Source: Microlunatus soli
GTDB taxonomy: Bacteria > Actinomycetota > Actinomycetes > Propionibacteriales > Propionibacteriaceae
DNA: 64,000 nucleotides
Assembly (NCBI RefSeq): GCF_900105385.1
Contig: NZ_LT629772.1
Coordinates: forward strand, 124,001-188,000
Direction: 5' to 3'
Of the stretch, positions 1 through 64,000 are shown piece after piece. The position numbers and the translations under genes were made by a program. A model generated the notes under the pieces. The model searched no databases. It was not told the origin of the DNA and worked only from the letters and a program-made list of their open reading frames with translations. Position 1 is the stretch's first letter. Every line of letters begins with the position of its first letter.

Positions 1-1665
1 AAGCTGTTGGCCTACTCCGTCGACGAGACCGGCAACGAACGCTTCCAGTTGCGGTTCCTCGATCTGGAGAGCGGCAAACGTTCCGACGAGGTGATCGACA
101 ACGTCGCCTACGGCGCGGCCTGGGCCGGTGATGATCATCTGTTCTACACCCGGGCCGACGACGCCTGGCGACCGTTCCAGGTGCTGCGGCATCGGCTCGG
201 CACCGACGCCGGCGACGATGCCGAGGTGTTCGCCGAACCGGACGAACGGTTCTGGGTGGGTGTCGGCAGCAGTCGGGACCGGGACTGGATCGTGATCGAT
301 GCCGGCAGCAAGCTGACCAGCGAGGTCCGGCTGTTGCCGAGCAACGATCCGGAATCGGAGCCGCGGATCGTCGCACCCCGTCGACAGGGCGTGGAGTATC
401 AGGTGGAGCCGGCCGGTGACCGATTGCTGATCTTGCACAACGACGGTGCCGAGGACTTCGCCCTGGCCCAGGCTCCGCTCGATTCCACCGACCATGATCA
501 GTGGCGACCGGTCCTCGGTCATCAGCCCGGTGTCCGTCTGCAGGAGGTGGACGCCTACGCCGGTCATGTCGTCGTCGGTCTGCGGCGCAACGGACTGACC
601 GGGATCCACGTGATCGGCCGGGACGCCGGCGGTGAGCTCGGCGAGGGTTGGGACATCGACTTCGACGAGCCGCTGTTCACCGTCTACCCGTCGGCCTCCA
701 GCTACTACGCCAGCCCGTCGATCCGGCTCTCCTACACCTCGATGGTGACGCCGAACTCGATCTACGACTACCGCGTCGCTGACCGCGAATTGATCTTGCG
801 CAAGGTGACACCGGTCCTTGATCATCCGACCCGTGGCGGCTACCGCTCCGACGACTACGTCCAAACTCGGGACTGGGCGACCGCCGCGGACGGCACCAAG
901 GTGCCGATCTCGATCGTGCGGGCCAAGGACACCCCACTGGACGGCACGGCGCCGGCCGTGATCTACGGCTACGGTTCCTACGAGATCCCGATCGATCCGG
1001 AATTCTCCATCCCGGTGCTGTCCTTCCTGGACCGTGGTTTCGTCTACGCGATCGCACACATCCGCGGCGGTGGTGAGCTCGGCCGGCACTGGTACGACCA
1101 GGGCAAGACCGGGACCAAGATCAACACCTTCACCGATTTCGTGGCCTGTGCCCGGCATCTGGTCGACGCCGGCTACACCAGTGTCGATCGACTGGCCGCT
1201 CGTGGCGGCAGCGCCGGCGGGCTGCTGATGGGCGCGGTGGCCAACCTCGCCCCGGACGCGTTCCGGGCGATCCACGCCGCGGTGCCGTTCGTCGATCCGC
1301 TGACCTCGATCCTGATGCCCGAGTTGCCACTCACGGTGACCGAGTGGGAAGAATGGGGTGACCCGCTGCACGATGCCTCGGTCTATGCCTACATGAAGTC
1401 CTACAGCCCGTACGAGAACGTTGCCCACAAGGACTATCCGGCGATCCTGGCCACCACCAGCCTGCATGACACCCGGGTGCTCTTCACCGAACCGGCGAAG
1501 TGGATCGCGGCACTGCGCCAGACCGCGACCAACGGCCCGGATCGTCCGATCCTGCTGAAGACCGAGATGTCAGCCGGACACGGCGGCGCCAGCGGCCGTT
1601 ACCAACGGTGGAAGGAAACCGCCTTCGACTACGCCTGGATCATCTCCCAGGTTCGTCCGGGCTGA
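1..1665 (+). CDS. ptrB: S9 family serine peptidase, oligopeptidase B type (5' end outside window)
   Basis: Cytosolic serine oligopeptidase that cleaves short peptides, typically after basic residues. The reading frame is open from base 1, so the true start lies upstream. The visible part is a beta-propeller (about residues 1-290) followed by an alpha/beta-hydrolase domain. The nucleophile sits in GGSAGG (Ser codon 1210-1212), the acid is probably the Asp of LHDTRV (1468-1470), and the His is in AGHGG (1579-1581), so the triad looks complete. The LHDTRV...EPAKW stretch favours oligopeptidase B over prolyl oligopeptidase. It converges on a decayed gene. Only the propeller start is missing. Confidence 0.9.
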   Translation, partial: KLLAYSVDETGNERFQLRFLDLESGKRSDEVIDNVAYGAAWAGDDHLFYTRADDAWRPFQVLRHRLGTDAGDDAEVFAEPDERFWVGVGSSRDRDWIVIDAGSKLTSEVRLLPSNDPESEPRIVAPRRQGVEYQVEPAGDRLLILHNDGAEDFALAQAPLDSTDHDQWRPVLGHQPGVRLQEVDAYAGHVVVGLRRNGLTGIHVIGRDAGGELGEGWDIDFDEPLFTVYPSASSYYASPSIRLSYTSMVTPNSIYDYRVADRELILRKVTPVLDHPTRGGYRSDDYVQTRDWATAADGTKVPISIVRAKDTPLDGTAPAVIYGYGSYEIPIDPEFSIPVLSFLDRGFVYAIAHIRGGGELGRHWYDQGKTGTKINTFTDFVACARHLVDAGYTSVDRLAARGGSAGGLLMGAVANLAPDAFRAIHAAVPFVDPLTSILMPELPLTVTEWEEWGDPLHDASVYAYMKSYSPYENVAHKDYPAILATTSLHDTRVLFTEPAKWIAALRQTATNGPDRPILLKTEMSAGHGGASGRYQRWKETAFDYAWIISQVRPG

Positions 1666-1793
1666 CTGCGTCCACGGTGACGTGAACGTGGGCTGCGGCC
1701 GATCACCGTACGGCGACAATTGGGTGACGACATCGCCGGGACGTAGCGTCGATACGATACGGCGCGGCCGACTCGCCACCGCTCGCAGGTGAG

Positions 1794-2354
1794 TCAGGTC
1801 AGGTGCCGCTCCGCCTGATCAAGATCTTGATCAACTCGGCGGGCCGGGAACCGATTGGCGATCGAACGGTGGGTGCCGAGCGTGCCGTCCCAGCCGTTGG
1901 CCCGGGTCGACGCGAAGGCCGACGGTCCCGGTATGTCGGCCCGATCCGCCAGCAGGCCGGCGAATCGGTCGTTGGCAGCCACCATGGCATCGATGGTGGC
2001 TGCATCGACGCGTCCGGGACGCCGCCCCGGCAGACGTTGTTGGACGACGGCGACGTAGCCGTCGGCCAATTGCACCGTTTGCTCGTGGCGTGGCACCGGG
2101 CAGCCGGCCGCCCGCGCCAACTCCAGCACTTCGGCGGTCAGCGACATCTCGGTGAACGAAGCCGTGGTGCGGGTGATCGCCACCTCGACGCCGGTACCGC
2201 GATGCCGCGCGTAGGCAGCGCTGCTCGTTCCTCCGGTCTGATCGTCGAGCCCGATCAGTTGCAGGTCTGCACCGATTCGCGCGTTGATCTCGGTGATGGT
2301 GTCGACCGGCGACCACGGGTTCTCCGAATCGGTGAACTCCAACCGTCCCGGCAT
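1794..2354 (-). pseudogene. Truncated aminoglycoside phosphotransferase (APH)-fold protein
   Basis: The 186-residue product resembles the N-terminal lobe and linker of an APH-fold kinase (ARAAGCPVPRHE, then VVQQRLPG, then VDAATIDAMVAANDRFAGLLADR). It stops before the catalytic loop HxDxxxxN and the metal-binding Asp, which should occupy roughly another 100 residues. No catalytic motif was found in the 128 bases to the neighbouring peptidase gene. Its ATG overlaps the stop of the upstream decayed acyltransferase by one base (TGATG), so the two were once a coupled pair. Probably inactive; a short regulatory protein cannot be excluded. Confidence 0.6.
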
Positions 2355-3174
2355 CACGCTTCCCCGTTCTCCGCTTCGCGGGCGTTCGCAGGCATTGCCA
2401 GTGGTGCAAGGCCTGTCGATGGATCCGACACCCGGAACCACCCCGTGCGGACGTACCAGTGCCGTCCCGATCCGAGCACCGAGACGATGCCGCGCTGTAA
2501 CGATGTGTCCTGCGGAAGTTGATCAAGAAAGCCGGACGATACCTGTGCCCCGCCGACCGCCCGTCGAAAGACATGCCGAATCGGATCGGCGTCATCGATC
2601 CGGGAGTCGGTGAAGTGATCAAAGCGTGCCTGGAACCGGACGATGTTGCTGTCGGCCGGCAGCAGATCGATCAATTGAGGATCCATTAGCCAGGAGTGGC
2701 AGCAGAAGGCGGCGGCCCGCTCGGAGAGCCCGAGTGCTCGATCCATCGATGCTGTCACTGCCGCCGGCGGGATCGGGCCGCCAGGGAATCCCACGACTCG
2801 TCATCGGTCAGTCCTAACGCGACATGGTGGGCGCGGACGGTCGGCACCACAGTCAGGAACGCCCAGACGTAGGCGAACGCGCCGACCACTCCGGCATCGC
2901 GAACTGCCGGCCACCCACGATGTCCGATCGGTGGGCGTCCCATGCTCGCCGTCAACAGGCGATAGCCGCGATCCAGCACTCGCCAGGCGTCGGGGTCACG
3001 CTCGGGGTCGGGCCGCGTACCGAGCACGAAGGGCACATCGCGGCGACGCACCCCGACCTTGATCAACAACCGCGCAGCGTCGGCATCAGACGGCAACAGA
3101 TTCGGATCGAGCCCGAGTCCTGCTCTGCGATCGAACTCCGGGTCATCCGACCCGTTCAACTCCTGCGATGTCAT
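2354..3174 (-). pseudogene. Acyltransferase with GNAT-like C-terminal domain, broken by internal deletion and frameshift
   Basis: Two overlapping frames carry the two ends of one family. The first part (ATG at 3174 to a stop at 2755) has the helical N-terminal domain ending in DDESWDSLA. The second (about 2794 to 2354) has the GNAT-like C-terminal domain with HSWLMDPQL, LPADSNIVRFQARF and GRHWYVRTGWFRV. From what I recall of the DUF5596/GNAT_C family, roughly 70-80 residues normally sit between these blocks, with motifs such as HRRTFG and GRLQF. They are absent here and the frame changes at the junction. This is therefore a deletion, not a single-base error. It is coupled to the truncated APH gene downstream. 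Confidence 0.65.
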
Positions 3175-3320
3175 GCGAACCTCCCGTACATCGTCGGGGC
3201 GGCATGGCGCCCACTTCTGCAGGGAGGTCCTGGAGGAACCCACCAGCAACCTACTGCAGGTCGCGTCCCTGTGGCGACACTTCTCGGAAGGACCGAGCGT
3301 TGCGCGGACTTCGGGCAGAT

Positions 3321-3938
3321 TCACGACCGGTCGAAGTCGATCCGCATCACCAGCCGACGCAGCGACGGCCGATGCACCTCGGACAGTCCGGCGGAGCGGA
3401 ACACGTCCGGCGTGCCGACGTTGCCCTCATCGGGCAGGGATCGGTTGATGATCGGATATCCCTCGACCGCGGCAGCGCCGTGCTCCCGGGCGAATTCGAC
3501 GGCAGCGGCGGCCATCTCGCCGCTGATCCCACGCCGCCGGAAGCCGACTCTCGTGTACAGGCAGGTGATCGCCCACACCGACCGATCGGTGCGATCCTCG
3601 TCGCGTCCGTCCCACGGAACCCGGAAGACACGGACCAGTCCCTGGTAGTCGGGGCGCGGTTCGATCGCACACCAGGCGACCGGCTCATCGTCGAGGTAGC
3701 CGACCAGGCCACTCGTTTCCTGGCCCGGCGTGTCACAACCGGCCTGCTGCAGCTGCCGTTGCCGGAGCCCGGCGACCGTCACCGAGCGGAACGACTCCTT
3801 CCGGCCCAGCTTGTACCGCTGACATCGGCAGCCGGCACCGGGACCGCGAGTCCCGTAGATCGCATCGAGATCGGCGGCGGTCGCCCGGTTCGCCGGAACG
3901 ATCCGCAGGTCGGCGGATTGCTCGTTGCTGATCGGCAC
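3321..3938 (-). CDS. GNAT family N-acetyltransferase
   Basis: Predicted cytosolic acyl-CoA-dependent N-acetyltransferase of about 205 residues; substrate unknown. The GNAT core is visible as the beta-strand ITCLYTRVGFRRRGI, which holds the acetyl-CoA pyrophosphate-binding R/Q-x-x-G-x-G/A-like loop, followed by helix GEMAAAAVEFAREHGAAAVEGYPI. The N-terminal part has a Cys pair (GCRCQRYK) often seen in the actinobacterial GNATs with this CxCxxY-type start. GTG at 3938 is chosen because GGGAG lies about 8 bases upstream; the open frame runs further but would reach into the divergent merR promoter. It is divergent to the MerR/YnfA operon. Confidence 0.8.
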   Translation of the reverse strand: MPISNEQSADLRIVPANRATAADLDAIYGTRGPGAGCRCQRYKLGRKESFRSVTVAGLRQRQLQQAGCDTPGQETSGLVGYLDDEPVAWCAIEPRPDYQGLVRVFRVPWDGRDEDRTDRSVWAITCLYTRVGFRRRGISGEMAAAAVEFAREHGAAAVEGYPIINRSLPDEGNVGTPDVFRSAGLSEVHRPSLRRLVMRIDFDRS

Positions 3939-4089
3939 GTTCGATCTCCCCTCGGTCACAGGTGCGGTCGCCCCGATCGCGCTCACAAGGCCGATCGACT
4001 CGACCCGCCCGACGCTACTGGACCGCCCCGACACCGCTGCCCCGGACAATTTGACCTTCCAGTCGACTCGAGGGTTTACGGTCGCTGTC

Positions 4090-4836
4090 ATGGACGGGAT
4101 GAGGATCTCGCAGCTGGCCGCGCGTTCGGGTGTGCCGGTTTCGACACTGCGCTACTACGAGGCCGAAGGACTGTTGCCGGCTTCGCGGGCCGGCAACGGC
4201 TATCGGGTGTACGACGAATCGGCGGTGGGCCGATTGGCGTTCATCACCCAGGCCAAGTCGCTCTCGCTGCCGCTGAGCGAGATCCGTGATCTGGTGACCG
4301 CTCGGGACGCCGAGCCGTGTCGCGCGATCCGCACGCGGTATCGGCCGCTGTTGGCACAGCACGCCGAACAGGTGCAGGAACGCATTGATCAACTCCGCGA
4401 CCTGCAGGCCATGATCACCGGCGCGCAACAGCACCTGGACACGATCCCCGATCGTGATGCACCCTGCGATGCGGACTGCTCGTTCCTGAACGACCCGCCC
4501 ACCACCCCGACCGCGACGGAGCCCTTCATGATCACGATCGACCCACCCGTCGACATCGCCTGCACTCTGGACGGCGACGGCTACGCCGAACGCGCTGCCG
4601 GCTGGCGGTCGCTGATCGCCGACGCCCCGGCCAGCACAGCCGAGGACGGATTGCGATTCCGGCTCCCCGTCTCGTTGCTGCCGACCGCGACCGAGCTCGC
4701 CGTCGCCGAGCAACAGTGCTGTCCGTTCTTCGGGATCGGGTTCGACCTGCACGGATCGCAGTTCGACCTGACCGTGTCCGCGCCGCCGGAGGCTGCCGCC
4801 AAGCTCGCGCAGGTGTTCGGCGGGGCGGCGTCATGA
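4090..4836 (+). CDS. MerR family regulator with extra C-terminal Cys-Cys domain
   Basis: DNA-binding regulator of 248 residues. The N-terminal winged helix-turn-helix ([24 protein letters not shown]) is followed by a dimerisation coiled coil. Cys residues at EPCRAI and [11 protein letters not shown] lie at positions like the metal ligands of Hg/Zn-type MerR proteins. An unusual extra domain of about 90 residues follows, with an adjacent Cys pair ([12 protein letters not shown]), suggesting additional metal binding (inference). ATG 4090 is used; ATG 4099 is possible. It overlaps ynfA by ATGA, so the membrane protein is a likely target or partner. Confidence 0.82.
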
Positions 4837-5168
4837 CCGTCGTCCGATCGATCATCCTGTTCGTCGTCGCGGCGGTCTTCGAGATCGGCGGCGCCTGGCT
4901 GGTCTGGCAGGGGGTTCGCGAGCATCGCGGCTGGGCCTGGATCGGCGCCGGCGTGATCGCCCTCGGCATCTACGGGTTCGTCGCCACCCTGCAGCCCGAC
5001 GCCCACTTCGGCCGGATCCTGGCTGCCTACGGTGGCGTGTTCGTCGCCGGCTCGCTGATCTGGGCGATGGGTGTCGACGGCTACCGGCCCGACCGCTGGG
5101 ACATCATCGGTGCCCTGCTCTGTCTTGCCGGCGTCGCTGTGATCATGTACGCCCCACGCACCCGTTGA
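4833..5168 (+). CDS. ynfA: YnfA/UPF0060 family small membrane protein
   Basis: A 111-residue inner-membrane protein with four predicted transmembrane helices. It shows family-typical features: [16 protein letters not shown] in the first helix region, [24 protein letters not shown] in the middle and [23 protein letters not shown] at the end. YnfA proteins are related to small multidrug-resistance transporters, but their substrate is not settled. The ATG overlaps the merR stop (ATGA), so it is translationally coupled to a metal-type regulator. That suggests export or tolerance of a metal or cation (inference). Confidence 0.9.
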
Positions 5169-5207
5169 TCACTGCGCCGGCGCCGTCGCCCATGCCAGGC
5201 TGGTCAC

Positions 5208-5708
5208 ATGGACACTGCCGCCTCGCCAGCCCAGAACGATGACCTCCGTCGGCGCCTCGACGAGTTGCTCGATGAATATCGCACGGCTCTGTCAGCCAGC
5301 CTCGACGGCTTGACCGAGGAGCAGGCACGTCGCCGCTTGGTGCCGTCGAAGACGACGCTGCTCGGCTTGCTCAAACACGTCTGCTATGTCGAAGGCGTCT
5401 GGTTCGACCAAGCGGTCACCGGCCGGTCCTACGCCGATGTCGGCATCGCCAGTACTCCGGATCGTTCCTTCACCGTGACCAAGGCAGACACCATTGCGTC
5501 GATCCGCGAGACCCACCGCCGGCGATGCGAGGCATCGCGACGCCGGATGGCGGACCTGTCGCTGGCCGATGTCGTCGACGGCCGGGGACCGCGAACCGTC
5601 TGGGCGCTCTATCTTCAGGTCCTGCGCGAGCTTGCCCAGCATGCTGGCCACGCAGACATCCTGCGGGAACAGATCCTCGCCGCCGACCGCCCCGACGCCG
5701 ATCGATGA
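5208..5708 (+). CDS. DinB/DUF664 family protein
   Basis: A 166-residue protein predicted to form the four-helix DinB bundle. The hallmarks are LVPSKTTLLGLLKHVCYVEGVWF, where the first metal-ligand His normally sits, and LRELAQHAGHADILREQI near the C-terminus, matching the family block in which two His residues complete the site. Actinobacterial members are often annotated as mycothiol-dependent transferases or stress proteins; the exact reaction is unknown. ATG 5208 starts 39 bases after ynfA. The gene ends 33 bases before the convergent GPH transporter gene. Confidence 0.85.
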   Translation: MDTAASPAQNDDLRRRLDELLDEYRTALSASLDGLTEEQARRRLVPSKTTLLGLLKHVCYVEGVWFDQAVTGRSYADVGIASTPDRSFTVTKADTIASIRETHRRRCEASRRRMADLSLADVVDGRGPRTVWALYLQVLRELAQHAGHADILREQILAADRPDADR

Positions 5709-5741
5709 ATCCCGACCCAGGGCGTCACGTGGACGGCGAGC

Positions 5742-7106
5742 TCACCGCGCCATCGATCGACGCTCGGCCAGGTCCTTTTCCACCGTCGGATAGATCCGTT
5801 CGAGCCGATAGGCGGCGAAGAGGATGATCAACACCACGAACAGTGCCATCGGGACGTAGACGAACAGTGCCGTGATCGCGGTCAAGGCGGACTCCGGCTG
5901 GGTCTGGTTCAGGCCGTTGTAGCCTGCTGCCCCCATGATCCAGCCGAGCGCTGCAGCTCCGAGTCCGTAACCCAGCTTCTGCCCCATGCTGCCCGCACTG
6001 TAGAGCACGCCCTCCAGCCGGCGCCCGTTCTTCCACTCGCCGTATTCGATGGTGTCGGGAAGCATCCCCCAGATGGCGCCGAAGATCGGGATCCGACCGA
6101 CACCTCGAAGGATCGACCCGGCGACCGCCAGCCTGATATCGGTCGGATCGATGGCGATGATCAAGGAACCGGCCAGGAACACCGAGGCACCGACGATCAT
6201 CGGAACGATCTTGCCGAAGCGCTGATAGATCGGCTGCATGAACAGCATCCCGACCAATGCCGGGATGTACAGCATGAACGACATCAATGCCGCGAAGCCG
6301 GCATCGCCCAGGAAGTACCGTGCGAAGTAGGCCGTCGACCCGGTGTACAGCGATTCCGCGACGCTGAACACGATGAAGATCGCGAACAGCAACAGCCAGT
6401 AACGATTGCGGACGGCGAGCTTCAGCGACTCGAGCACGCCGGGTTGGTCGCGCGGCGGCGCCGTGTCGACGATGCGTTCGCGGGTGTTGCGGAAGGTGAT
6501 CAGAAACAGCGCCGCGGCCAGCACGCCGAAGATCACGAAGGTGATGATCCAGGCTCGTTGATCATCACCGAGCGCTCCGACCAACGGCAACGTGAGGACG
6601 GTGACGATCAGCGCGCCCAGGGTGGCGCCGAACATCCGGGTGACGTTCAGCCGGGAGCGTTCGGTGAAGTCGCGGGTCATCCGCGTGTTCAGCGTGCCGT
6701 ACGGGATCACGGCCGCGCTGAGTGCGATGTTCATCAGGATGTAGGTGATCGCGATGTAGATCAGCGTCGGTGTCGGCTTCAGCCCTGGCACGGCGAACAC
6801 CAAGATCAACGCGACGGCGAACGGCCCGGCCGCCCACAGCACCCAGGGGCGCGCCTTACCCCAGCGGGTCGAGGTCCGGTCCACCACCGCTCCCATCGCG
6901 ACGTCGACGAATCCGTCGAACAGCCGGGCCAGCAGCACGATCGTGCCGACTGCGGCAGCGGCCGCCCCGATCACGTCGGTGTAGAAGAACACGACGTAGG
7001 TGGACAGCGCACCCCAGGCGATGTTGGTGGCAAGATCACCGGCGCCGAAGGACAGCCGCTCCTTCCACGTCACGGTGGCGAACTCTTCGTTCGGTGTGCT
7101 CATCAT
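5742..7106 (-). CDS. GPH-type (MelB-like) cation/glycoside symporter
   Basis: A 454-residue integral membrane protein of the major facilitator superfamily with about 12 helices. The N-terminus (WKERLSFGAGDLATNIAWGALSTYVVFFYTDVIG) and FDGFVDVAMGAVVDRTSTRWGKARPWVLW are typical of glycoside-pentoside-hexuronide symporters, which move sugars or glycosides with H+ or Na+. It is the last gene of the gntR-pfkB-ADP-ribosylglycohydrolase set, 43 bases after its neighbour. The likely cargo is therefore a ribosylated or other N-glycosidic compound handled by those enzymes (inference). Start 7106 is one of two adjacent ATGs, with GAGAG about 10 bases upstream. Confidence 0.88.
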   Translation of the reverse strand: MMSTPNEEFATVTWKERLSFGAGDLATNIAWGALSTYVVFFYTDVIGAAAAAVGTIVLLARLFDGFVDVAMGAVVDRTSTRWGKARPWVLWAAGPFAVALILVFAVPGLKPTPTLIYIAITYILMNIALSAAVIPYGTLNTRMTRDFTERSRLNVTRMFGATLGALIVTVLTLPLVGALGDDQRAWIITFVIFGVLAAALFLITFRNTRERIVDTAPPRDQPGVLESLKLAVRNRYWLLLFAIFIVFSVAESLYTGSTAYFARYFLGDAGFAALMSFMLYIPALVGMLFMQPIYQRFGKIVPMIVGASVFLAGSLIIAIDPTDIRLAVAGSILRGVGRIPIFGAIWGMLPDTIEYGEWKNGRRLEGVLYSAGSMGQKLGYGLGAAALGWIMGAAGYNGLNQTQPESALTAITALFVYVPMALFVVLIILFAAYRLERIYPTVEKDLAERRSMAR

Positions 7107-7149
7107 CGGGCCAAATCTCTCGGGGTCAGGTGCAGTGTGCCGGCGCCGT

Positions 7150-8181
7150 TCAGCGCTCGGCTGCGGCCAGCAGTTCGTCGGCGAGCGCCGACAGGTCAAG
7201 ATCGTTGGCGCGTTCGACCGTCGCGACGGCGGCTTCGTCGATCGCCTCGATGCCTCGAAAGGCTCCGGCGATCGCGGCCGCCATGCAGCCGATGGTGTCG
7301 CTGTCCCCGCCGGCGTTCGCGGCCAGCCGGGCGACGCGGACGGGATCGCCGGCGCCGGCGACGAAGAATCCGATCGCTGCCGGCACCGCCTCTGCCGCCG
7401 GCAGGCCGACGCCGATCTCGTCGGAGATGAGATCGATCGCCTGTTCGTCGTCGCGGGCGGTGACGGCCAGGGCGACCGCGCGATCGATCCGGCGCTCGAC
7501 CGAGGCGCCCGGTACATCGCGGCCCTCGGCCCGGCCGAGCTCAGCGCCCTCTCGCGCACCGTCGGTGGCAGCACGGACGATGTCGACGATCTCGGCACCG
7601 GGTGTGCAGGCCCGGGCGACGGCGGCTGCGATCGCCGCGGCACCGGCCACCCCGGGCGGCGTGTTGTGGCTGGGTACGCAGGTGGTGAAGGCGGTCCGGA
7701 CCGCGGCCTGCGGGTCGCCGTGGTGGAACAGTCCGACAGGCCCGACCCGCATCGCGGCACCGTTGCTGGCGCCCTGCGTCATGATCGTTCCCTGTCGTCC
7801 GACCTGCCGCGGGTCCTCGCCCCGTTCCAGCCGGGCGATGGCCTCCCGGGTGGTCGGACCGGCGAAATGCGGGAAGTAGTTCTCGTTCTTGGACCACTCG
7901 ATCAGCAGCTGTGCCATGTCCTCCGGCGTCAGCGCGGCACCGGTCCGCGTCAGCAGCCGCGCGAGCATGATCATCTGGCTGGAGTCGTCGGTGATCTGCG
8001 CGGCAGCCCGGCCGTTCGCGTACGGCGCACCGGGCAGGGGTGCGTGGAACTCCGTGACGTAGCCACCGAAGGCGGCTCGGATCTGATCGCGGCTCAGTTC
8101 CTCGGTCGGAGCGCCGAGTGCGTCGGCCAGGCAGCCGGCGGCGAGACTGCCGTGGATCTTGGAATGCAGCAGGGACGGCAA
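7150..8181 (-). CDS. ADP-ribosylglycohydrolase family protein
   Basis: A 343-residue all-helical hydrolase of the DraG/ARH3 family, which removes ADP-ribose or cleaves related N-glycosidic bonds using two metal ions. The metal-site motifs are present: GCLADALGAPTEE near the N-terminus, ITDDSSQM (first Asp pair) and GGDSDTIGCMAAAIAGAF (second). The start is TTG at 8181, supported by GAGAGG which overlaps the end of pfkB; the gap to pfkB is 5 bases. Members in sugar-catabolic operons have been suggested to act on small N-glycosides rather than on modified proteins. The adjacent kinase and transporter support that reading here (inference). Confidence 0.88.
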   Translation of the reverse strand: MPSLLHSKIHGSLAAGCLADALGAPTEELSRDQIRAAFGGYVTEFHAPLPGAPYANGRAAAQITDDSSQMIMLARLLTRTGAALTPEDMAQLLIEWSKNENYFPHFAGPTTREAIARLERGEDPRQVGRQGTIMTQGASNGAAMRVGPVGLFHHGDPQAAVRTAFTTCVPSHNTPPGVAGAAAIAAAVARACTPGAEIVDIVRAATDGAREGAELGRAEGRDVPGASVERRIDRAVALAVTARDDEQAIDLISDEIGVGLPAAEAVPAAIGFFVAGAGDPVRVARLAANAGGDSDTIGCMAAAIAGAFRGIEAIDEAAVATVERANDLDLSALADELLAAAER

Positions 8182-8186
8182 AGCAG

Positions 8187-9143
8187 TTACCTCTCAGTGG
8201 TGATCGTGATCAGGTCTTCGAACCGCTCGCCGCGCCGCGAGTCGGACAGATAGCTCCGACCGCCGACGGCGGTCACGCAGCGGGTCGCCTGCGCCACGGC
8301 GCGGCGCAGGCTGTCGTGGATGTCGGCACCGGTGAGCAGCGCCCCGAGGAAGGCTCCGGCCAACGCGTCTCCGGCGCCGGTGGTGTCGACGGCAATCACC
8401 GGCTGTCGCAGTCGGGCCCGGTGCAGGACACCGTCGCGATCCAGGCTGAAGGCGCCGTTCGCGCCCGCACTGGTGATCACGAGGCTCGCTCCGAGCTGGA
8501 GCAGGCGACCGGCCGCAGCCGGTGCCCCGGTCGACGCCAGTTTGGCCGCCGAGGAGGCATTCAGGAAGACGATGTCGCTGAGCTCGATCAGCCGGGCGAA
8601 CTGCGGCTGTTCGGGCTCGAACGCGTCCGGTTCGAGGTCAACGGCAACCCGCGCCCCATGATCATGAGCGAGCTCGGCGACCGCCGTCGCCCACGTCAGA
8701 TCGTCGGCCAGCGGTGCGACGATCTCGGCTCCGGTCATGATCGAGGCGTCGATCTCCTCGATGGTCGGCAGCTTGATCCCGGTGTCCGCACCGGTCAGCG
8801 CCTTCTCCCCGCTCGGATCCAGCTGCACGAAGCACATCCAGGTCGGGTGATCGAGATCGCGCAGCGAATGCTCCAGCGACACCCCGAGCCGGCGCAACTC
8901 GTCCAGGGCCACGTCTGTGTCAGGTCCGGCGCCGGTCTTGGTGATCAGGTCGACCGCGATGCCCTGCCGGGCGGCAGCGGCAGCCAGGTTGGCGCTCATC
9001 CCGCCGCCATACACCCCGGCCAGCGAACCGATGGCCTTGTTGTCGTTGCCGGCGATGTGTGGGACCCGGACGAAGTAGTCGATGCTGGCGTCGCCGACAA
9101 CGACCAGCCGGCCTCCCGGCTGATGATCGTCGATCATGCTCAC
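8187..9143 (-). CDS. PfkB/ribokinase family carbohydrate kinase
   Basis: A 318-residue cytosolic kinase that transfers the ATP gamma-phosphate to a sugar or nucleoside. The N-terminal PfkB signature is GDASIDYFVRVPHIAGNDNK and the C-terminal signature with catalytic Asp is DTTGAGDALAGAF. The GGGMSANLAAAAARQG block is the substrate-side glycine stretch. The GTG at 9143 overlaps the gntR stop (GTGA); ATG 9137 is an alternative. In this operon it would phosphorylate the sugar, perhaps ribose, released by the downstream glycohydrolase (inference). Confidence 0.88.
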   Translation of the reverse strand: MSMIDDHQPGGRLVVVGDASIDYFVRVPHIAGNDNKAIGSLAGVYGGGMSANLAAAAARQGIAVDLITKTGAGPDTDVALDELRRLGVSLEHSLRDLDHPTWMCFVQLDPSGEKALTGADTGIKLPTIEEIDASIMTGAEIVAPLADDLTWATAVAELAHDHGARVAVDLEPDAFEPEQPQFARLIELSDIVFLNASSAAKLASTGAPAAAGRLLQLGASLVITSAGANGAFSLDRDGVLHRARLRQPVIAVDTTGAGDALAGAFLGALLTGADIHDSLRRAVAQATRCVTAVGGRSYLSDSRRGERFEDLITITTER

Positions 9144-9859
9144 AGCTCGTTCCGCAGGTCGATGTCCAGGTGGTACAGATCACCGCGCAGGATGTAGCGG
9201 GTGAACTCCGTCGGCCGTTGGTCGGCGCCGAACGAGGTCCGTTGCCGCAGCATTGCTGCCGTGCCCGGCTCGACGGTCAGCTGTTCGGCCTCGGCCGCGG
9301 ACAGGTTCACCGCGCTGACCCGCTCGTGGGCATGGGTGGGCTGGGCATCACGCACCGTGAGGAAGGCGTACAGCGAGTCGCCGGTGAATTCGGTGAAGTC
9401 GATGCCCGGCTGCGGGGTCAGATGATGATCAAGGAAGACGAACGGGTCGTCACCGATCCAGTAGCGCCGCTCGATGTGTACGACGGTCGCGCCGACCGGG
9501 ATGTCGAGGGCTCCGGCGATCTCCTCGTCGGCCGCCTGTTCGGCGTTGCTGAGCAGCTCGGGCCGGATCGTGAAGCCACGATGGCGCAGTTCCCGGCCGA
9601 GGCCGAGCATCGGGCTCATCGCCCGGATCTCGTTCGACGCGACGATGCTGCCGCGCCCATGGAACCGCTCCACCAGGCCGAGTCGCTGCAGTTCCTGGAA
9701 GGCACGACGGACCGATGTCTGGGACACGCCGTAACGGGCCCGGAGCTGACTCTCCGACGGCAACCAGTCTCCGGGCTTCAGCGTCCCGTTCAGGATGTCG
9801 CGCTGGATCTCGCTCTGGATTGCGCGGTAGAGCGGTCCACGCCCCGGACGACTGGTCAT
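9140..9859 (-). CDS. GntR family regulator, HutC/UTRA type
   Basis: A 239-residue repressor-type regulator. The N-terminal winged helix-turn-helix (PLYRAIQSEIQRDILNGTLKPGDWLPSESQLRARYGVSQTSVRRAFQEL) is followed by a UTRA effector domain (about residues 85-239), which usually binds a small sugar-phosphate or acid. It heads the operon with pfkB, the glycohydrolase and the symporter, overlapping pfkB. A perfect palindrome ends three bases before its ATG at 9859, so autoregulation of the whole operon is likely. Confidence 0.9.
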   Translation of the reverse strand: MTSRPGRGPLYRAIQSEIQRDILNGTLKPGDWLPSESQLRARYGVSQTSVRRAFQELQRLGLVERFHGRGSIVASNEIRAMSPMLGLGRELRHRGFTIRPELLSNAEQAADEEIAGALDIPVGATVVHIERRYWIGDDPFVFLDHHLTPQPGIDFTEFTGDSLYAFLTVRDAQPTHAHERVSAVNLSAAEAEQLTVEPGTAAMLRQRTSFGADQRPTEFTRYILRGDLYHLDIDLRNEL

Positions 9860-9862
9860 ACG

Positions 9863-9878
9863 ACTTAGTGTACTAAGT
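9863..9878 (-). promoter_or_regulatory. Palindromic operator of the gntR operon
   Basis: ACTTAGTGTACTAAGT is a perfect inverted repeat: 7-base arms ACTTAGT/ACTAAGT around GT, AT-rich against the surrounding GC-rich DNA. It ends 3 bases upstream of the gntR ATG. That position implies a very short or absent 5' leader and a repressor site overlapping the promoter. The natural ligand is the GntR encoded immediately downstream (inference). Confidence 0.7.
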
Positions 9879-9938
9879 GCACTTTGCGATGCAACCAGCG
9901 CCCGGGGCGAACACCGTCCGGACCAGCCGCGGACAGCG

Positions 9939-11576
9939 TCAACCGACCGTCGACAGACTCAGAACCCGGCGGACAGCATCGGCGAGAGCGGCCGGATCCG
10001 CGGCGCCCTCGGTGCGCCAGGCGACAAAGCCATCGGGACGGACCAGCGACGCGCCGTCCTCCCCGACGCCGTAGCGGGCTGCGAACTGCGCTGCGGGGTC
10101 GACAAGATCATCGCCACCGACCACCTGCACATCCAGCGGCACCCCGAGCTGATCACTGACCTGACCGGCGGCCTGCCGCCAGGCAGGGTCCGCTGCCAAG
10201 ATCACGAACGATCGACCGAACAGGTCACGAGTGGAGATCTGCTCACCGTCCCGCTGCAACCAGACATGTTGAGCCCGTGATCCCGGCCTGCTGTCCGCCG
10301 TCACCACGTGCTCGACGAGTTCATGATCATCATCGGGCTCCGGGCAGACCGCGCCATCGACCACCCGGCTGCCGAACATCAGATCGAGCGGATCCCGTCC
10401 GGCCTCCCCGCCGTCTTTCTCCGCGCCGCCGGGAGTCATCCGCTGCAACAGATTCTGATACTGGTACTCCGCGATCCACTCCCCGAACGCCCGGCGCTCG
10501 ACGTCATAGCTGGCCAACAGCCCGGGGCCGGCCTCGCCCTTGATGATCATGGCAAGCTTCCAGCCGAGATCGAAGCCGTCCAACACGGCGGTGTTGCCAC
10601 CCTGGCCTCCGGTCGGCGGCATCACGTGGGCGGCGTCGCCGGCCAGGACGACGCGACCGGCGACGTAGGAATCGGCCAGCCGATGCGCGAATTCGGTCTC
10701 GGCCCGGTCGAGCAGTTCGACCTCCAGATCCAGATCACCGATCCCGATCCTGATCTGTTCGATGCAGTCGGCCTCGGTGAAATCGGAGAACTGTTCGCCC
10801 TGCTCGGGGTCGAAGGCGAAGCTGAGCACATAGCGGCCCGGTTCGTCCGTACCCCCGAACACCCCGGTGCCGCCCTGCAGCTCGGGATTCTGCAGATAGA
10901 CCAGGGCGAACTCGCGACCCTCCATCGGCGCACCGAGATCAGCCCGGAAGATCGTGTTCACCCAATGCGACAGCGCGCCGTGACCGTGGGCGCCGATGCC
11001 GACCGCGCCCCGGGTCGTCGTCCGCCAGCCGTCGGCGCCGACCAGATAGTCCGCCCGGACCGTACGCCGACCGCCGGTCTGCAGGTCGATCAACTCGGCA
11101 GTCACACCCTCGTCATCGACGGTGAACCCATCCAGCTCGGTCCGGAACTGGACCCGCGCTCCCCAGGCACCGGCCCGGTCGGCCAGGATCGGCTCGACTG
11201 CCTCCTGACTGGCCATTCCCATTCCGGTCGGGCTGATCGATGTCAGGTCGAAGTCGAAGGATTCGACCAAGGTCTTGTAGGGCGTACCCAACAGGCTCGG
11301 ACCGATCACGATCTCCATCGGCAGGCTGGTGTCATACCCCGCCCTCCGCACGGCATCGTCGATGCCGGCGACCCGGAAGGCCTCCATCACCGTCGGCATC
11401 TGACCGCGGGCCTTCGGATGGGTTGCGGTGGTCGCGTGGCGTTCGACCACCAACGATGTGATCCCGTGCATGCCGAGGAACATCGCGGTGGACAGGCCCG
11501 CCAGACCGGCGCCGACCACCAGCACCGGAACCTGCTCGACGAGCGGCTGCGAACGATCGGTGGACGAATCAATCAT
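9939..11576 (-). CDS. FAD-dependent aromatic-ring-type monooxygenase (PF01494)
   Basis: A 545-residue flavoprotein hydroxylase. Rossmann motif VLVVGAGLAGLSTAMFLG starts near residue 17. The DG motif is in DYLVGADGWRTTTR, and the FAD-ribityl GD motif in AGDAAHVMPPTGGQGGNTAVLDGFDLGWKLA. A thioredoxin-like C-terminal domain follows, as in polyketide and phenol hydroxylases. Such enzymes hydroxylate aromatic or polycyclic substrates with NAD(P)H and O2; TetX-like antibiotic inactivation is also possible. ATG 11576 has AAGGAG nine bases upstream. It is divergent from a TetR regulator with shared operators, which suggests induction by its substrate. Confidence 0.88.
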   Translation of the reverse strand: MIDSSTDRSQPLVEQVPVLVVGAGLAGLSTAMFLGMHGITSLVVERHATTATHPKARGQMPTVMEAFRVAGIDDAVRRAGYDTSLPMEIVIGPSLLGTPYKTLVESFDFDLTSISPTGMGMASQEAVEPILADRAGAWGARVQFRTELDGFTVDDEGVTAELIDLQTGGRRTVRADYLVGADGWRTTTRGAVGIGAHGHGALSHWVNTIFRADLGAPMEGREFALVYLQNPELQGGTGVFGGTDEPGRYVLSFAFDPEQGEQFSDFTEADCIEQIRIGIGDLDLEVELLDRAETEFAHRLADSYVAGRVVLAGDAAHVMPPTGGQGGNTAVLDGFDLGWKLAMIIKGEAGPGLLASYDVERRAFGEWIAEYQYQNLLQRMTPGGAEKDGGEAGRDPLDLMFGSRVVDGAVCPEPDDDHELVEHVVTADSRPGSRAQHVWLQRDGEQISTRDLFGRSFVILAADPAWRQAAGQVSDQLGVPLDVQVVGGDDLVDPAAQFAARYGVGEDGASLVRPDGFVAWRTEGAADPAALADAVRRVLSLSTVG

Positions 11577-11595
11577 GGTGCACTCCTTGAAGCTG

Positions 11596-11650
11596 AACGA
11601 ACGGCGTTCGTTGTTGACGAACACAGTTCTATCTCGGAACGCTGTTCGTT
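11596..11650. promoter_or_regulatory. Twin TetR-type operators between monooxygenase and tetR
   Basis: AACGAACGGCGTTCGTT (11596-11612) is a perfect palindrome with 8-base arms and one central base. A second, weaker copy TCGGAACGCTGTTCGTT lies at 11634-11650; both share GAACGnnGTTCG. They occupy the 91 bases between the divergent starts at 11576 and 11668, the expected place for TetR binding that controls both genes. Confidence 0.65.
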
Positions 11651-11667
11651 ACCAGTACAGTGTTCGG

Positions 11668-12393
11668 ATGGACCCTGACCCGCTTCCCCCGCAACCCTGG
11701 CTCCGCTCAGGGCGAGGTCAACGACGCCAACTGAGCCTGCAACTGATCGTCGACACCGCGCTCGATCTGCTCGCCGGCGACGGGCTCGAGGCGGTCACCA
11801 TGCGCAAGGTGGCGCAGCGCCTGGGCACCGGTGCCGCGTCGCTGTATGCCCACGTCCGGGACAAGGCCGAGCTGCATGAGCTGATGCTCGACGCGGTACT
11901 GGCGACCGTCGAGATCCCCGATCCCGACCCGCTGCACTGGAAAGAACAGCTCCGGGAACTGGCGGACCGCTTGACCACGGTGCTCGCCTCCCGCCCTGGC
12001 ATTGCGCGGATCGCCCTGGAAACGTTGATTCCCACCACCCCGGGCATGCTGAACCTGATGGACCGGATGCTCGGGATCCTGAAAGCCGGCGGGCTGAGCG
12101 ATGACGACGCCCTGCTCGCCGGCGACATCCTCGCGCTGTACACCGCGGCCGGCGGCTACGAGCAGGGCCTGCGCAGCAGTGCCGGCGCGACAGCGGAAGC
12201 GACCGAACGGATCGCGCGGATCGGCCAATACCTGGAGATCGTGCCGGCCGGACGACTCCCGTACCTCGTTGCGCTGGCGCCCGCGATGAGTGGCCAACGG
12301 GATGGGTACGCGATCGGGCTCGACCTGCTGATCGACGGACTGGCCGCACGCGCCGTGCCCGATCCGGATCGGGCCGATCCGAATCGGCCCTGA
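11668..12393 (+). CDS. TetR/AcrR family regulator (TetR_C type)
   Basis: A 241-residue all-helical repressor. The DNA-binding domain LSLQLIVDTALDLLAGDGLEAVTMRKVAQRLGTGAASLYAHVRDKAELHELM is followed by a ligand-binding domain (about residues 80-225) of the class found in regulators next to oxygenases and efflux pumps. ATG 11668 is chosen because the upstream in-frame sequence runs into the operators. It is divergent from the FAD monooxygenase, probably its main target. Confidence 0.88.
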   Translation: MDPDPLPPQPWLRSGRGQRRQLSLQLIVDTALDLLAGDGLEAVTMRKVAQRLGTGAASLYAHVRDKAELHELMLDAVLATVEIPDPDPLHWKEQLRELADRLTTVLASRPGIARIALETLIPTTPGMLNLMDRMLGILKAGGLSDDDALLAGDILALYTAAGGYEQGLRSSAGATAEATERIARIGQYLEIVPAGRLPYLVALAPAMSGQRDGYAIGLDLLIDGLAARAVPDPDRADPNRP

Positions 12394-12455
12394 ACCACCC
12401 GTTCACGACCCCAGAATCCCCGGGTCCCATCTCAGGGACTCTTCAGGGTGCCGAA

Positions 12456-12482
12456 GGAATCCCGGACGGCCTCTCGTGCGTT
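12456..12482 (+). promoter_or_regulatory. SigR/SigH-type promoter upstream of the group-2 sigma gene
   Basis: GGAAT at 12456-12460 and GTT at 12480-12482 are separated by 19 bases, matching the GGAAT-N18/19-GTT pattern of SigR (Streptomyces) and SigH (Mycobacterium) promoters. The expected transcript would begin near 12489, about 27 bases before the GTG start at 12516. SigH control of sigB is known in M. tuberculosis, so this placement is plausible. Confidence 0.6.
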
Positions 12483-12515
12483 GAGTCCTATGAAGGCAAC
12501 GAAAGGGGCCGCACC

Positions 12516-13466
12516 GTGGCAACCAGAACGTCATCCCGCACGACCGAGGGCATCGAAGGCAAGGATGCTGTCGGTCTCTACCTTGATGGAATCGCCAAGA
12601 CGCCGCTGCTGACCGCCGAGGAAGAGGTCGAACTGGCCAAGCGGATCGAGGCCGGTCTCTATGCAGCTGCCCTGCTGTCGGATGGGGTGACAGCCAAGGA
12701 GCGCGGCAAGAAAGCGGTCCAGGCCACCGACGAGGAACTGCAGCAACTGGTGGATCTCGGCGAGAAGGCCCAGCGCCGTTTCGTGATGGCCAATCTCCGA
12801 CTGGTCGTCTCGGTCGCGCGCAAATACGGTCGCGCCCAGATGCCACTCCTGGACCTGGTCCAGGAGGGCAATACCGGATTGATCCGCGCGGTGGAGAAGT
12901 TCGATTACACCAAGGGATTCAAGTTCTCCACCTACGGCACCTGGTGGGTGCGGCAATCCATTTCCCGTGGCATCGCCCAGCAGGGGCGCATCGTCCGGCT
13001 CCCGGTGCACGTCGCCGAGCAGGTCAACCAGGTCGGCGCGGTACGCCGGACACTGGAACGCCGCCTCGGTCGCGACCCGGAGTTGGAGGAGATCGCCGAC
13101 GAGATGGGTGTCGAGGTCGACCGAGTGCTTGACCTGATGCGGTACGGCCGTGACCACGTCAGCCTGGACGCGCCCGTCGAGGAGGGCGGTGACACCGCCC
13201 TCGGTGACCTGATCGCCCGGGAGCCGATGCCGGGTCCGGACGAGGTCTTCCTGGACGCCGAGGAACACCAGCGTCTGGAGGCGCTGCTCGATCAACTCGA
13301 CGACCGGTCCGCCGATGTGGTCCGCCGCCGTTATGGATTGGTCGACGGTCGCCAGGCCAAACTCGCCGATATCGGTGCGGTCTGGGGAATCACCGCCGAA
13401 CGGGTCCGGCAGATCGAACGACACGCCATCGCCAAACTGCGCAACGCGTCCACTCTGGCCGCATAA
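12516..13466 (+). CDS. sigB: Group-2 sigma-70 factor (SigB-like)
   Basis: A 316-residue RNA polymerase sigma factor. Region 1.2 (DAVGLYLDGIAKTPLLTAEEEVELAKRIEAG) starts near residue 17. Region 2 holds RFVMANLRLVVSVARKYGRAQMPLLDLVQEGN and KGFKFSTYGTWWVRQSISRGI, and region 4.2 ends in ITAERVRQIERHAIAKLR. The long acidic N-terminal extension of a housekeeping SigA is missing, so this is a group-2 factor for stress or stationary phase. The start is GTG 12516 behind GAAAGGGG. A SigR-type promoter precedes it and a small ORF plus strong terminator follow. Confidence 0.85.
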   Translation: MATRTSSRTTEGIEGKDAVGLYLDGIAKTPLLTAEEEVELAKRIEAGLYAAALLSDGVTAKERGKKAVQATDEELQQLVDLGEKAQRRFVMANLRLVVSVARKYGRAQMPLLDLVQEGNTGLIRAVEKFDYTKGFKFSTYGTWWVRQSISRGIAQQGRIVRLPVHVAEQVNQVGAVRRTLERRLGRDPELEEIADEMGVEVDRVLDLMRYGRDHVSLDAPVEEGGDTALGDLIAREPMPGPDEVFLDAEEHQRLEALLDQLDDRSADVVRRRYGLVDGRQAKLADIGAVWGITAERVRQIERHAIAKLRNASTLAA

Positions 13467-13507
13467 TCGAATGTGAACGATCCACTTCCCGGCAAAGAGG
13501 CAATCCG

Positions 13508-13606
13508 ATGAAAAGAAGGATTCTGACCAGCCCGATCGTCAAGATGATTCGGCACAACGAGCTCATCGAAGAAATGCTGATGAAGCGCCGTTTCAGTCGC
13601 CGTTGA
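13508..13606 (+). CDS. Small basic protein of 32 residues, unrecognised
   Basis: ATG at 13508 opens a frame of 32 codons ending in TGA at 13604. AGAGG lies about 8 bases upstream, and a perfect 15-bp hairpin terminator lies 21 bases after the stop. The peptide has a basic start (MKRRIL), an amphipathic middle (VKMIRHNELIEEMLM) and a basic end (KRRFSRR). It sits 41 bases behind sigB on the same strand and is probably cotranscribed. I do not recognise a family. The ribosome binding site, ending and terminator make chance less likely, but conservation is untested. Confidence 0.5.
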   Translation: MKRRILTSPIVKMIRHNELIEEMLMKRRFSRR

Positions 13607-13627
13607 AGAACAACTGAACCACCGAAC

Positions 13628-13661
13628 AGAGGAGCCGGTCGCCGACGCGACCGGCTCCTCT
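13628..13661 (+). terminator. Perfect 15-bp hairpin terminator behind sigB/small ORF
   Basis: AGAGGAGCCGGTCGC (13628-13642), loop CGAC, then the exact reverse complement to 13661, followed by ATTTGTGTA. The stem is long and perfect, the U-tract short. It can also serve the convergent araC gene ending at 13713. Confidence 0.85.
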
Positions 13662-13712
13662 ATTTGTGTATGGCGACGTGATGGTGTTTCCACCCGCCGA
13701 TCGGGCGACGAC

Positions 13713-14708
13713 TCACCGAGCGTCCCGTGGCGACCGGCCGGTGTGGCGTTTGAAGGCACGACTGAACGCCTCCTCCGATTCGTAACCGACCCGACGCGCG
13801 ACGGCGGCGACGCCGAGCGTCGTCGAGCCCAGCAGATCGCCGGCGACGTGCATCCGCCAAGCCGCCAGATAGCGGATCGGCGGCATCCCCAAACGGCTCC
13901 GGAAGCGTTCGTCCAGCAACGAGACCGACACCAGACTCAATCGGGCCAGCCGCTGCACGCTCCACCGTTCCTGCGGCGCGCCGTGGATCGCCGCGAGCAC
14001 CGGAGCCAGCACCGGATCGCCGAGAGCAGCCAACCAGCCACCCTCGATGTCCGGCGCACTCGCCAGATGGGTCCGCAACACCTCTCGAACGACCAACTCG
14101 GGCAACTCGGTCGGTCCCTGCAATCCGCCTGCCGACGCCGGAGCCGTCTGCGCCAGCGCGTAGTCGATGCTGGCGCGTACCCAATCCCGGGCCGGACCCG
14201 ATCCGACACTCACCACGAACAGCGGCGGCAGCGCCCGCAGCCGTGGGTCGAACAGCGGATGATCACTGCTCAGGTAGCCGCAGACCACATCGGTCCGCGG
14301 CCCGCCGGCACCCAACGTGATCACCGGAAGGGTCCGCCACGGAGTCGGTTCGAGCAGATCCTCCATCGAGACCACCTCGGTGTCGGCGGCGCCGCCCATG
14401 ACGTGTACGTCCCCGTACGGCGCGACGACCACGTCACCGGCACGCGCCCAGTGGCGTTCGCCGCCCGGCAGTGCGGTCCAGCAGCGCCCGGTGGCCACCA
14501 GATGGAACAACGCGACCCGAGCCGAACCGGGACTCAGCAGCGCCGCCGTCGCCTCCGGCGTCGGTGACCGGTAGGCCCACGCCTCGGTGTACCGGCCGCG
14601 CAGGAACACCGCCCCCTGCAGATGCATCCGGCCGAGCATCTCGACAAGCGTGGTGTTGCGGTCAGGTCCGGTGGGGACGCGGTCATGGTCGATCCGTGCC
14701 GCGCACAC
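13713..14708 (-). CDS. AraC family regulator with cupin ligand domain
   Basis: A 331-residue regulator. The N-terminal cupin-type sensor (about residues 20-200, with HLVATGRCWTALPGGERHWARAGDVVVAPYGDVHVM) is of the AraC-binding-like class. A double helix-turn-helix follows (about 225-330), ending in VAAVARRVGYESEEAFSRAFKRHTGRSPRDAR. The longest start is GTG 14708; a start near residue 24 (ATG 14639) is also possible because the first 20 residues look unstructured. It is divergent from the DUF4242 gene by only 44 bases, so it probably controls that gene. Confidence 0.83.
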   Translation of the reverse strand: MCAARIDHDRVPTGPDRNTTLVEMLGRMHLQGAVFLRGRYTEAWAYRSPTPEATAALLSPGSARVALFHLVATGRCWTALPGGERHWARAGDVVVAPYGDVHVMGGAADTEVVSMEDLLEPTPWRTLPVITLGAGGPRTDVVCGYLSSDHPLFDPRLRALPPLFVVSVGSGPARDWVRASIDYALAQTAPASAGGLQGPTELPELVVREVLRTHLASAPDIEGGWLAALGDPVLAPVLAAIHGAPQERWSVQRLARLSLVSVSLLDERFRSRLGMPPIRYLAAWRMHVAGDLLGSTTLGVAAVARRVGYESEEAFSRAFKRHTGRSPRDAR

Positions 14709-14752
14709 AAGACTCAGTCTGACAGTTCAGCAACCACCGCAAGGAGCATCCG

Positions 14753-15001
14753 ATGCTTTTCATGGACGTGCATGACAATCTGCCCGGGGTCACCGCAGCC
14801 GATGTCGCCGAGGCACACAAGAAGGACCTGGCGATCCAGGACCAGTACGGCGTCGACTACCGCACATACTGGGTCGATGAGGCCGAGGGCAAGGTCTTCT
14901 GCCTGGTCGAAGCACCGTCGGCCGAAGCCGCCGCGGCGGTCCACAAGGAGGCACACGGACTCCTCCCCGACCGTACCTATCCGGTGGTCGAGGGCGGCTG
15001 A
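14753..15001 (+). CDS. DUF4242 (SCO4226-like nickel-binding) protein
   Basis: An 82-residue ferredoxin-like alpha/beta protein. FMDVHDNLPGVTAADVAEAHKKDLAIQDQYGVDYRTYWVDEAEGKVFCLVEAPSAEAAAAVHKEAHGLLP carries the DUF4242 pattern of conserved His and Asp residues. The Streptomyces coelicolor homolog SCO4226 binds nickel; its physiological role is uncertain. ATG 14753 follows AAGGAG. It is divergent from an AraC regulator and followed by an 11-bp hairpin. Confidence 0.85.
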   Translation: MLFMDVHDNLPGVTAADVAEAHKKDLAIQDQYGVDYRTYWVDEAEGKVFCLVEAPSAEAAAAVHKEAHGLLPDRTYPVVEGG

Positions 15002-15052
15002 CCTCCGACTCCACCAGGGGATCCGGCTCACCCAGAGCTGCTGAACCTTCCT

Positions 15053-15089
15053 GCGTCGCGCCGTCCATCGGTATCGGGCGGCGCGACGC
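15053..15089 (+). terminator. Hairpin after the DUF4242 gene
   Basis: GCGTCGCGCCG (15053-15063) and CGGCGCGACGC (15079-15089) are perfect inverted arms around a 15-base loop. There is no U-tract, so termination is probable but unproven. Confidence 0.5.
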
Positions 15090-15179
15090 TGTCGCCTGCA
15101 CCTGTCGTGTCATTCGCCGGTCATCGAACTGGCCATTGGTAGAGAGCCCCTTGTCTGGACCAGCTCGCATTGTCGTGCT

Positions 15180-15204
15180 AACTTTCGGCGGAATTTGGAA
15201 AGTT
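15180..15204. promoter_or_regulatory. Inverted repeat upstream of the sodium/solute symporter
   Basis: AACTTTC (15180-15186) and GAAAGTT (15198-15204) form a perfect 7-base inverted repeat with an 11-base AT-rich spacer. It lies 20 bases before the symporter GTG, close to the expected promoter and just before the GGAGG. It could be an operator for a regulator encoded elsewhere; none is adjacent. Confidence 0.45.
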
Positions 15205-15223
15205 TCGACAGGAGGCAGCGACT

Positions 15224-16912
15224 GTGCAGCCCACCATCCCGGCGCTCGAAGGTAGCGTCCTGCGGATCGACGCGGACCCCATCGACTACGTTCTGGTCGC
15301 CGTGTACTTCGCGATCATCATCGCCATCGGTCTGATCTCCCGGCGGGGTATCGCCAGCAGTGTCGACTTCCTGTTGGCCGGCCGTCGGCTGCCGGCCTGG
15401 GTGACCGGCCTGGCGTTCATGTCGGCCAACCTCGGCGCGACCGAGCTGCTCGGGCAGTCGGCGAACGGCGCCCAATACGGCGAACAGGCGTTCCACTACT
15501 ACTGGGTCGGCGCCATCCCGGCAATGGTCTTCCTCGGCCTGGTGATGATGCCGTTCTATTACGGCTCGAAGGTCCGCAGTGTTCCGGAGTTCCTGCACCG
15601 CCGCTTCAACAGGACCACCCAACGCATTCAGGCGGTCCTGTTCGCCACTGCCTCGATCCTGCTGGCCGGCGTCAACCTGTACGCGATGGCGATCGTCGTG
15701 CACGCGCTGCTGGGTTGGCCGACCTGGGTGGCGATCGTCGTCGCTGCCGTCTTCGTGCTGGCCTACACCTTCCTGGGTGGGCTCTCGGCCGCGATCTACA
15801 ACGAGGTTCTGCAGTTCTTCGTGATCGTCGCGGCGATGATCCCGGTGACTCTGGTCGGCCTGCACCGGGTCGGCGGCTGGAACGGTCTGGTCAGCAAGAT
15901 CACCGCACGGCCGGACGGTCACCAGATGCTCACCCCGTTCCCGGCCGAGCAGCTGACCGGCATCACCAGCAGCGTCGGTTCGGTGATCGGTGTGGTCGCC
16001 GGGTTGGGTTTCGTCACCTCCTTCGGCTACTGGACGACCAACTTCACCGAGGTCCAGCGGGCGTTCTCCGCCGGTGACGCCGGCGCCGCCCAACGGACGC
16101 CGCTGATCGCGGCGATCCCGAAGGCACTGGTCGCCCTGGTGATCATCATCCCGGGCATGATCGCCACCGTGCTGGTGCCGGCGATCGCCGGGCTGAAGTC
16201 GGGGGCGGAGACCGGTGCGACGTACAACGACGTGGTGCCGCTGATGCTGCGCGAACTGCTGCCGAACGGGTTCCTCGGGGTGGCACTGACCGGCCTGCTG
16301 GCCTCCTTCATGGCCGGCATGGCGGCCAACGTCAGCTCGTTCAACACGGTCTTCACCTACGACATCTGGCAGGACTGGATCAAGCCGAACATGCCCGACC
16401 TGCATTACCTCAAGGTCGGCCGGGTGGTGACCGTACTGGCCACCGCGGCTGCTGTCGGCACCGCCTTCATCGCCGCCGGGTTCAGCAACATCATGGACTA
16501 CATCCAGACGCTGTTCTCCTTCTTCAACGTGCCGCTGTTCGCGATCTTCATCCTCGGCCTGTTCTGGAAGCGGATGACCGGCACCGCCGGCTGGACCAGT
16601 CTGGTCACCGGGACCGCGGGCGCGGTGGCGGTCTTCGTGCTCAATGAGGTCGGCGTGCTGCATCTGCCGGGCCAGGGCTCGAGCTTCCTCGGCGGCGCGG
16701 TGGCCTGCGTGCTGGTGGTGATCGTCGCGGTGATCGTCTCGGCCCGCACCAAACCCAAGCCGGAGGAGGAACTGGTCGGACTGGTCCGCAGCGTGACGCC
16801 GAAGGCCGACACCGCGGTCGCGGTGAAGGTCTGGTACCAGTCTCCGGTCCTGCTGGCCGCCGTCGCGCTCGGCCTGGTCGTGTTCTTCTACATCCTCTTC
16901 AGCATCGTCTGA
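15224..16912 (+). CDS. Sodium:solute symporter (SSS family, SGLT-like)
   Basis: A 562-residue membrane transporter with about 14 helices. GLISRRGIASSVDFLLAGRRLPAWVTGLAFMSANLGATELLGQSANGAQYG is the typical SSS N-terminal block, and MAGMAANVSSFNTVFTYDIWQDWI belongs to the conserved second half. SGLT-like members take up sugars or polyols with Na+. The GTG start at 15224 has GGAGG nine bases upstream. A small two-helix protein follows 15 bases downstream, and the L-fuconate dehydratase and galactokinase genes lie within 5 kb. A monosaccharide or sugar acid is therefore the likely cargo (inference). Confidence 0.88.
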   Translation: MQPTIPALEGSVLRIDADPIDYVLVAVYFAIIIAIGLISRRGIASSVDFLLAGRRLPAWVTGLAFMSANLGATELLGQSANGAQYGEQAFHYYWVGAIPAMVFLGLVMMPFYYGSKVRSVPEFLHRRFNRTTQRIQAVLFATASILLAGVNLYAMAIVVHALLGWPTWVAIVVAAVFVLAYTFLGGLSAAIYNEVLQFFVIVAAMIPVTLVGLHRVGGWNGLVSKITARPDGHQMLTPFPAEQLTGITSSVGSVIGVVAGLGFVTSFGYWTTNFTEVQRAFSAGDAGAAQRTPLIAAIPKALVALVIIIPGMIATVLVPAIAGLKSGAETGATYNDVVPLMLRELLPNGFLGVALTGLLASFMAGMAANVSSFNTVFTYDIWQDWIKPNMPDLHYLKVGRVVTVLATAAAVGTAFIAAGFSNIMDYIQTLFSFFNVPLFAIFILGLFWKRMTGTAGWTSLVTGTAGAVAVFVLNEVGVLHLPGQGSSFLGGAVACVLVVIVAVIVSARTKPKPEEELVGLVRSVTPKADTAVAVKVWYQSPVLLAAVALGLVVFFYILFSIV

Positions 16913-16927
16913 TCCCGGGAGCCCAGC

Positions 16928-17218
16928 ATGAGTACTCAGCCAACAGACAACGACAAGTCGCAGCTCCGGCTCGCCGAGTTGTTCGACATCCGTACGGTGA
17001 TCGGCACCTTGTTCCTGATCTACGGTGCGGTCTGTCTGATCACCGGCATCATCGACTTCTCCGCCGCCGACAGCACCAAGGCCGGCGGCATCAACGTCAA
17101 TCTGTGGTCCGGCATCGGGCAGCTGATCATCGCCGCGATCTTCATCGTCTGGTCACTGACCAAGCCGTTCCATCCGCCGTCGCCGGACTCCGAGACCGGG
17201 CCCGATCAGCAGTCCTGA
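16928..17218 (+). CDS. Two-helix membrane protein linked to the symporter
   Basis: A 96-residue protein with two predicted transmembrane segments (VIGTLFLIYGAVCLITGII and LWSGIGQLIIAAIFIVWSL) and hydrophilic ends. GGGAG lies upstream of ATG 16928, 15 bases after the symporter stop. I do not recognise a named domain. The position suggests an accessory subunit or stabiliser of the symporter, in the way small membrane partners accompany some SSS and MctP carriers (inference). Confidence 0.7.
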   Translation: MSTQPTDNDKSQLRLAELFDIRTVIGTLFLIYGAVCLITGIIDFSAADSTKAGGINVNLWSGIGQLIIAAIFIVWSLTKPFHPPSPDSETGPDQQS

Positions 17219-17286
17219 GGCGGCGGACGCCGACGGCATCGCCTCCGTGCCGCTCTTCTCCCTCGGGGTAGAGCTATTGTCGGGGT

Positions 17287-17730
17287 GTGTTCAAGATCTT
17301 TCTCGCCCTGCATCTGATCTTCGCCGTCGGCGCCATCGGCCCGCTGCTGCACGCCGCCACCACCGCGGTCCGGGGAGTCCGCACCGCCGACGCCGTCGCC
17401 ACCGCCGCCGGGTCACGGATGATCAAGATCTATGCGATCGGCAGCGTGCTGGTGGTGATCTTCGGCTTCGGGCTGCTGTCGATGGACTCGCCCTACGACG
17501 GCAAGCCGGTCGGCAGCTTCACCGACACCTGGGTCTGGCTGTCGTTGCTGCTCTGGCTGATCGGTGTCGGGCTCGCCTGGGGCGTGGTCTCCACCGGCCT
17601 GGACAAGGCGACCTCCTTGATCAAGAACGGCGAGTCGCCGAACAGCGTACGAGGCAGGGTCGCCGCGGCCGGCGGAGTCGTCGGACTGATCTTCGTCGTG
17701 ATCATCGTGCTGATGGTCTTCCGACCGTGA
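17287..17730 (+). CDS. Four-helix membrane protein, DUF2269-like
   Basis: A 147-residue integral membrane protein with four predicted helices: FKIFLALHLIFAVGAIGPLL, IKIYAIGSVLVVIFGFGLLS, WVWLSLLLWLIGVGLAWGVV and GVVGLIFVVIIVLMVF. The His in the first helix (LHLIFAVGAIGP) resembles the DUF2269 integral membrane family, whose function is unknown. The start is GTG 17287 preceded by a GGGGTAG-like site. It converges with the L-fuconate dehydratase gene 36 bases away. Confidence 0.7.
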   Translation: MFKIFLALHLIFAVGAIGPLLHAATTAVRGVRTADAVATAAGSRMIKIYAIGSVLVVIFGFGLLSMDSPYDGKPVGSFTDTWVWLSLLLWLIGVGLAWGVVSTGLDKATSLIKNGESPNSVRGRVAAAGGVVGLIFVVIIVLMVFRP

Positions 17731-17766
17731 GCATGATCGGCTGACCGGGCCCTTGGTGCTGTTCGG

Positions 17767-19068
17767 TCAGCTGCGGAACCGGTACTGCTGAAGAGACTCC
17801 GGGCGCATCTCGGTGCTCGCACCCGGCACGCTCGGTGCCAGGTAGCGCCCTGCACGGAACTCCAGTGGTTCCACGAAATGTTCGTGCAGATGGTCGACGT
17901 GTTCGATCATCCGCCCGTCCATCGACCCGGACACCGCCGCGTAGTCGAAGAACGAGAAATGCCGGACAGCCTGGCAGAGCCCGACGCCACCGCCGTGCGG
18001 ACACACCGGCAGTCCGAACCTGGCGGCCAGCAACAGGATCGCGATGTTCTCGTTCACTCCGGCGACCCGGGTCGCGTCGATCTGCACGATCTGCACGCCG
18101 CCGGCCTGCATCAACTGTTTGAAGATCACCCGATTGGCCGCGTGTTCGCCGGTTGCCACCGGCATCGGGGCCAGCGCCCTGGCAATAGCCGCATGGGCCA
18201 GCACGTCGTCGGGGTTGGTCGGCTCCTCGATCCAGGCGATGTCGTACGGCGCCAACTCGCGCATCCAGGTGATCGCATCGGCCGTACCCCAGCGCTGGTT
18301 GGCGTCCACCGCGATCCGGACGTCGGGGCCGACGGCGTCCCGGGCGATCTGCAGCCGGCGTTTGTCGTCGGACAGGTTGCCGCCGACCTTCAACTTGATC
18401 TGCGCGAACCCGTCGGCGACCGCTTCGCGGCACAGCTTGGCGAGTAGATCGTCGTCGTAGCCGAGCCAGCCGGGCCCGGTGGTGTAGCCGGGGTAGCCGA
18501 CCCGCTGCAGCTCGGCGATCCGCTCGGCCCGGCCCGGCTCGGCCGACGTCAGGATCGCCCGGGCGTCCTCGACGGTGAGCGCGTCGGTCAGATAGCGGAA
18601 GTCGACCAGGGACAGCAGCTCGTCCACGCTCAAGGTCGCCAGATGCAACCACAACGGCTGGCCGGCACGCTTGGCCCGCAGATCCCACAGCGCGTTGATC
18701 ACGGCGCCGATCGCCATGTGCACGACGCCCTTCTCCGGACCGAGCCAGCGCAACTGGGAATCATGCACGAGTCGGCGCCAGGTCTGCCCCATGTCGGACA
18801 ACAGCACATCGATGTCGGCACCGGCCAGCTGGGCGACCACCGATTCGATGGCCGCGACCTGGATGTCATTGCCCCGACCGATGGTGAACGTGAAGCCGTG
18901 TCCCGCCCCCTGATCGGTGTTGAGCCGCAGGTAGGCCGCGGAGTAGTCCGGATCAGGATTCATCGCGTCCGAACCGGCCAGGGTCTCGTGGGTCGGGAAG
19001 CGGACGTCGAAGGTCTCAGCGCTGATCGGGGTCGCTGGACGTTCGGTTGAGCTGCTGGGCACGGGCAC
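17767..19068 (-). CDS. L-fuconate dehydratase (enolase superfamily)
   Basis: A 433-residue Mg-dependent dehydratase that converts L-fuconate to 2-keto-3-deoxy-L-fuconate. The catalytic pattern matches the characterised Xanthomonas enzyme with a constant offset: KxK at 225/227 (QIKLKVGG), Asp255 and Asn257 (VDANQRW), Glu281 (IEEPT), Glu308 (GEHAANR) and His358 ([11 protein letters not shown]). The GTG start at 19068 has GGAAGG about 8 bases upstream. Upstream lie a divergent-side MDR oxidoreductase and galactokinase; on the other side is a symporter gene set. The rest of a fucose pathway is not in the window. Confidence 0.88.
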
Positions 19069-19132
19069 CTTCCAGGTCGGTGAAGGGAGAAGACCTGACC
19101 GAAGTAAACATCCGATCTTTATCGGCTGTCAA

Positions 19133-20140
19133 TCAGTTGCGCCCTGCCGTGAGGACGATCTTGCCGAAGCCGGCGCCGGATTCCAGGCGGGCGAACGCGT
19201 CGGCGGCCGCGGTCAGCGGCAGCGTGCTGTCGATCACCGGTCGCAGCCCGGTGGCCACCAACATCGCGGCCAGACCGACCAACTCCTCCCGGGTGCCCAT
19301 CGTCGATCCGACCACCTGCAACGGCTTGAAGAAGATCTTGGTCAACTCGGCTTTGCTCGGCTCGGCACCCGATGTCGTACCGCAGATCACCACCGTGCCG
19401 CCCGGTTTCAGCGCGTTGATCGAATGCGACCAGGTCGCGGCACCGACCGACTCCAGTACGGCGTCCACCCGTTCGGGCAACCGTTCACCGGACGGGAACC
19501 AGGCGTGAGCACCCAACCCGACGGCCCGCTCGCCACGCTCCGCGGACCGCGACGTGACCCAGACCCGCAGCCCGGCGTGCCGCGCGAGCAGGATCAACGC
19601 CGTCGCCACGCCGCCGCCCGCGCCCTGGACCAGGACCGTGTCGCCGGGCCGCACCCCGGACCGGACGAACAACATCCGGTACGCCGTCAGCCAAGCGGTC
19701 GGCAGGCACGCCGCCTCCGCGAACGACAGCTCCGCCGGTTTGGCGATCAGATTGGCCGCCGGCACCCGGATCCGCTCGGCCAAGGTCCCCGGGCAGCGCT
19801 CGGACAGCAGACTGCGACGCGGGTCGGTGGTGGTGTCCGGACCGCTGAATCCCGGTGCGTTGATCACCGCGTGCACGATCACCTCCGCACCGTCCGGCCC
19901 GATGCCGGCGGCGTCGCAGCCGAGCACCATCGGGCACTGATCGGCAGACAGCCCGACCCCACGCAGGGAGAACAGATCGTGGTGGTTCAACGCGGCCGCT
20001 CGCAGCTCGACTTCCACCCAGTCATCGGGTGTTTGCTGCCCTCCCGGTGTGCTGGCAACGTCCAACTCCCCCACCTGCAGGGCGTTCAACGGCTGGTCGG
20101 CATCGGTCCGGGCTGCGTACGCGGCAAGCATGCCGGTCAC
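19133..20140 (-). CDS. Zinc-type MDR/quinone oxidoreductase family protein
   Basis: A 335-residue NAD(P)-dependent medium-chain dehydrogenase/reductase. GroES-like domain with NHHDLFSLRGVG and MVLGCDAAGIG, then a Rossmann domain with VLVQGAGGGVATALILLARHAG. The Cys of the zinc-enzyme GHE..C signature is not present and the catalytic-zinc Cys is replaced (NHHD), so it is probably a zinc-free reductase of the quinone oxidoreductase-like group. GTG 20140 and ATG 20131 are both possible. It runs the same way as the fuconate dehydratase, 64 bases upstream of it, and may be cotranscribed. Confidence 0.82.
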   Translation of the reverse strand: MTGMLAAYAARTDADQPLNALQVGELDVASTPGGQQTPDDWVEVELRAAALNHHDLFSLRGVGLSADQCPMVLGCDAAGIGPDGAEVIVHAVINAPGFSGPDTTTDPRRSLLSERCPGTLAERIRVPAANLIAKPAELSFAEAACLPTAWLTAYRMLFVRSGVRPGDTVLVQGAGGGVATALILLARHAGLRVWVTSRSAERGERAVGLGAHAWFPSGERLPERVDAVLESVGAATWSHSINALKPGGTVVICGTTSGAEPSKAELTKIFFKPLQVVGSTMGTREELVGLAAMLVATGLRPVIDSTLPLTAAADAFARLESGAGFGKIVLTAGRN

Positions 20141-20163
20141 TCTACGAGCGGTCCGGCCCGATG

Positions 20164-20182
20164 CCCTTCGACAGGCTCAGGG
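20164..20182 (+). repeat. Dispersed repeat copy, core CCCTTCGACAGGCTCAGGG
   Basis: A perfect copy of a 19-base dispersed repeat that recurs in both orientations in this window (32380-32398, 36454-36570, 50752-50773, 56768-56826). It lies in the divergent promoter region between the MDR gene and galK. Confidence 0.8.
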
Positions 20183-20226
20183 ACCGTCGAGAGGCTGTCC
20201 GGTGCGGTCTCTGTCAGGATGTGCCG

Positions 20227-21396
20227 GTGGACCAAACCCAACGACTGATCCGGACCAGCACCCAACAGTTCGGCCACCGTCCGGCCGGTGTCTGGGCGGC
20301 GCCCGGCCGGGTCAATCTGATCGGCGAGCACACCGACTACAACGACGGCTTCGTGATGCCGTTCGCGTTGGCCGAGCAGACTCTGGTCGCGGCGACGCCG
20401 GTCGCCGGCGACGTGTGGACCGTGCACTCCAAGGACATGGCAGAGACCGTCACCTTCGGACCCGACGAGCTGGACGCCGGTCTGGACGGTTGGCAGGCCT
20501 ACGTCGCCGGCATCGTCTGGGCGTTGCGCGAGGCCGGCCATCCGGTCGCCGGCGCCGAGCTGACGATCTCCTCCACGGTCCCGGTCGCTGCCGGCCTGTC
20601 CTCTTCCGCGGCGCTGGAGTGCGCGGTCCTGATCGCACTGGTCGATCTCTACACCCTGGACATTCCGCCGCTGGAGCGGGCGATCCTGGCCCGCCGCTGC
20701 GAGAACGAGTTCGTCGGTGCTCCCACGGGGCTGATGGATCAGGCCGCCTCCACCCTGTGCACGGCCGACAACGCGTTGTTCCTGGACTGCCGGACGCACT
20801 CCTACCAGCAGGTGCCGCTGGATCTGCGGGCCGCCGGACTCGAGTTGCTGGTGATCGACACCAAGACACCGCACGCCCACGTCGACGGCGAGTACGCCGA
20901 GCGGCGCCGGACCTGTGAGAAGGCCGCCGCCCGGCTGGACGTGCCGGCTTTGCGCGATGTCGAGGACCTGGACGCGGCGCTGGCCGTGCTGCCCGACGAA
21001 CTGATGCGCAAACGGGTCCGCCACGTCGTCACCGAGGACGCCCGGGTGCTGCAGGCCCGCGAGGTCCTCGGCGACCAGAGCCGCAGCATGGCCGACCGAC
21101 TCGCCGCGCTGGCCCCGCTGCTGGATGCGTCGCACGCCTCGATGCGCGACGACTTCGAGATCACCGTGCCGACGGTCGATCTCGCCGTCCAGACCGCGCG
21201 GGCGGCCGGCGCGATCGGCGCCCGGATGACCGGCGGCGGATTCGGCGGCTGCGTGATCGCGCTGGTGCCCAGCGGAACCGGCGACCAGGTCGCCGGCGCG
21301 GTGAAGGCGGCGTTCGCCGAGGCCGGCTTCGGCGCCCCCGCGCACTTCCTGGCCTACCCTTCTGCCGGTGCCCGACGGCTCGAAGTGTCAAGCTGA
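20227..21396 (+). CDS. galK: Galactokinase
   Basis: A 389-residue GHMP kinase that phosphorylates D-galactose at C1 in the Leloir pathway. The galactokinase signature GRVNLIGEHTDYNDGFVMP, the ATP-binding PVAAGLSSSAALE and the C-terminal GARMTGGGFGGC are all present. GTG 20227 is chosen because AGGA lies 7 bases upstream; GTG 20221 is an alternative. galT and galE are not adjacent. An ABC amino-acid transporter follows 94 bases downstream on the same strand, probably in a separate unit. Confidence 0.93.
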   Translation: MDQTQRLIRTSTQQFGHRPAGVWAAPGRVNLIGEHTDYNDGFVMPFALAEQTLVAATPVAGDVWTVHSKDMAETVTFGPDELDAGLDGWQAYVAGIVWALREAGHPVAGAELTISSTVPVAAGLSSSAALECAVLIALVDLYTLDIPPLERAILARRCENEFVGAPTGLMDQAASTLCTADNALFLDCRTHSYQQVPLDLRAAGLELLVIDTKTPHAHVDGEYAERRRTCEKAAARLDVPALRDVEDLDAALAVLPDELMRKRVRHVVTEDARVLQAREVLGDQSRSMADRLAALAPLLDASHASMRDDFEITVPTVDLAVQTARAAGAIGARMTGGGFGGCVIALVPSGTGDQVAGAVKAAFAEAGFGAPAHFLAYPSAGARRLEVSS

Positions 21397-21490
21397 AACC
21401 TGAACGCAACACCGATCAAGGAAGGTAGTGCCGAGACCCGACACACCGCTCGTCGGACGACAGACCCCAGGGACGCAAGGGAGCAAGGCC

Positions 21491-22381
21491 GTGAAACCCA
21501 AATACCTGATCGGCGGCATCGTCGCCGCCGCGCTGGCCCTCACCAGCACCGCGTGTTCGAATTCGCTGAGTGGCGACAATGGCGACCAGGCCAGCTCGGC
21601 GCCGAGCGTCCAGGCCGATCAGAAACTGTTCGAGCGGCTGCCCGACGACATCAAGAAGGACAAGACGATCCTGGTCGGCACCGACGCCAGCTACGCGCCG
21701 AACGAGTTCACCGTCGGCAACGAGATCCAGGGCTTCGACATCGACGTGTTCAACGCGATCGCGGCGAAGCTCGGGGTCAAGGCCGAGTATCAGAACGCCA
21801 AGTTCGACACCATCATCCCGTCGGTCAGCAGCGGCAAGTTCGACGCCGGGATCTCCTCCTTCACCGTCAACGCGACCCGGGAGAAGCAGGTCAACATGAC
21901 CTCCTACTTCACCGCCGGCACCCAGTGGGCGGTCGCCGAGGGGAATCCGAAGAAGATCGATCCGGACAACGCCTGCGGCAAGACCGTCGCCGTCCAGACC
22001 GGCACCACCCAGGAACTGGACGACCTTCCGGTCCGGCAGAAGAAGTGCGGCGCGAACAAGATCAAGGTCCTGCACTTCGACGGCCAGGACACCGTGACCA
22101 CGACCGTGGTCTCCGGCCGTGCGGACGCGATGCTGGCCGACTCCCCCGTCGCGCAGTATGCGGCCAAGCAGCAGAAGGGCAAGATCCAGACCGTCGGCGA
22201 TGTGTACGCCACGGCGCCGTACGGGATCATCACGGCCAAGGACCAGACCGAGTACGCCCAGGTGATCGCCGACGCGTTCGCCGAGGTCCAGAAGGAGGGC
22301 GCGGTCAAGTCGGCGATGGCCAAGTGGGGCATCACCACCGGTGAGATCGACAACCCCACCGTCAATCCGTCCGTGAGCTGA
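21491..22381 (+). CDS. Amino-acid ABC transporter substrate-binding lipoprotein
   Basis: A 296-residue secreted binding protein of the polar amino-acid family (SBP_bac_3). It has a signal peptide (LIGGIVAAALALTS) with lipobox TSTAC/S, a serine/glycine-rich linker and then the typical two-lobe fold with VGTDASYAPNEF, GFDIDVFNAIAAKLG, AKFDTIIPSVSSGKFDAGISSFTVNATREKQ and FTAGTQW. GTG 21491 follows GGGAG. It is the first gene of a tightly spaced importer whose ATPase gene overlaps a GNAT gene. Substrate amino acid unknown. Confidence 0.9.
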   Translation: MKPKYLIGGIVAAALALTSTACSNSLSGDNGDQASSAPSVQADQKLFERLPDDIKKDKTILVGTDASYAPNEFTVGNEIQGFDIDVFNAIAAKLGVKAEYQNAKFDTIIPSVSSGKFDAGISSFTVNATREKQVNMTSYFTAGTQWAVAEGNPKKIDPDNACGKTVAVQTGTTQELDDLPVRQKKCGANKIKVLHFDGQDTVTTTVVSGRADAMLADSPVAQYAAKQQKGKIQTVGDVYATAPYGIITAKDQTEYAQVIADAFAEVQKEGAVKSAMAKWGITTGEIDNPTVNPSVS

Positions 22382-22383
22382 TC

Positions 22384-23379
22384 ATGACCGACGTGGTCAA
22401 GGACGACCCGGCCGGCGATCCCCCGGCGGGCTCCCAGGAGCGCCCGGGACTGATCGACGCGGTCCCGGTCAGGCACTACGGCACCTGGGTGATGGCGGTG
22501 ATCGTGATCATCGGCGCCCTGATGTTCGCCAACATGATCATCTTCAACCCGGCCTTCGACTGGCCCTTCGTGCTGGAGGTGATGAACCAGCAGACGGTGA
22601 TCAAGGGGTTGCTGATCGGCACCCTGCTGCTGACCCTGCTGACCATGATCGTCGGCATCCTCGGCGGTGTCGTGCTGGCGTTGATGCGGCTGTCCTCGAA
22701 CCCCATCCTGAAGGGTGTCGCCTGGGTCTACACCTGGGTCTTCCGGTCGATACCGCGGTATGTGCTGTTGGTCTTCCTGGGCGCCGGGATGGGGGCGATC
22801 TTCAAGGACGGGATCGCGCTCGGCGTCCCGTTCGACTGGAAGATCATCGAGCTCCTCGGGCTGCACGGTGACTGGCGGTTCGCCCACTTCGACGCCAACA
22901 CCCTGTTCGGCGGCTTCCTCGGAGCAGTCGTCGGGCTCGGAGCGTCGGAGGCGGCGTACATGTCGGAGATCGCGCGGTCGGGCATCCTCAGCGTCGACCA
23001 GGGCCAGCGCGAGGCCGCCCAGGCGTTGGGGATGAACAGCCGCAAGACCACCTGGCGGATCGTGCTTCCGCAGGCGATGCGGGTGATCGTGCCGCCCACC
23101 GGCAACGAGACGATCGCGATGATGAAGGACACCTCGTTGATCATCGGACTCGGCTCGCTGACCACCGAGCTCTTCTTCCAGGTGCAGAACATCGCCACCA
23201 GGACCTTCAACATCGTCCCGTCCTACCTGGCCGCGATCCTGTACTACCTGATCGTCACCAGCATTTTGATGATCGGCCAGGGCTATCTGGAACGGCGCTT
23301 CGGTCGTGGCTTCGGCAGTCGCGCGGCGTCGGCCAAGGATCAGGCCGCGATCGGGCTGCAGGCCGGAGGTGCACATTGA
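22384..23379 (+). CDS. Amino-acid ABC transporter permease
   Basis: A 331-residue inner-membrane permease of the HisMQ/GlnP type. It has an unusual hydrophilic N-terminal segment (about 30 residues) and one extra helix before the permease core. The coupling EAA loop is [29 protein letters not shown], and the end has [21 protein letters not shown] 22384 is two bases after the binding-protein stop. A single permease implies a homodimer. Confidence 0.92.
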
Positions 23380-24275
23380 GTACGACGCCGGCGGCGACGC
23401 CACTGGTCCGCGCCCTGAACGTGATCAAGACCTTCGGCGGGCACCAGGTCCTGCAGGGGGTGGACTTCGAGGTGCAACGCGGCGAGGTGGTCTGCCTGCT
23501 CGGCCCGAGCGGCTCGGGCAAGACCACCCTGCTCCGGCTGGTCAACCAACTGGAGACCCTGACCGGCGGCCGGATCTGGTTCGACGACGAGTTGCTCGGC
23601 TACGTCGAGCGCAACGGCAAGCTCTACGTCCGCAAGGATCGCGACATCGCCCGGCAGCGGGCCCGGATCGGGATGGTGTTCCAGCGGTTCAACCTGTTCC
23701 CGCACAAGACGGCGTTGGAGAACATCATCGAGGCGCCGCGGCAGGTCAAGGGGATGTCCAAGCGGGTGGCGACCGCAGAGGCCATCGAGTTGCTGGACCG
23801 GGTCGGCCTGGCCGACCGCGCGAATTTCTACCCCTCCCAGTTGTCCGGTGGCCAGCAGCAACGGGTGGCGATCGCCAGGGCGTTGGCGATGCGGCCGGAG
23901 TTGATGTTGTTCGACGAGCCGACGTCCGCGTTGGACCCCGAACTGGTCGGCGAGGTCCTCGGGGTGATGCGGGACCTGGCCGCCGACGGGATGACGATGA
24001 TCGTGGTCACCCATGAGATGGCGTTCGCCGGCGAGGTGGCCGACCGCGTCGTATTCATGGACGGCGGGGTCGTCGTCGAGCAGGGTGCGCCGGCGCAGGT
24101 GCTCGGCAACCCGCAGCACGACCGCACCAGGTCGTTCCTGCGCCGGGTCCGCCAGGAGGCCGATGCCGAAGCCCAGGCAGCCAATGCGCTGGCCGCGTTG
24201 CAGGAGGGCAAGTCCCCGAGCCGGCAGGCCTCGACCCGACCATCCCCGACGGAAGGCGTACCCGGTGACTCATGA
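23376..24275 (+). CDS. Amino-acid ABC transporter ATP-binding protein
   Basis: A 299-residue ATPase. Walker [11 protein letters not shown]-loop [16 protein letters not shown], signature [16 protein letters not shown], Walker [15 protein letters not shown] and switch His VTHEM are all intact. The start is TTG 23376 overlapping the permease stop, with GGAGG 7 bases upstream. A C-terminal tail of about 50 residues extends beyond the usual GlnQ length. Its end overlaps the GNAT gene, tying importer and acyltransferase together. Confidence 0.92.
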
Positions 24276-25041
24276 GGCGCACCAGCAGCCTGATTTTCGG
24301 ATCGTCACCCTGCACACGGCGGCGCAGCGTCAGCAGGCCGCGGAGCTGTATCGGTCGGTGTTCGGCTACGACCATCCGTCCTACGGGATCAATCCGCGGC
24401 TGCTGGCGGGCCTGATCGCCAACGGCGGTTCGGTGGTCGGGGCGCTGGACCACGAGGACCGGCTCGGCGGGTTCGCCTACGGGTTCCTCGGCACCGACGG
24501 CACCGAGACCTATCACTACTCCCAAGCGGCGGTTGTCGCTGCCGGGCATCAGAGTCGCGGGCTCGGCCGCCGGCTCAAGCTCGCTCAGCGCGACGTCGCT
24601 CTGGCCACCGGTATCAGCACCATGCGCTGGGCCTACGACCCGATCCTGACCCGCAACGCCCACTTCAATCTCGATGTGCTGGGTGCCCGTGGGGTGTCGT
24701 TCCATCCCGAGCTGTACGGCGAGCCCGGCAGCGACCGGATCATGATCAACTGGGACCTCAGCGTCGAACCCGGCCCGCACCGGGCTGCCGAGCCGTTGCC
24801 CCAGCCGGCGGCCCGGCCCGGCGCCGATGCCTGGGGCAAACCGATCACCGACGGCGATCGGATCCTGCTGCCGCTGCCCACCGACCTCACCGCCTTGCGG
24901 TCCCACGATCCGATCCGGGCGGCCGATCTGGCGATCACCCTCCGGCACACGCTGGTGACGATCTTCGGCGACGGCTACCAGGCCGTTTCCTGCTCCGCCG
25001 TCGGGCACACCGCCTACTACATCTTCCGGGCAGCTGCCTGA
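24265..25041 (+). CDS. GNAT superfamily acyltransferase (COG3375-like)
   Basis: A 258-residue acyltransferase. [33 protein letters not shown] and the acyl-CoA loop [22 protein letters not shown], then [24 protein letters not shown] and [10 protein letters not shown], match the predicted GNAT group found beside N-succinylamino-acid racemases. In Geobacillus-type pathways the GNAT acylates a D-amino acid for that racemase. GTG 24265 overlaps the end of the ATPase gene by 11 bases. The NSAR-type racemase gene lies 61 bases downstream. An amino-acid N-acyltransferase role is likely; the acyl donor is unknown. Confidence 0.82.
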
Positions 25042-25102
25042 CACGGGTACGGTCGAGTCCCGATATCCGGTTCCATCCCGACGACGAACGGAGAAGTTGA
25101 TC

Positions 25103-26212
25103 ATGCGGGTCGTGTCCGCGCGGATGCACCGGGTGCGACAGCAGCTGGTGCACGAGTTCCGTACCAGCTCACACCAGAAGAGTTATCTGGAGCACCTGCT
25201 GATCGAGTTGCACGATGCCGACGGCCGGGTCGGCTGGGGCGAGGTCGCCTCTCCCAGCGGGCCGTACTACTGCGCGGAGACCACCGACACCTGCTGGCAG
25301 ATCACCAGCCAATATCTGTTGCCCGCCCTGATCGGCACCGACTGGGAGCACCCCGAGCAGGCCGTCGAGAACTGGCGTCGGGTGCGCGGCAACGAGTTCG
25401 CCAAGTCCGGCGTCGACGCCGCGGTCTGGACGTTGTGGGCGGCCGCACAGGGGATGTCGCTGAGCGCGGCCCTCGGCGGTACCCGGCGCGAGGTCGTGGC
25501 CGGCGTCTCGCTGGGGATCGAGCCGACCATCGACGATCTGTTGGAACAGGTCAGGCTGCACACCGATGCGGGCTATCCGCGGGTCAAGCTCAAGATCGCA
25601 CCCGGCTGGGACGTCGAGCCGGTACAGGCGGTCCGCAAGGAGTTCGCCGATCTGGACCTGCACGTCGACGCCAACGGCGCCTACTCCGAATCGACCGAGC
25701 ACCTGGCCGCCCTGACCGCGTTGGACGACTACGGCCTGACCATGATCGAGCAGCCGTTCGCGCCCCGCAATCTGCTCGGCCATGCCCGGTTGCAGGCGAC
25801 GATCGACACCCCGATCTGCCTGGACGAGAGTGTCGAGACGGTGCACGACCTGGAGACCGCGATCGAACTGGGATCGCTGCGGGTGTTGAACATCAAGGTA
25901 TCCCGGATGGGCGGGCTGACCCCGGCCCGAGCAGCGCACGACCGGGCCGTCCAGGACGGTATCAAGGTCTGGTGCGGCGGGATGCACGAATTCGGCATCG
26001 GCCGGGCCGCCAATGTGGCGATCTCCAGCCTGCCCGGCTTCAGCCTGCCCTCCGACGTGTCCGCCTCCGCCAAGTACTACGCCCGTGACATCATCAGTCC
26101 CGAGGTGGTGGCCGATCGCGGCGTGGTCCGGGTCCCGACCGGTGCCGGACTGGGCCACGAGGTCGACACCGCACTGATCGCCGAGCACAGCATCGAGTCG
26201 ATCTCGTTCTGA
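25103..26212 (+). CDS. N-acyl/N-succinylamino-acid racemase-type enzyme (enolase superfamily, NSAR/OSBS group)
   Basis: A 369-residue Mg-dependent enzyme. All active-site residues are present: Lys162 and Lys164 (VKLKIAP), Asp189 (VDANGAY), Glu216 (MIEQPF), Asp241 (CLDESV) and Lys265 (NIKVSR). Arg268, three after the second Lys, corresponds to a position linked to racemase activity in NSAR studies, as I recall. No menaquinone genes are nearby, so o-succinylbenzoate synthase is less likely than racemisation of N-acylamino acids. ATG 25103 follows GGAGAAG. Neighbours are a GNAT acyltransferase and, downstream, an N-acyl-D-amino-acid deacylase. Confidence 0.82.
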   Translation: MRVVSARMHRVRQQLVHEFRTSSHQKSYLEHLLIELHDADGRVGWGEVASPSGPYYCAETTDTCWQITSQYLLPALIGTDWEHPEQAVENWRRVRGNEFAKSGVDAAVWTLWAAAQGMSLSAALGGTRREVVAGVSLGIEPTIDDLLEQVRLHTDAGYPRVKLKIAPGWDVEPVQAVRKEFADLDLHVDANGAYSESTEHLAALTALDDYGLTMIEQPFAPRNLLGHARLQATIDTPICLDESVETVHDLETAIELGSLRVLNIKVSRMGGLTPARAAHDRAVQDGIKVWCGGMHEFGIGRAANVAISSLPGFSLPSDVSASAKYYARDIISPEVVADRGVVRVPTGAGLGHEVDTALIAEHSIESISF

Positions 26213-26237
26213 TCATCAACTCCCGAGGAGCCCCGTC

Positions 26238-27719
26238 ATTCCCTCCGCCACGCCCGGGACCGAAAACACCGACCCAGAGGCCAAACAGACCGACACAGGG
26301 GCCGAGAAGACCGACCCGAGCAGTAACGCCTACGCCACCACGATCAGCCCGGCGCGGCAGCGGCTGTTGATCATCCTCGCTGCCGCCGGCCTGATTGCCT
26401 CGATCGTCGGCGGCATCGTCTCCGACGGCCCGACCCTGTGGGGGCTGCTGCCGATCGTGCTGTACGCGGTGCTCTGCCTGCTGGGCATGGACATCGTCGT
26501 CGGGACCGTGCTGTCGGTGCTGTCCGGGATCCTGATCGCCGGCCTCGGGCCGGTCGCGATCGGCGAACTGCTCGGTGATTCGCTGGCCGACTCGGTGACC
26601 ATGATCGGCTTGATCATCGTGCTCGGCGCAGGGGTCGGCGAGGTGCTCAGGATCACCGGCGTCGCGACCACCATCGTCCACGGCGTGCTGCGGCTGACCG
26701 GCGAACACAACCGCGCGGCGGTGTCCATCGGCGTGATGCTCGCCTGCCTGATCCTGGTCGGCAGTCTCGGCACCCTCGCCGGCGCGCTGGCGGTCGCCGC
26801 CCCGATCGTGCTGCCGATCACCGCCCGGCTCGGCTACACCCGGTCGGCAACCGCGGCGATGCTGTTCATCGGTGGCTGCGCCGGGCTGGCGTTGGCGCCG
26901 TTCGCCGGGTCGAACGTGGCGATCATGACCGCCGCTGAGGTCAACTACTTGACCTACCTGCTGCACGGTGCGCTGCCGATCGCGGTGCTGTCGATGATCC
27001 TCGGACCGTTCGTGGTCGCCTTCCTGCAGCGACGCACGACCGGCAGCGGCGACGACTACGACCTGAGCGAACTGGTCGCCGAGGGTTCCACACCCCCACG
27101 CAACGCCAAGGCTGCGACCACGGTGTTCGTCGTGGTGCTGCTCACCGCCGTGGTGTACGCGACGATCAGCAGCGCGACCACCAGCTTCCCGCTGGTCGCG
27201 CTGCCGGTGCTCGGTATCGCGACCGGACTGGCCGGACGGCTGTCCGCCCGGCAGATCGCCGAGGCGATGTATCGCGGCGGCGCGAAGTTGATCAGCATCC
27301 TGCTGCTGTTCTGGCTGCTCGCCGCACTGTTCGCGCTGATCGATCAGCTGGAGCCGTTCCAGGTGATCCTCGATCTGGTCGGTGATCAACTGGGATCGGT
27401 GTCGCCGTTCCTGGTGGCGGTACTGGTCGCGCTACTCGGTTGGGTCGGCGTACCCGGCGCGACCGCGGCCCAGGTCGTCCTGCTGGACAAGGTGTTCGGC
27501 GACCTGGCCTCCAGCGTCGGCGTCGGTTCGGGTGCCTGGGTCACCGTCCTGCTGTTTGCTTCCAAGGCCGACACCTACGGCCCGTTCCCGAACGCCAACA
27601 TGGTCGGCGCGATGGGACTGGCGCGGTCGAACAGTCTGCGCAACATGATCATCACCGGCTGGCTGCTGCTGGTGCCGGCCTGCCTGATGTACGCCGTCAT
27701 CCTGTTGATCACCACCTGA
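26238..27719 (+). CDS. Ion-transporter-superfamily permease (NhaC/GntP-like), probable ATT start
   Basis: An integral membrane protein with about 11-12 helices, e.g. LLPIVLYAVLCLLGMDIVVGTVLSVLSGILIAG, GSLGTLAGALAVAAPIVLPI and LLLFWLLAALFALIDQLE. The pattern resembles NhaC antiporters or GntP/LctP-type organic-acid carriers; which one is unclear. No ATG, GTG or TTG exists in frame before TTG 26367, which lies at the edge of the first helix. ATT 26238 has GAGGAG eight bases upstream and gives a 43-residue hydrophilic N-terminus, so I prefer it. Context between racemase and deacylase suggests transport of (N-acyl) amino acids. Confidence 0.7.
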   Translation: MPSATPGTENTDPEAKQTDTGAEKTDPSSNAYATTISPARQRLLIILAAAGLIASIVGGIVSDGPTLWGLLPIVLYAVLCLLGMDIVVGTVLSVLSGILIAGLGPVAIGELLGDSLADSVTMIGLIIVLGAGVGEVLRITGVATTIVHGVLRLTGEHNRAAVSIGVMLACLILVGSLGTLAGALAVAAPIVLPITARLGYTRSATAAMLFIGGCAGLALAPFAGSNVAIMTAAEVNYLTYLLHGALPIAVLSMILGPFVVAFLQRRTTGSGDDYDLSELVAEGSTPPRNAKAATTVFVVVLLTAVVYATISSATTSFPLVALPVLGIATGLAGRLSARQIAEAMYRGGAKLISILLLFWLLAALFALIDQLEPFQVILDLVGDQLGSVSPFLVAVLVALLGWVGVPGATAAQVVLLDKVFGDLASSVGVGSGAWVTVLLFASKADTYGPFPNANMVGAMGLARSNSLRNMIITGWLLLVPACLMYAVILLITT

Positions 27720-27759
27720 CACCGCTGTTCGATCATGAATCCCGAGTTGAAGGAGCACT

Positions 27760-29367
27760 GTGGCTGAGTCCGTGTTGATCACCGACGGCGTCGTCGCGGA
27801 CGGCACCGGGACGGCACCACAGCCCGGTGGATTGTTGATCGAGGACGGGTTGATCACCGCCGTGCTGCCGCCGGACGCTCGGCTGCCCGCCGATCGGGTG
27901 ATCGCCGCCGGCGGCTCGATGATCACACCCGGCTTCATCGATCTGCACAGTCATGCCGACTTCACCATCCAGGGATCGCCCGGCGCGGTCTCGCAGCTGC
28001 ATCAGGGTGTCACGACACTGCTGACCGGCAACTGTGGGTTCTCCCCGTTCCCGGTGCTGGACAAGGATCGCCTGATCGGGGCCACGTCGTTCCTCAGCGC
28101 CGACGGTCTGGACTGGTCCTGGACCGATCCGGCGTCCTATGCCGAGGTCCACGACCGGACCGGTCTGGGCGTGAACCTCGCCCTTCAGGTCGGCCATAAC
28201 GCCCTCCGGCTGGCTGTGCTGGGCGAGGATCAGCGGGAGCCGACGCGGCCCGAGCTGGACCGGATGCGCCGGCTGCTCAGCGAGGCGGCCGGACAGGGCG
28301 TCTTCGGCTTCTCCACCGGTCTGATCTATGCGCCCGGCCGCTACGCCGACACCGCCGAGGTCGACGCGCTGGTCGCCGAGGCCGGGGCCAACGGCCTGCT
28401 GTACTCCACCCATGTCCGCAACGAGGGCGACGACCTGCTGCCGGCGATCGAGGAGGCGATCGGCGCCGCCCGGCGCGGTGGCGCCCGGCTGGAGATCTCG
28501 CATCTGAAGGCGGTCGGCCCGCGGAACTTCGGACGGGTCGTCGACGCGCTCGATCGGATCCAGCTCGCCCGCCAGGACGGGCTGGACGTCGGCTGCGATG
28601 TCTATCCCTACGACGCCTCCAGTACGACCCTGACCGCCCGGCTTCCTGGCTGGGCGATGGACGGCGGCGTACCGGCGCTGCTGGACCGGCTGGCCGATCC
28701 CGAGCAGCGGGCGCGGCTGGTCGCCGATCTGACCAGCGCCGAACGCGGCAGCCTGTCGGCCGATCGGGTGACGATCGCCTCCGGGACGGTGTTCGGCCGG
28801 ACCTTGGCCGCGATCGCGGCTGAGCGTGGCATCAGTTCGGCCGAGGCGACCTGCCAGGTGCTGCAGGAACAACACGGCGCGGTGAGCGTGATCAATCACG
28901 GGATGGACGCCCAGGATGTCGGCACCGTGCTGCGGCATCGCCTGACCGCGGTGGCCAGCGACGGCTGGATCATGGCCGGTCCGGACGATCCCGGCTGGCA
29001 GGTCGGCCACCCACATCCGCGCAATTTCGGAACCTTCACCCGGGTGCTGGGTCATTACACCCGCGAACGAGGTCTGCTCGATCTGGCCGAAGCCGTCCGG
29101 CGGATGACCTCGTTGCCGGCGAGCCGACTCGGGCTGACCGATCGCGGCGTGCTGCGCGCCGGTGCCGTCGCCGACGTGGCGGTGTTCGATGCCGCCGCGA
29201 TCGACGACCCGGCCGACTACGCCAACCCCTGGCAACTGTCCACCGGCGTCACCGACCTGCTGGTTGCCGGCACCCCGGTCCTGACCGACGGCACCCCGAC
29301 GGGCGCCCGCCCCGGCCGCGTCCTCCGCCGCCACCGCTCCCACAACCCCGGAGTCGGCCGAACCTAG
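27760..29367 (+). CDS. N-acyl-D-amino-acid deacylase (amidohydrolase family 3)
   Basis: A 535-residue zinc amidohydrolase that releases D-amino acids from N-acyl-D-amino acids. Metal and catalytic residues are visible: His63 and His65 (DLHSHAD), Cys92 (GNCGFSPFP), His218 (YSTHVRNE), His248 (EISHLK) and Asp401 (ASDGW). The loop STGLIYAPG and CDVYPYDASSTTL are typical of D-aminoacylases. GTG 27760 follows AAGGAG, 40 bases after the permease. Chain specificity (neutral, Asp or Glu side chains) cannot be read from the sequence. It completes a set of importer, N-acyltransferase, racemase and D-deacylase. Confidence 0.9.
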   Translation: MAESVLITDGVVADGTGTAPQPGGLLIEDGLITAVLPPDARLPADRVIAAGGSMITPGFIDLHSHADFTIQGSPGAVSQLHQGVTTLLTGNCGFSPFPVLDKDRLIGATSFLSADGLDWSWTDPASYAEVHDRTGLGVNLALQVGHNALRLAVLGEDQREPTRPELDRMRRLLSEAAGQGVFGFSTGLIYAPGRYADTAEVDALVAEAGANGLLYSTHVRNEGDDLLPAIEEAIGAARRGGARLEISHLKAVGPRNFGRVVDALDRIQLARQDGLDVGCDVYPYDASSTTLTARLPGWAMDGGVPALLDRLADPEQRARLVADLTSAERGSLSADRVTIASGTVFGRTLAAIAAERGISSAEATCQVLQEQHGAVSVINHGMDAQDVGTVLRHRLTAVASDGWIMAGPDDPGWQVGHPHPRNFGTFTRVLGHYTRERGLLDLAEAVRRMTSLPASRLGLTDRGVLRAGAVADVAVFDAAAIDDPADYANPWQLSTGVTDLLVAGTPVLTDGTPTGARPGRVLRRHRSHNPGVGRT

Positions 29368-29408
29368 TTGGCTGGCGCAGCTCCCTCCTGGCACCTTCGG
29401 TTCGCGAC

Positions 29409-29428
29409 TCATTATGTTGTTATGATGA
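29409..29428 (+). promoter_or_regulatory. Palindrome and -10 region at the gntR start
   Basis: TCATTATGTTGTTATGATGA is an imperfect palindrome (arms TCATTAT/ATGATGA, one mismatch). It contains TATGAT (29421-29426), a good -10 box. The transcript would begin at or next to the GTG start 29433, so the mRNA is probably leaderless and the regulator would block its own promoter. Confidence 0.55.
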
Positions 29429-29432
29429 GTTG

Positions 29433-30149
29433 GTGGAACCGCTCTATGCCCAGGTCGAGGCCGCGCTCGCCCGACGGATCGCCGACGACCTGCAACCCGG
29501 TGATCGATTGCCGTCGGAGAGCGAGCTGATGACCGTGTTCGGTGTCAGTCGGATCACCGTCCGTCGCGCGGTAGCCAACCTGGCGACCCGTGGTCTGGTC
29601 GACGTGATCCAGGGCCGCGGATCGTTCGTCGCCACACCTCGGATCGAACAGTCACTGCGGACCGTCAACGGCTTCGTCGAGGACATGACCGCTGCTGGTC
29701 TGGAGGCGACCGCACGACTGGTCACGAACGAGACGATCGCGGCGCCGCACGACGTCGCCGATGCCCTGCGACTCGAGGCGGGTACGCCGGTCACGTTCAT
29801 CGAGCGGATCAGGCTCGCGGCCGGCCGCCCGGTCTCCTTTGACGTCACCTACCTGCCGACCGACGTCGGTACGGCGATCGCGCGCGACGACCTCGAACGG
29901 CAGCCGATCTTCACCCTGCTGGAAGAGAAGTACGACCTGCCGCTGGTGGAGGCGGACTACCGCCTGCAAGCGGTGGCAGCGCCGGAACGGATCGCGGACG
30001 CACTGCAGGTGGCTGTCGGGGATCCGGTGATGCGGGTGGAACGCACCTCGCGCACAGCCGACGAACGCCCGATCGACCACGAGGTCCTGCACTACCGCGG
30101 CGACGCCGTCAGCTTCGCGACCCGGCTCGACCGCAGCCTGCCCGGGTGA
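29433..30149 (+). CDS. GntR family regulator, HutC/UTRA type
   Basis: A 238-residue regulator. The winged helix-turn-helix (LYAQVEAALARRIADDLQPGDRLPSESELMTVFGVSRITVRRAVANLATRGLVDVIQGRGSFVA) is followed by a UTRA ligand domain (about 85-235) with LRLEAGTPVTFIERIRLAAGRPVSFDVTYLP. No ribosome binding site is visible; GTG 29433 (or TTG 29430) probably starts a leaderless mRNA. It lies 65 bases after the deacylase gene and overlaps a TauE exporter gene. It likely controls one or both flanking units. Confidence 0.88.
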   Translation: MEPLYAQVEAALARRIADDLQPGDRLPSESELMTVFGVSRITVRRAVANLATRGLVDVIQGRGSFVATPRIEQSLRTVNGFVEDMTAAGLEATARLVTNETIAAPHDVADALRLEAGTPVTFIERIRLAAGRPVSFDVTYLPTDVGTAIARDDLERQPIFTLLEEKYDLPLVEADYRLQAVAAPERIADALQVAVGDPVMRVERTSRTADERPIDHEVLHYRGDAVSFATRLDRSLPG

Positions 30150-30973
30150 CCGCACTGGATGCCGGCGCCCTGCTGGCCGCGGCCGCGGTGGCCGGCGCGC
30201 TGGGTGGCGCGTTGGGCATGGCGGGTGGGGTCTTCATCGTCCCGCTGCTGACCACGGTCGCCCACCTGCCCTGGCCGTCGGCCGTCGCGATCAGCCTGGT
30301 GGCCGTGGTGGCCAGTTCCTGCGCCGCAACACCGGCCTTCCTGACCGCCGGCCTGCCGAATCTGCGGCTGGCCGTGCTGCTCGAGGTGCCGACGGTCGGC
30401 GGCGCGATCGCCGGCGTGCTGCTCGCCGATCGACTGCCGACCCGGCTGCTGTACGGCGTCTTCGCCCTGGTGCTGCTCGTCTCCGCCGTACAACTGGCCC
30501 GTGGCAGACGCACCGCCCCGGTGACCGCGCCGGACACCAAGCCGAACGGCTGGCGGCTGGACGGCAGCGTTCGGGACGGCGATGTCAGCCTGCCCTACCG
30601 GGTCAGCCGAGTGCCGGTGGGGCTCGGCGCGATGTTCGGCGCCGGTCTGCTGTCCTCGATGCTGGGCATCGGTTCCGGGGTGCTGAAGATCCCGGCGATG
30701 GACGGTGCCCTCCGACTCCCGATCAAGGTCTCCTCGGCGACCGCCAGCCTGATGATCGGCGTCACGGCGGCCGGGACGGCGGCCGCGGCCGTGCTGCAGG
30801 ACGGCGTCGACCTGAGCTACGCGGTGCCGGTGGTGTTGGGGTCGGTGCTCGGCTCGACGATCGGCGCGCGGGTCCTGGTCCGGATCCCGAACGGGCCGCT
30901 CCGCGTCCTGTTCTTCCTTGTCCTGTTGGGATTGGCGGTGCCGATGATCATGAACGCGGTCGGCGCACGATGA
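30146..30973 (+). CDS. TauE/SafE family membrane permease
   Basis: A 275-residue membrane protein with about eight helices. GGALGMAGGVFIVPLL at the start and GLLSSMLGIGSGVLKIPAM in the second half are the duplicated TauE/SafE repeats. Family members export or import sulfonates, sulfite or other organic anions. The GTG overlaps the gntR stop (GTGA) and its own stop overlaps the next ATG (ATGA). It is thus a gntR-tauE-DUF1634 operon. The cargo may be an acid produced by the amino-acid pathway (inference). Confidence 0.88.
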   Translation: MTALDAGALLAAAAVAGALGGALGMAGGVFIVPLLTTVAHLPWPSAVAISLVAVVASSCAATPAFLTAGLPNLRLAVLLEVPTVGGAIAGVLLADRLPTRLLYGVFALVLLVSAVQLARGRRTAPVTAPDTKPNGWRLDGSVRDGDVSLPYRVSRVPVGLGAMFGAGLLSSMLGIGSGVLKIPAMDGALRLPIKVSSATASLMIGVTAAGTAAAAVLQDGVDLSYAVPVVLGSVLGSTIGARVLVRIPNGPLRVLFFLVLLGLAVPMIMNAVGAR

Positions 30974-31305
30974 GTGATTCGCAGATCGGACAGCGAGGCG
31001 ATCGGGACGCGCTCGACCACCGGGATCGTCGCAACGCCGGCCGGCTCGGACTGGTGCTCCGCTGCGGCACGGTGGCCGCAGTCGTCGTGATCATCATCGG
31101 CACGTTCGCCGTCCCGCTCGGCGCAGCAAGCACCGGGCGATGGCTGCAACGTGCCGGGATGATGATCATGGTCGGCACCCCGGTCGGTGGCCTGATCAGC
31201 CTTGCGATCGGCTTCCGAACCGCCGGCACCCGCCGCTACCTGATCCTGATCGCCGTCATCCTGGCCCTGATCGCCCTCACCGCAACCGGAGTCGTCCGGA
31301 CGTAG
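30970..31305 (+). CDS. DUF1634 membrane protein
   Basis: A 111-residue protein with three predicted helices (LVLRCGTVAAVVVIIIGTFAVPLG, MMIMVGTPVGGLISLAIGF, YLILIAVILALIALTATGV). It matches DUF1634, a family that nearly always accompanies a TauE/SafE gene and probably acts as its partner subunit. It is coupled by ATGA to the tauE-like gene. Confidence 0.85.
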   Translation: MSDSQIGQRGDRDALDHRDRRNAGRLGLVLRCGTVAAVVVIIIGTFAVPLGAASTGRWLQRAGMMIMVGTPVGGLISLAIGFRTAGTRRYLILIAVILALIALTATGVVRT

Positions 31306-31353
31306 TCGTGCTGGGCGGCGACGACGTCCCGGCCGCTGCGCGGCGGCTGGACA

Positions 31354-31809
31354 CTATTCGCCGGGGAGGCGGCGGCCTTCGGTGAAGGCGGCGCTGGAGG
31401 CGGGCAGGAACAGGCAGACCAGCACCGCCGCCGCGGAGACGAACAGGGCTGCAGCCAACCAGCCGATACTGTCCCGGAAACCCCACGCCAGCGGCAGATG
31501 GAGCAGTTGCAGAGCGACCGCGGGACCACGGGACCAGGGTCGTACCAGGGCCACTCCACGGCCGACCACCGCGAGCGCCACACCCCAGACGATCAACATG
31601 CCGGCTACCCCGTAGCCGACACCGGCCGACACGTTCTGCAGGTTGACGATGATCAGCAGCCCGTAGCCGACGACCGCGATCGCCTCCAGCCAGAGCACGA
31701 TCGCTGCGGCCCACAGAGCCGGCCGTGCCGTCCGGGCCGCGGCCGAGCCTCCGGTTCGGGTGCCGCCGGTCTCGTCCGAAGGATCGGGACTCTTGTCGGG
31801 TTGCCTCAC
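31354..31809 (-). CDS. Hypothetical four-helix membrane protein
   Basis: A protein of about 151 residues with a Ser/Thr/Gly-rich hydrophilic N-terminus (some 30 residues). About four predicted helices follow: ALWAAAIVLWLEAIAVVGYGLLIIV, GVGYGVAGMLIVWGVALAVVG, LQLLHLPLAWGF and GWLAAALFVSAAAVLVCLFLPA. No family was recognised. GTG 31809 is a reasonable start, but no strong ribosome binding site precedes it. It converges with the DUF1634 gene. Confidence 0.6.
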   Translation of the reverse strand: MRQPDKSPDPSDETGGTRTGGSAAARTARPALWAAAIVLWLEAIAVVGYGLLIIVNLQNVSAGVGYGVAGMLIVWGVALAVVGRGVALVRPWSRGPAVALQLLHLPLAWGFRDSIGWLAAALFVSAAAVLVCLFLPASSAAFTEGRRLPGE

Positions 31810-32036
31810 AGCACGTATCGTAGGTCGGCTCAGCCGGTCCTCAGTACGCGGGCGGGACCCGTCCACCGGGCCGGAAAATGTGAGCGACCCAACGCTGATC
31901 AAGTCTTGTGCGTTCGTCAAATACTTGACAGTCTTGATCGTCGGACCGAGGACGGCACGGATCGTGCTGCCCGGTTGAGTCACTACTTGCCGCAGACCCG
32001 CGGTGATTGCCGTACACGTGAGGAGTGGAAACGCCC

Positions 32037-32288
32037 ATGGATTGGCGCCACAAGGCGGCCTGTCTGGATGAAGATCCGGAACTGTTCTTCCCGATCGGTA
32101 ACACCGGTCCGGCCCTGCTGCAGATCGAAGAGGCCAAACAGGTCTGCCGCCGTTGCGATGTCCGCGACGCCTGCCTGCAATGGGCTCTGGAAGCCGGCCA
32201 GGACCATGGTGTCTGGGGCGGAATGAGCGAGGATGAGCGGCGTGCGCTGAAGCGTCGGGCCGCCCGCTCCCGGATCCGGACCGCCTGA
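32037..32288 (+). CDS. whiB1: WhiB1-type iron-sulfur regulator
   Basis: An 83-residue Wbl protein carrying a 4Fe-4S cluster that senses nitric oxide and contacts the SigA region 4. Cys9, Cys37, Cys40 and Cys46 match the cluster ligands of M. tuberculosis WhiB1 in number and position, followed by the GVWGGMSEDERRALKRR turn and basic tail. ATG 32037 gives the canonical MDWRHKA start; GTG 32025 would add four residues. A terminator follows 17 bases downstream. It lies next to pdtaS, as in mycobacteria. Confidence 0.93.
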   Translation: MDWRHKAACLDEDPELFFPIGNTGPALLQIEEAKQVCRRCDVRDACLQWALEAGQDHGVWGGMSEDERRALKRRAARSRIRTA

Positions 32289-32305
32289 CAGAGCGAACGT
32301 TGTGT

Positions 32306-32335
32306 AGCGCCGGGCGGCGTGCCCGGCGCTTTTCT
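32306..32335 (+). terminator. Rho-independent terminator of whiB1
   Basis: AGCGCCGGGC (32306-32315), a 5-base loop, then GCCCGGCGCT (32321-32330), a perfect 10-bp stem followed by TTTCT. Confidence 0.85.
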
Positions 32336-32375
32336 ATGCCCTGATCAGGTTCTTTTCTGTGCCGTGATCAGGTTT
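32330..32375. repeat. 23-bp tandem duplication
   Basis: Two head-to-tail units of 23 bases (32330-32352 and 32353-32375), each beginning TTTTCT and ending TGATCAGGTT plus one base, differing at three positions. It lies between the whiB1 terminator and the end of pdtaS. Confidence 0.75.
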
Positions 32376-32379
32376 CATG

Positions 32380-32398
32380 CCCTTCGACAGTCTCAGGG
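32380..32398 (+). repeat. Dispersed repeat copy (one mismatch)
   Basis: CCCTTCGACAGTCTCAGGG differs from the core repeat by one base (T for G). It abuts the stop codon of the convergent pdtaS gene at 32401. Confidence 0.75.
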
Positions 32399-32400
32399 AC

Positions 32401-33888
32401 CTACCGGTCGCCGGTGACGGGGATCTCCACGACGGCTCGGGTGCCCGGGACGTCACCGCGGTTGGTCAGCTCGAAGGTGCCGCCGAGCTCGGCGACCAGA
32501 CCGACCACGATCGACAGCCCGAGACTCTTGCGTCGGGGATCGGTGATGGAGAATCCCTCCGGCAACCCCGGACCGCTGTCGATCACCTCCATCCGCAGCC
32601 GACCGTCGGTGACGGTCGGCTCGACCGACACCTCCTCCGACCGGGCCGACCTGTCGCCCGGATGATCCAGGCCGTGTTCGATCGCGTTCTGGCACAGTTC
32701 GGTGACCACCAGCGACAGGTTGGCCGCAATGCTGGACGACACCACGCCGAAACTGCCGTTGCGGTGCGTGCGGACCTTCCCGTCGGCCGCTGCGACGTCG
32801 CCGACCATCTTCAGGATCAGGTCGGCGACCTTGTCGAACTCGACCAGTTCGTCGAAGGCCTGGGACAGCGTCTCGTGCACGATGGCGATCGATGCCACCC
32901 GCGACATCGCCTCGTTCAGCGCCTGTTTGGCCTCCGGGGCGTCGATCCGGCGGGCCTGCATCCGCAACAGTGCGGCCACCGTCTGCAGGTTGTTCTTCAC
33001 CCGGTGATGGATCTCCCGGATGGTGGCTTCCTTGCTGAGCAGTTCGCGTTCGGTGCGGCGGAGGTCGGTGACGTCACGGCACAACACGATCGCGCCGGTC
33101 TGCTGGCCCTCCGGGGTCAGCGGCACCACCCGCATCGTGACGTGTGCGGTACCGGCTTCCACCTCCATCTCCCGGGCCTTCCGGCCGCCGAGCGCCGATG
33201 CCAGCGTGTCGTGGATCGGCTCCTGCGAGGCCGGCACCAGGTCTGAGGTGAGTTCGGTCAGGTCGGCATCCACCAGATCCCCGGTCAGACCGAGCCGCCG
33301 ATAGGCGCTCAGCGCATTCGGGCTGGCGAAGGTCACCTCGTGGTCGGCGTCGGTCCGGATGAAGCCGTCGCCGACCCGCAGCCCGGTCATCATGCCGCCG
33401 TCACCGGACGGGAACCGGCCGACGGTGACCATCTGCGCCAGTTCGGCGGCCGATCGTCGATAGGTCTGCTCCAGCGCCCCGGCAGTGCGGATCGCCAACT
33501 GGTTGGTGTGCTGCTCCACCACTGCGATCGTCCGCCCCTCCCGGCCGACCGGGATCGCGTGGACGTCGACCGGGATGCCGGCCTGTAGCTTGCCCTGACT
33601 GGTCTGGGTGATGGTCCCGCTGAGGAACGCCTCGGACACCAGATGTTCCGGCGAGTACGCGATCAGGTCGCCGACCACGTCGTCGACCAGCGCCGTCGGG
33701 CCGGTCGTCGGACGCACCTGGGCCGCCGCCCAGAAGACGTTCCCGTCCGGCTCGGGGACCCAGAGCACCAGGTCGGAGAAGGCCAGGTCGGCCAACAGCT
33801 GCCACTCCTCCACCAACACCCGGAGCCAGTGTTCGTCGTCGGTGGACAGGCCGGTGTGTTCGGCGATGACTTCCGACATCGACGGCAT
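32401..33888 (-). CDS. pdtaS: PdtaS-type cytosolic sensor histidine kinase
   Basis: A 495-residue soluble kinase. The N-terminal GAF-like domain (about 1-150), a PAS domain (about 165-285) and the HisKA_2 box with EIHHRVKNNLQTVAALLRMQARR (His in HHRVKNNL) are followed by a HATPase with NAIEHG and DSGPGLP. In mycobacteria PdtaS pairs with the RNA-binding antiterminator PdtaR. No pdtaR is in the window. ATG 33888 has GGAGG upstream. Divergent genes behind it encode a DUF3311/SSS transporter pair. Confidence 0.9.
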   Translation of the reverse strand: MPSMSEVIAEHTGLSTDDEHWLRVLVEEWQLLADLAFSDLVLWVPEPDGNVFWAAAQVRPTTGPTALVDDVVGDLIAYSPEHLVSEAFLSGTITQTSQGKLQAGIPVDVHAIPVGREGRTIAVVEQHTNQLAIRTAGALEQTYRRSAAELAQMVTVGRFPSGDGGMMTGLRVGDGFIRTDADHEVTFASPNALSAYRRLGLTGDLVDADLTELTSDLVPASQEPIHDTLASALGGRKAREMEVEAGTAHVTMRVVPLTPEGQQTGAIVLCRDVTDLRRTERELLSKEATIREIHHRVKNNLQTVAALLRMQARRIDAPEAKQALNEAMSRVASIAIVHETLSQAFDELVEFDKVADLILKMVGDVAAADGKVRTHRNGSFGVVSSSIAANLSLVVTELCQNAIEHGLDHPGDRSARSEEVSVEPTVTDGRLRMEVIDSGPGLPEGFSITDPRRKSLGLSIVVGLVAELGGTFELTNRGDVPGTRAVVEIPVTGDR

Positions 33889-34013
33889 AGTCCGGCCTCC
33901 TTCTGGGTTGGGTGACGTTCCGGTGTGCCCGACACCGGCGAACTGATCGAACACTACGAAAACGATCGAATGATGCGCGCGGATCGGGCAACCGCATGAT
34001 AGTTCTGATTCCC

Positions 34014-34382
34014 ATGGGCACCGATGACCAACCCGACCCGGAGCGCGCAGGAAATCCTGACGCCGATCCGCGCTGGAAGCTCACGCCGACCAAGATCGTG
34101 GTCGCCGTGATCCTGCTGGCCGCGATCGTGCTGCCGCTCCTGACAAGCAGCTACTCGCGCGTCGATCCACGCCTGTTCGGCTTCCCGTTCTTCTATTGGT
34201 ACCAGTTCCTGTGGGTGTTCCTGGCCGCCGCCTGTTGCTGGATCAGCTATGTGTTGCTCCGCCGCGAACAGCGGGCCTACCAACGGAGCCACGGGGGCAC
34301 GTTGACGCCGCCCACCGGCCCACCGCCGAGTGATCCGCCACCGGAAGAGTCCGCGACCGATCCGAACCCGAAGGCGGAGTAG
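34014..34382 (+). CDS. DUF3311 small membrane subunit
   Basis: A 122-residue protein with two helices (KIVVAVILLAAIVLPLLTSSYSR and FFYWYQFLWVFLAAACCWISYVLL). The intervening DPRLFGFPFFYWYQ motif is typical of DUF3311. A Pro-rich acidic tail follows. DUF3311 proteins sit directly before MctP-like SSS carriers, as here (2 bases). ATG 34014 is used; ATG 33996 is possible. Confidence 0.83.
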   Translation: MGTDDQPDPERAGNPDADPRWKLTPTKIVVAVILLAAIVLPLLTSSYSRVDPRLFGFPFFYWYQFLWVFLAAACCWISYVLLRREQRAYQRSHGGTLTPPTGPPPSDPPPEESATDPNPKAE

Positions 34383-34384
34383 TC

Positions 34385-36025
34385 ATGCAGCATGTCAATT
34401 GGGTCGAGCTGATCATCCTCGCCCTGCTCTTCGTCATCGTCGCGTTCATGGGGTTCCGGGCCGCCAGGTGGCGGCGTGGCACCAGCAACCTGGACTCCCT
34501 GCACGAATGGGGTCTGGGTGGTAAGTCGTTCGGCACCTGGGTGACCTGGTTCCTGCTCGGCGGCGACCTGTACACCGCCTACACCTTCATCGCCGTCCCG
34601 GCTGCGATGTGGGCGACCGGTGCGGTCTCCGGATTCTTCGCGGTGCCGTACACGATCGTGCTGTATCCGATCATCTTCTTCTTCCTCGGCCGGATGTGGT
34701 CGGTGGCACACAAGCACGGGTACGTGACCACCGCCGACATCGTGCAGGGCCGCTACCAGACCAAGAGCCTGAGCCTGGCGATCGCGATCACCGGGATCCT
34801 GGCCACCATGCCGTACATCGCCTTGCAGCTGGTCGGCATCCAGGCCGTCCTGGAAGTGGCCGGGATCGGCGGCTCGAGCGCACTGGCCCGCGACATCCCG
34901 CTGCTGATCGCGTTTGCGGTGCTCGCCGCCTACACCTACTCCTCCGGCCTGCGGGCACCGGCGTTGATCGCCGTGGTCAAGGACGGGCTGATCTACCTGG
35001 TGATCATCGTCGCGGTGATCTACCTGCCGACCAAGCTCGGCGGCTGGCACGGCATCTTCGACGCCGCCCAGGCCAAGATGGCCGAACCGAGCGCGACCGA
35101 TCCGAGCAAGCCGGCCGGGGTGTTCATCCCCACCGCCAAGACCGCCTGGGCCTACACCACCCTCGCCCTCGGCTCGGCGATGGCGCTGTTCATGTATCCG
35201 CACAGTGTGACCGCAACGCTCAGCTCGAAGTCGCGGTGGACCGGACGCCGCAACGCCGCCATCCTGCCCGCCTACTCGTTGCTGCTCGGTCTGCTCGCAC
35301 TGCTCGGCTATGTCGCGATCAAGGCCGGCACCAAGCCTGTCGGGTTGGACGGCAAGCTCAACCCACAGCTGGTCATCCCGCAGCTGTTCGAAGATCATTT
35401 CCCGAGCTGGTTCGCCGGCATCGCGTTCGGCGCCATCGCGATCGGTGCCCTGGTGCCGGCAGCGATCATGTCGATCGCGGCGGCCAACCTGTTCACCCGC
35501 AACATCTACCGGGAGTTCTTCAAGCCGACGGCCACCCCGGCCCAGGAGGCCAAGGTCTCCAAGATCGTTTCGCTGCTGACCAAGGTCGGCGCGCTGCTCT
35601 TCGTGCTCTTCCTGGACAAGCAGAACGCGATCAATTTCCAGTTGCTGGGTGGGCTCTGGATCCTGCAGACCCTGCCGTCCATCGTGTTCGGGTTGTTCAC
35701 CCGATGGTTCCACCGCTGGGCACTGTTGGCCGGCTGGGCCGCCGGCATGATCTACGGCACGGTCGTCGCCTACGGCTACTGCAGTGCCTGTACGGTCAAG
35801 CCGTTCGGCAGCTCGCTGGCAGCGATGCCGATCTTCGGTCAGACGGCCTACATCGGCTTCACCGCGTTCCTGCTGAATCTGCTGGTGGCCATCGTGCTGA
35901 CCGCGATCCTGCGAGCGGCCAAGGTCTCCAACGGCAGTGACATCACCAAGCAGGCGGACTACTTCGTCGACGCCGACACCCCCGGCACCGTGCAGCCGGA
36001 TGTGCACCAGCCGATCAAGCCGTGA
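34385..36025 (+). CDS. mctP: MctP-like monocarboxylate symporter (SSS family)
   Basis: A 546-residue carrier with about 13 helices. EWGLGGKSFGTWVTWFLLGGDLYTAYTFIAVPAAMWATGAVSGFFAVPYT and ALFMYPHSVTATLSSKSRWTGRRNAAILPAYSLLLGLLALLGY match the monocarboxylate branch of SSS (lactate, pyruvate, alanine). The coupled DUF3311 subunit supports it. ATG 34385 starts 2 bases after the DUF3311 stop. It is part of the material lying between pdtaS and sigR. Confidence 0.85.
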   Translation: MQHVNWVELIILALLFVIVAFMGFRAARWRRGTSNLDSLHEWGLGGKSFGTWVTWFLLGGDLYTAYTFIAVPAAMWATGAVSGFFAVPYTIVLYPIIFFFLGRMWSVAHKHGYVTTADIVQGRYQTKSLSLAIAITGILATMPYIALQLVGIQAVLEVAGIGGSSALARDIPLLIAFAVLAAYTYSSGLRAPALIAVVKDGLIYLVIIVAVIYLPTKLGGWHGIFDAAQAKMAEPSATDPSKPAGVFIPTAKTAWAYTTLALGSAMALFMYPHSVTATLSSKSRWTGRRNAAILPAYSLLLGLLALLGYVAIKAGTKPVGLDGKLNPQLVIPQLFEDHFPSWFAGIAFGAIAIGALVPAAIMSIAAANLFTRNIYREFFKPTATPAQEAKVSKIVSLLTKVGALLFVLFLDKQNAINFQLLGGLWILQTLPSIVFGLFTRWFHRWALLAGWAAGMIYGTVVAYGYCSACTVKPFGSSLAAMPIFGQTAYIGFTAFLLNLLVAIVLTAILRAAKVSNGSDITKQADYFVDADTPGTVQPDVHQPIKP

Positions 36026-36097
36026 TTTCTACCTCCCTCCCAACCGTGGCACAATGACGTGCTGGCCAGACTGCAAGACAGAACAGAGGTGACACCG

Positions 36098-36172
36098 ATG
36101 GGCAAGACCGGACGGAAGCGCCGCGCACGCCGCAAGAAGGGCGCAAACCACGGCAAGCGCCCCAACGCCTGA
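36098..36172 (+). CDS. Micro-protein of 24 residues, probable ribosomal protein bL37
   Basis: ATG 36098, preceded by AGAGGTG, opens a 24-codon frame. The product is extremely basic with a GRKRRARRKKG core and ends NHGKRPNA. The length and the NHGKRPN ending resemble the actinobacterial 50S protein bL37 seen in mycobacterial ribosome structures. A CACAAT box lies near 36048, and a strong terminator follows 23 bases after the stop. The gene is easily missed because of its size. Confidence 0.75.
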   Translation: MGKTGRKRRARRKKGANHGKRPNA

Positions 36173-36195
36173 TTGGCGTTGAACCTTCGCACCAG

Positions 36196-36236
36196 AGCGG
36201 GAGATCGAACTTCGAGTTCGGTCTCCCGCTTCTTGT
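36196..36236 (+). terminator. Strong terminator after the bL37-like gene
   Basis: AGCGGGAGATCGAACT (36196-36211), a TCG loop, then AGTTCGGTCTCCCGCT to 36230. This is a 16-bp stem with one G-U pair, followed by TCTTGTT. Confidence 0.85.
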
Positions 36237-36269
36237 TGCCTGCTTCTTGCTGCCTGCTTCTTGCTGCCG
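36228..36269. repeat. Three tandem 14-bp units
   Basis: GCTTCTTGTTGCCT, GCTTCTTGCTGCCT and GCTTCTTGCTGCCG at 36228-36241, 36242-36255 and 36256-36269. The first unit overlaps the end of the terminator stem, so slippage copied its T-rich tail. Confidence 0.75.
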
Positions 36270-36285
36270 CTGTTCTTTGCCCTAC

Positions 36286-36396
36286 GCCGGGAGGGTCGGA
36301 CATGCCGCCCCGCCCGAGGCGATTCCGAGCTCGCAGGCTCGCCCGGAATTCGCTTTACGCCCACCACACCCGGACGTCATGTCCGACCCTCCCGGC
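36286..36396. repeat. Long inverted repeat with 19-bp perfect arms
   Basis: GCCGGGAGGGTCGGACATG (36286-36304) and its exact reverse complement (36378-36396) enclose 73 bases. The interior has further partly complementary blocks (CGAGCTCG, GGCTCGCCC and others), so a large branched hairpin could form. No reading frame is convincing. It resembles a non-autonomous mobile or REP-type element; terminal direct repeats were not found. Confidence 0.65.
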
Positions 36397-36453
36397 TCAC
36401 CTGGGTGCCGCGACTTACGTCGTCGGTGTGGACGCAACCTCGACGCACAGGCG

Positions 36454-36570
36454 GTCCTGAGCGTGCGAAGGGCCGGCGAACTGGCCAGCCGGGTCCTGCG
36501 CCTGTCGAAGGACCGCGGCCTCATCCCCGCGTCCGCATCCCCAACCCGGGTCCTGAGCCTGCCGAAGGAC
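36454..36570 (-). repeat. Cluster of three dispersed repeat copies, reverse orientation
   Basis: Degenerate copies at about 36455-36472 (TCCTGAGCGTGCGAAGGG), 36493-36513 and 36549-36570 (GGTCCTGAGCCTGCCGAAGGAC) lie in one 120-base stretch. Together with the terminator, tandem repeat and inverted repeat they fill 36173-36648, which holds no recognisable gene. Confidence 0.7.
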
Positions 36571-36648
36571 GTTCGCGACCGTGCCGTCGTACGGTCGTGG
36601 AGGCTCGCCCGGTCTGGTGACGGCGTGCGTTCGTCTGGGTCACCCGGT

Positions 36649-37185
36649 CTAGAGGGTGATCCAGTAGCGGCGGACCAGGCCGTAGCCGCGCTCGGGGCGG
36701 TCCTGGGTGTCCTGCAGGTGGCCGCCGGCGGATTCGATGGTGCGGGCGGAGGCCTCGTTGTCGTCGTCGCAGGTGACGAGAATGCGGTCCAGGCCGAGTT
36801 CGCGGGCACGGTCCAGGACGAGCTTCAGGGCGCCGGAGGCGAAGCCCTCGCGGCGGCGGGACGGGCGGACGGCGTAGCCGACGTGGCCGCCGACCTCGGA
36901 CAGGAAGTCGTTCAGTTCATGGCGGAGCGCGATGAAGCCGACCACCTCGTCGGCAGCCTCGTCGTCGGTGATCCAGTAGTAGTCGCTGTGCACCAGGCCG
37001 GCCGGCAGACGCCGGTCGACGTCGGCGTGTTGGCGCTGCTTCTCGATCAGCACCTCGCAGGTCGCCCGGTCCGGCGTCGCGCCGTCGGACAGGCCCGAAC
37101 CGTCGATGTGACCGCCGTGGAACTCCCGGACCGCATCGGCCCAGGAATCGTAGTGGTCCAGCGAGGGTTCGACGAGTTTGATCAT
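36649..37185 (-). CDS. GNAT family N-acetyltransferase
   Basis: A 178-residue acyltransferase. The core is VVGFIALRHELNDFLSEVGGHVGYAVRPSRRREGFASGALKLVLDRARELGLDRILVTCDDDNEASARTIESAGG, containing the acetyl-CoA loop RRREGFASG. The C-terminal block ERGYGLVRRYWI resembles predicted acetyltransferases of COG3981. ATG 37185 is used; the upstream extension lacks support. It stands alone between the repeat-rich region and a damaged merR gene. Confidence 0.83.
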   Translation of the reverse strand: MIKLVEPSLDHYDSWADAVREFHGGHIDGSGLSDGATPDRATCEVLIEKQRQHADVDRRLPAGLVHSDYYWITDDEAADEVVGFIALRHELNDFLSEVGGHVGYAVRPSRRREGFASGALKLVLDRARELGLDRILVTCDDDNEASARTIESAGGHLQDTQDRPERGYGLVRRYWITL

Positions 37186-37357
37186 GCCCCGATCACAACA
37201 TCTTCGCACCACCCGGCGCTACTCCATTGACACCACGGTCACGCTCCCTGCCCCGCACACGGTCACCGGCCGACCTCAGCGTGTGTGATGATCTTGACCC
37301 GATCGATCGGGCAGACGCACGAATTCAATCCGCAGCCGAGGTGGAAGGAGCACGCTG

Positions 37358-38108
37358 GTGGCCTGGAGCACGCGGCAGATCGCCGAGCTCGCCGGGACCA
37401 CGGTGAAGGCGGTGCGGCACTACCACAAGCTCGGCTTGTTGGATCAGCCGCAGCGGGGCAGCAACGGCTACAAACAGTACGGCGTCGATCATCTTCGCCG
37501 ACTGCTGCGGATCCGTCGACTGACCGAGCTCGGCGTTCCGCTGGCCCGGATCGCCGAGCTCGGCGACGCCGACGAGCACCCTGCCGCCGCGTTACGCCGG
37601 CTGGACGACGAATTGGCGGCCAGCATCGAGCGGCAACAGCGGGTGCGCGCGGAGCTGGCAGTGATCTTGCGCCAGGAACTGCCGACCGACCTGCCGGCCG
37701 AGCTCGCGCCGGCAACCGAGCAGCTCCCAGAGGTCGACCGATCGATGATGGTGGTGCTCAGCCGGGTCCTCGGGCCGGACGGCGTCGAGGCCTATCGTGA
37801 GATGTTGACGTCATACCGTCGGCAACCCGAGGGGTGTCGAATTCGATGAGCTGCCCGCCGACGCCGACGAGGCCAGCCGTGAGGACCTGGCGCGCCGGCT
37901 GGCGCCGCAGGTCGTGGCGATGCATCGCGACCACCCCGGCCTGGTCCGGGCCCAGCAGAAGTCACCCGGCGGCGCCGAATTCGCCGCCCGAACCATCGGC
38001 CTGGCGATGAACGATCTCTACAACCCTGCCCAACTGGACGTGTTGCGCCGACTCGGCCGACACCTCCGGCAGCAGCCGACCGAACAGGTCAGGACTGACG
38101 GACCGTGA
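37358..38108 (+). pseudogene. MerR family regulator interrupted by +1 frameshift
   Basis: GTG 37358 behind GGAAGGAG starts a MerR winged helix (STRQIAELAGTTVKAVRHYHKLGLLDQPQRG) and a coiled coil. The frame ends at 37849. At about 37829-37834 a GGGG run shifts the frame; with one G fewer the sequence reads on as PEGVEFDELPADADEAS and continues to 38108 (LARRLAPQVVAMHRDHPGLVRAQQK). The second part fits the C-terminal ligand domain of such regulators. Either a real slipped-strand mutation or a sequencing error. The last 20 bases overlap the convergent rsrA. Confidence 0.7.
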
Positions 38109-38376
38109 TCGTCGTGCGGCTGGCGAAGACCGCCATCACCTTGGCCCGCAACTGCTCGGGGGCCGGCTCGTCGCCGCAGCCGCGCTTGATCAACTTCTTC
38201 ATCGCCTCTTCGGCGTCGAAGGCGTCCAGGCACGGCTCGCAGGCGGCGAGATGATGACGGATCTCGTCGGCGTCGGACGCGTCCAGCTCGGAGTCCAGGA
38301 ACTCGTACAGCCGCGACAACGCCTTTTCGCAGTCGTCACCGGTGCATTCGGTGCCGTCCTTGCCGTACCCGGTCAT
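38089..38376 (-). CDS. rsrA: Mycothiol-system anti-sigma factor RsrA
   Basis: A 95-residue zinc-binding anti-sigma factor that holds SigR until disulfide stress oxidises it. The redox switch is intact: Cys11, His42, Cys46 and Cys49 (HLAACEPC, the HxxxCxxC motif), with Cys11 in the same position as in Streptomyces RsrA. The ATG overlaps the sigR stop (ATGA), giving near-equal synthesis of both proteins. Confidence 0.93.
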
Positions 38377-39044
38377 GCCCGAGCCTCCTGTTGCTTGGTT
38401 TCGCGCAGCAGACCGCGGTCGCGCGCGTAGTCCTCGAGGTGATGACGGAGCTGGCCACGACCCCGGTTCAGCCGGGACATCACGGTCCCGATCGGCGTCC
38501 CCATGATCTCGGCGATCTCCTTGTAGGCGAAGCCTTCGACGTCGGCCAGGTAGACCGCCAGCCGGAAGTCCGGTGCCAGTTCCTGCAACGCGTCCTTGAC
38601 GTCGGAATCCGGCAGGTTCTCCAGGGCCACCATCTCGGCCGACTTCAGGCCGGTCGAGGTGTGCGACTCCGCGCGAGCCAGTTGCCAGTCCTCGACGTCG
38701 GAGCCGTCGGAGACCTGCGGCTGCCGCTGCTTCTTGCGGTAGTTGTTGATGTAGGTGTTGGTCAGGATCCGGTAGAGCCAGGCCTTCAGGTTGGTCCCCG
38801 GCCGGAACTGATGGAACGACGAGTAGGCCTTGGTGTAGGTCTCCTGCACCAGGTCCTCGGCGTCGGCAGGATTACGGGTCATCCGCATCCCGGCGGCATA
38901 CAGCTGGTCGATGAACTCCAAGGCGTCGGCCTCGAACCGCTGACGGCGTTCGGCCTCGGTCTCGGCGGGTGCGCGCACCTCGTCGTCGTCCAGCACCTCG
39001 GCCTGGCTGGGGGCGGACGTCGGCGAGCCTGTGGGAATCGTCAT
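38373..39044 (-). CDS. sigR: ECF sigma factor SigR (SigH-type), thiol stress
   Basis: A 223-residue ECF sigma factor. Region 2 has [61 protein letters not shown], and region 4 has [41 protein letters not shown]. It directs thiol-oxidative stress genes with RsrA as partner. ATG 39044 gives the usual length. The frame stays open to GTG 39119/ATG 39116, right where a SigR-type promoter would start transcription. A longer isoform with 24-25 extra residues is therefore possible, as known for the SigR-prime form in Streptomyces. Confidence 0.93.
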
Positions 39045-39126
39045 CAGGTATGAGCGTACCGGCGACTGTGTCGGTCGCCGAAGCTCATCGCTGTGTTGCT
39101 CGATCAAAGTAGGCATCACGTGATGA

Positions 39127-39152
39127 AACGCATCGACGCGCCCGGTATTCCC
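39127..39152 (-). promoter_or_regulatory. SigR-type autoregulatory promoter
   Basis: On the minus strand GGGAAT (39152-39147) and GTT (39129-39127) are 17 bases apart, near the GGAAT-N18-GTT SigR consensus. The expected start site is about 39122-39117. That is next to an in-frame GTG (39119) and ATG (39116) of the extended sigR frame. Confidence 0.6.
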
Positions 39153-39170
39153 GTCCGGGCCGAGCAGCGG

Positions 39171-40202
39171 TCAGGAGGTGTAGATCAACCGCAGTCGGAG
39201 CGTACGGTCGGTGTTGGCCCGGATGTCGGTGGAGTCGGCGAACTGGTCCACCGAACCGACCGGCGGCAACGGCCGCAGCTCCTGGTCTGTGACGGCAGCT
39301 CGCAGGACGTCGGCGAACCGGTCTCCCCCGATCACCCGGTAGGGCCGCCCGTGGTACAGCCGGGCCGTCGCCTCCACCGGCGCGGTCACACCGAGCCGAT
39401 TGTGGGTGGCAGCCAGGAGCTCGTATCCGGTCACCAACGCCCGCTCGCGGGCCGGATGGTCGCGGGCGTCGAGCACGTCATCCAGGATCGGGCCGAGGTC
39501 AGCGGCCAGCGCGAGCTGGGCGAAAGCGCTGCCGAACCATTTCTGATAGGGCCAATAGCTGCGTTCCTGCAGGAACGCCAACCGCATCAGATCGCGGACC
39601 AGATAGCCGGCCAGCACCCGTGAGCCGAGTTCGTCGCCGACCTCCGCGGTCCGGCCGACGAACGCCTCCACCTGCGCGATCCGACGCCACTGGCAGGACA
39701 TCATCCACAGCCAGACCTGCTCCGGGTAGTAATGCGCGGCCGAGCGTGCCGCGGCAACCGCACCGTCGGGATCGGCGTAGACGCGGCCACGGGTCAGCCC
39801 GAGCAGCTGCTGTTGCGGCATCAACAACCAGTCGATCGGCGTCGGTGACTCCCGCGGATCGACCCCCAGCCGGCCGATCAGCCACGCCGTCAGCGTCGTC
39901 GCTTCCAGGTGTGCGCCCTGCGCGACGTCGTCCCAGCCGTATTGCACCGGCCAGCCGTGGAAGGTCTCCGGAAGCGCGTCCTCGATTCTGGAGCGGACCT
40001 CGTCGGCCCGGTCGGTGAACAGTTGCAGCGCCGGCCCCCAACCGTGATCGGTCGACCGTTCGGTGTCGAATCCGAGGATCTCCGACCCGTCCCCGAGCCG
40101 TGCCGCCGCGTGGGGCAGGCCGGTCAACAGCGGGGCGACGACCTCGGAGTAGAACTCGGCGTCGAGTTGCAACGCAGGTACGAAGGCTGGCACGACGGAC
40201 AT
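39171..40202 (-). CDS. DUF4037 domain protein
   Basis: A 343-residue protein. The N-terminal part ARLGDGSEILGFDTERSTDHGWGPALQLF resembles the nucleotidyltransferase-like start of DUF4037 proteins (G-S-E..G.D...S.DHD/W). The middle part WLWMMSCQWRRIAQVEAFVGRTAEVGDELGS and RDLMRLAFLQERSYWPYQKWFGSAFAQL is also family-typical. Function unknown; a nucleotide-transfer role is inferred from the fold. It ends 19 bases from the sigR promoter and reads in the same direction. Confidence 0.75.
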   Translation of the reverse strand: MSVVPAFVPALQLDAEFYSEVVAPLLTGLPHAAARLGDGSEILGFDTERSTDHGWGPALQLFTDRADEVRSRIEDALPETFHGWPVQYGWDDVAQGAHLEATTLTAWLIGRLGVDPRESPTPIDWLLMPQQQLLGLTRGRVYADPDGAVAAARSAAHYYPEQVWLWMMSCQWRRIAQVEAFVGRTAEVGDELGSRVLAGYLVRDLMRLAFLQERSYWPYQKWFGSAFAQLALAADLGPILDDVLDARDHPARERALVTGYELLAATHNRLGVTAPVEATARLYHGRPYRVIGGDRFADVLRAAVTDQELRPLPPVGSVDQFADSTDIRANTDRTLRLRLIYTS

Positions 40203-40316
40203 CGTCGTCGCCCGGCTGCCGCCCCGCTACTCATTTCGGTCCGTCCCTGCAGCAGCCGAGCCGGGACCGTTCGGCGGCGGAGGTTGTAATCGATTTCAGA
40301 TCGATGCCGCGTGTCC

Positions 40317-40365
40317 TTGACAGTCCGCCGGTCGTCCCGGTTATCTTCGGTGAAATCGAATTCAC
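40317..40365 (+). promoter_or_regulatory. Sigma-70 promoter with adjacent operator for the sugar ABC operon
   Basis: TTGACA (40317-40322) and TTATCT (40341-40346) are 18 bases apart. Directly behind them GTGAAATCGAATTCAC (40350-40365) is a near-perfect palindrome (one mismatched pair) over the expected start site. This is the typical position for a LacI or GntR repressor. No regulator gene of that kind lies in the operon. Confidence 0.6.
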
Positions 40366-40393
40366 GATCGGTGTCGCTCGAGGGAAGAGGATC

Positions 40394-41752
40394 ATGAACC
40401 GGAGCTGGATGAGGCGGCTGAGCAGGCCGCTGGTCGCGGTGGCCGCGCTCGCAACGGTGGCCGGCGTCACGGCCTGTGGGAGCGGGACGCCCGGCCAGTC
40501 CGCCGATCAGGCCAATGGTGAGAAGACCGTCGTCGAGTTCTGGCAGGGCGAGTACACCACGCCGGAGAACGCCTGGTACAAGAAGGTGGTCGCCGATTTC
40601 AACGCCTCGCATCCCAAGATCTCGGTCAAGGCGACCACGGTCCCGGGCGACGCCTGGGATCAGAAGATGAAGGCGGCCCAGGCCGCCGGCAAGGCCCCCG
40701 ACGTGTATCCGCTGCCCGGCCGGCTGACCGACCCCGTACGCCTGGGGCAGGTGCACGAGATGGACAGCCTGATGCCCGAGAAGGTGTGGGAGAACCTCAA
40801 CCCGAAGGCCGACGACGTGGTCAGCGTCGACGGCAAGCATTACGCCTACCCGCTGCTGCTGGAACCGCAGCAGGTGCTCTTCACCAACAGCGAGATGTTC
40901 ACCAAGGCCGGGCTGGATCCGAAGAAGCCGCCGACGACCTGGAAGGATCTGCTCGCCGCCTGCGCCAAGATCAAACCGACCCTGAGCAACGGCCAGTTCT
41001 GCCTGCAGACCGCCGCCGATCCGGACACCTTCGCCTGGACCTCGATCGCCCAGCAGCTGCAGGTCGCCGGTCACCTGCCACTCAGCGACGACTGGTCCAA
41101 GGCACAGGCCACCGACCCGAAGTACAAGCAGTTGATCACCTTCTTCAAGACGCTCTACGACAAGGGCTACATTCCCAAGCAGCCACTCGGGCCGGGCAAC
41201 GATGTCGGCGCGTTGGGTGAGAAGAAGGTCGCGATGTCGGTCAACGGTTCCTGGGGGATGAGCCAGATCGCCGCGGACTTCCCCGAGGTCGCACCGAACA
41301 TCTCGATGGCACCGATGGCCACCCCGACCGGCGATCAGACCAAGAACATCTCGCCGTTGGGCAACTTCAAGTGGGTGATCGACGCCAAGTCCAAACACCC
41401 CAAGGAGGCCGCCGAGTTCATCCAGTGGGTGCTGGCCGGCGATCCGGAGGTGCTGAAGCCGTTCTTCGTCGACACCAAGTTCACCAAGGTGCCGGCCCGT
41501 AACGAGGTCGCCGAACTGGTTGCCAAGGACCAGGATGCGAGCAACGCGCCGTGGGCGTCGATGCTGACCGAGGACGTGGTGCCGAACGCGGTGCTGGAGA
41601 CCGATCAGCCCTACGACGTCAGCAAGGCGATGGGGACCGCCATCCAGAAGGGCATGACCGGCACCGATCCGGACACCGCCCTGCAGGAGGCGCAGAAGAC
41701 GATCACCCAGGTGATCAAGCGGGACAAGCTGGCCGGGAAGGGCGGCAGTTGA
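40394..41752 (+). CDS. Carbohydrate ABC transporter substrate-binding lipoprotein
   Basis: A 452-residue family-1 solute-binding protein. The signal peptide RPLVAVAALATVAGVTAC/G has a lipobox VTAC. It is followed by VVEFWQGEYTTPENAWYKKVVADFNASHPKISVKATTVPGDAWDQKMKAAQAAGKAPDVY and the hinge region NGSWGMSQI. These proteins deliver sugars, oligosaccharides or polyols to a CUT1-type permease. ATG 40394 follows AGAGGA. It is the first gene of an operon with two permeases; no ATPase is present, so a shared MsiK-like ATPase is expected elsewhere. Confidence 0.92.
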   Translation: MNRSWMRRLSRPLVAVAALATVAGVTACGSGTPGQSADQANGEKTVVEFWQGEYTTPENAWYKKVVADFNASHPKISVKATTVPGDAWDQKMKAAQAAGKAPDVYPLPGRLTDPVRLGQVHEMDSLMPEKVWENLNPKADDVVSVDGKHYAYPLLLEPQQVLFTNSEMFTKAGLDPKKPPTTWKDLLAACAKIKPTLSNGQFCLQTAADPDTFAWTSIAQQLQVAGHLPLSDDWSKAQATDPKYKQLITFFKTLYDKGYIPKQPLGPGNDVGALGEKKVAMSVNGSWGMSQIAADFPEVAPNISMAPMATPTGDQTKNISPLGNFKWVIDAKSKHPKEAAEFIQWVLAGDPEVLKPFFVDTKFTKVPARNEVAELVAKDQDASNAPWASMLTEDVVPNAVLETDQPYDVSKAMGTAIQKGMTGTDPDTALQEAQKTITQVIKRDKLAGKGGS

Positions 41753-42690
41753 CCTCGACCGTCACCGACCCGGCCACGACGACCGGGTCGGCACACCCCG
41801 AGGCGAGGCGACCTCGTGGGGTGCATCGCGACAGCAAGGTCGCCTGGGCGATGCTGGCACCGGCGCTGATCCTGTTGACGATCTTCGTGATCGTGCCGGC
41901 CGGGTACGCGATCTATCTCAGCTTCTTCGAGTGGAGCTTCTACCAGCCGCCCCGCTTCGTCGGGCTGCACAACTTCGTTGCGGTGTTGACCGATCCGGCG
42001 TTCCGCGCGTCGGTGCTGCTCGGCCTGAAGTTCGTCCTGATGACCGTCCCCACCGGACTGATCATCGCCTTCCTGTTCGCGTCCTTCGTGATGACCGTCG
42101 GACGTCGGCTGGCCGGTGTGCTGAAGGTCAGCATCTACATCCCGACGATCATCTCCAGTGTGATCACCTCGATCGTGTTCACGATCATCTACGACTACTC
42201 CGGCGGTCTGCTGAACGCCGTGGTCAACCGGTTCGGCCTGGAGAATCAGGCCTGGCTCGGTGAGGTCCGGCTCGCACTGCCGGCGATCGCCGCCCCGGCG
42301 GTCTGGATCGGCCTCGGACTGACCTCGCTGATCATGATCGCCGGCATGATCGACATCCCGGACAGCTTCTACGAGGCCGCGTCCCTGGAGGGCGCGAACT
42401 GGTGGCAGAAGACGATCTACATCACGATCCCGCAGTTGAAGAACATTCTGCTGTTCCTGTTGATCACCGGCTTCGTCGCCGCCGTGCAGCAGTACGAGCT
42501 GCCGTTGGTGATGACCGGTGGCGGACCGTTGGAGTCCACAACCTTGCCCAACCTCTTCATCTTCAACCACTTCCGCAACGACCCGTACCAGGGCTATTCG
42601 CTGGCCGCGGCGCTGTTGCTGTTCATCATCCTGGGCACCATCTCAGCGCTCGTCTTCAGGGTGCTCAACTCCGAGAAGCTGGTCGACTGA
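41749..42690 (+). CDS. Carbohydrate ABC permease, MalF/UgpA type
   Basis: A 313-residue permease with six helices. The EAA loop is YEAASLEGANWWQKTIYITIPQLKNILLF. Start TTG 41749 overlaps the binding-protein stop (TTGA), with GGGAAGGGCGG upstream; no ATG or GTG fits better. Confidence 0.9.
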   Translation: MTSTVTDPATTTGSAHPEARRPRGVHRDSKVAWAMLAPALILLTIFVIVPAGYAIYLSFFEWSFYQPPRFVGLHNFVAVLTDPAFRASVLLGLKFVLMTVPTGLIIAFLFASFVMTVGRRLAGVLKVSIYIPTIISSVITSIVFTIIYDYSGGLLNAVVNRFGLENQAWLGEVRLALPAIAAPAVWIGLGLTSLIMIAGMIDIPDSFYEAASLEGANWWQKTIYITIPQLKNILLFLLITGFVAAVQQYELPLVMTGGGPLESTTLPNLFIFNHFRNDPYQGYSLAAALLLFIILGTISALVFRVLNSEKLVD

Positions 42691-43511
42691 TGGCCCGCCG
42701 GATCGGCCGGATCATCTTTCAGACGGTGGTCAGCGTGCTGTTCATCGGGCTGGCGATCTTTCCGTTGTTGTGGATGGTGATCGCCGGCTTCAAGTCGCGG
42801 CGTGAGGTGGTGCAGACCCCGTTCCAGTTCTTCCCCGAGGTGTGGCGGGTGCAGAACTACACCCAGATCCTCGCCGACCCCGCCTTCCTCCGCACGCTTG
42901 CGGTCACCGGTCTCGGGGCGGTGTTGTTCACGCTGCTCTCGCTGACGGTCAATTCGATGGCGGCCTACGTCTTCGCCCGGCTGGAGTTCGCCGGCAAGAA
43001 GGTGATCTGGCCGATCATGCTGGGCACCATGTTCATCCCCGGGATGACGATCCTGCTGACCTCGTTCATCGTGGTGACCAAGCTGCACATGCTGGACACC
43101 CTGGCAGTGCTGGTACTCCCCGGGGCCGCCGCCGGTGCCCACATCTTCTTCATCCGGCAGTTCTACCTGAACATCCCCGCCAGCCTGGAAGAGGCGGCGA
43201 TGCTGGACGGCTGCGGTCGCTGGACGATCTATCTGCGGCTCTTCCTGCCGTTGTCCAAGGCACCGATGGTGGTGGTCGGCATCACCTCGTTCCTCGCCTT
43301 CTGGAACTCCTACGTCTGGCCGATCATGACGATCACCAGCCCGGACCTGTTCCAGGTGCAGCAGTATCTGGCCGCCTTCCGGTCCGAACGCTCGGCCGAA
43401 CTGGGCAAGCTGATGGCAGGCTCGGCGCTGGCCGCGACACCGGTGGTGGTGCTCTTCTTGATCTTCCAGCGGCAGATCATCGGCAACATCAAGATGGCCG
43501 GACTGAAGTAG
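42690..43511 (+). CDS. Carbohydrate ABC permease, MalG/UgpE type
   Basis: A 273-residue permease with six helices. The EAA loop is LEEAAMLDGCGRWTIYLRLFLPLSKAPMVVV. ATG 42690 overlaps the previous stop by one base (TGATG), so it pairs with the preceding MalF-type subunit. Confidence 0.92.
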   Translation: MARRIGRIIFQTVVSVLFIGLAIFPLLWMVIAGFKSRREVVQTPFQFFPEVWRVQNYTQILADPAFLRTLAVTGLGAVLFTLLSLTVNSMAAYVFARLEFAGKKVIWPIMLGTMFIPGMTILLTSFIVVTKLHMLDTLAVLVLPGAAAGAHIFFIRQFYLNIPASLEEAAMLDGCGRWTIYLRLFLPLSKAPMVVVGITSFLAFWNSYVWPIMTITSPDLFQVQQYLAAFRSERSAELGKLMAGSALAATPVVVLFLIFQRQIIGNIKMAGLK

Positions 43512-43561
43512 CCTGGCAGTTCGATTCATCCTGCTTCCGAGCCAGAGCCGTCAGGAGTCGC

Positions 43562-44455
43562 GTGTTGGTCGATATCCCCGAGGAGGTCCGGAACAAGGTC
43601 ATCGCCGACGGGGACGTCGGATGGCTCGACGAGCTGCCCTCGATCGTGGAATCGTTGGCGCATGATTGGTCGCTGACGATCGGTGCCACGCTGCGCGGCG
43701 GCCATGCTGCGCTGGTGGTCGGGGCGACACTCCCCGACGCGACGGTGGGCGTCCTCAAGATCGGCGCCCCGGGGACTCGGCGCGATCTCTCCTTCGAGGC
43801 CGCCGCGCTGCGCATCGCCGACGGTGACGGGTGCGCGCGCCTGCTCCGCGACGACCTCGACCGCGGCGCGCTCCTGCTCGAACGGCTCGGGGTTGCCTTG
43901 TACGACGCCGTGCCTGAGCCCGCGACGCGGCACGACGTGCTGTGCGATGTCGCAACCCGACTTTGGCTTCCGATCAGCCCCGATGTCGACCTGCCGACCG
44001 GTGCCGACAGGGCCCGCGAGTATGCCGACCTGTTGCCCCGGCTGTGGGAGGAGACCGGGCAGCCGTGTTCGCGAGCGACCGTCGAGGACGCCCTTGCCTG
44101 CATCGTGCGCCGCCGCCGCGCTCACGATGACCGGCACTCGGTGCTCGTGCACGGCGACGTCCACGATCTCAACGTGCTGCGAGCCGCAGACGGAACCTTC
44201 AAGCTCATCGATCCGGATGGACTGCGCGCGGAGCCGGCCTACGACCTCGGCACGATCATCCGATGCAATCCGGACAGCGCCGACGGCCTCGCCGACAGGA
44301 CCAGGCGGCTGGCCGTCCGCACCGGCGTGGACGCCGCGGCGATCTGGGAGTGGGGAACGATCCATCGCGTCGTCAGTGGCCTGTACAGCAGGCAGATCGG
44401 GTTCCAGCCGTTCGGCGATCTGCTGCTCGCCGAGGCGGATCGACTGACCGGATAG
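43562..44455 (+). CDS. Aminoglycoside/hydroxyurea kinase family protein (APH(6)-like)
   Basis: A 297-residue kinase of the streptomycin 6-phosphotransferase family (PF04655). The catalytic loop HGDVHDLNVL and metal site FKLIDPDGLRAEPAYDLGTIIR are intact, with GAPGTRRDLSFEAAALRIADGDGCARLLRDD and LLLERLG in the N-lobe. GTG 43562 has CAGGAG 5-9 bases upstream. It may confer aminoglycoside resistance, but the position behind a sugar ABC transporter suggests an amino-sugar or cyclitol kinase (inference). Distance to the permease is 50 bases. Confidence 0.83.
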   Translation: MLVDIPEEVRNKVIADGDVGWLDELPSIVESLAHDWSLTIGATLRGGHAALVVGATLPDATVGVLKIGAPGTRRDLSFEAAALRIADGDGCARLLRDDLDRGALLLERLGVALYDAVPEPATRHDVLCDVATRLWLPISPDVDLPTGADRAREYADLLPRLWEETGQPCSRATVEDALACIVRRRRAHDDRHSVLVHGDVHDLNVLRAADGTFKLIDPDGLRAEPAYDLGTIIRCNPDSADGLADRTRRLAVRTGVDAAAIWEWGTIHRVVSGLYSRQIGFQPFGDLLLAEADRLTG

Positions 44456-44548
44456 CCGTCAGGAGGACGTGCCCTCAGATCGTCTGATCGTCCATTGCCG
44501 AGCGTGTTCAGCACCGATCTCCGCCGGACAGCCGGTAGGTGTAGTGCT

Positions 44549-45445
44549 GTGCAGTCAACCAAGCCGACCGTCGGCGTCATCGGACTCGGCGCGATGGGCC
44601 GCCCCGCCGCGGCGGCGTTGGCCCGACGTTTCCCGGTGGCCGGCTACGACCCGGTCCGGACGGCGCTGGACGCCGCGGTCCAGGACGGGGTGGTCGGCTA
44701 CGACTCCCCCGCTGCGACCGCCGCAGCGGCCGACCTGATCGTGCTGTCACTGCCGACCCCGGCGGTGGTCCGATCGGTGGTCGACGATCTCGGCCGGTCC
44801 GCGGACGGCAAGATCATCGCCGACCTGTCCACCATCGATCCCGGCACGGCCCGCGAGGTCGCCGCCGCGCTCGAGCCGTCCGGGACCCGCTACCTGGACG
44901 CGCCGGTGCTCGGCCGGCCGGCCTCCTGTGGCAACTGGACCTTGCCTTGCGGCGGTGACGAGACGGCGGTCGAGGCGTTTGCCGAGGTCGCGATCGGCAC
45001 CATCGCCGCGGCGGTCGAACGGGTCGGCACGGTGGGCTCCGGAGCGACCCTGAAGGTCTGCAACAACCTGATGTTCGCCAGCATCAACACCATCACCGCC
45101 GAGGTCGTCGACCTGGCCGAACGTGCCGGCGTCGACCCGGCGGTCTTCGCTCGGGTGGTCGGCGGCTCCGGAGCAGCGACCGTCTCCGGTTTGTTCAACG
45201 ACATCGCCCCTCGGATGGCCGAGCACCGCTATGCCGATCCGACATTCGCGATCAGGCTGCTGGCCAAGGATGTCGGGCTGGGCGCCGAACTGGCCGCTTC
45301 GCTGCAGCGCGACCTCCCGGTGACCCGGATCGTCAAGGACATCACCGACTGTGCTGTCCGCCAGGGGCTGGGCGATCTCGACACCGCGGCCGTGGTGGAG
45401 ACCTATCGCGACCAGCCGACACTGCGACAGAACGGACCGGACTGA
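44549..45445 (+). CDS. Beta-hydroxyacid dehydrogenase (3-hydroxyisobutyrate dehydrogenase family)
   Basis: A 298-residue NAD(P)-dependent dehydrogenase. Rossmann motif GVIGLGAMGRPAA, substrate loop DAPVLGRPASCGNWTLPCGGD in place of the usual DAPVSGG, and the catalytic Lys in GATLKVCNNLMFASINTITAEVVDLAERAG. Such enzymes oxidise 3-hydroxyisobutyrate, tartronate semialdehyde-type or related 3-hydroxy acids. The modified substrate loop suggests a different acid. GTG 44549 is chosen. Its stop overlaps the MFS gene, which in turn overlaps the LarA-like gene. Confidence 0.85.
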   Translation: MQSTKPTVGVIGLGAMGRPAAAALARRFPVAGYDPVRTALDAAVQDGVVGYDSPAATAAAADLIVLSLPTPAVVRSVVDDLGRSADGKIIADLSTIDPGTAREVAAALEPSGTRYLDAPVLGRPASCGNWTLPCGGDETAVEAFAEVAIGTIAAAVERVGTVGSGATLKVCNNLMFASINTITAEVVDLAERAGVDPAVFARVVGGSGAATVSGLFNDIAPRMAEHRYADPTFAIRLLAKDVGLGAELAASLQRDLPVTRIVKDITDCAVRQGLGDLDTAAVVETYRDQPTLRQNGPD

Positions 45446-46851
45446 TGCCGACCGAGTCACTGACCGTCCGCAGCCCGCGGGACATCATCGATTACGTCAA
45501 CGATCACCCGACCGGCACCGGCCGGACCAGGATCCTGGCCCTGATCGCCCTGGGCGGCATCTTCGTCGACGCCTACGACTTCACCAGCCTCGGGATCGGG
45601 ATGGGCAGCCTGACCAAGCAATGGGATCTCGGCGCCGGCCAGGTCGGACTGCTGACCTCGGTGATGGCGCTCGGCGCGCTGGTCGGCGCACTGGCCGGCG
45701 GGCCGTTGGTCGACCGGATCGGCCGCTACAAGATGTTCGTGCTGGACCTGATCCTGTTCGTGGTCGCCGCGGTCGCCGCCGGACTGGCACCCAATTACGG
45801 CTTCCTGGTCGTCTGTCGCTTCTTCCTCGGCGTCGGTGTCGGCATCGACATGCCGGCCTCGTTCAGCTTCATCGCCGAGTTCACCGATCGACGCCGCAAG
45901 GGCGGCTACGTCAACTTCTGGCAGGCGATGTGGTACGTCGCCGTGGTCGGTGCGGCGATCATCGCGCTGCCGTTGTTGCTGCTCGCGGGCAGTGAGAACC
46001 TGTGGCGCTGGATGGTCGGGCTGGGTGCCGTACCGGCTCTGATCGTGCTGCTGCTCCGCCTGAGGTTCACCGAGGAGAGTCCGATGTGGGCCGCTCAGAA
46101 CCTCGGGCTGCAGGAGGCTGCGTCGATCCTGCGCAGCAGCTACAAGATCAACGTCGTGGTCGCCCCGGATGCCGCCGCCGAACGAGCGCCGACCGAGTCA
46201 CCGCTGCAACGACTCCGCGAGCTCTTCACACCCCGCTTCCGGATCCGGACCGCGCTGGCGTCGATCATCTCCGGCACTCAGGCCGCGCAATACTTCGCGG
46301 TCGGCTTCTACATCCCCACCATCGCCGCCGTGCTGTTCGGTGACGATCTTGTCGCCACCATCCTGGCCACCCTGGTGATCAACACCTTCGGCATCATCGG
46401 CGGCGTCCTGCAGTCCCTGGTCACCGCCCGGCTGGGGATGCGGCTGCTGGCCGGCATCGGCTACACCTTGATCATCATCTGCACGCTCGGCCTGGCGATC
46501 GGCAGTGACTCGATCAGTGTCTGGATCTCCACCGGCCTGGTCGCCCTCTTCGTCTTCGGGCAGTCCTTCGGACCGGGGCCGCAGGGTAAGACGATGGCCG
46601 CGCTCTCCTACCCGACCCGGCTCCGTGGCACCGGGACCGGCTGGGCCGAGAGCATGTCCCGGGTCGGCAGCATCATCGGCTTCTACGTCTTCCCGTTGCT
46701 GCTGGCCTCCCTCGGCCTGGCCGGCACCATGGGCTGGCTGACCGTGATCCCCGCGGTCGGCCTGGTCGCGGTGTTGTTGATCAAGTGGAATCCGATCGGC
46801 GCCGACGTCGAGGACGAACCCGCAGTCCAGCAGAGCGAAAGGCGATCATGA
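45445..46851 (+). CDS. MFS organic-acid/sugar transporter
   Basis: A 468-residue transporter with 12 helices. The family signature GGPLVDRIGRYKMFVLDLILFV lies between helices 2 and 3, RFFLGVGVGIDMPASFSFIAEFTDRRRKG between 4 and 5, and a second-half loop AALSYPTRLRGTGTGWAESMSRVG. It belongs to the sugar-porter/aromatic-acid group. A hydrophilic stretch between helices 6 and 7 is longer than usual. ATG 45445 overlaps the dehydrogenase stop (TGATG). Confidence 0.88.
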   Translation: MPTESLTVRSPRDIIDYVNDHPTGTGRTRILALIALGGIFVDAYDFTSLGIGMGSLTKQWDLGAGQVGLLTSVMALGALVGALAGGPLVDRIGRYKMFVLDLILFVVAAVAAGLAPNYGFLVVCRFFLGVGVGIDMPASFSFIAEFTDRRRKGGYVNFWQAMWYVAVVGAAIIALPLLLLAGSENLWRWMVGLGAVPALIVLLLRLRFTEESPMWAAQNLGLQEAASILRSSYKINVVVAPDAAAERAPTESPLQRLRELFTPRFRIRTALASIISGTQAAQYFAVGFYIPTIAAVLFGDDLVATILATLVINTFGIIGGVLQSLVTARLGMRLLAGIGYTLIIICTLGLAIGSDSISVWISTGLVALFVFGQSFGPGPQGKTMAALSYPTRLRGTGTGWAESMSRVGSIIGFYVFPLLLASLGLAGTMGWLTVIPAVGLVAVLLIKWNPIGADVEDEPAVQQSERRS

Positions 46852-48266
46852 CGACGGTACGACTCGAGTACGGCGACGGTCATCTCGATGCCGAGCTGCC
46901 CGACGACGCGATCGAGATCCGGGCCGGACAGTCGGGTGCCGAACCCGATCCGTTGCCCGATCCGGTGGCCGCGACCCGGGAAGCCGTGCAGAACCCGGTC
47001 GGGATGCCTCGGCTTGACCAACTCGTCGGTCCACGGAGCAAGATCACCATCGCCTTCCCCGACCGGGTCAAGGGTGGGGTGCACGACAGCGCGCATCGCC
47101 GGGTCGCCGTACCGTTGCTGCTGGACGAGCTCGAACGCGCCGGCGTCAGCTCCCGGGACGTGACCCTGGTCTGCGCGATCGGCCTGCACCGCAAGAACAC
47201 CGAGGACGAGTTCGCCGCACTGCTCGGCGACGACACGCTGTCCCGACTCGACCCGTCCCAGATCGTCAACCACGACGCCGAGGACCCCGACCAGATGGTC
47301 GACATCGGCACCTCCCGGCACGGCGACCCGGTGCAGATGAACAGGCGGTTGCTGGACGCCGACCTGTCGATCATGCTCGGGCACACCAGCGGCAACCCGT
47401 ACGGTGGATACAGCGGCGGCTACAAGATGCCGGCCACCGGGCTGACCAGCTGGCGCTCGATCCGCTCGCACCATTCACCGGGGACGATGCAGCGTCCCGA
47501 CTTCGTCCCCGCCTCGACCGACAGCCACTTCCGCCATCAGCTGCAGGCGATCGGCCGCGCGATGGAGGCGGCGATGCCACGGCCGTTCTTCACCGTCGAC
47601 GCCGTCCTGGACGCCGCGTCCCGGCAGCTGAAGGTCGCAGCCGGCGCGATCGCCGAGGTCGAACAGGCCACCTGGCCCACTGCGGGTCGACGCACCGAGC
47701 TGGTGCTGGACGGCCCTCCCGCTGACGTGCTGGTGGTCGGGATGCCGCGGAACTTCCACTACGGCAACGGGATGGGGTCCAATCCGATCCTGATGATGCA
47801 GGCCGCCGGCTCGTCGATCTCGCGAGCCAAGAACGCGCTCCGTGCCGATCCGGTGATCATCGTCGCGTCGGTCTGCGACGGCTGGTTCAACGACGACGAG
47901 TTCCCCGCCACCGTCGCGGTCTACGACGCGCTGCAGACCGTCGACACGGCCGCCGACCTGACCCGCTTCGAGGACGAGTTCAGCACCCGGACCGACTGGG
48001 TCGAGGCCTACCGCCACGGTGGTGCCTACCATCCGTTCCATGCCTTCTCGATGGCCTACATGGGCGGGCTGGCCAAGATCAACAGCCGATCGGTGATCAT
48101 CGCCGGTGCGCAGCGCCCCGACCTCGCCCACGGGATGGGCGCGGCGACCGCGGCGACGGTCGAGGAGGCACTGGCCGACGCCGGCGCGCTGCTCCGCACC
48201 GACCCGCGGGTGCTCGTGGTTCCCGAGCTGTCCAAACCCGCCTACCACCTGAGCATCGGCCGCTGA
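46848..48266 (+). CDS. LarA/DUF2088 family racemase-like protein
   Basis: A 472-residue protein of the nickel-pincer racemase family. His114 (AIGLHRKN) matches His108 of lactate racemase LarA, and Lys193 (GGYKMP) matches the cofactor-attaching Lys184. At the place of the second catalytic His174 the sequence has Asn183 (GNPYGGYSGG). So it probably acts on another 2-hydroxy or sugar acid, or by a changed mechanism. ATG 46848 overlaps the transporter stop (ATGA). The cofactor genes larB, larC and larE are not in the window. Confidence 0.82.
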   Translation: MTTVRLEYGDGHLDAELPDDAIEIRAGQSGAEPDPLPDPVAATREAVQNPVGMPRLDQLVGPRSKITIAFPDRVKGGVHDSAHRRVAVPLLLDELERAGVSSRDVTLVCAIGLHRKNTEDEFAALLGDDTLSRLDPSQIVNHDAEDPDQMVDIGTSRHGDPVQMNRRLLDADLSIMLGHTSGNPYGGYSGGYKMPATGLTSWRSIRSHHSPGTMQRPDFVPASTDSHFRHQLQAIGRAMEAAMPRPFFTVDAVLDAASRQLKVAAGAIAEVEQATWPTAGRRTELVLDGPPADVLVVGMPRNFHYGNGMGSNPILMMQAAGSSISRAKNALRADPVIIVASVCDGWFNDDEFPATVAVYDALQTVDTAADLTRFEDEFSTRTDWVEAYRHGGAYHPFHAFSMAYMGGLAKINSRSVIIAGAQRPDLAHGMGAATAATVEEALADAGALLRTDPRVLVVPELSKPAYHLSIGR

Positions 48267-48289
48267 CCCGGCTACCGACGATCGGTGGC

Positions 48290-49279
48290 TCAGGAGACCG
48301 GACGCCCCCGGAAGGCGTGCCGATAGGCCGTCGGCGAGGTGTCGATGTGTTTGGCGAAATGTTGTCGCATCGCCAGCGCGGTGCCGAAGCCGCAATGCGT
48401 GGCGATCGTCTCGATCGGCAGATCGGTGGTCTCCAGCAACTCCTGGGCATGGTGTACCCGTTGCCGCAACAGCCACTGCAGCGGCGTACTGCCGGTCTGT
48501 TCCTTGAAACGTCGGTTGACCGTACGCGGACTGGTACCGGCGTGATCGGCGATCTGGGCCAGGGTCACCGGCTTGTCCAACCGCTCACGCAGCCAACGCA
48601 TCGTCGGTTCCAGCACCCCGTGGTCCGATCCCGGCTCGGGGTGGGCGATGTACGGCGCCTGCCCACCCTCCCGCTGCGGCGGCACCACCATGTGCCGGGC
48701 GACGTCGGCGGCGACCGCGGATCCGAAATCGTGATGGATCATCCGCAGACAGAGGTCGATGCCGCTGGCCGCGCCGGCGGAGGTCAGCACGTCGCCGTGA
48801 TCGATGAACAGCACGTTCGCGTCGACCGTCACCCGGGGAAAGCGTTGCGCGAGCTGTTCGGCCCGTGACCAGTGGGTCGCGGTCCGGCGACCGTCCAGCA
48901 GCCCCGAGGCGGCCAGCACCCGCGCACCGCCGGAGCAGATCGAGGCGATCCTGATCTGCCGCCGGTGCGCCTCCCGCAACAGCTCGAGCACCGCGGCCGG
49001 CGGATCACCGCGGCGATCGGTGCCGAGCACGACGATGGTGTCGGCGTCGATCGCTGCGGCGAGCGGATACGGCGGCGTGTAGCGATACATCTCGACACCG
49101 CCGACCCCGGTGACGGCGAGATCCTCCCCGTCGGCGCAGACCCGGACGTCGTACAGCCGCGGACCGAACAGCTCCCCCGGTTCCTTCGCCGCGCCGTGCG
49201 CGGTGGAGAAGACCTGCAGCGGCATCGCCAGATCAAAACTGTGGACACCGTCAAAGGTGAGGACCGCAACCCGATGCAT
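48290..49279 (-). CDS. GlxA-type AraC regulator with DJ-1/PfpI domain
   Basis: A 329-residue regulator. The N-terminal DJ-1/PfpI-like domain (about 1-185, with SICSGGARVLAASGLLDGRRTATHW) is a ligand sensor. The C-terminal AraC helix-turn-helix pair follows (about 225-322, ending IETIATHCGFGTALAMRQHFAKHIDTSPTAYRHAF). It converges with the LarA-like gene 23 bases away and may control that operon (inference). ATG 49279 is directly followed upstream by a palindrome. Confidence 0.9.
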   Translation of the reverse strand: MHRVAVLTFDGVHSFDLAMPLQVFSTAHGAAKEPGELFGPRLYDVRVCADGEDLAVTGVGGVEMYRYTPPYPLAAAIDADTIVVLGTDRRGDPPAAVLELLREAHRRQIRIASICSGGARVLAASGLLDGRRTATHWSRAEQLAQRFPRVTVDANVLFIDHGDVLTSAGAASGIDLCLRMIHHDFGSAVAADVARHMVVPPQREGGQAPYIAHPEPGSDHGVLEPTMRWLRERLDKPVTLAQIADHAGTSPRTVNRRFKEQTGSTPLQWLLRQRVHHAQELLETTDLPIETIATHCGFGTALAMRQHFAKHIDTSPTAYRHAFRGRPVS

Positions 49280-49281
49280 GA

Positions 49282-49310
49282 CAATAATCTATCGCAGATA
49301 GTCATTATTG
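49282..49310 (-). promoter_or_regulatory. AT-rich palindrome at the glxA-type gene start
   Basis: CAATAATCTATC (49282-49293), spacer GCA, then GATAG-TC-ATTATTG (49297-49310) form an inverted repeat with a 2-base bulge. It begins 2 bases before the ATG and includes -10-like AT-rich sequence on the minus strand. Autoregulation and a nearly leaderless transcript are likely. Confidence 0.55.
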
Positions 49311-49350
49311 CCACTGTTCTGAGTGGCTGCCCGTCCCAACAATGTGATGC

Positions 49351-49683
49351 ATGGTCCTTGCCCTGCTCATCACCGTCGGTTCGGTCGCGCTCTTCATCGT
49401 TGCCGGATGGCTGGCCGACCGGCTGCTCGGGTCGGAGGTCGATCGGTGGGCGCGGACGGTCCGCGACGGATCGGTCCCCGCACGTCGGATCAGGCAACGC
49501 CGCAGGTGGTCCCGACAGGTGCGGCCGCGACTCGCCGGAGCACCCGCTGATCGGCGCGCCGCCCGGCCGACGACGCAGAGCCTACGGCCACGACCGGTCC
49601 CCGCGATGCCGATCGCGAACGATGCCCAGCCCGCGGCGAAGGCAACCGGCCGGGTTGCCGACCAGGTCAGCTGCCGAGGATGA
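49351..49683 (+). CDS. Hypothetical small membrane-anchored basic protein
   Basis: ATG 49351 opens a 110-residue frame: one N-terminal helix (LALLITVGSVALFIVAGWLADRLL) followed by a very Arg/Pro-rich tail. It is divergent from the GlxA-type gene and overlaps the end of the convergent hydrolase gene by 17 bases. The hydrophobic start is convincing; the Arg-rich tail could be an artefact of GC-rich DNA. No family recognised. Confidence 0.42.
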   Translation: MVLALLITVGSVALFIVAGWLADRLLGSEVDRWARTVRDGSVPARRIRQRRRWSRQVRPRLAGAPADRRAARPTTQSLRPRPVPAMPIANDAQPAAKATGRVADQVSCRG

Positions 49684-50320
49684 AGTCGATCACCGACCGG
49701 CAGACCAGATCACGAAGCTCGGCCGGCGTGATCGGCCCGGTCTTGGCCACCCGCATCGAATGATCGGCGCCCAGGACGGGGACCACGGTCACCGGATCAT
49801 CAGCGGCCAACTCGGCCCGGATCTCGTCCGGGCCACCGAACGTGTCCTTCTCCCCCTGCAGCACCAGACGCGGTACGCCGGCACCGAGCAGCTCCGGCGC
49901 CCGGCTCCGGTCCGGACGGCCCGGCGGATGCAGCGGAAACGCACAGCACACCACGCCGCTGACCCGTTCGAACTCCGGCGCCGTCCGGCAGGCAACCCGG
50001 GCGCCGGCGCTGCGTCCGCCGAAGTAGATCGGCGGCTGCGGACGATCGGCGAGCAACCTCGGGACGGCGGCGTTCCAGGCGATGTCCAACCGGGGCGGCG
50101 GGCTGGCGACCTTCTTGCCCGCCACCCGCCACGGCTGCTCGAAACGCGCGACGCTGATTCCGCGCGCCGGCAGCCGACTGGCCAGCACCGACAGGTCGAC
50201 TGCGTCGATGCCACCACCGGCACCGTGGCCCATGATCAACAGCGCCCGCTCGTCCTCGGCGGCCGCGACATGGAACCGGCCGGGTCCCTCCGGGGTGTCG
50301 GCCTCGATGATCGTCGTCAT
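49667..50320 (-). CDS. Alpha/beta hydrolase (dienelactone-hydrolase-like)
   Basis: A 217-residue hydrolase. Oxyanion turn LLIMGHGAGGGIDAVDL, nucleophile elbow FGGRSAGARVACR (Ser in GRSAG), acid in QGEKDTFGG and His in LGADHSMRV, so the triad is complete. Substrate unknown. ATG 50320 overlaps the stop of the SRAP gene by one base (TGATG), forming an operon with it. Confidence 0.85.
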   Translation of the reverse strand: MTTIIEADTPEGPGRFHVAAAEDERALLIMGHGAGGGIDAVDLSVLASRLPARGISVARFEQPWRVAGKKVASPPPRLDIAWNAAVPRLLADRPQPPIYFGGRSAGARVACRTAPEFERVSGVVCCAFPLHPPGRPDRSRAPELLGAGVPRLVLQGEKDTFGGPDEIRAELAADDPVTVVPVLGADHSMRVAKTGPITPAELRDLVCRSVIDFILGS

Positions 50321-51120
50321 CAGAACAGCGTGTCCTCCGTCGTTGCCTCCGCGGACGTTGTCTCCGCGGACTCGGCCAGCGGCTGCAGCAGCTCGGGGCC
50401 GTTGTTCTTGACGTTGCTGACCAGGGCCGAGACGGCGTAGGCCTCCAGCTGATCTGCGTCGGTCACGGTCAACAGCTGTCGTGCGGCCTCGGGATCGGTC
50501 AGCTTCGGGTCCAGCCAGCCGGCCCACCGGTCGGCCGGGACCACCATCGGCATCCGATCATGGATGTGGCCCAACGCATCGGTCGCGCTGGTGGTGATCA
50601 CGGTGCAGGTCCGCAGCCAGGCACTGTCGTCGTCGGGATCCTTAGCCGGGTCGCGCCAGTACTCGTACAGTCCGGCCATCACCAGCCGGTCGCCGTCGGA
50701 ACGATGGATGAAGAACGGTTGCTTGCGGGGCTTCGCGTTGCGTCGGGTGGATCCTTCGACAGGCTCAGGACTCTGCGGGTCGTACCACTCGTAGTAGCCG
50801 TCGGCCGGCAGCAGGCAGCGGCGGACCGAGCAGGCCCGCTTGAAGGCCGGTTTGGACGCGACCGTCTCGAAGCGCGCGTTGATCATCTTCGCGCCACCGC
50901 CGGGTCCCTTCGACCAGGACGGCACCAGACCCCAGACCAGCGGGGTCAGCCGCCGACGGATCGTGTCGGACTCCTTGTCGGTGCGTTCCAGGATCGCCGG
51001 CACCTCGACGGTCGGAGCGACGTTGTAGTCCGGCTCGGGAAGATCACCGAGGATGTCGTCGACGTCGAACTCCTCGGCCAACTCCTCCGGAGTCGCCGAG
51101 GACGCGTACCTGCCACACAT
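50320..51120 (-). CDS. SRAP-domain protein (YedK/HMCES family)
   Basis: A 266-residue protein that crosslinks to abasic sites in single-stranded DNA through its N-terminal Cys. MCGRY start (Cys2 exposed after Met removal), NVAPT, the catalytic Glu in GYYEWY and His in GHIHDRMP are all present. The start must be ATG 51120 to expose Cys2, although the frame is open further. The loop after GYYEWYDPQ contains SPEPVEGST, which is an in-frame copy of the dispersed repeat. A conserved neighbour of aroA in mycobacteria. Confidence 0.92.
   Translation of the reverse strand: MCGRYASSATPEELAEEFDVDDILGDLPEPDYNVAPTVEVPAILERTDKESDTIRRRLTPLVWGLVPSWSKGPGGGAKMINARFETVASKPAFKRACSVRRCLLPADGYYEWYDPQSPEPVEGSTRRNAKPRKQPFFIHRSDGDRLVMAGLYEYWRDPAKDPDDDSAWLRTCTVITTSATDALGHIHDRMPMVVPADRWAGWLDPKLTDPEAARQLLTVTDADQLEAYAVSALVSNVKNNGPELLQPLAESAETTSAEATTEDTLF
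50752..50773 (+). repeat. Dispersed repeat copy inside the SRAP gene
   Basis: TCCTTCGACAGGCTCAGGACTC lies within coding sequence and is read in frame on the minus strand as SPEPVEG. It falls between the Glu motif and the KQPFFIH strand, a surface loop, so the insertion is tolerated. Confidence 0.8.
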
Positions 51121-51238
51121 GGGGTTCACGGTAGTCGACGGCACCGACGGTCCGCCCGGCCGGCAAATTTGTGCCCGACACTCAAACAGCGGCCGACAGA
51201 CCCGATTGAGTGCTTCGGTGTTGTGTTAGGAATGGGGC

Positions 51239-52111
51239 ATGACTCTTGTGCGCGCCATCGGCCGAACCATGCTGTCCAGCTACTTCGTCCTCAGCGGCAT
51301 TCGCGCGATCCGCAACCCGGGTGAGTTCGTACCCGACGCCCAACCGCTGACCGACCGGGTGGTGCCGACTGCGAAGCGGTTCGCGCCGGAGCAGGTCTCG
51401 GGTTTCATCCCCGAGGACACCGCAACCCTGGTCCGGATGAACGGCGCCATCCAGGTCGCCGGCGGCGTCGCCCTGGCCACCGGCAAGGGTCGCCGGCTGG
51501 GTGCCGGCCTGCTGGCACTGTCGATGATCCCGACGACCTTGGCCCGGCACCCGTTCTGGAGCCGGACCGATCCCGAGGAGAAGGCACGCGACCGGCAGCA
51601 GTTCGTCAAGAACATCGGGCTGCTCGGCGGCGTCGTGATCGCCAGCCGGGACACCGAGGGCCGGCCCGGTCTGGGCTGGCGCGCCAACGAGGGCCGCGAG
51701 CTGGCGATCAAGCGCACCAAGCAGGCCAAGAAGGCGGCGAAGAAGGCCCTGCAGCAGAGCACCGGTGAGGCCGCGACGGCCGCCATCGGCAGTGGTCTGG
51801 CGTTCGTCGGTGAAGCCGTCGAGGAGGGCCGCAAGGCACGCAAGAAGGCTGCCAAGCGGGCCAAGGCCGTCGCCGAGCAGGCCCAGAAGGACGCCAAGCA
51901 GGCGTCCAAGTCGGCGCAGAAGAAGACCCGCAAGACGGTGCAGAAGGCCTCCAAGTCGGCCAGCAAGTCCGCCGGTGCATTGCAGAAGTCCGCCGAGGAC
52001 GCCCAGAAGCGAGCCCGCAGCGCCGCCGAGGACGCCGCCAAGAACGTCCGGTCGGCAGCATCCCAGGCACGCGGCCAGCTCGGCGAACACATCGAGCTCG
52101 GCAACAACTGA
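51239..52111 (+). CDS. DoxX family protein with long Lys/Ala-rich tail
   Basis: A 290-residue protein. The first about 140 residues are a DoxX-type membrane domain (ARAIGRTMLSSYFVLSGIRAIRNP, NGAIQVAGGVALATGKGRRLGAGLLALSMIPTTLARHPFW). From about residue 155 onward there are some 130 residues very rich in Lys, Ala, Ser and Glu (AKKAAKKALQ, ARKKAAKRAKAVAEQAQKDA, KSAQKKTRKTVQKASK). This resembles histone H1-like or coiled-coil tails. The tail may bind nucleic acid or the cell envelope (inference). ATG 51239; the stop overlaps aroA. Confidence 0.82.
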   Translation: MTLVRAIGRTMLSSYFVLSGIRAIRNPGEFVPDAQPLTDRVVPTAKRFAPEQVSGFIPEDTATLVRMNGAIQVAGGVALATGKGRRLGAGLLALSMIPTTLARHPFWSRTDPEEKARDRQQFVKNIGLLGGVVIASRDTEGRPGLGWRANEGRELAIKRTKQAKKAAKKALQQSTGEAATAAIGSGLAFVGEAVEEGRKARKKAAKRAKAVAEQAQKDAKQASKSAQKKTRKTVQKASKSASKSAGALQKSAEDAQKRARSAAEDAAKNVRSAASQARGQLGEHIELGNN

Positions 52112-53442
52112 TGACGCCTCCGGTCGATCCCCAGCCCGCGGCGCCTACCCCCTGGACCGCGCCCCAGGCACAGGTCCCGCTGAACGCCACCGTCGACATT
52201 CCGGGTTCCAAGTCCGAAACCAATCGGGCGCTGGTGCTGGCCGCGCTCGCCACCGAGCCCTCGGTGATCATCGGCGGTCTCGATGCCCGGGACACCCGGC
52301 TGATGCGCGACGCACTGCGCGCCCTCGGCGTGGCGATCACCGAGGAGGGTGACCGTTGGCGGGTGGAGCCGCCGGCCGAGTTCACCGCCGCCGGCTGGAT
52401 CGACTGCGGACTGGCCGGCACCGTGATGCGATTCGTCCCGCCGCTGGCCGCCCTCGCCGACGGGCCGACCGAATTCGACGGCGACGCCGCAGCACGGACC
52501 CGGCCGATGGCCGGACTGCTGCAGGGGCTGCAGGCTGCCGGCGCCGAGATCGAGGACGGGCCGGAGCTGCCGTTCACCATCCACGGTCGGCCCGACCTAC
52601 CCGGCGGGGTGGCGACGATCGATGCCCGAGCCTCCAGTCAGTTCGTCTCCGGGCTGCTGCTGGCCGGCGCCCGGATGGTCGGTGGTCTCGACCTGCGGCA
52701 CGAGGCCGACGGGTCGGTCCCCAGCCGGCCCAATATCGACATGACGGTGCAGATGCTCCGCGACCGCGGTGTCCGGGTCGACGACTCCGAGCCGGACCGC
52801 TGGGTGGTCTCCCCCGGACCGATCAGCGGCGGCGAGTTCGTGATCGAGCCCGACCTGGCCAATGCCGCGCCGTTCCTGGCCGCAGCGGCGCTGACCGGCG
52901 GCAGCGTGACCGTACCGCGGTGGCCGGCCCACTCGAACCAGCCGGGCGCGGCGATCACCGACCTGCTCGCGCTGGTCGGCGCCGACGTCAGCCAGGACGG
53001 TGACCGACTCACCGTCACCGGCACCGACACCATTCAATCGGTCGACGTCGATCTGCACGACGCCTCCGAACTGACCCCGGTGATCGCGGTGCTGGCGGCA
53101 TTTGGCGATCACACCAGCCACCTGCACGGCGTCGCCCACATCCGCGGCCACGAGACCGACCGATTGGCTGCCCTGGAAGAGGATCTGAACGGGGTCGGCG
53201 CGAAGGTCGACCAGACCGAGGACGGTCTGACGATCCATCCCAAACTGCTGCGCAGCAACCGCTGGCTGACCTACGCCGATCATCGGATGGCGACCGCCGG
53301 TGCGCTGCTCGGGCTGATGATCGACGACATCGAGCTGGACGACGTCGACTGCGTGAGCAAGACGATGCCCGGCTTCGTCGACCTGTGGAACGGCATGTTG
53401 GCCGACAGTGTCGCCCACGAAGAGGGGGCTGGGCAGGCGTGA
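52111..53442 (+). CDS. aroA: 3-phosphoshikimate 1-carboxyvinyltransferase (EPSP synthase)
   Basis: A 443-residue shikimate-pathway enzyme that joins phosphoenolpyruvate to shikimate 3-phosphate. IPGSKSETNRALVLAALA, LAGTVMRFVPPLAAL, ARTRPMAGLLQGL and YADHRMATAGALLGL are the substrate-binding motifs. LAGTVMR replaces the common GNAGT-x-x-R block, as in other actinobacterial forms. The ATG overlaps the DoxX stop (TGATG) and the stop overlaps rsgA (GTGA). Confidence 0.95.
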   Translation: MTPPVDPQPAAPTPWTAPQAQVPLNATVDIPGSKSETNRALVLAALATEPSVIIGGLDARDTRLMRDALRALGVAITEEGDRWRVEPPAEFTAAGWIDCGLAGTVMRFVPPLAALADGPTEFDGDAAARTRPMAGLLQGLQAAGAEIEDGPELPFTIHGRPDLPGGVATIDARASSQFVSGLLLAGARMVGGLDLRHEADGSVPSRPNIDMTVQMLRDRGVRVDDSEPDRWVVSPGPISGGEFVIEPDLANAAPFLAAAALTGGSVTVPRWPAHSNQPGAAITDLLALVGADVSQDGDRLTVTGTDTIQSVDVDLHDASELTPVIAVLAAFGDHTSHLHGVAHIRGHETDRLAALEEDLNGVGAKVDQTEDGLTIHPKLLRSNRWLTYADHRMATAGALLGLMIDDIELDDVDCVSKTMPGFVDLWNGMLADSVAHEEGAGQA

Positions 53443-54440
53443 CGCCGCGCGGGATCGGCGAAGATGATCATGCTCGCTTCGAGCGCCCGCAGCGCCGTAC
53501 CCGTCCGCGTACCAAGATCAGACCGGACTACAGCGACGCCGTCGTCGGCATGGTGATCACCATCGACCGGGGCCGCTACACCTGCCTGGTCGATGATCAT
53601 GAGGTGATCGCCACCAAGGCACGGCAGCTCGGTCGCAAGGGCGTGATCGTCGGCGACCAGGCACGGCTGGTCGGTGACACCTCCGGAGCCGACGGCACGC
53701 TGGCCAGGATCGTCGAGGTGCTGGACCGGCCGACCGTGCTGCGCCGGACCGCCGACGACGACGACCCGTACGAACGCCCGATCGTCGCCGGAGCCGACCA
53801 GCTGGTGGTCGTCACCGCCCTGGCCGACCCGCCGCCCCGGACCGGGATGATCGACCGCTGTCTGGTGGCCGGTTTCGACGCCGGACTCGACCCGCTGCTC
53901 TGCCTGACCAAGGCCGATCTCGCCTCCCCGGATGAACTGCTCGCGCTCTACCAGCCGCTGGACGTGCCGGTCGAGGTCACCTCGCCCGGAGCCGATCTCG
54001 ACTCGCTGCGGCACCGGCTTGCCGGTCGACGCAGCGTCTTCGTCGGCCATTCCGGGGTCGGCAAGTCCACCCTGGTCAACGCCCTGATCCCGCAGGCGCA
54101 CCGCTCGATCGGTGCGGTCAACGAGGTCACCGGCAAGGGCCGGCACACGTCGACCGCTGCCTATGCGTTGCGGCTGCCGGCGCTCGCCGATCACCCCGAT
54201 CGGGAGCCGGGGTGGGTGATCGACACCCCTGGCGTGCGGTCGTTCGGCCTCTCCCACGTCTCCCGGGATCGCATCATCGGCGCCTTCGAGGATCTCGACA
54301 GCATCGCCCGGGACTGCCCGCGGAACTGCAGCCATGAGGCCGGAGCACCGGACTGTGCGCTGGACGCCGCCGTCGAACGCGGCGACCTGTCCGCGGCACG
54401 ACTTGAGTCGTTCCGCCGGATGATCACCACTGACCAGTAG
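53439..54440 (+). CDS. rsgA: Ribosome small-subunit-dependent GTPase RsgA
   Basis: A 333-residue circularly permuted GTPase for late 30S maturation. OB-fold first, then G4 LTKAD, G1 GHSGVGKS, G3 DTPGVRSF and a C-terminal zinc cluster CPRNCSHEAGAPDC. GTG 53439 overlaps the aroA stop. It is followed 10 bases later by hisN. Confidence 0.93.
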   Translation: MTPRGIGEDDHARFERPQRRTRPRTKIRPDYSDAVVGMVITIDRGRYTCLVDDHEVIATKARQLGRKGVIVGDQARLVGDTSGADGTLARIVEVLDRPTVLRRTADDDDPYERPIVAGADQLVVVTALADPPPRTGMIDRCLVAGFDAGLDPLLCLTKADLASPDELLALYQPLDVPVEVTSPGADLDSLRHRLAGRRSVFVGHSGVGKSTLVNALIPQAHRSIGAVNEVTGKGRHTSTAAYALRLPALADHPDREPGWVIDTPGVRSFGLSHVSRDRIIGAFEDLDSIARDCPRNCSHEAGAPDCALDAAVERGDLSAARLESFRRMITTDQ

Positions 54441-54450
54441 TGTCAGTTTC

Positions 54451-55293
54451 ATGCCCGCTGATCCGAACTCCGCGCTGACCGACGACCTCCGACTGGCCCA
54501 CCTGCTGGCCGACGATGCCGATTCGATCACCATGAGCCGGTTCAAGGCGCTCGATCTGCATGTCACCGCCAAGCCCGATCTGACTCCGGTCAGCGATGCC
54601 GACACCTCGGTCGAGGAGGCGCTGCGCCGTACGCTCGGCCGGGCCCGGCCGCGGGACGCCGTGCACGGCGAGGAGATGGACGACACCGGCTGGGGTCCGC
54701 GCCGCTGGGTGATCGATCCGATCGACGGCACCAAGAACTACGTCCGGGGTGTCCCGGTCTGGGCGACCCTGATCGCCCTGATGATCGGCGACGAACCGGT
54801 GGTCGGCGTGGTCAGTGCCCCGGCGCTGGGGCGTCGCTGGTGGGCCAGTCGCGGCGGTGGTGCCTACGCGGGCAAGTCGTTGATGTCGGCGTCGCCGATC
54901 CACGTCTCCGACGTGGCCCAGATCTCCGATGCCTCGCTCAGTTATTCCTCGCTGGACGGTTGGATCTCCTCCGGCGTCGGTCAGGGCTTCGTCGATCTGC
55001 TCCGCGACGTCTGGCGGACCCGGGCCTTCGGCGACTTCTGGTCCTACACGCTGCTCGCCGAGGGAGCGGTCGATCTGGCCTGCGAGCCGTCCCTGGAGCT
55101 GTACGACATGGCCGCCTGCTCGATCGTGGTCACCGAGGCCGGCGGCAGCTTCACCGACATCGACGGCACGCCGGGCCCGAACGGCGTCGGCGCCTATGCC
55201 TCCAACGGTCGGCTGCACGACGACCTGCTGGCCCGGCTCAGCCCGTCGGCCGATGCCGACGCCGACGCCGAACCGGACATCGACCCGAGCTGA
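54451..55293 (+). CDS. hisN: Histidinol-phosphatase, inositol-monophosphatase type
   Basis: A 280-residue Mg-dependent phosphatase. EEMDDTGWGPRRWVIDPIDGTKNY carries the metal-binding Glu and DPIDGT motif, and YDMAACSIVVTEAGG the second motif. The aroA-rsgA-hisN order is the usual actinobacterial context, supporting HisN rather than a general inositol monophosphatase. A short Asp/Ala-rich tail (ADADADAEPDID) is a lineage addition. Confidence 0.88.
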   Translation: MPADPNSALTDDLRLAHLLADDADSITMSRFKALDLHVTAKPDLTPVSDADTSVEEALRRTLGRARPRDAVHGEEMDDTGWGPRRWVIDPIDGTKNYVRGVPVWATLIALMIGDEPVVGVVSAPALGRRWWASRGGGAYAGKSLMSASPIHVSDVAQISDASLSYSSLDGWISSGVGQGFVDLLRDVWRTRAFGDFWSYTLLAEGAVDLACEPSLELYDMAACSIVVTEAGGSFTDIDGTPGPNGVGAYASNGRLHDDLLARLSPSADADADAEPDIDPS

Positions 55294-55387
55294 TCGGAGA
55301 TCGCGCCACGCCGAGCGGCATCGTTGCCACCGACGGTGCGCCGGACGATACTCACCGTGTCCGGTCACCGCCGACCGAGGAGGCACG

Positions 55388-56773
55388 ATGAGCATCGAAC
55401 GGTCCGCAGATCCTGCACCGACGCGTCTGGGCAAGGTGGTCGCCGCGTCGATGGCGGGCACCGTCGTCGAGTGGTACGAGTTCTTCCTGTACGCCTCGGC
55501 CGCCACCCTGGTCTTCGGCAGCCAGTTCTTCCCTGACACCGGCAACCCGTTGGACGGCATCATCGCCGCCTTCCTGACCTACGCCGTCGGGTTCGTCGCC
55601 CGGCCACTCGGCGGCATCGTCTTCGGCCATTTCGGTGACAAGTACGGCCGGAAGTACCTGCTGCAGGTCAGCATCCTGATGGTCGGCATCGCCACCTTCC
55701 TGATGGGCTGCATCCCGACCTTCGCCTCGGTCGGCTACCTCGCCCCGGTGATCTTGGTGGTGCTGCGCTTCATCCAGGGGTTCGCCGTCGGCGGCGAGTG
55801 GGGCGGCGCCGTACTGCTGGTCGGTGAGCACGCACCGGATCGCAGCCGCGGCTTCTGGTCCAGCTGGCCACAGGCCGGTGTGCCGGCCGGCAACCTGCTC
55901 GCCACCATCGTGTTGTTGATCTTGTCCAATGCGATGCCGGAGACGTCCTTCCTCAGCTGGGGTTGGCGGATCGCGTTCTTCGCCTCGGCGGTGATCGTCT
56001 TCATCGGCTGGTACATCCGGACCAAGATCACCGATGCGCCGATCTTCAAGCAGGCCCAGGCCGAAATGGAGCAGGAGAAGGCCAAGTCCTACGGTGTCGT
56101 AGAGGTCTTCAAGCGCTATCCCCGTGGCGTGTTCACTGCAATGGGACTGCGGCTGGCGGAGAACGTCGTCTACTACCTGGTGGTCACCTTCACCATCACC
56201 TATCTCAAGATCGTGGTGAAGACCGACACCACCGAGATCCTCGGTCTGATGGCGATCGCGCATGCCGTGCACTTCTGCTCGATCCCGTTGTGGGGCAAGC
56301 TGACCGACATCGTCGGCCGCCGACCGGTGTACGCCGCCGGCGTGATCTGGACCGCTGCGTGGGGCTTCTACGCGTACCGGATGTTCGAGACCGCGATCCC
56401 CGGCGTGATCGTGTTGGCGATCATCATGGGACTGATCGGACACGGCCTGATGTATTCGGGCCAGCCGGCGATCATGGCCGAGATGTTCCCCACCCGAATG
56501 CGCTACTCCGGGGTGTCGCTGGGCTACCAGGTCACCTCCTTGGTCGCCGGCTCGTTGGCCCCGATCATCGCCACCGCCCTGCTGGACCGGTTCGGTTCCT
56601 CGACCCCGATCGCGATCTATCTGCTGATCTGCTGCGTGATCACCGGCGCCGCCGTGTTCGCCGCCCGGGAGACCCGAGGTGCCTCGCTGCACGCCGTCGA
56701 CGACGAAGATCATCAACGGCTCGCCGCCGAAGGCCTGGTCGCCGAGCAGCGCCGCTCGATCCAGGAACCCTGA
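55388..56773 (+). CDS. MHS family MFS transporter
   Basis: A 461-residue proton symporter with 12 helices of the metabolite:H+ symporter group (shikimate, alpha-ketoglutarate, proline/betaine carriers). MAGTVVEWYEFFLYASAATLVFG at the N-terminus, GGIVFGHFGDKYGRKYLL and RFIQGFAVGGEWGGAVLLVGEHAPDRSRG are diagnostic. ATG 55388 with GAGGAGG upstream. Its stop lies in a dispersed repeat copy. It precedes D-galactonate dehydratase by 81 bases, so a sugar acid is a plausible cargo. Confidence 0.9.
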   Translation: MSIERSADPAPTRLGKVVAASMAGTVVEWYEFFLYASAATLVFGSQFFPDTGNPLDGIIAAFLTYAVGFVARPLGGIVFGHFGDKYGRKYLLQVSILMVGIATFLMGCIPTFASVGYLAPVILVVLRFIQGFAVGGEWGGAVLLVGEHAPDRSRGFWSSWPQAGVPAGNLLATIVLLILSNAMPETSFLSWGWRIAFFASAVIVFIGWYIRTKITDAPIFKQAQAEMEQEKAKSYGVVEVFKRYPRGVFTAMGLRLAENVVYYLVVTFTITYLKIVVKTDTTEILGLMAIAHAVHFCSIPLWGKLTDIVGRRPVYAAGVIWTAAWGFYAYRMFETAIPGVIVLAIIMGLIGHGLMYSGQPAIMAEMFPTRMRYSGVSLGYQVTSLVAGSLAPIIATALLDRFGSSTPIAIYLLICCVITGAAVFAARETRGASLHAVDDEDHQRLAAEGLVAEQRRSIQEP

Positions 56774-56826
56774 GCGTGTCGAAGGGCAAGGGGCTGAGTT
56801 GACGGTCCTTCGACAGGCTCAGGACC
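56768..56826. repeat. Inverted pair of dispersed repeats
   Basis: CCCTGAGCGTGTCGAAGGG (56768-56786) and GGTCCTTCGACAGGCTCAGG (from 56804, with ACC to 56826) are opposite-orientation copies 17 bases apart, able to form a long imperfect hairpin. The MFS stop TGA (56771-56773) lies in the first copy. Confidence 0.75.
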
Positions 56827-56854
56827 CGTGCTGACGATCTGAAAGACTGGGCGG

Positions 56855-58000
<1,146 letters not shown>

Positions 58001-58018
58001 GTGCTCGGGACCGTGACG

Positions 58019-60295
58019 TCAGCGCGGCGCGATCACCACGTCGTCGTAGGAATGTTCCATGTTGCCGACGTCGACCGGGTCCATCCCGGTCTGTGCCCGC
58101 AACCCGGTGAACGTGCTGACATCGTTCAACCGGTGCGTCACGGTGGCCAGCTTCTCGCCGTTCAGGCGCACGGTCGCACCGTCGGCATCTGAGTCGATCG
58201 TGACACCCATCCATACCTTGTTCGGGATGAACGGACCGACACTGCCGGCATCCTGCCAGGCATCGCCGTCCCAGTAGCGCAGCTTCATCGCCCCGTTCGG
58301 ACTGTCACCGGAGAACAACAGCCGATAGGCGACCTTCACCTCACCGTTGGCGTCCTTGCCGAGCACCTCCCAGATCGCTCCGGTGCCGTAGCCGTAGCCC
58401 TCGAACCCGAACGCCGCATGTTGATCACCGGCCGGCGCCTTCTGGACGAACGTCGCTTCAGCCCGGGCGGACTGATCAGCATCGACCAGCACCATCCGGG
58501 CCCGGGAATGGTCATAGCCCGGAATGGCACCCTCATCGGCAACATAGGCATACCGCGTGTCGCGCACATCTCGCGGTGTCGAGGTGACCGCATCGTTCTC
58601 GAAGGTCATGGTGTCGTCGGCGTACAGCTCGATCTCGGTGATCGCCGTCAACGGCGCCTCGCTCCCGGGCGTGATCCGAACGTAACGCGCCGCGCTGGGA
58701 TCGATGTCGGAATACTGCATCGCCCAATCGGTTCGGGCCCCGGTCTCGACAACCGGTTTGCTCCAGCTCTTGTTGTCGGTGGAGACCTGGACGACGGCGC
58801 TGTTGCGTCTGCCCTGGTCCATCATCAACCCGACCCTGTTCAGGTTGTAATTGCGGTCCAGCTTGATCGTCACCGGAGAGGAGTTCTTCAACCGGGCGGC
58901 AGCGCGGTATTCCGAACTCCCGTCGACCATTGCCTTCAGTCGTTGCTCAGGGAACCTCTCATCGGGCGCGACCACCGTGCCGCTCAGACCCACGATGTCA
59001 TCGGCGACCTTCGTCGTCAGGTCGATCTTGCCGACTCCCGGCCCCTTGGCGTCGACGATCTTGGTCCACACCTTGTTGTCGTGACCGTACTCCCGGCAGA
59101 GCCAGATCGCGTGGCAGGTGTCGCCGAAGGCCAACGAGGTGCTGGCGTTGAGCTGGGCGATGTCCATGTTGCCGCTGGACCCCATCCACCTCCGCAATGC
59201 TCCCTCACCCGGGTAGCGCGAGTAGATCACCGATCCGTCGTCCCACGTCTTCCCGGTACCGTCCCGTGACACCACGACGTTGTTGTCGGGTCGGCCGTAG
59301 GTCATCAACAGTTGACCGTTGGGCTGCAACATCGGCTGCGGCATGACCCCGTTGTCCGGCATCCCCGGCGGCGGCAGATAGCGCTTCACCGGCCCCCAGG
59401 TCCGACCGTCGTCATCGGAGAAGCTCTGGGTGATCGGCATCGCCGGCGGCCGCGGATTCGGTTCGGTGCCACGCATCATCGCGATCAACCGACCGTCGCC
59501 GGTCCGCGTGAAGCCCATCTCGTTGGTGCTGAAGGATGAACCCGCGTTCACCGCCGACCGTTGGGTAAAGGTCTTGCCACCGTCCGTGGACTGGAAGATC
59601 AGACTGTATTCCTTGGTGACGCCATCGATCGTCCCGTTGCCGTAGCCACCCAGTAGCAACGTGCCATCGGGCAGCTCCATCAGGTCACGGTGCACCCGAT
59701 ACCAGTTCAGCTTCCACTTGTTCTCGATCAACGGCGCGGTCCAGGATGTCCAGGACGTGCCGAGGTCAGTAGACGCAGCCATCCCGAAGCCGATCCGGTG
59801 CTCTCCGCTGAGCGGCAATGGCACGAAGGTCGCACTGAGGATGGAGCCATCGTGCAACCGAGTCGTCGCTGTCATGCCGAACGTGGTCGACGGGCCGTTG
59901 TATGGCTTGAACACCCGGCCGTTGTCATCTGCCACCGCACTCGTGTTGCGAAGTTCGGCGGTCGGTGTGTCCTCGTTCCGCATGAAGGTGACGAACACCT
60001 TCTTGGCGGTCCGATCGCCGATCAGATGATCAGCCGTGAACGCCATCGGATTCGAGCCGAGCTCACCCGGCCCAGGCGACCACGGGTGCCACATCGCCCC
60101 ACTGGACAGACGGGGAGCGTTGCCGTCGGCGCCGTCGGTCAAGGATGGCGGACCACCGGGCTCTGCTGCGGCCTCGTGACGGGTGAGCAGGCCGGGGCCG
60201 GCCACCAGCGAGCCGATGATGACACCGACAATCAGGCTGGGAGCAGCTATCAGAACCCTGGATCCGAATCGGGTGCGAGCGAGGGATGTGGGCAT
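58019..60295 (-). CDS. Secreted sialidase-like protein with carbohydrate-binding domain
   Basis: A 758-residue exported protein. A signal anchor (VLIAAPSLIVGVIIGSLVAGPG) ends at an Ala-rich cleavage region. The beta-propeller (about 60-400) has Asp-box repeats STDLGTSWTS, STDGGKTF and SDDDGRTW, typical of exo-sialidases and related propeller glycosidases. A discoidin-like CBM32 domain (about 470-570, RYVRITPGSEAPLTAITEIELYAD) and a C-terminal concanavalin-like domain follow. GGAGG precedes ATG 60295. Likely degrades host or microbial glycans outside the cell; sialic acid as the substrate is unproven. Confidence 0.82.
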   Translation of the reverse strand: MPTSLARTRFGSRVLIAAPSLIVGVIIGSLVAGPGLLTRHEAAAEPGGPPSLTDGADGNAPRLSSGAMWHPWSPGPGELGSNPMAFTADHLIGDRTAKKVFVTFMRNEDTPTAELRNTSAVADDNGRVFKPYNGPSTTFGMTATTRLHDGSILSATFVPLPLSGEHRIGFGMAASTDLGTSWTSWTAPLIENKWKLNWYRVHRDLMELPDGTLLLGGYGNGTIDGVTKEYSLIFQSTDGGKTFTQRSAVNAGSSFSTNEMGFTRTGDGRLIAMMRGTEPNPRPPAMPITQSFSDDDGRTWGPVKRYLPPPGMPDNGVMPQPMLQPNGQLLMTYGRPDNNVVVSRDGTGKTWDDGSVIYSRYPGEGALRRWMGSSGNMDIAQLNASTSLAFGDTCHAIWLCREYGHDNKVWTKIVDAKGPGVGKIDLTTKVADDIVGLSGTVVAPDERFPEQRLKAMVDGSSEYRAAARLKNSSPVTIKLDRNYNLNRVGLMMDQGRRNSAVVQVSTDNKSWSKPVVETGARTDWAMQYSDIDPSAARYVRITPGSEAPLTAITEIELYADDTMTFENDAVTSTPRDVRDTRYAYVADEGAIPGYDHSRARMVLVDADQSARAEATFVQKAPAGDQHAAFGFEGYGYGTGAIWEVLGKDANGEVKVAYRLLFSGDSPNGAMKLRYWDGDAWQDAGSVGPFIPNKVWMGVTIDSDADGATVRLNGEKLATVTHRLNDVSTFTGLRAQTGMDPVDVGNMEHSYDDVVIAPR

Positions 60296-60375
60296 CGGCG
60301 AAACCTCCGTCGCGCGGTCGCCATCGACCGCCGTCGGACGAAGAATTGCGTGAAATCGTGTTCCATGTCAAGACC

Positions 60376-60597
60376 TCAGGACGTCAGCGGCAACCTCATC
60401 GCAAGACCTCCCGGTGTCTCGATCCCGTCTCGGCAGGAATTCCCCTCGATCGTGATCATGGTTCGATCGCCGACCAGTTGAATCGACTCGGCGTGCGTCA
60501 GTTCGAACGGATCCCTACCGGGCCAGGCGATCCTGGCGGTGCCCGACCAGCGACCGACGAGCGGAGCGAGCAACGCGACCGTCGGATCAGAACTCAT
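60376..60597 (-). CDS. Short coupled protein, possibly truncated
   Basis: A 73-residue frame whose ATG overlaps the stop of the VC0807-family gene (ATGA). ALLAPLVGRWSGTARIAWPGRDPFELTHAESIQLVGDRTMITIEGN looks like the first strands of a lipocalin-like barrel that usually continues for 100 or more residues. The frame ends early (GGLAMRLPLTS), so it may be a remnant. No full-length family was identified. Confidence 0.5.
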   Translation of the reverse strand: MSSDPTVALLAPLVGRWSGTARIAWPGRDPFELTHAESIQLVGDRTMITIEGNSCRDGIETPGGLAMRLPLTS

Positions 60598-61343
60598 CGG
60601 GCAGTTCCCTCACTCGGACGCTGCACCGCTGCATTCATCGCCGCTCGGCGGCGGGCCTCACCTTCGCGCCGCAGTTTCATCCCGAACCGCATGCTGTAGT
60701 AGATCAGCCCGGCCAGCAGCACGAACGGCGCGATCTGGTTGACCGCGTACGCGGCGCCGTACGGCAGGATGAACACACAGATCGCCTTCACCAGCGCTTC
60801 GGCCAGGAAGCCGATCCCCCACACGTTGTTCAGCCAGATCTGGCTCCGGCGGAACTGCGGAATCGTGTCCCACAGCCGATACCACTGCCCTGCCCCTTCC
60901 TTGGTGCCGTCGGTGCCGAATTTCAACCCGAAGAAGAACATCAGCGGCTTGGGAAAGATCGGGATCGACGTGATCAGGATGACCAACCCGAAGCCACCGG
61001 TCAGCACACAATCCTTCAACAGCAGGGTCTTCGCGTCGTGGCTTCCGATGAAGCTGACACCGGCAGAGATCAGCAGGTTGATCAGGATGATGATCGCGAC
61101 ACCGTCGATCCTGCGGGTGCGAGCGAGACCGACCAGGGCTCCGACCACCGGTCCGATGCTGGCCACCAGATAGGCCACGAAGTCCGTGGCACCGAACTGG
61201 TGCTTGGCGATCTGGAAGATCGCGATGGCCAGACCGATGTCGAAGATCGCCGTCAGCAGCAGACTGATGATCATCGAGCGGCGGTCGAAGGAGCGAGCAC
61301 CCCCGGGCGCGCTCGCGGTGTTGTTCTCCATGGGCTCAAGCAT
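60594..61343 (-). CDS. VC0807-family membrane protein
   Basis: A 249-residue integral membrane protein with about six helices (MIISLLLTAIFDIGLAIAIFQIAKHQFG, VAYLVASIGPVVGALVGLAR, VAIIILINLLISAGVSFIGSHDAKTLLLKDCVLTGGFGLVILITSI). The conserved loop GSHDAKTLLLKDCVLTGGFG and RRSQIWLNNVWGIGFLAEALVKA match the VC0807 family of unknown function. ATG 61343 follows GAAGAAG. It is divergent from a PaaX regulator, 62 bases apart. Confidence 0.78.
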   Translation of the reverse strand: MLEPMENNTASAPGGARSFDRRSMIISLLLTAIFDIGLAIAIFQIAKHQFGATDFVAYLVASIGPVVGALVGLARTRRIDGVAIIILINLLISAGVSFIGSHDAKTLLLKDCVLTGGFGLVILITSIPIFPKPLMFFFGLKFGTDGTKEGAGQWYRLWDTIPQFRRSQIWLNNVWGIGFLAEALVKAICVFILPYGAAYAVNQIAPFVLLAGLIYYSMRFGMKLRREGEARRRAAMNAAVQRPSEGTAR

Positions 61344-61405
61344 GTCACTTCTTCGGTGCATCGTGCTACTAGTGTAAGGTTTTTTGCACACCAGAAGGGA
61401 TCGGG

Positions 61406-62275
61406 ATGCTTCAGACCGCCAGTGCTGCCTCGGCCCTCGGTTACGTGTTCGGTGCCTTCGGCGCCGAAGCCGTGCCCGGACCGAGTCTGATCGAACTGTT
61501 GGCGGAGCTCGGCGTCGCCGAGCCGGCGGCGCGGACGATGCTCTCCCGGCTCACGCGGAGCGAGCAGCTGACGGTTCGGCGGTACGGCCGCGTCGCGGTG
61601 TATCGGCTGGCCGGCGCGTTTCGCGATCGATTCCACAGGTTCCGCCACGGTGATCGCCCGGTCGCGTGGTCCGGAGCGTTCCAGATGATCATGTACGACA
61701 TCGCCGAGTCGCAGCGGCGGGACCGGGACGCACTGCGGGATCGAGCGGCCGCCTCCGGATTCGCCGCGGCTCGTCCCGGCGTACTGATCGGCTTCGACGA
61801 CCCGGCGGAATGGTCCGCGGAGTGGGTCGACCGTGATGATCTGTTCGTCCGGGTCGGGGAGCTGCGGTGCACCGTCGACGTCGCCGGTGAACTCGCCGAA
61901 CGCGCCTGGAAGCTTGCCGAATCCGCGGCGCCGTTACGCCGCTACCTCCAACGGTTGGAGCGGATCCGGAGCCGCGAGGCCAGTCGACCGGCAACGGCAC
62001 CGGAGGCGTTCCGACTACTGAACGACGTGATGCGCGACTACGGCGAGTTGTACGCCGACACGCCGTCGCTGCCGATCGAGATCACTCCGCCGGATTGGCC
62101 GGGACGTGACGTCCCGGCCGCCCTCAGTGCGACGTCGTCGCTGCTCGGTCCGCGGGTCCGCGAGCATGCGCTGGCCAACGCCGACCGCCGTGGCCTGCGG
62201 CACTTGGTCGAACCGCTCGGCACCACCGGACACGACGATCTCGCGCGACTTCCCCCAGGCCGCCCCGCCCGCTGA
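61406..62275 (+). CDS. PaaX family transcriptional regulator
   Basis: A 289-residue regulator. An N-terminal helix-turn-helix (SLIELLAELGVAEPAARTMLSRLTRSEQLTVRRYGRVAVYRLA) precedes the PaaX central and C-terminal domains (WSGAFQMIMYDIAESQRRDRDALRDRAAASGFAAARPGVLIG and SLPIEITPPDWPG). PaaX proteins repress aromatic-acid catabolic genes in response to acyl-CoA thioesters. Here the likely target is the divergent VC0807-family operon. ATG 61406 follows AGAAGGG. Confidence 0.85.
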   Translation: MLQTASAASALGYVFGAFGAEAVPGPSLIELLAELGVAEPAARTMLSRLTRSEQLTVRRYGRVAVYRLAGAFRDRFHRFRHGDRPVAWSGAFQMIMYDIAESQRRDRDALRDRAAASGFAAARPGVLIGFDDPAEWSAEWVDRDDLFVRVGELRCTVDVAGELAERAWKLAESAAPLRRYLQRLERIRSREASRPATAPEAFRLLNDVMRDYGELYADTPSLPIEITPPDWPGRDVPAALSATSSLLGPRVREHALANADRRGLRHLVEPLGTTGHDDLARLPPGRPAR

Positions 62276-62367
62276 CAGCGCGGCAAGCTGAGCCGTCCTC
62301 ACTCCGCATCACGTGGCTACATCAGTTTCTCCGACTGCCGACCGCGGCCGTCGCAGCCGAGGAAGAA

Positions 62368-63900
62368 ATGTCGGTGGGTCGTTCTAGTGTGTTGGACATG
62401 ACCAACGGGACGTTCACTGCCGGCGCGGCGGGTGATGCTGCGCCCGAGCGTTCGACCGTCCCGGACTCGTTCGCTCTTGGTCTTCTGGACGGCCCGTCGG
62501 AAGATCATCCGTGTTGGGACGAGGGATCACGATGGGAACTCGAGCTACCCGACGATCCCGGTGATCTGGTCCACACCATCGCCCCACCGCTGACCGGTGT
62601 GCGGCAGGCAGTCGACCGGATCACATCAACGCAGATGTGGCAGTTGTCCGATACCGAGCTGCTGGAACGACTGGACCAGCTCGGTGGGGTCGCTGACCGG
62701 CTCCGCGGCGAACAATTGCGCGTGATCGCCGAAACCCAGCGCCGCCGGATCTGTGAAGACCAACAAGGCTGGACCGTCGCCGACCGGATCACCGACACCA
62801 ACCGACTCCGCCCCCGCCAAGGCCGGGCCCTGGTCCGGCTGGCCGAACAACTGGAACGGTTCCCATTGATCGCCGCCGCCATCGACTCGGCAGACCTGAC
62901 GGTAGAACAAGCCACCGCGATCTGCACCAGTCTGAAGAACCTCCCCGCTACCGCCGACCCGGTCGAGGTCGAAGGGTTACAGGTCGAGTTGATCATCCGC
63001 GCCGCCGAATTCCCCGCCGATGCGTTGCGCCGGCTGACGAACCGTCTGATCGAACAGCTCGAACCCGACACCGTGGACGAACGACTCGACGCCCAGTTGG
63101 AGGCCGAGGAACGCCGGGCCCGACGCGACCGGTATTTGACCTGGCGGCATGGTGCACACGGATCGATCAATTTCCACGGCCGATTGCCCGCGGTTGCCGG
63201 GGAAGCGTTCATCGGTCAGCTCGATGCCTACGAGAAACAGGCCCTAGCCAAAGGCCTTGATCACCGGATCGACCCGGACACCGAGGTTCCGACGTTGGCG
63301 CAACGCCGCGCCGACGCTCTGGCTGCGATGATCGATGATCTGGCCCGTCGCCAGCTCGCTCCGTCGGTGCATGGTGATCGGCCCCGGGTGGTGATCGTGA
63401 TCGATTACGAGCACTTGTTGGCCGGACTCCGATCCGGTGGAATGATCCTCGGGTCGGAGGAGACCGTCACCCCTGGGGAGGCCCGCCGGCTGGCCTGCGG
63501 CGCGGACCTGCTGCCGGCCGTGTTCGGTGGCCCGTCGACCGTCCTGGATCTCGGTCGAAGAGTGCGGTTGTTCACCGGCGCGCTGCGGCAAGCGTTGACC
63601 CTGCGCGACGGTGGCTGTGTCTTCCCCGGCTGCGATGTGCCACCGATCCGGTGCGAGGGACATCATCTGACACCTTGGTGGGCCGGTAGTGAAACCAACC
63701 TGTCAAACGGGGTCCTGTTGTGCACCCACCATCATCATCTGGTCGAACCCGACCCCACCGCACCGCCGGGCAGTCGCTGGACCATCCGCCTGGACCACCG
63801 AGGGTTACCTGAGGTGATCCCACCGATCCGGATCGACCCCCGCCAGCGACCCCGGCAACATGTCCGCTTCACCGAACGATCCATGCGCCAACGACGCTGA
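62368..63900 (+). CDS. HNH endonuclease domain protein with DUF222 (13E12 family)
   Basis: A 510-residue protein. DUF222 region (about 80-370, with QVELIIRAAEFPADALRRLTNRLIEQL and PTLAQRRADALAAMIDDLARRQ), then an HNH nuclease motif at the C-terminus: CVFPGCDVPPIRCEGHHLTPWWAGSETNLSNGVLLCTHHHHLV. This multi-copy actinobacterial family is often found near repeats and mobile regions; its function is unknown. ATG 62368 follows GAGGAAG; ATG 62398 is possible. Confidence 0.9.
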   Translation: MSVGRSSVLDMTNGTFTAGAAGDAAPERSTVPDSFALGLLDGPSEDHPCWDEGSRWELELPDDPGDLVHTIAPPLTGVRQAVDRITSTQMWQLSDTELLERLDQLGGVADRLRGEQLRVIAETQRRRICEDQQGWTVADRITDTNRLRPRQGRALVRLAEQLERFPLIAAAIDSADLTVEQATAICTSLKNLPATADPVEVEGLQVELIIRAAEFPADALRRLTNRLIEQLEPDTVDERLDAQLEAEERRARRDRYLTWRHGAHGSINFHGRLPAVAGEAFIGQLDAYEKQALAKGLDHRIDPDTEVPTLAQRRADALAAMIDDLARRQLAPSVHGDRPRVVIVIDYEHLLAGLRSGGMILGSEETVTPGEARRLACGADLLPAVFGGPSTVLDLGRRVRLFTGALRQALTLRDGGCVFPGCDVPPIRCEGHHLTPWWAGSETNLSNGVLLCTHHHHLVEPDPTAPPGSRWTIRLDHRGLPEVIPPIRIDPRQRPRQHVRFTERSMRQRR

Positions 63901-63953
63901 ACCGCTGACTCGTCGCAAGAGCAGATCGCACCGCAGACGACCGCTGGAAGACC

Positions 63954-63983
63954 GGGCGCGTCGCCATCCGGACGCGCCCTTCA
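63954..63983 (+). terminator. Terminator after the HNH gene
   Basis: GGGCGCGTC (63954-63962) and GACGCGCCC (63971-63979) form a perfect 9-bp stem with an 8-base loop, followed by TT. It lies 53 bases after the stop. Confidence 0.65.
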
Positions 63984-64000
63984 CACGACGTCTCAGGGGA

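Follow-up and report, generated by a model that had tools for sequence, protein, structure and literature searches.

A putative actinobacterial gene set for D-amino acid salvage that joins an N-acyltransferase, an NSAR-type racemase and a D-aminoacylase-type hydrolase in Microlunatus soli

Introduction

In Geobacillus kaustophilus, a GNAT, an NSAR and an L-desuccinylase reportedly make up a pathway, credited to Sakai et al. 2006, that converts D- to L-amino acids irreversibly. The same work is cited for the Geobacillus GNAT activity in PMC8762209, and the substrates of racemase-family enzymes that have been characterised include N-acetyl-methionine or N-succinyl-phenylglycine (PMC8142540). No natural set uniting an NSAR with a D-aminoacylase was described among the matches listed in the literature, judged by title and start of abstract, subscription papers being mostly beyond reach. 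Here we analyse a stretch of 64,000 nucleotides from Microlunatus soli (NZ_LT629772.1, positions 124,001 to 188,000; hereafter the window), which carries predicted enzymes of both types in one row of genes.

Results

Gene set and regulatory signals

As the initial annotation had proposed, the genes for importer, GNAT, NSAR-type racemase, permease and D-aminoacylase-type hydrolase stand head to tail between 21491 and 29367, as profile matches indicate (Table 1), and the importer overlaps the GNAT, whose GTG start (24265) precedes the ATPase stop (24275) within an 11-nt overlap. The top NCBIfam models for the importer membrane subunit are amino-acid and ectoine permeases, all under their cut-offs. 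The likely start codon of the racemase is ATG 25103 and that of the permease is ATT 26238, 5' of its first canonical start (26367); this ATT stands 7 nt after GAGGAG (26225-26230), and the N-termini of relatives were also used in placing it. Of the genes annotated next, GntR and TauE were borne out but DUF1634 was not. The block of GntR, TauE and small protein was rejected as a part of the pathway, with no TauE and no full-length GntR match in 80 related loci (the best 80 of 243). Additionally, an inverted repeat at the GntR start could be an operator; the pattern derived from it, scanned at up to 3 mismatches, hits the window once, and there perfectly (0 mismatches; 0.71 matches expected by chance), and a second copy of the palindrome was sought there and not found. 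A promoter and terminator scan gave 0 promoters and 3 terminator-like sites, against 2.3 expected.

Table 1. Features of the locus (positions within the window).
Feature	Position	Strand	Evidence or remark
Family-3 (polar amino acid type) substrate-binding protein, ABC importer	21491..22381	+	SBP_bac_3 104.8 bits
ABC importer membrane subunit	22384..23379	+	BPD_transp_1 81.3 bits
ABC importer ATPase	23376..24275	+	ABC_tran 125.2 bits; overlaps of 4 and 11 nt with neighbours
GNAT N-acyltransferase with D-amino acids as predicted substrates	24265..25041	+	AlphaFold model, matches to solved GNATs, adjacency to racemase
NSAR-type racemase, enolase superfamily, distinct-lid clade (S23 H24 K26 H31 H293 F295 Y323)	25103..26212	+	
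NhaC/DcuC-type permease	26238..27719	+	Pfam Na_H_antiporter 32.2 and DcuC 24.7 bits, both above cut-off
Deacylase of D-aminoacylase type (Amidohydro_3; metal site of subtype V), proposed for the entry step	27760..29367	+	Amidohydro_3 111.9 bits
GntR/HutC-type regulator with UTRA ligand domain	29430..30149	+	GntR 68.8, UTRA 129.4 bits
TauE/SafE-type transporter	30146..30973	+	TauE 147.4 bits
Small protein overlapping TauE	30970..31305	+	no Pfam family at E<=0.001
Inverted repeat ACTCATTAT-GTTGTT-ATGATGAGT (8/9 pairs)	29407..29430	.	at GntR start, possible operator

Enzymes

The predicted fold agrees with the naming of the acyltransferase as a GNAT: its AlphaFold model (pLDDT 93.1) matches solved GNATs, best of all 2j8m (Foldseek E 4.3e-8, prob 1.00). 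In sequence, Pfam Acetyltransf_1 scored 20.6 bits, marginally below the gathering cut-off of 20.7, and a PDB search gave nothing close (best E 0.81).

The racemase matched MR_MLE_N and MR_MLE_C (43.4 and 165.9 bits) and TIGR01928, the low-GC type of menC (293.8 against a cut-off of 200.65). A menaquinone OSBS role was rejected, a separate actinobacterial OSBS lying elsewhere in the genome (402.3 bits, cut-off 288). The catalytic residues were said to be complete and are so: K161, K163, D189, E214, D239 and K263 (1SJA numbering) are all present, and the two catalytic lysines and three metal carboxylates (K163, K263, D189, E214, D239) occur in 81/81 clade rows. Arg266, whose role is reportedly the subject of Truong et al. 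2021, going by its title, is also kept. H24, K26, H31 and H293 stand in 81/81 rows where 1SJA has G, Q, L and I, an invariance partly produced by selection, as the rows are the window plus 80 loci (best 80 of 243) and three of the six locus-finding peptide patterns (HQKSYLEH, WCGGMHEF, KYYARDII) include lid residues. Among rows gathered by full-length similarity from 57 family genomes, these residues were found in 7/7 clade rows and 0/7 others, where the seven clade rows include the window, three seem to repeat L042, L050 and L056, and a second row of L119, a 59-bit fragment, was left out. The pocket does not match that of characterised NSARs, with K26, P50, H293 and Y323 in the window against Q, M, I and F in 1SJA, and we therefore call the enzyme NSAR-type and do not file it as a proven NSAR. 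By their PDB titles, structures of Amycolatopsis NAAAR carry mutations at positions 26, 50, 291, 293 and 323, and Tyr323, introduced there in the laboratory, is the natural residue of the clade. Because its polar lid (H24, K26, H31, H293, F295, Y323) differs, the clade may act on a substrate other than those of known NSARs.

The deacylase aligns with solved structures (3gip, E 3.8e-73; 1m7j, E 8.6e-68), and the complete metal site that had been claimed for it was confirmed, as C92, H218, H248 and the catalytic D401 occur in 30/30 sequences compared. In the same comparison, the substrate-site residues K250, Y190, Y282 (29/30), S288, T289 and R421 are present. Thr289 is the D-aminoacylase state and not the Ser of OngB, a GlcNAc1A deacetylase with Ser292 where D-aminoacylases have Thr (PMC12017989). 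The counterpart of Leu116 (PpOngB numbering) falls within a region of insertions. At position 295 the deacylase shares Leu with the hydrophobic-selective Alcaligenes faecalis enzyme, where the N-acetyl-D-Glu enzyme has Arg. Furthermore, Trp403 (29/30 sequences, including the window) replaces a Leu of 3gip, 9g5m and 1m7j that lines the acetamido group of the solved relatives, and we thus call the enzyme D-aminoacylase-type and place it in neither the AfDam nor the BbDam group.

Linkage in related loci

The comparison set consists of the best 80 of 243 actinobacterial loci that six peptide patterns retrieved; 24 of them are Kribbella (15) or Nesterenkonia (9), so that the loci are not independent, and the HMMs were built from these same 80. 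Where the sequence reached less than 3 kb upstream (four loci) or less than 3.5 kb downstream (seven loci), the locus was dropped from the respective count, leaving 76 and 73. Within this best 80 of 243, the GNAT adjoins the racemase in 75/76 loci and a D-deacylase lies downstream in 30/73, so the linkage of the three genes recurs as the initial annotation expected. A divergent M20 hydrolase stands next to the GNAT-(SIS)-NSAR genes in 63/76, and L061 and L069 have a different M20 directly downstream. Among those deacylase loci of the best 80 with both flanks, 28/29 have an M20 (27 divergent, L061 downstream), and the signature that had been proposed, no M20 nearby, is true among deacylase loci of the window and L052 only. 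The SIS gene, found in 64/76 of these best-80 loci (63 by script, which missed L027, whose ORF runs on), encodes a protein that resembles an RpiR regulator minus its DNA-binding domain. An M19 dipeptidase and a beta-lactamase-family hydrolase take the deacylase's place downstream in 13/73 loci, again of the best 80 of 243. Both hydrolase families include D-specific members. Class IV aminotransferases flank 19/73 loci (best 80 of 243); they were set aside as D-specific evidence, one scanned example passing the aminodeoxychorismate-lyase cut-off (254.3 against 253).

Four of the 57 family genomes have a close deacylase, two of them without a clade racemase. In one genome, G011, permease and deacylase come after a DAO-family oxidoreductase, and no clade racemase was found there; the DAO gene in L101 seems internally duplicated and is possibly broken. 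Second-type racemases were seen in seven stretches of the family, with an adjoining GNAT in 6/7 and an M20 of the type counted above in 1/7; two further such stretches gave weak M20 matches (48-49 bits).

M20 hydrolases outside the operon

Unlike most related loci, the window operon has no M20 and no SIS-domain gene, and thus does not hold a Geobacillus-type GNAT, NSAR and M20 at one locus. The genome does encode one close M20 (C1:1763465-1764517; 38% identity, E 1.2e-52), 1.6 Mb from the operon, where a second GNAT-NSAR pair lies about 9 kb away; Peptidase_M20 and M20_dimer are both above cut-off. Neither this M20 nor that of Kribbella reached an NCBIfam cut-off among the models shown; the top model was glutamate carboxypeptidase for the former (224.9, cut-off 349) and one named only 'hydrolase' for the latter. 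In Microlunatus endophyticus (L009), an M20 80% identical to the own-genome one is followed directly by GNAT and NSAR. In the racemase tree, the window and L009 are sisters (100/100) and join 15 Kribbella loci (85/95), with an M20 in 15/15 and a deacylase in 13/15, a placement that fits a local loss of the M20. The syntenic L009 locus holds GNAT and NSAR only, which suggests that the importer, permease and deacylase genes are either not essential or an addition. In addition, all five close M20s (E<1e-80) in the 57 family genomes have a clade racemase no more than 3 kb away. Ten genomes were searched for M20s beyond the fetched stretch and, once L061 and L069 (M20 beside the racemase) and L039 (local M20) were excluded, 7 of the 11 M20-less loci were covered; all seven genomes have one (E<=2.6e-37). 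Of the three whose surroundings were inspected, those for L009 and L057 adjoin a second-type GNAT, and that of L009 also a second-type NSAR; that of L052 adjoins neither.

Discussion

Probably, the gene set releases D-amino acids from their acyl conjugates and inverts them to the L-form; it looks like a rearranged version of an actinobacterial module that has received little study. From the genes, their linkage in relatives, the catalytic residues, the folds and the missing local M20 we infer its activities, substrates and direction of flux, and we lean, with moderate confidence, towards catabolic D-amino acid salvage with the deacylase as entry and GNAT-NSAR-M20 converting D to L. The permease and/or the ABC importer would take up N-acyl-D-amino acids or free D-amino acids, and the D-aminoacylase would strip the foreign acyl group to give the D-amino acid, at the entry and not at the exit. 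The GNAT would then add an acyl group of the cell's own (succinyl or acetyl, from CoA), the racemase would turn N-acyl-D into N-acyl-L, and an L-specific M20 hydrolase, supplied by the second locus 1.6 Mb off, would free the L-amino acid. Unless their acyl preferences differ, the D-deacylase could strip off again what the GNAT of the cell has added. In favour of this salvage model are the M20 beside most related loci and beside 28/29 deacylase loci (best 80 of 243), the M20s elsewhere in the genomes searched, the racemase tree, the DAO-family oxidoreductase of G011, the alternative M19 and beta-lactamase-family genes, Thr289 of the deacylase and the separate OSBS. The missing local M20, the pocket differences from characterised NSARs, the lean L009 locus, the M20 at 1/7 stretches with second-type racemases, the lack of a clade racemase in two of four genomes with a close deacylase and the NCBIfam scores of both M20s below cut-off count against it. 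The earlier proposal that these three enzymes could salvage N-acyl-D-amino acids is supported by their recurrent linkage; replacement of the L-desuccinylase by a D-deacylase as last enzyme is not supported, given the M20 in 28/29 deacylase loci of the best 80 of 243.

The deacylase step might also be bypassed, with imported N-acyl-D-amino acids passing unaltered to the racemase and from there to the M20, the deacylase kept for acyl groups that the racemase does not take and the GNAT for free D-amino acids only. The N-acetyl and N-succinyl substrates of known racemase-family members (PMC8142540) agree with this, as do transporter genes that vary across loci around a constant GNAT-NSAR; the deacylase, however, would be partly redundant, and we regard such a bypass as unlikely, although sequence does not separate it from entry through the deacylase. 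Flux in the opposite direction, in which the GNAT would acylate L-amino acids, the racemase make N-acyl-D forms and the deacylase release D-amino acids, had also been suggested, and it agrees with the D-deacylase being the sole deacylase found at the window locus and with an industrial amidohydrolase process that runs NSAR and D-acylase that way (PMC7431475). We consider it very unlikely, since related deacylase loci (28/29 within the best 80 of 243) also carry an M20, the genome's own M20 has the second GNAT-NSAR pair close by, and the genome that pairs permease and deacylase with a DAO-family oxidoreductase instead of an NSAR suits D-amino-acid breakdown.

The clade-specific lid (81/81; 7/7 against 0/7 others) raises the question of another substrate class, where racemase and operon would be specialised for carboxylate-bearing acyl groups or side chains, such as plant N-malonyl-D-amino acids. 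The mutations in structures of Amycolatopsis NAAAR include lid positions 26, 293 and 323 (PDB titles), the deacylase has Trp for the acetamido-lining Leu, and N-malonyl-D-Phe and -D-Trp have been found in living systems (PMC8762209, Table 2). Nevertheless, Leu295 is that of the A. faecalis enzyme and not the Arg of the N-acetyl-D-Glu enzyme, and the locus-finding patterns partly produce the 81-row invariance, which leaves this specialisation quite unlikely. Possible, if doubtful, is a modular actinobacterial salvage, absent from the literature searched, of a non-N-succinyl N-acyl-D substrate, for instance a plant N-malonyl conjugate. Its core would be GNAT, usually SIS, M20 and the racemase clade with the basic lid H24-x-K26/H31/H293, and its exchangeable entry cassettes permease plus D-aminoacylase, or M19 dipeptidase plus beta-lactamase-family hydrolase.

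Salvage with entry through the deacylase would place NSAR and D-acylase, both of them types of enzyme employed in biocatalysis, in a likely physiological context, and suggests a way for soil actinobacteria to exploit D-amino acids and their acyl conjugates.

Comparison with known systems

As in the Geobacillus kaustophilus pathway, the GNAT adjoins an NSAR-type racemase, and an M20 is present in most relatives and near the genome's own second GNAT-NSAR pair; the window differs by having no local M20, by its amino-acid-type ABC importer, permease and D-aminoacylase, and by its racemase pocket. From the Amycolatopsis sp. T-1-60 N-acyl/N-succinylamino acid racemase (1SJA) the enzyme differs at all of positions 23, 24, 26, 31, 293, 295 and 323. 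The deacylase shares the subtype V metal site and the substrate-site Lys, Tyr, Ser, Arg and Thr residues with the D-aminoacylases of Alcaligenes faecalis (1m7j) and Bordetella (3gip), and Leu295 with the former, but is about 50 residues longer, has Trp403 and is partnered with GNAT and NSAR in an operon. The industrial process contains the same tandem of NSAR and D-acylase, but is artificial, runs toward D-amino acids and, in the accessible part of PMC7431475, mentions no GNAT. Lastly, a plasmid of Streptomyces sp. NBC_01243 (NZ_CP108492.1) encodes, in this order and one after another, an Amidohydro_3 enzyme, an M20, a GNAT and a menC-type racemase; it differs from the window in having the M20, in its racemase, which is 43.8% identical to that of the window, and in its amidohydrolase, which scores 52.8 bits for Amidohydro_3 against 111.9.

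Gene neighbourhood of the racemase

The initial annotation had linked GNAT, racemase and deacylase genes, and this linkage recurs in relatives. We compared the best 80 of 243 actinobacterial loci by scanning them with HMMs built from the gene clusters of these same loci; upstream counts are given for the 76 loci with at least 3 kb upstream and downstream counts for the 73 with at least 3.5 kb downstream. The racemase was adjoined by a GNAT gene in 75/76 loci, a divergent M20 hydrolase gene (the presumed L-specific type) was found in 63/76, and a SIS-domain gene lay between GNAT and racemase in 63/76 by script and 64/76 after one correction. Downstream, the D-deacylase was present in 30/73 loci, the permease and a class IV aminotransferase in 19/73 each, an M19 dipeptidase in 13/73 and a beta-lactamase-family hydrolase likewise in 13/73. 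Family-3 ABC importers are recurrent but variable, since Cryobacterium L070 carries one immediately 3' of the racemase. The substrate-binding protein at 21491-22381 had as its top NCBIfam match the StpK7 kinase model NF052427 (model positions 339-599; 219.7 bits, cut-off 900). The SIS-domain protein of the GNAT-racemase interval (for example L018:7245-7997) lacks the RpiR DNA-binding domain, and 11/11 SIS proteins scanned had no Pfam HTH.

Locus L009 of M. endophyticus shows synteny with the window on both sides, having ~47 bp in place of the importer (window 21380-24302) and ~72 bp in place of permease through small protein (26197-31360). GNAT-NSAR is thus the pair common to both loci, each flanking block being present or absent as a unit.

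The window operon has neither an M20 nor a SIS gene. A Kribbella M20 query gave one close match in the window's genome (38%, E 1.2e-52) and a marginal second one (26%, E 5.5e-4), and no convincing SIS counterpart was found in that genome (best match 25%, E 8.5e-5). The close M20 is ~9 kb away from a second pair of GNAT and NSAR genes (racemase 42%), and the interval also holds some opposite-strand genes (Table). M. endophyticus encodes an M20 with 80% identity to the close one and, immediately 3' of it, GNAT (51%) and NSAR (75%) genes of the second type. All M20-less loci checked for an M20 elsewhere in the genome had one (7/7).

Table. Features of the window and of the second GNAT-NSAR locus.
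Feature	Position	Strand	Remarks
Permease frame, open 5' of first ATG/GTG/TTG (TTG 26367)	26225-26367		Relatives similar to upstream part
Inverted repeat at GntR start	29407-29430		8/9 pairs
Enolase-superfamily gene	17767-19068	-	Resembles galactarate/arabinonate dehydratases, scores under cut-offs
Enolase-superfamily gene, additional	56906-57922	+
Second GNAT-NSAR pair and its M20 (L091, L092)	C1:1752367-1764577 of the window's genome
Amidohydrolase	Between own-genome M20 and second pair	same	PRK09061, 548.9 (cut-off 340)
PucR-type regulator	Between own-genome M20 and second pair	same	HTH_30
Peptidase	Between own-genome M20 and second pair	same	S9-type by eye

An ATT codon at 26238, 7 nt 3' of GAGGAG, is probably a rare start codon used by the permease. 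The repeat at the GntR start is possibly an operator of GntR itself; no second copy was found within the window.

A distinct racemase clade

In the tree, the racemase of the window groups with its 80 relatives, apart (100/100) from the Amycolatopsis NSAR structure 1SJA, whose numbering we use, and from the second racemase of the genome. Residues S23, H24, K26, H31, L136, S265, H293, F295 and Y323 are invariant in all 81 rows, whereas the corresponding residues of 1SJA are F, G, Q, L, V, G, I, T and F, respectively. In a second sample, picked by full-length similarity, the pattern was kept in 7/7 clade rows (window included), while among seven other rows H24, K26, H31, H293 and F295 occurred in 0/7, Y323 in 3/7 and S265 in 2/7. 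The six clade stretches besides the window carried GNAT and SIS genes in 6/6 and a divergent M20 in 5/6 (the sixth contig ends early); the seven non-clade stretches had GNAT in 6/7 and an M20 of the clade-locus type in 1/7. According to PDB titles, Amycolatopsis NAAAR structures have been mutated at 26, 50, 291, 293 and 323. Score and catalytic residues place the enzyme in the NSAR/OSBS group; the pocket does not match that of the characterised NSAR, and NSAR activity therefore counts as predicted.

Deacylase and direction of flux

The suggestion that flux runs toward D-amino acids, with the D-deacylase last, is not supported. The deacylase occurs in 29 of the 71 loci with both flanks long enough; 27 of these carry the divergent M20, L061 has another M20 directly 3' of the deacylase, and L052 has none. 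With an M20, the presumed L-specific deacylase, adjacent in 28/29 loci, a D-deacylase as the last step of a D-producing route is hard to explain. Two genomes of the family sample in which no clade racemase was found are consistent with an entry cassette releasing D-amino acids: in G011, a DAO-family oxidoreductase gene (103.2 bits, cut-off 27.9) precedes permease and deacylase, and in G014 inspection by eye revealed no partner gene beside these two. The DAO-family oxidoreductase gene 5' of permease and deacylase (L101:4390-5541) appears internally duplicated, perhaps broken.

By criteria taken from PMC12017989, the residues of the window deacylase largely agree with a D-aminoacylase: it keeps the metal site, the substrate-site Lys, Tyr, Ser and Arg, and Thr289. 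Its Leu295 aligns with Leu298 of the A. faecalis enzyme, a hydrophobic-selective one, and with Arg295 of the N-acetyl-D-Glu enzyme. One residue is at odds: Trp403 replaces an acetamido-lining Leu in 29/30 sequences, which may reflect a different acyl preference. Entry through the deacylase needs such a preference, because cleavage of the GNAT's own product would be a futile cycle.

Comparison with known systems

Our literature searches found no description of an actinobacterial module with exchangeable cassettes, of the distinct racemase clade or of the rewired window locus. GNAT and NSAR, reportedly completed by an L-deacylase, make up a route already described in Geobacillus. PMC8762209 cites this pathway by its title (Sakai et al. 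2006) and credits the same work with a GNAT acylating aromatic D-amino acids. Comparable sets occur in the three of 1061 matching public plasmid records that were examined, M20-GNAT-menC in Lysinibacillus and Priestia and amidohydrolase-M20-GNAT-menC in Streptomyces; the Priestia set also has a full RpiR regulator with HTH, unlike the actinobacterial SIS proteins scanned.
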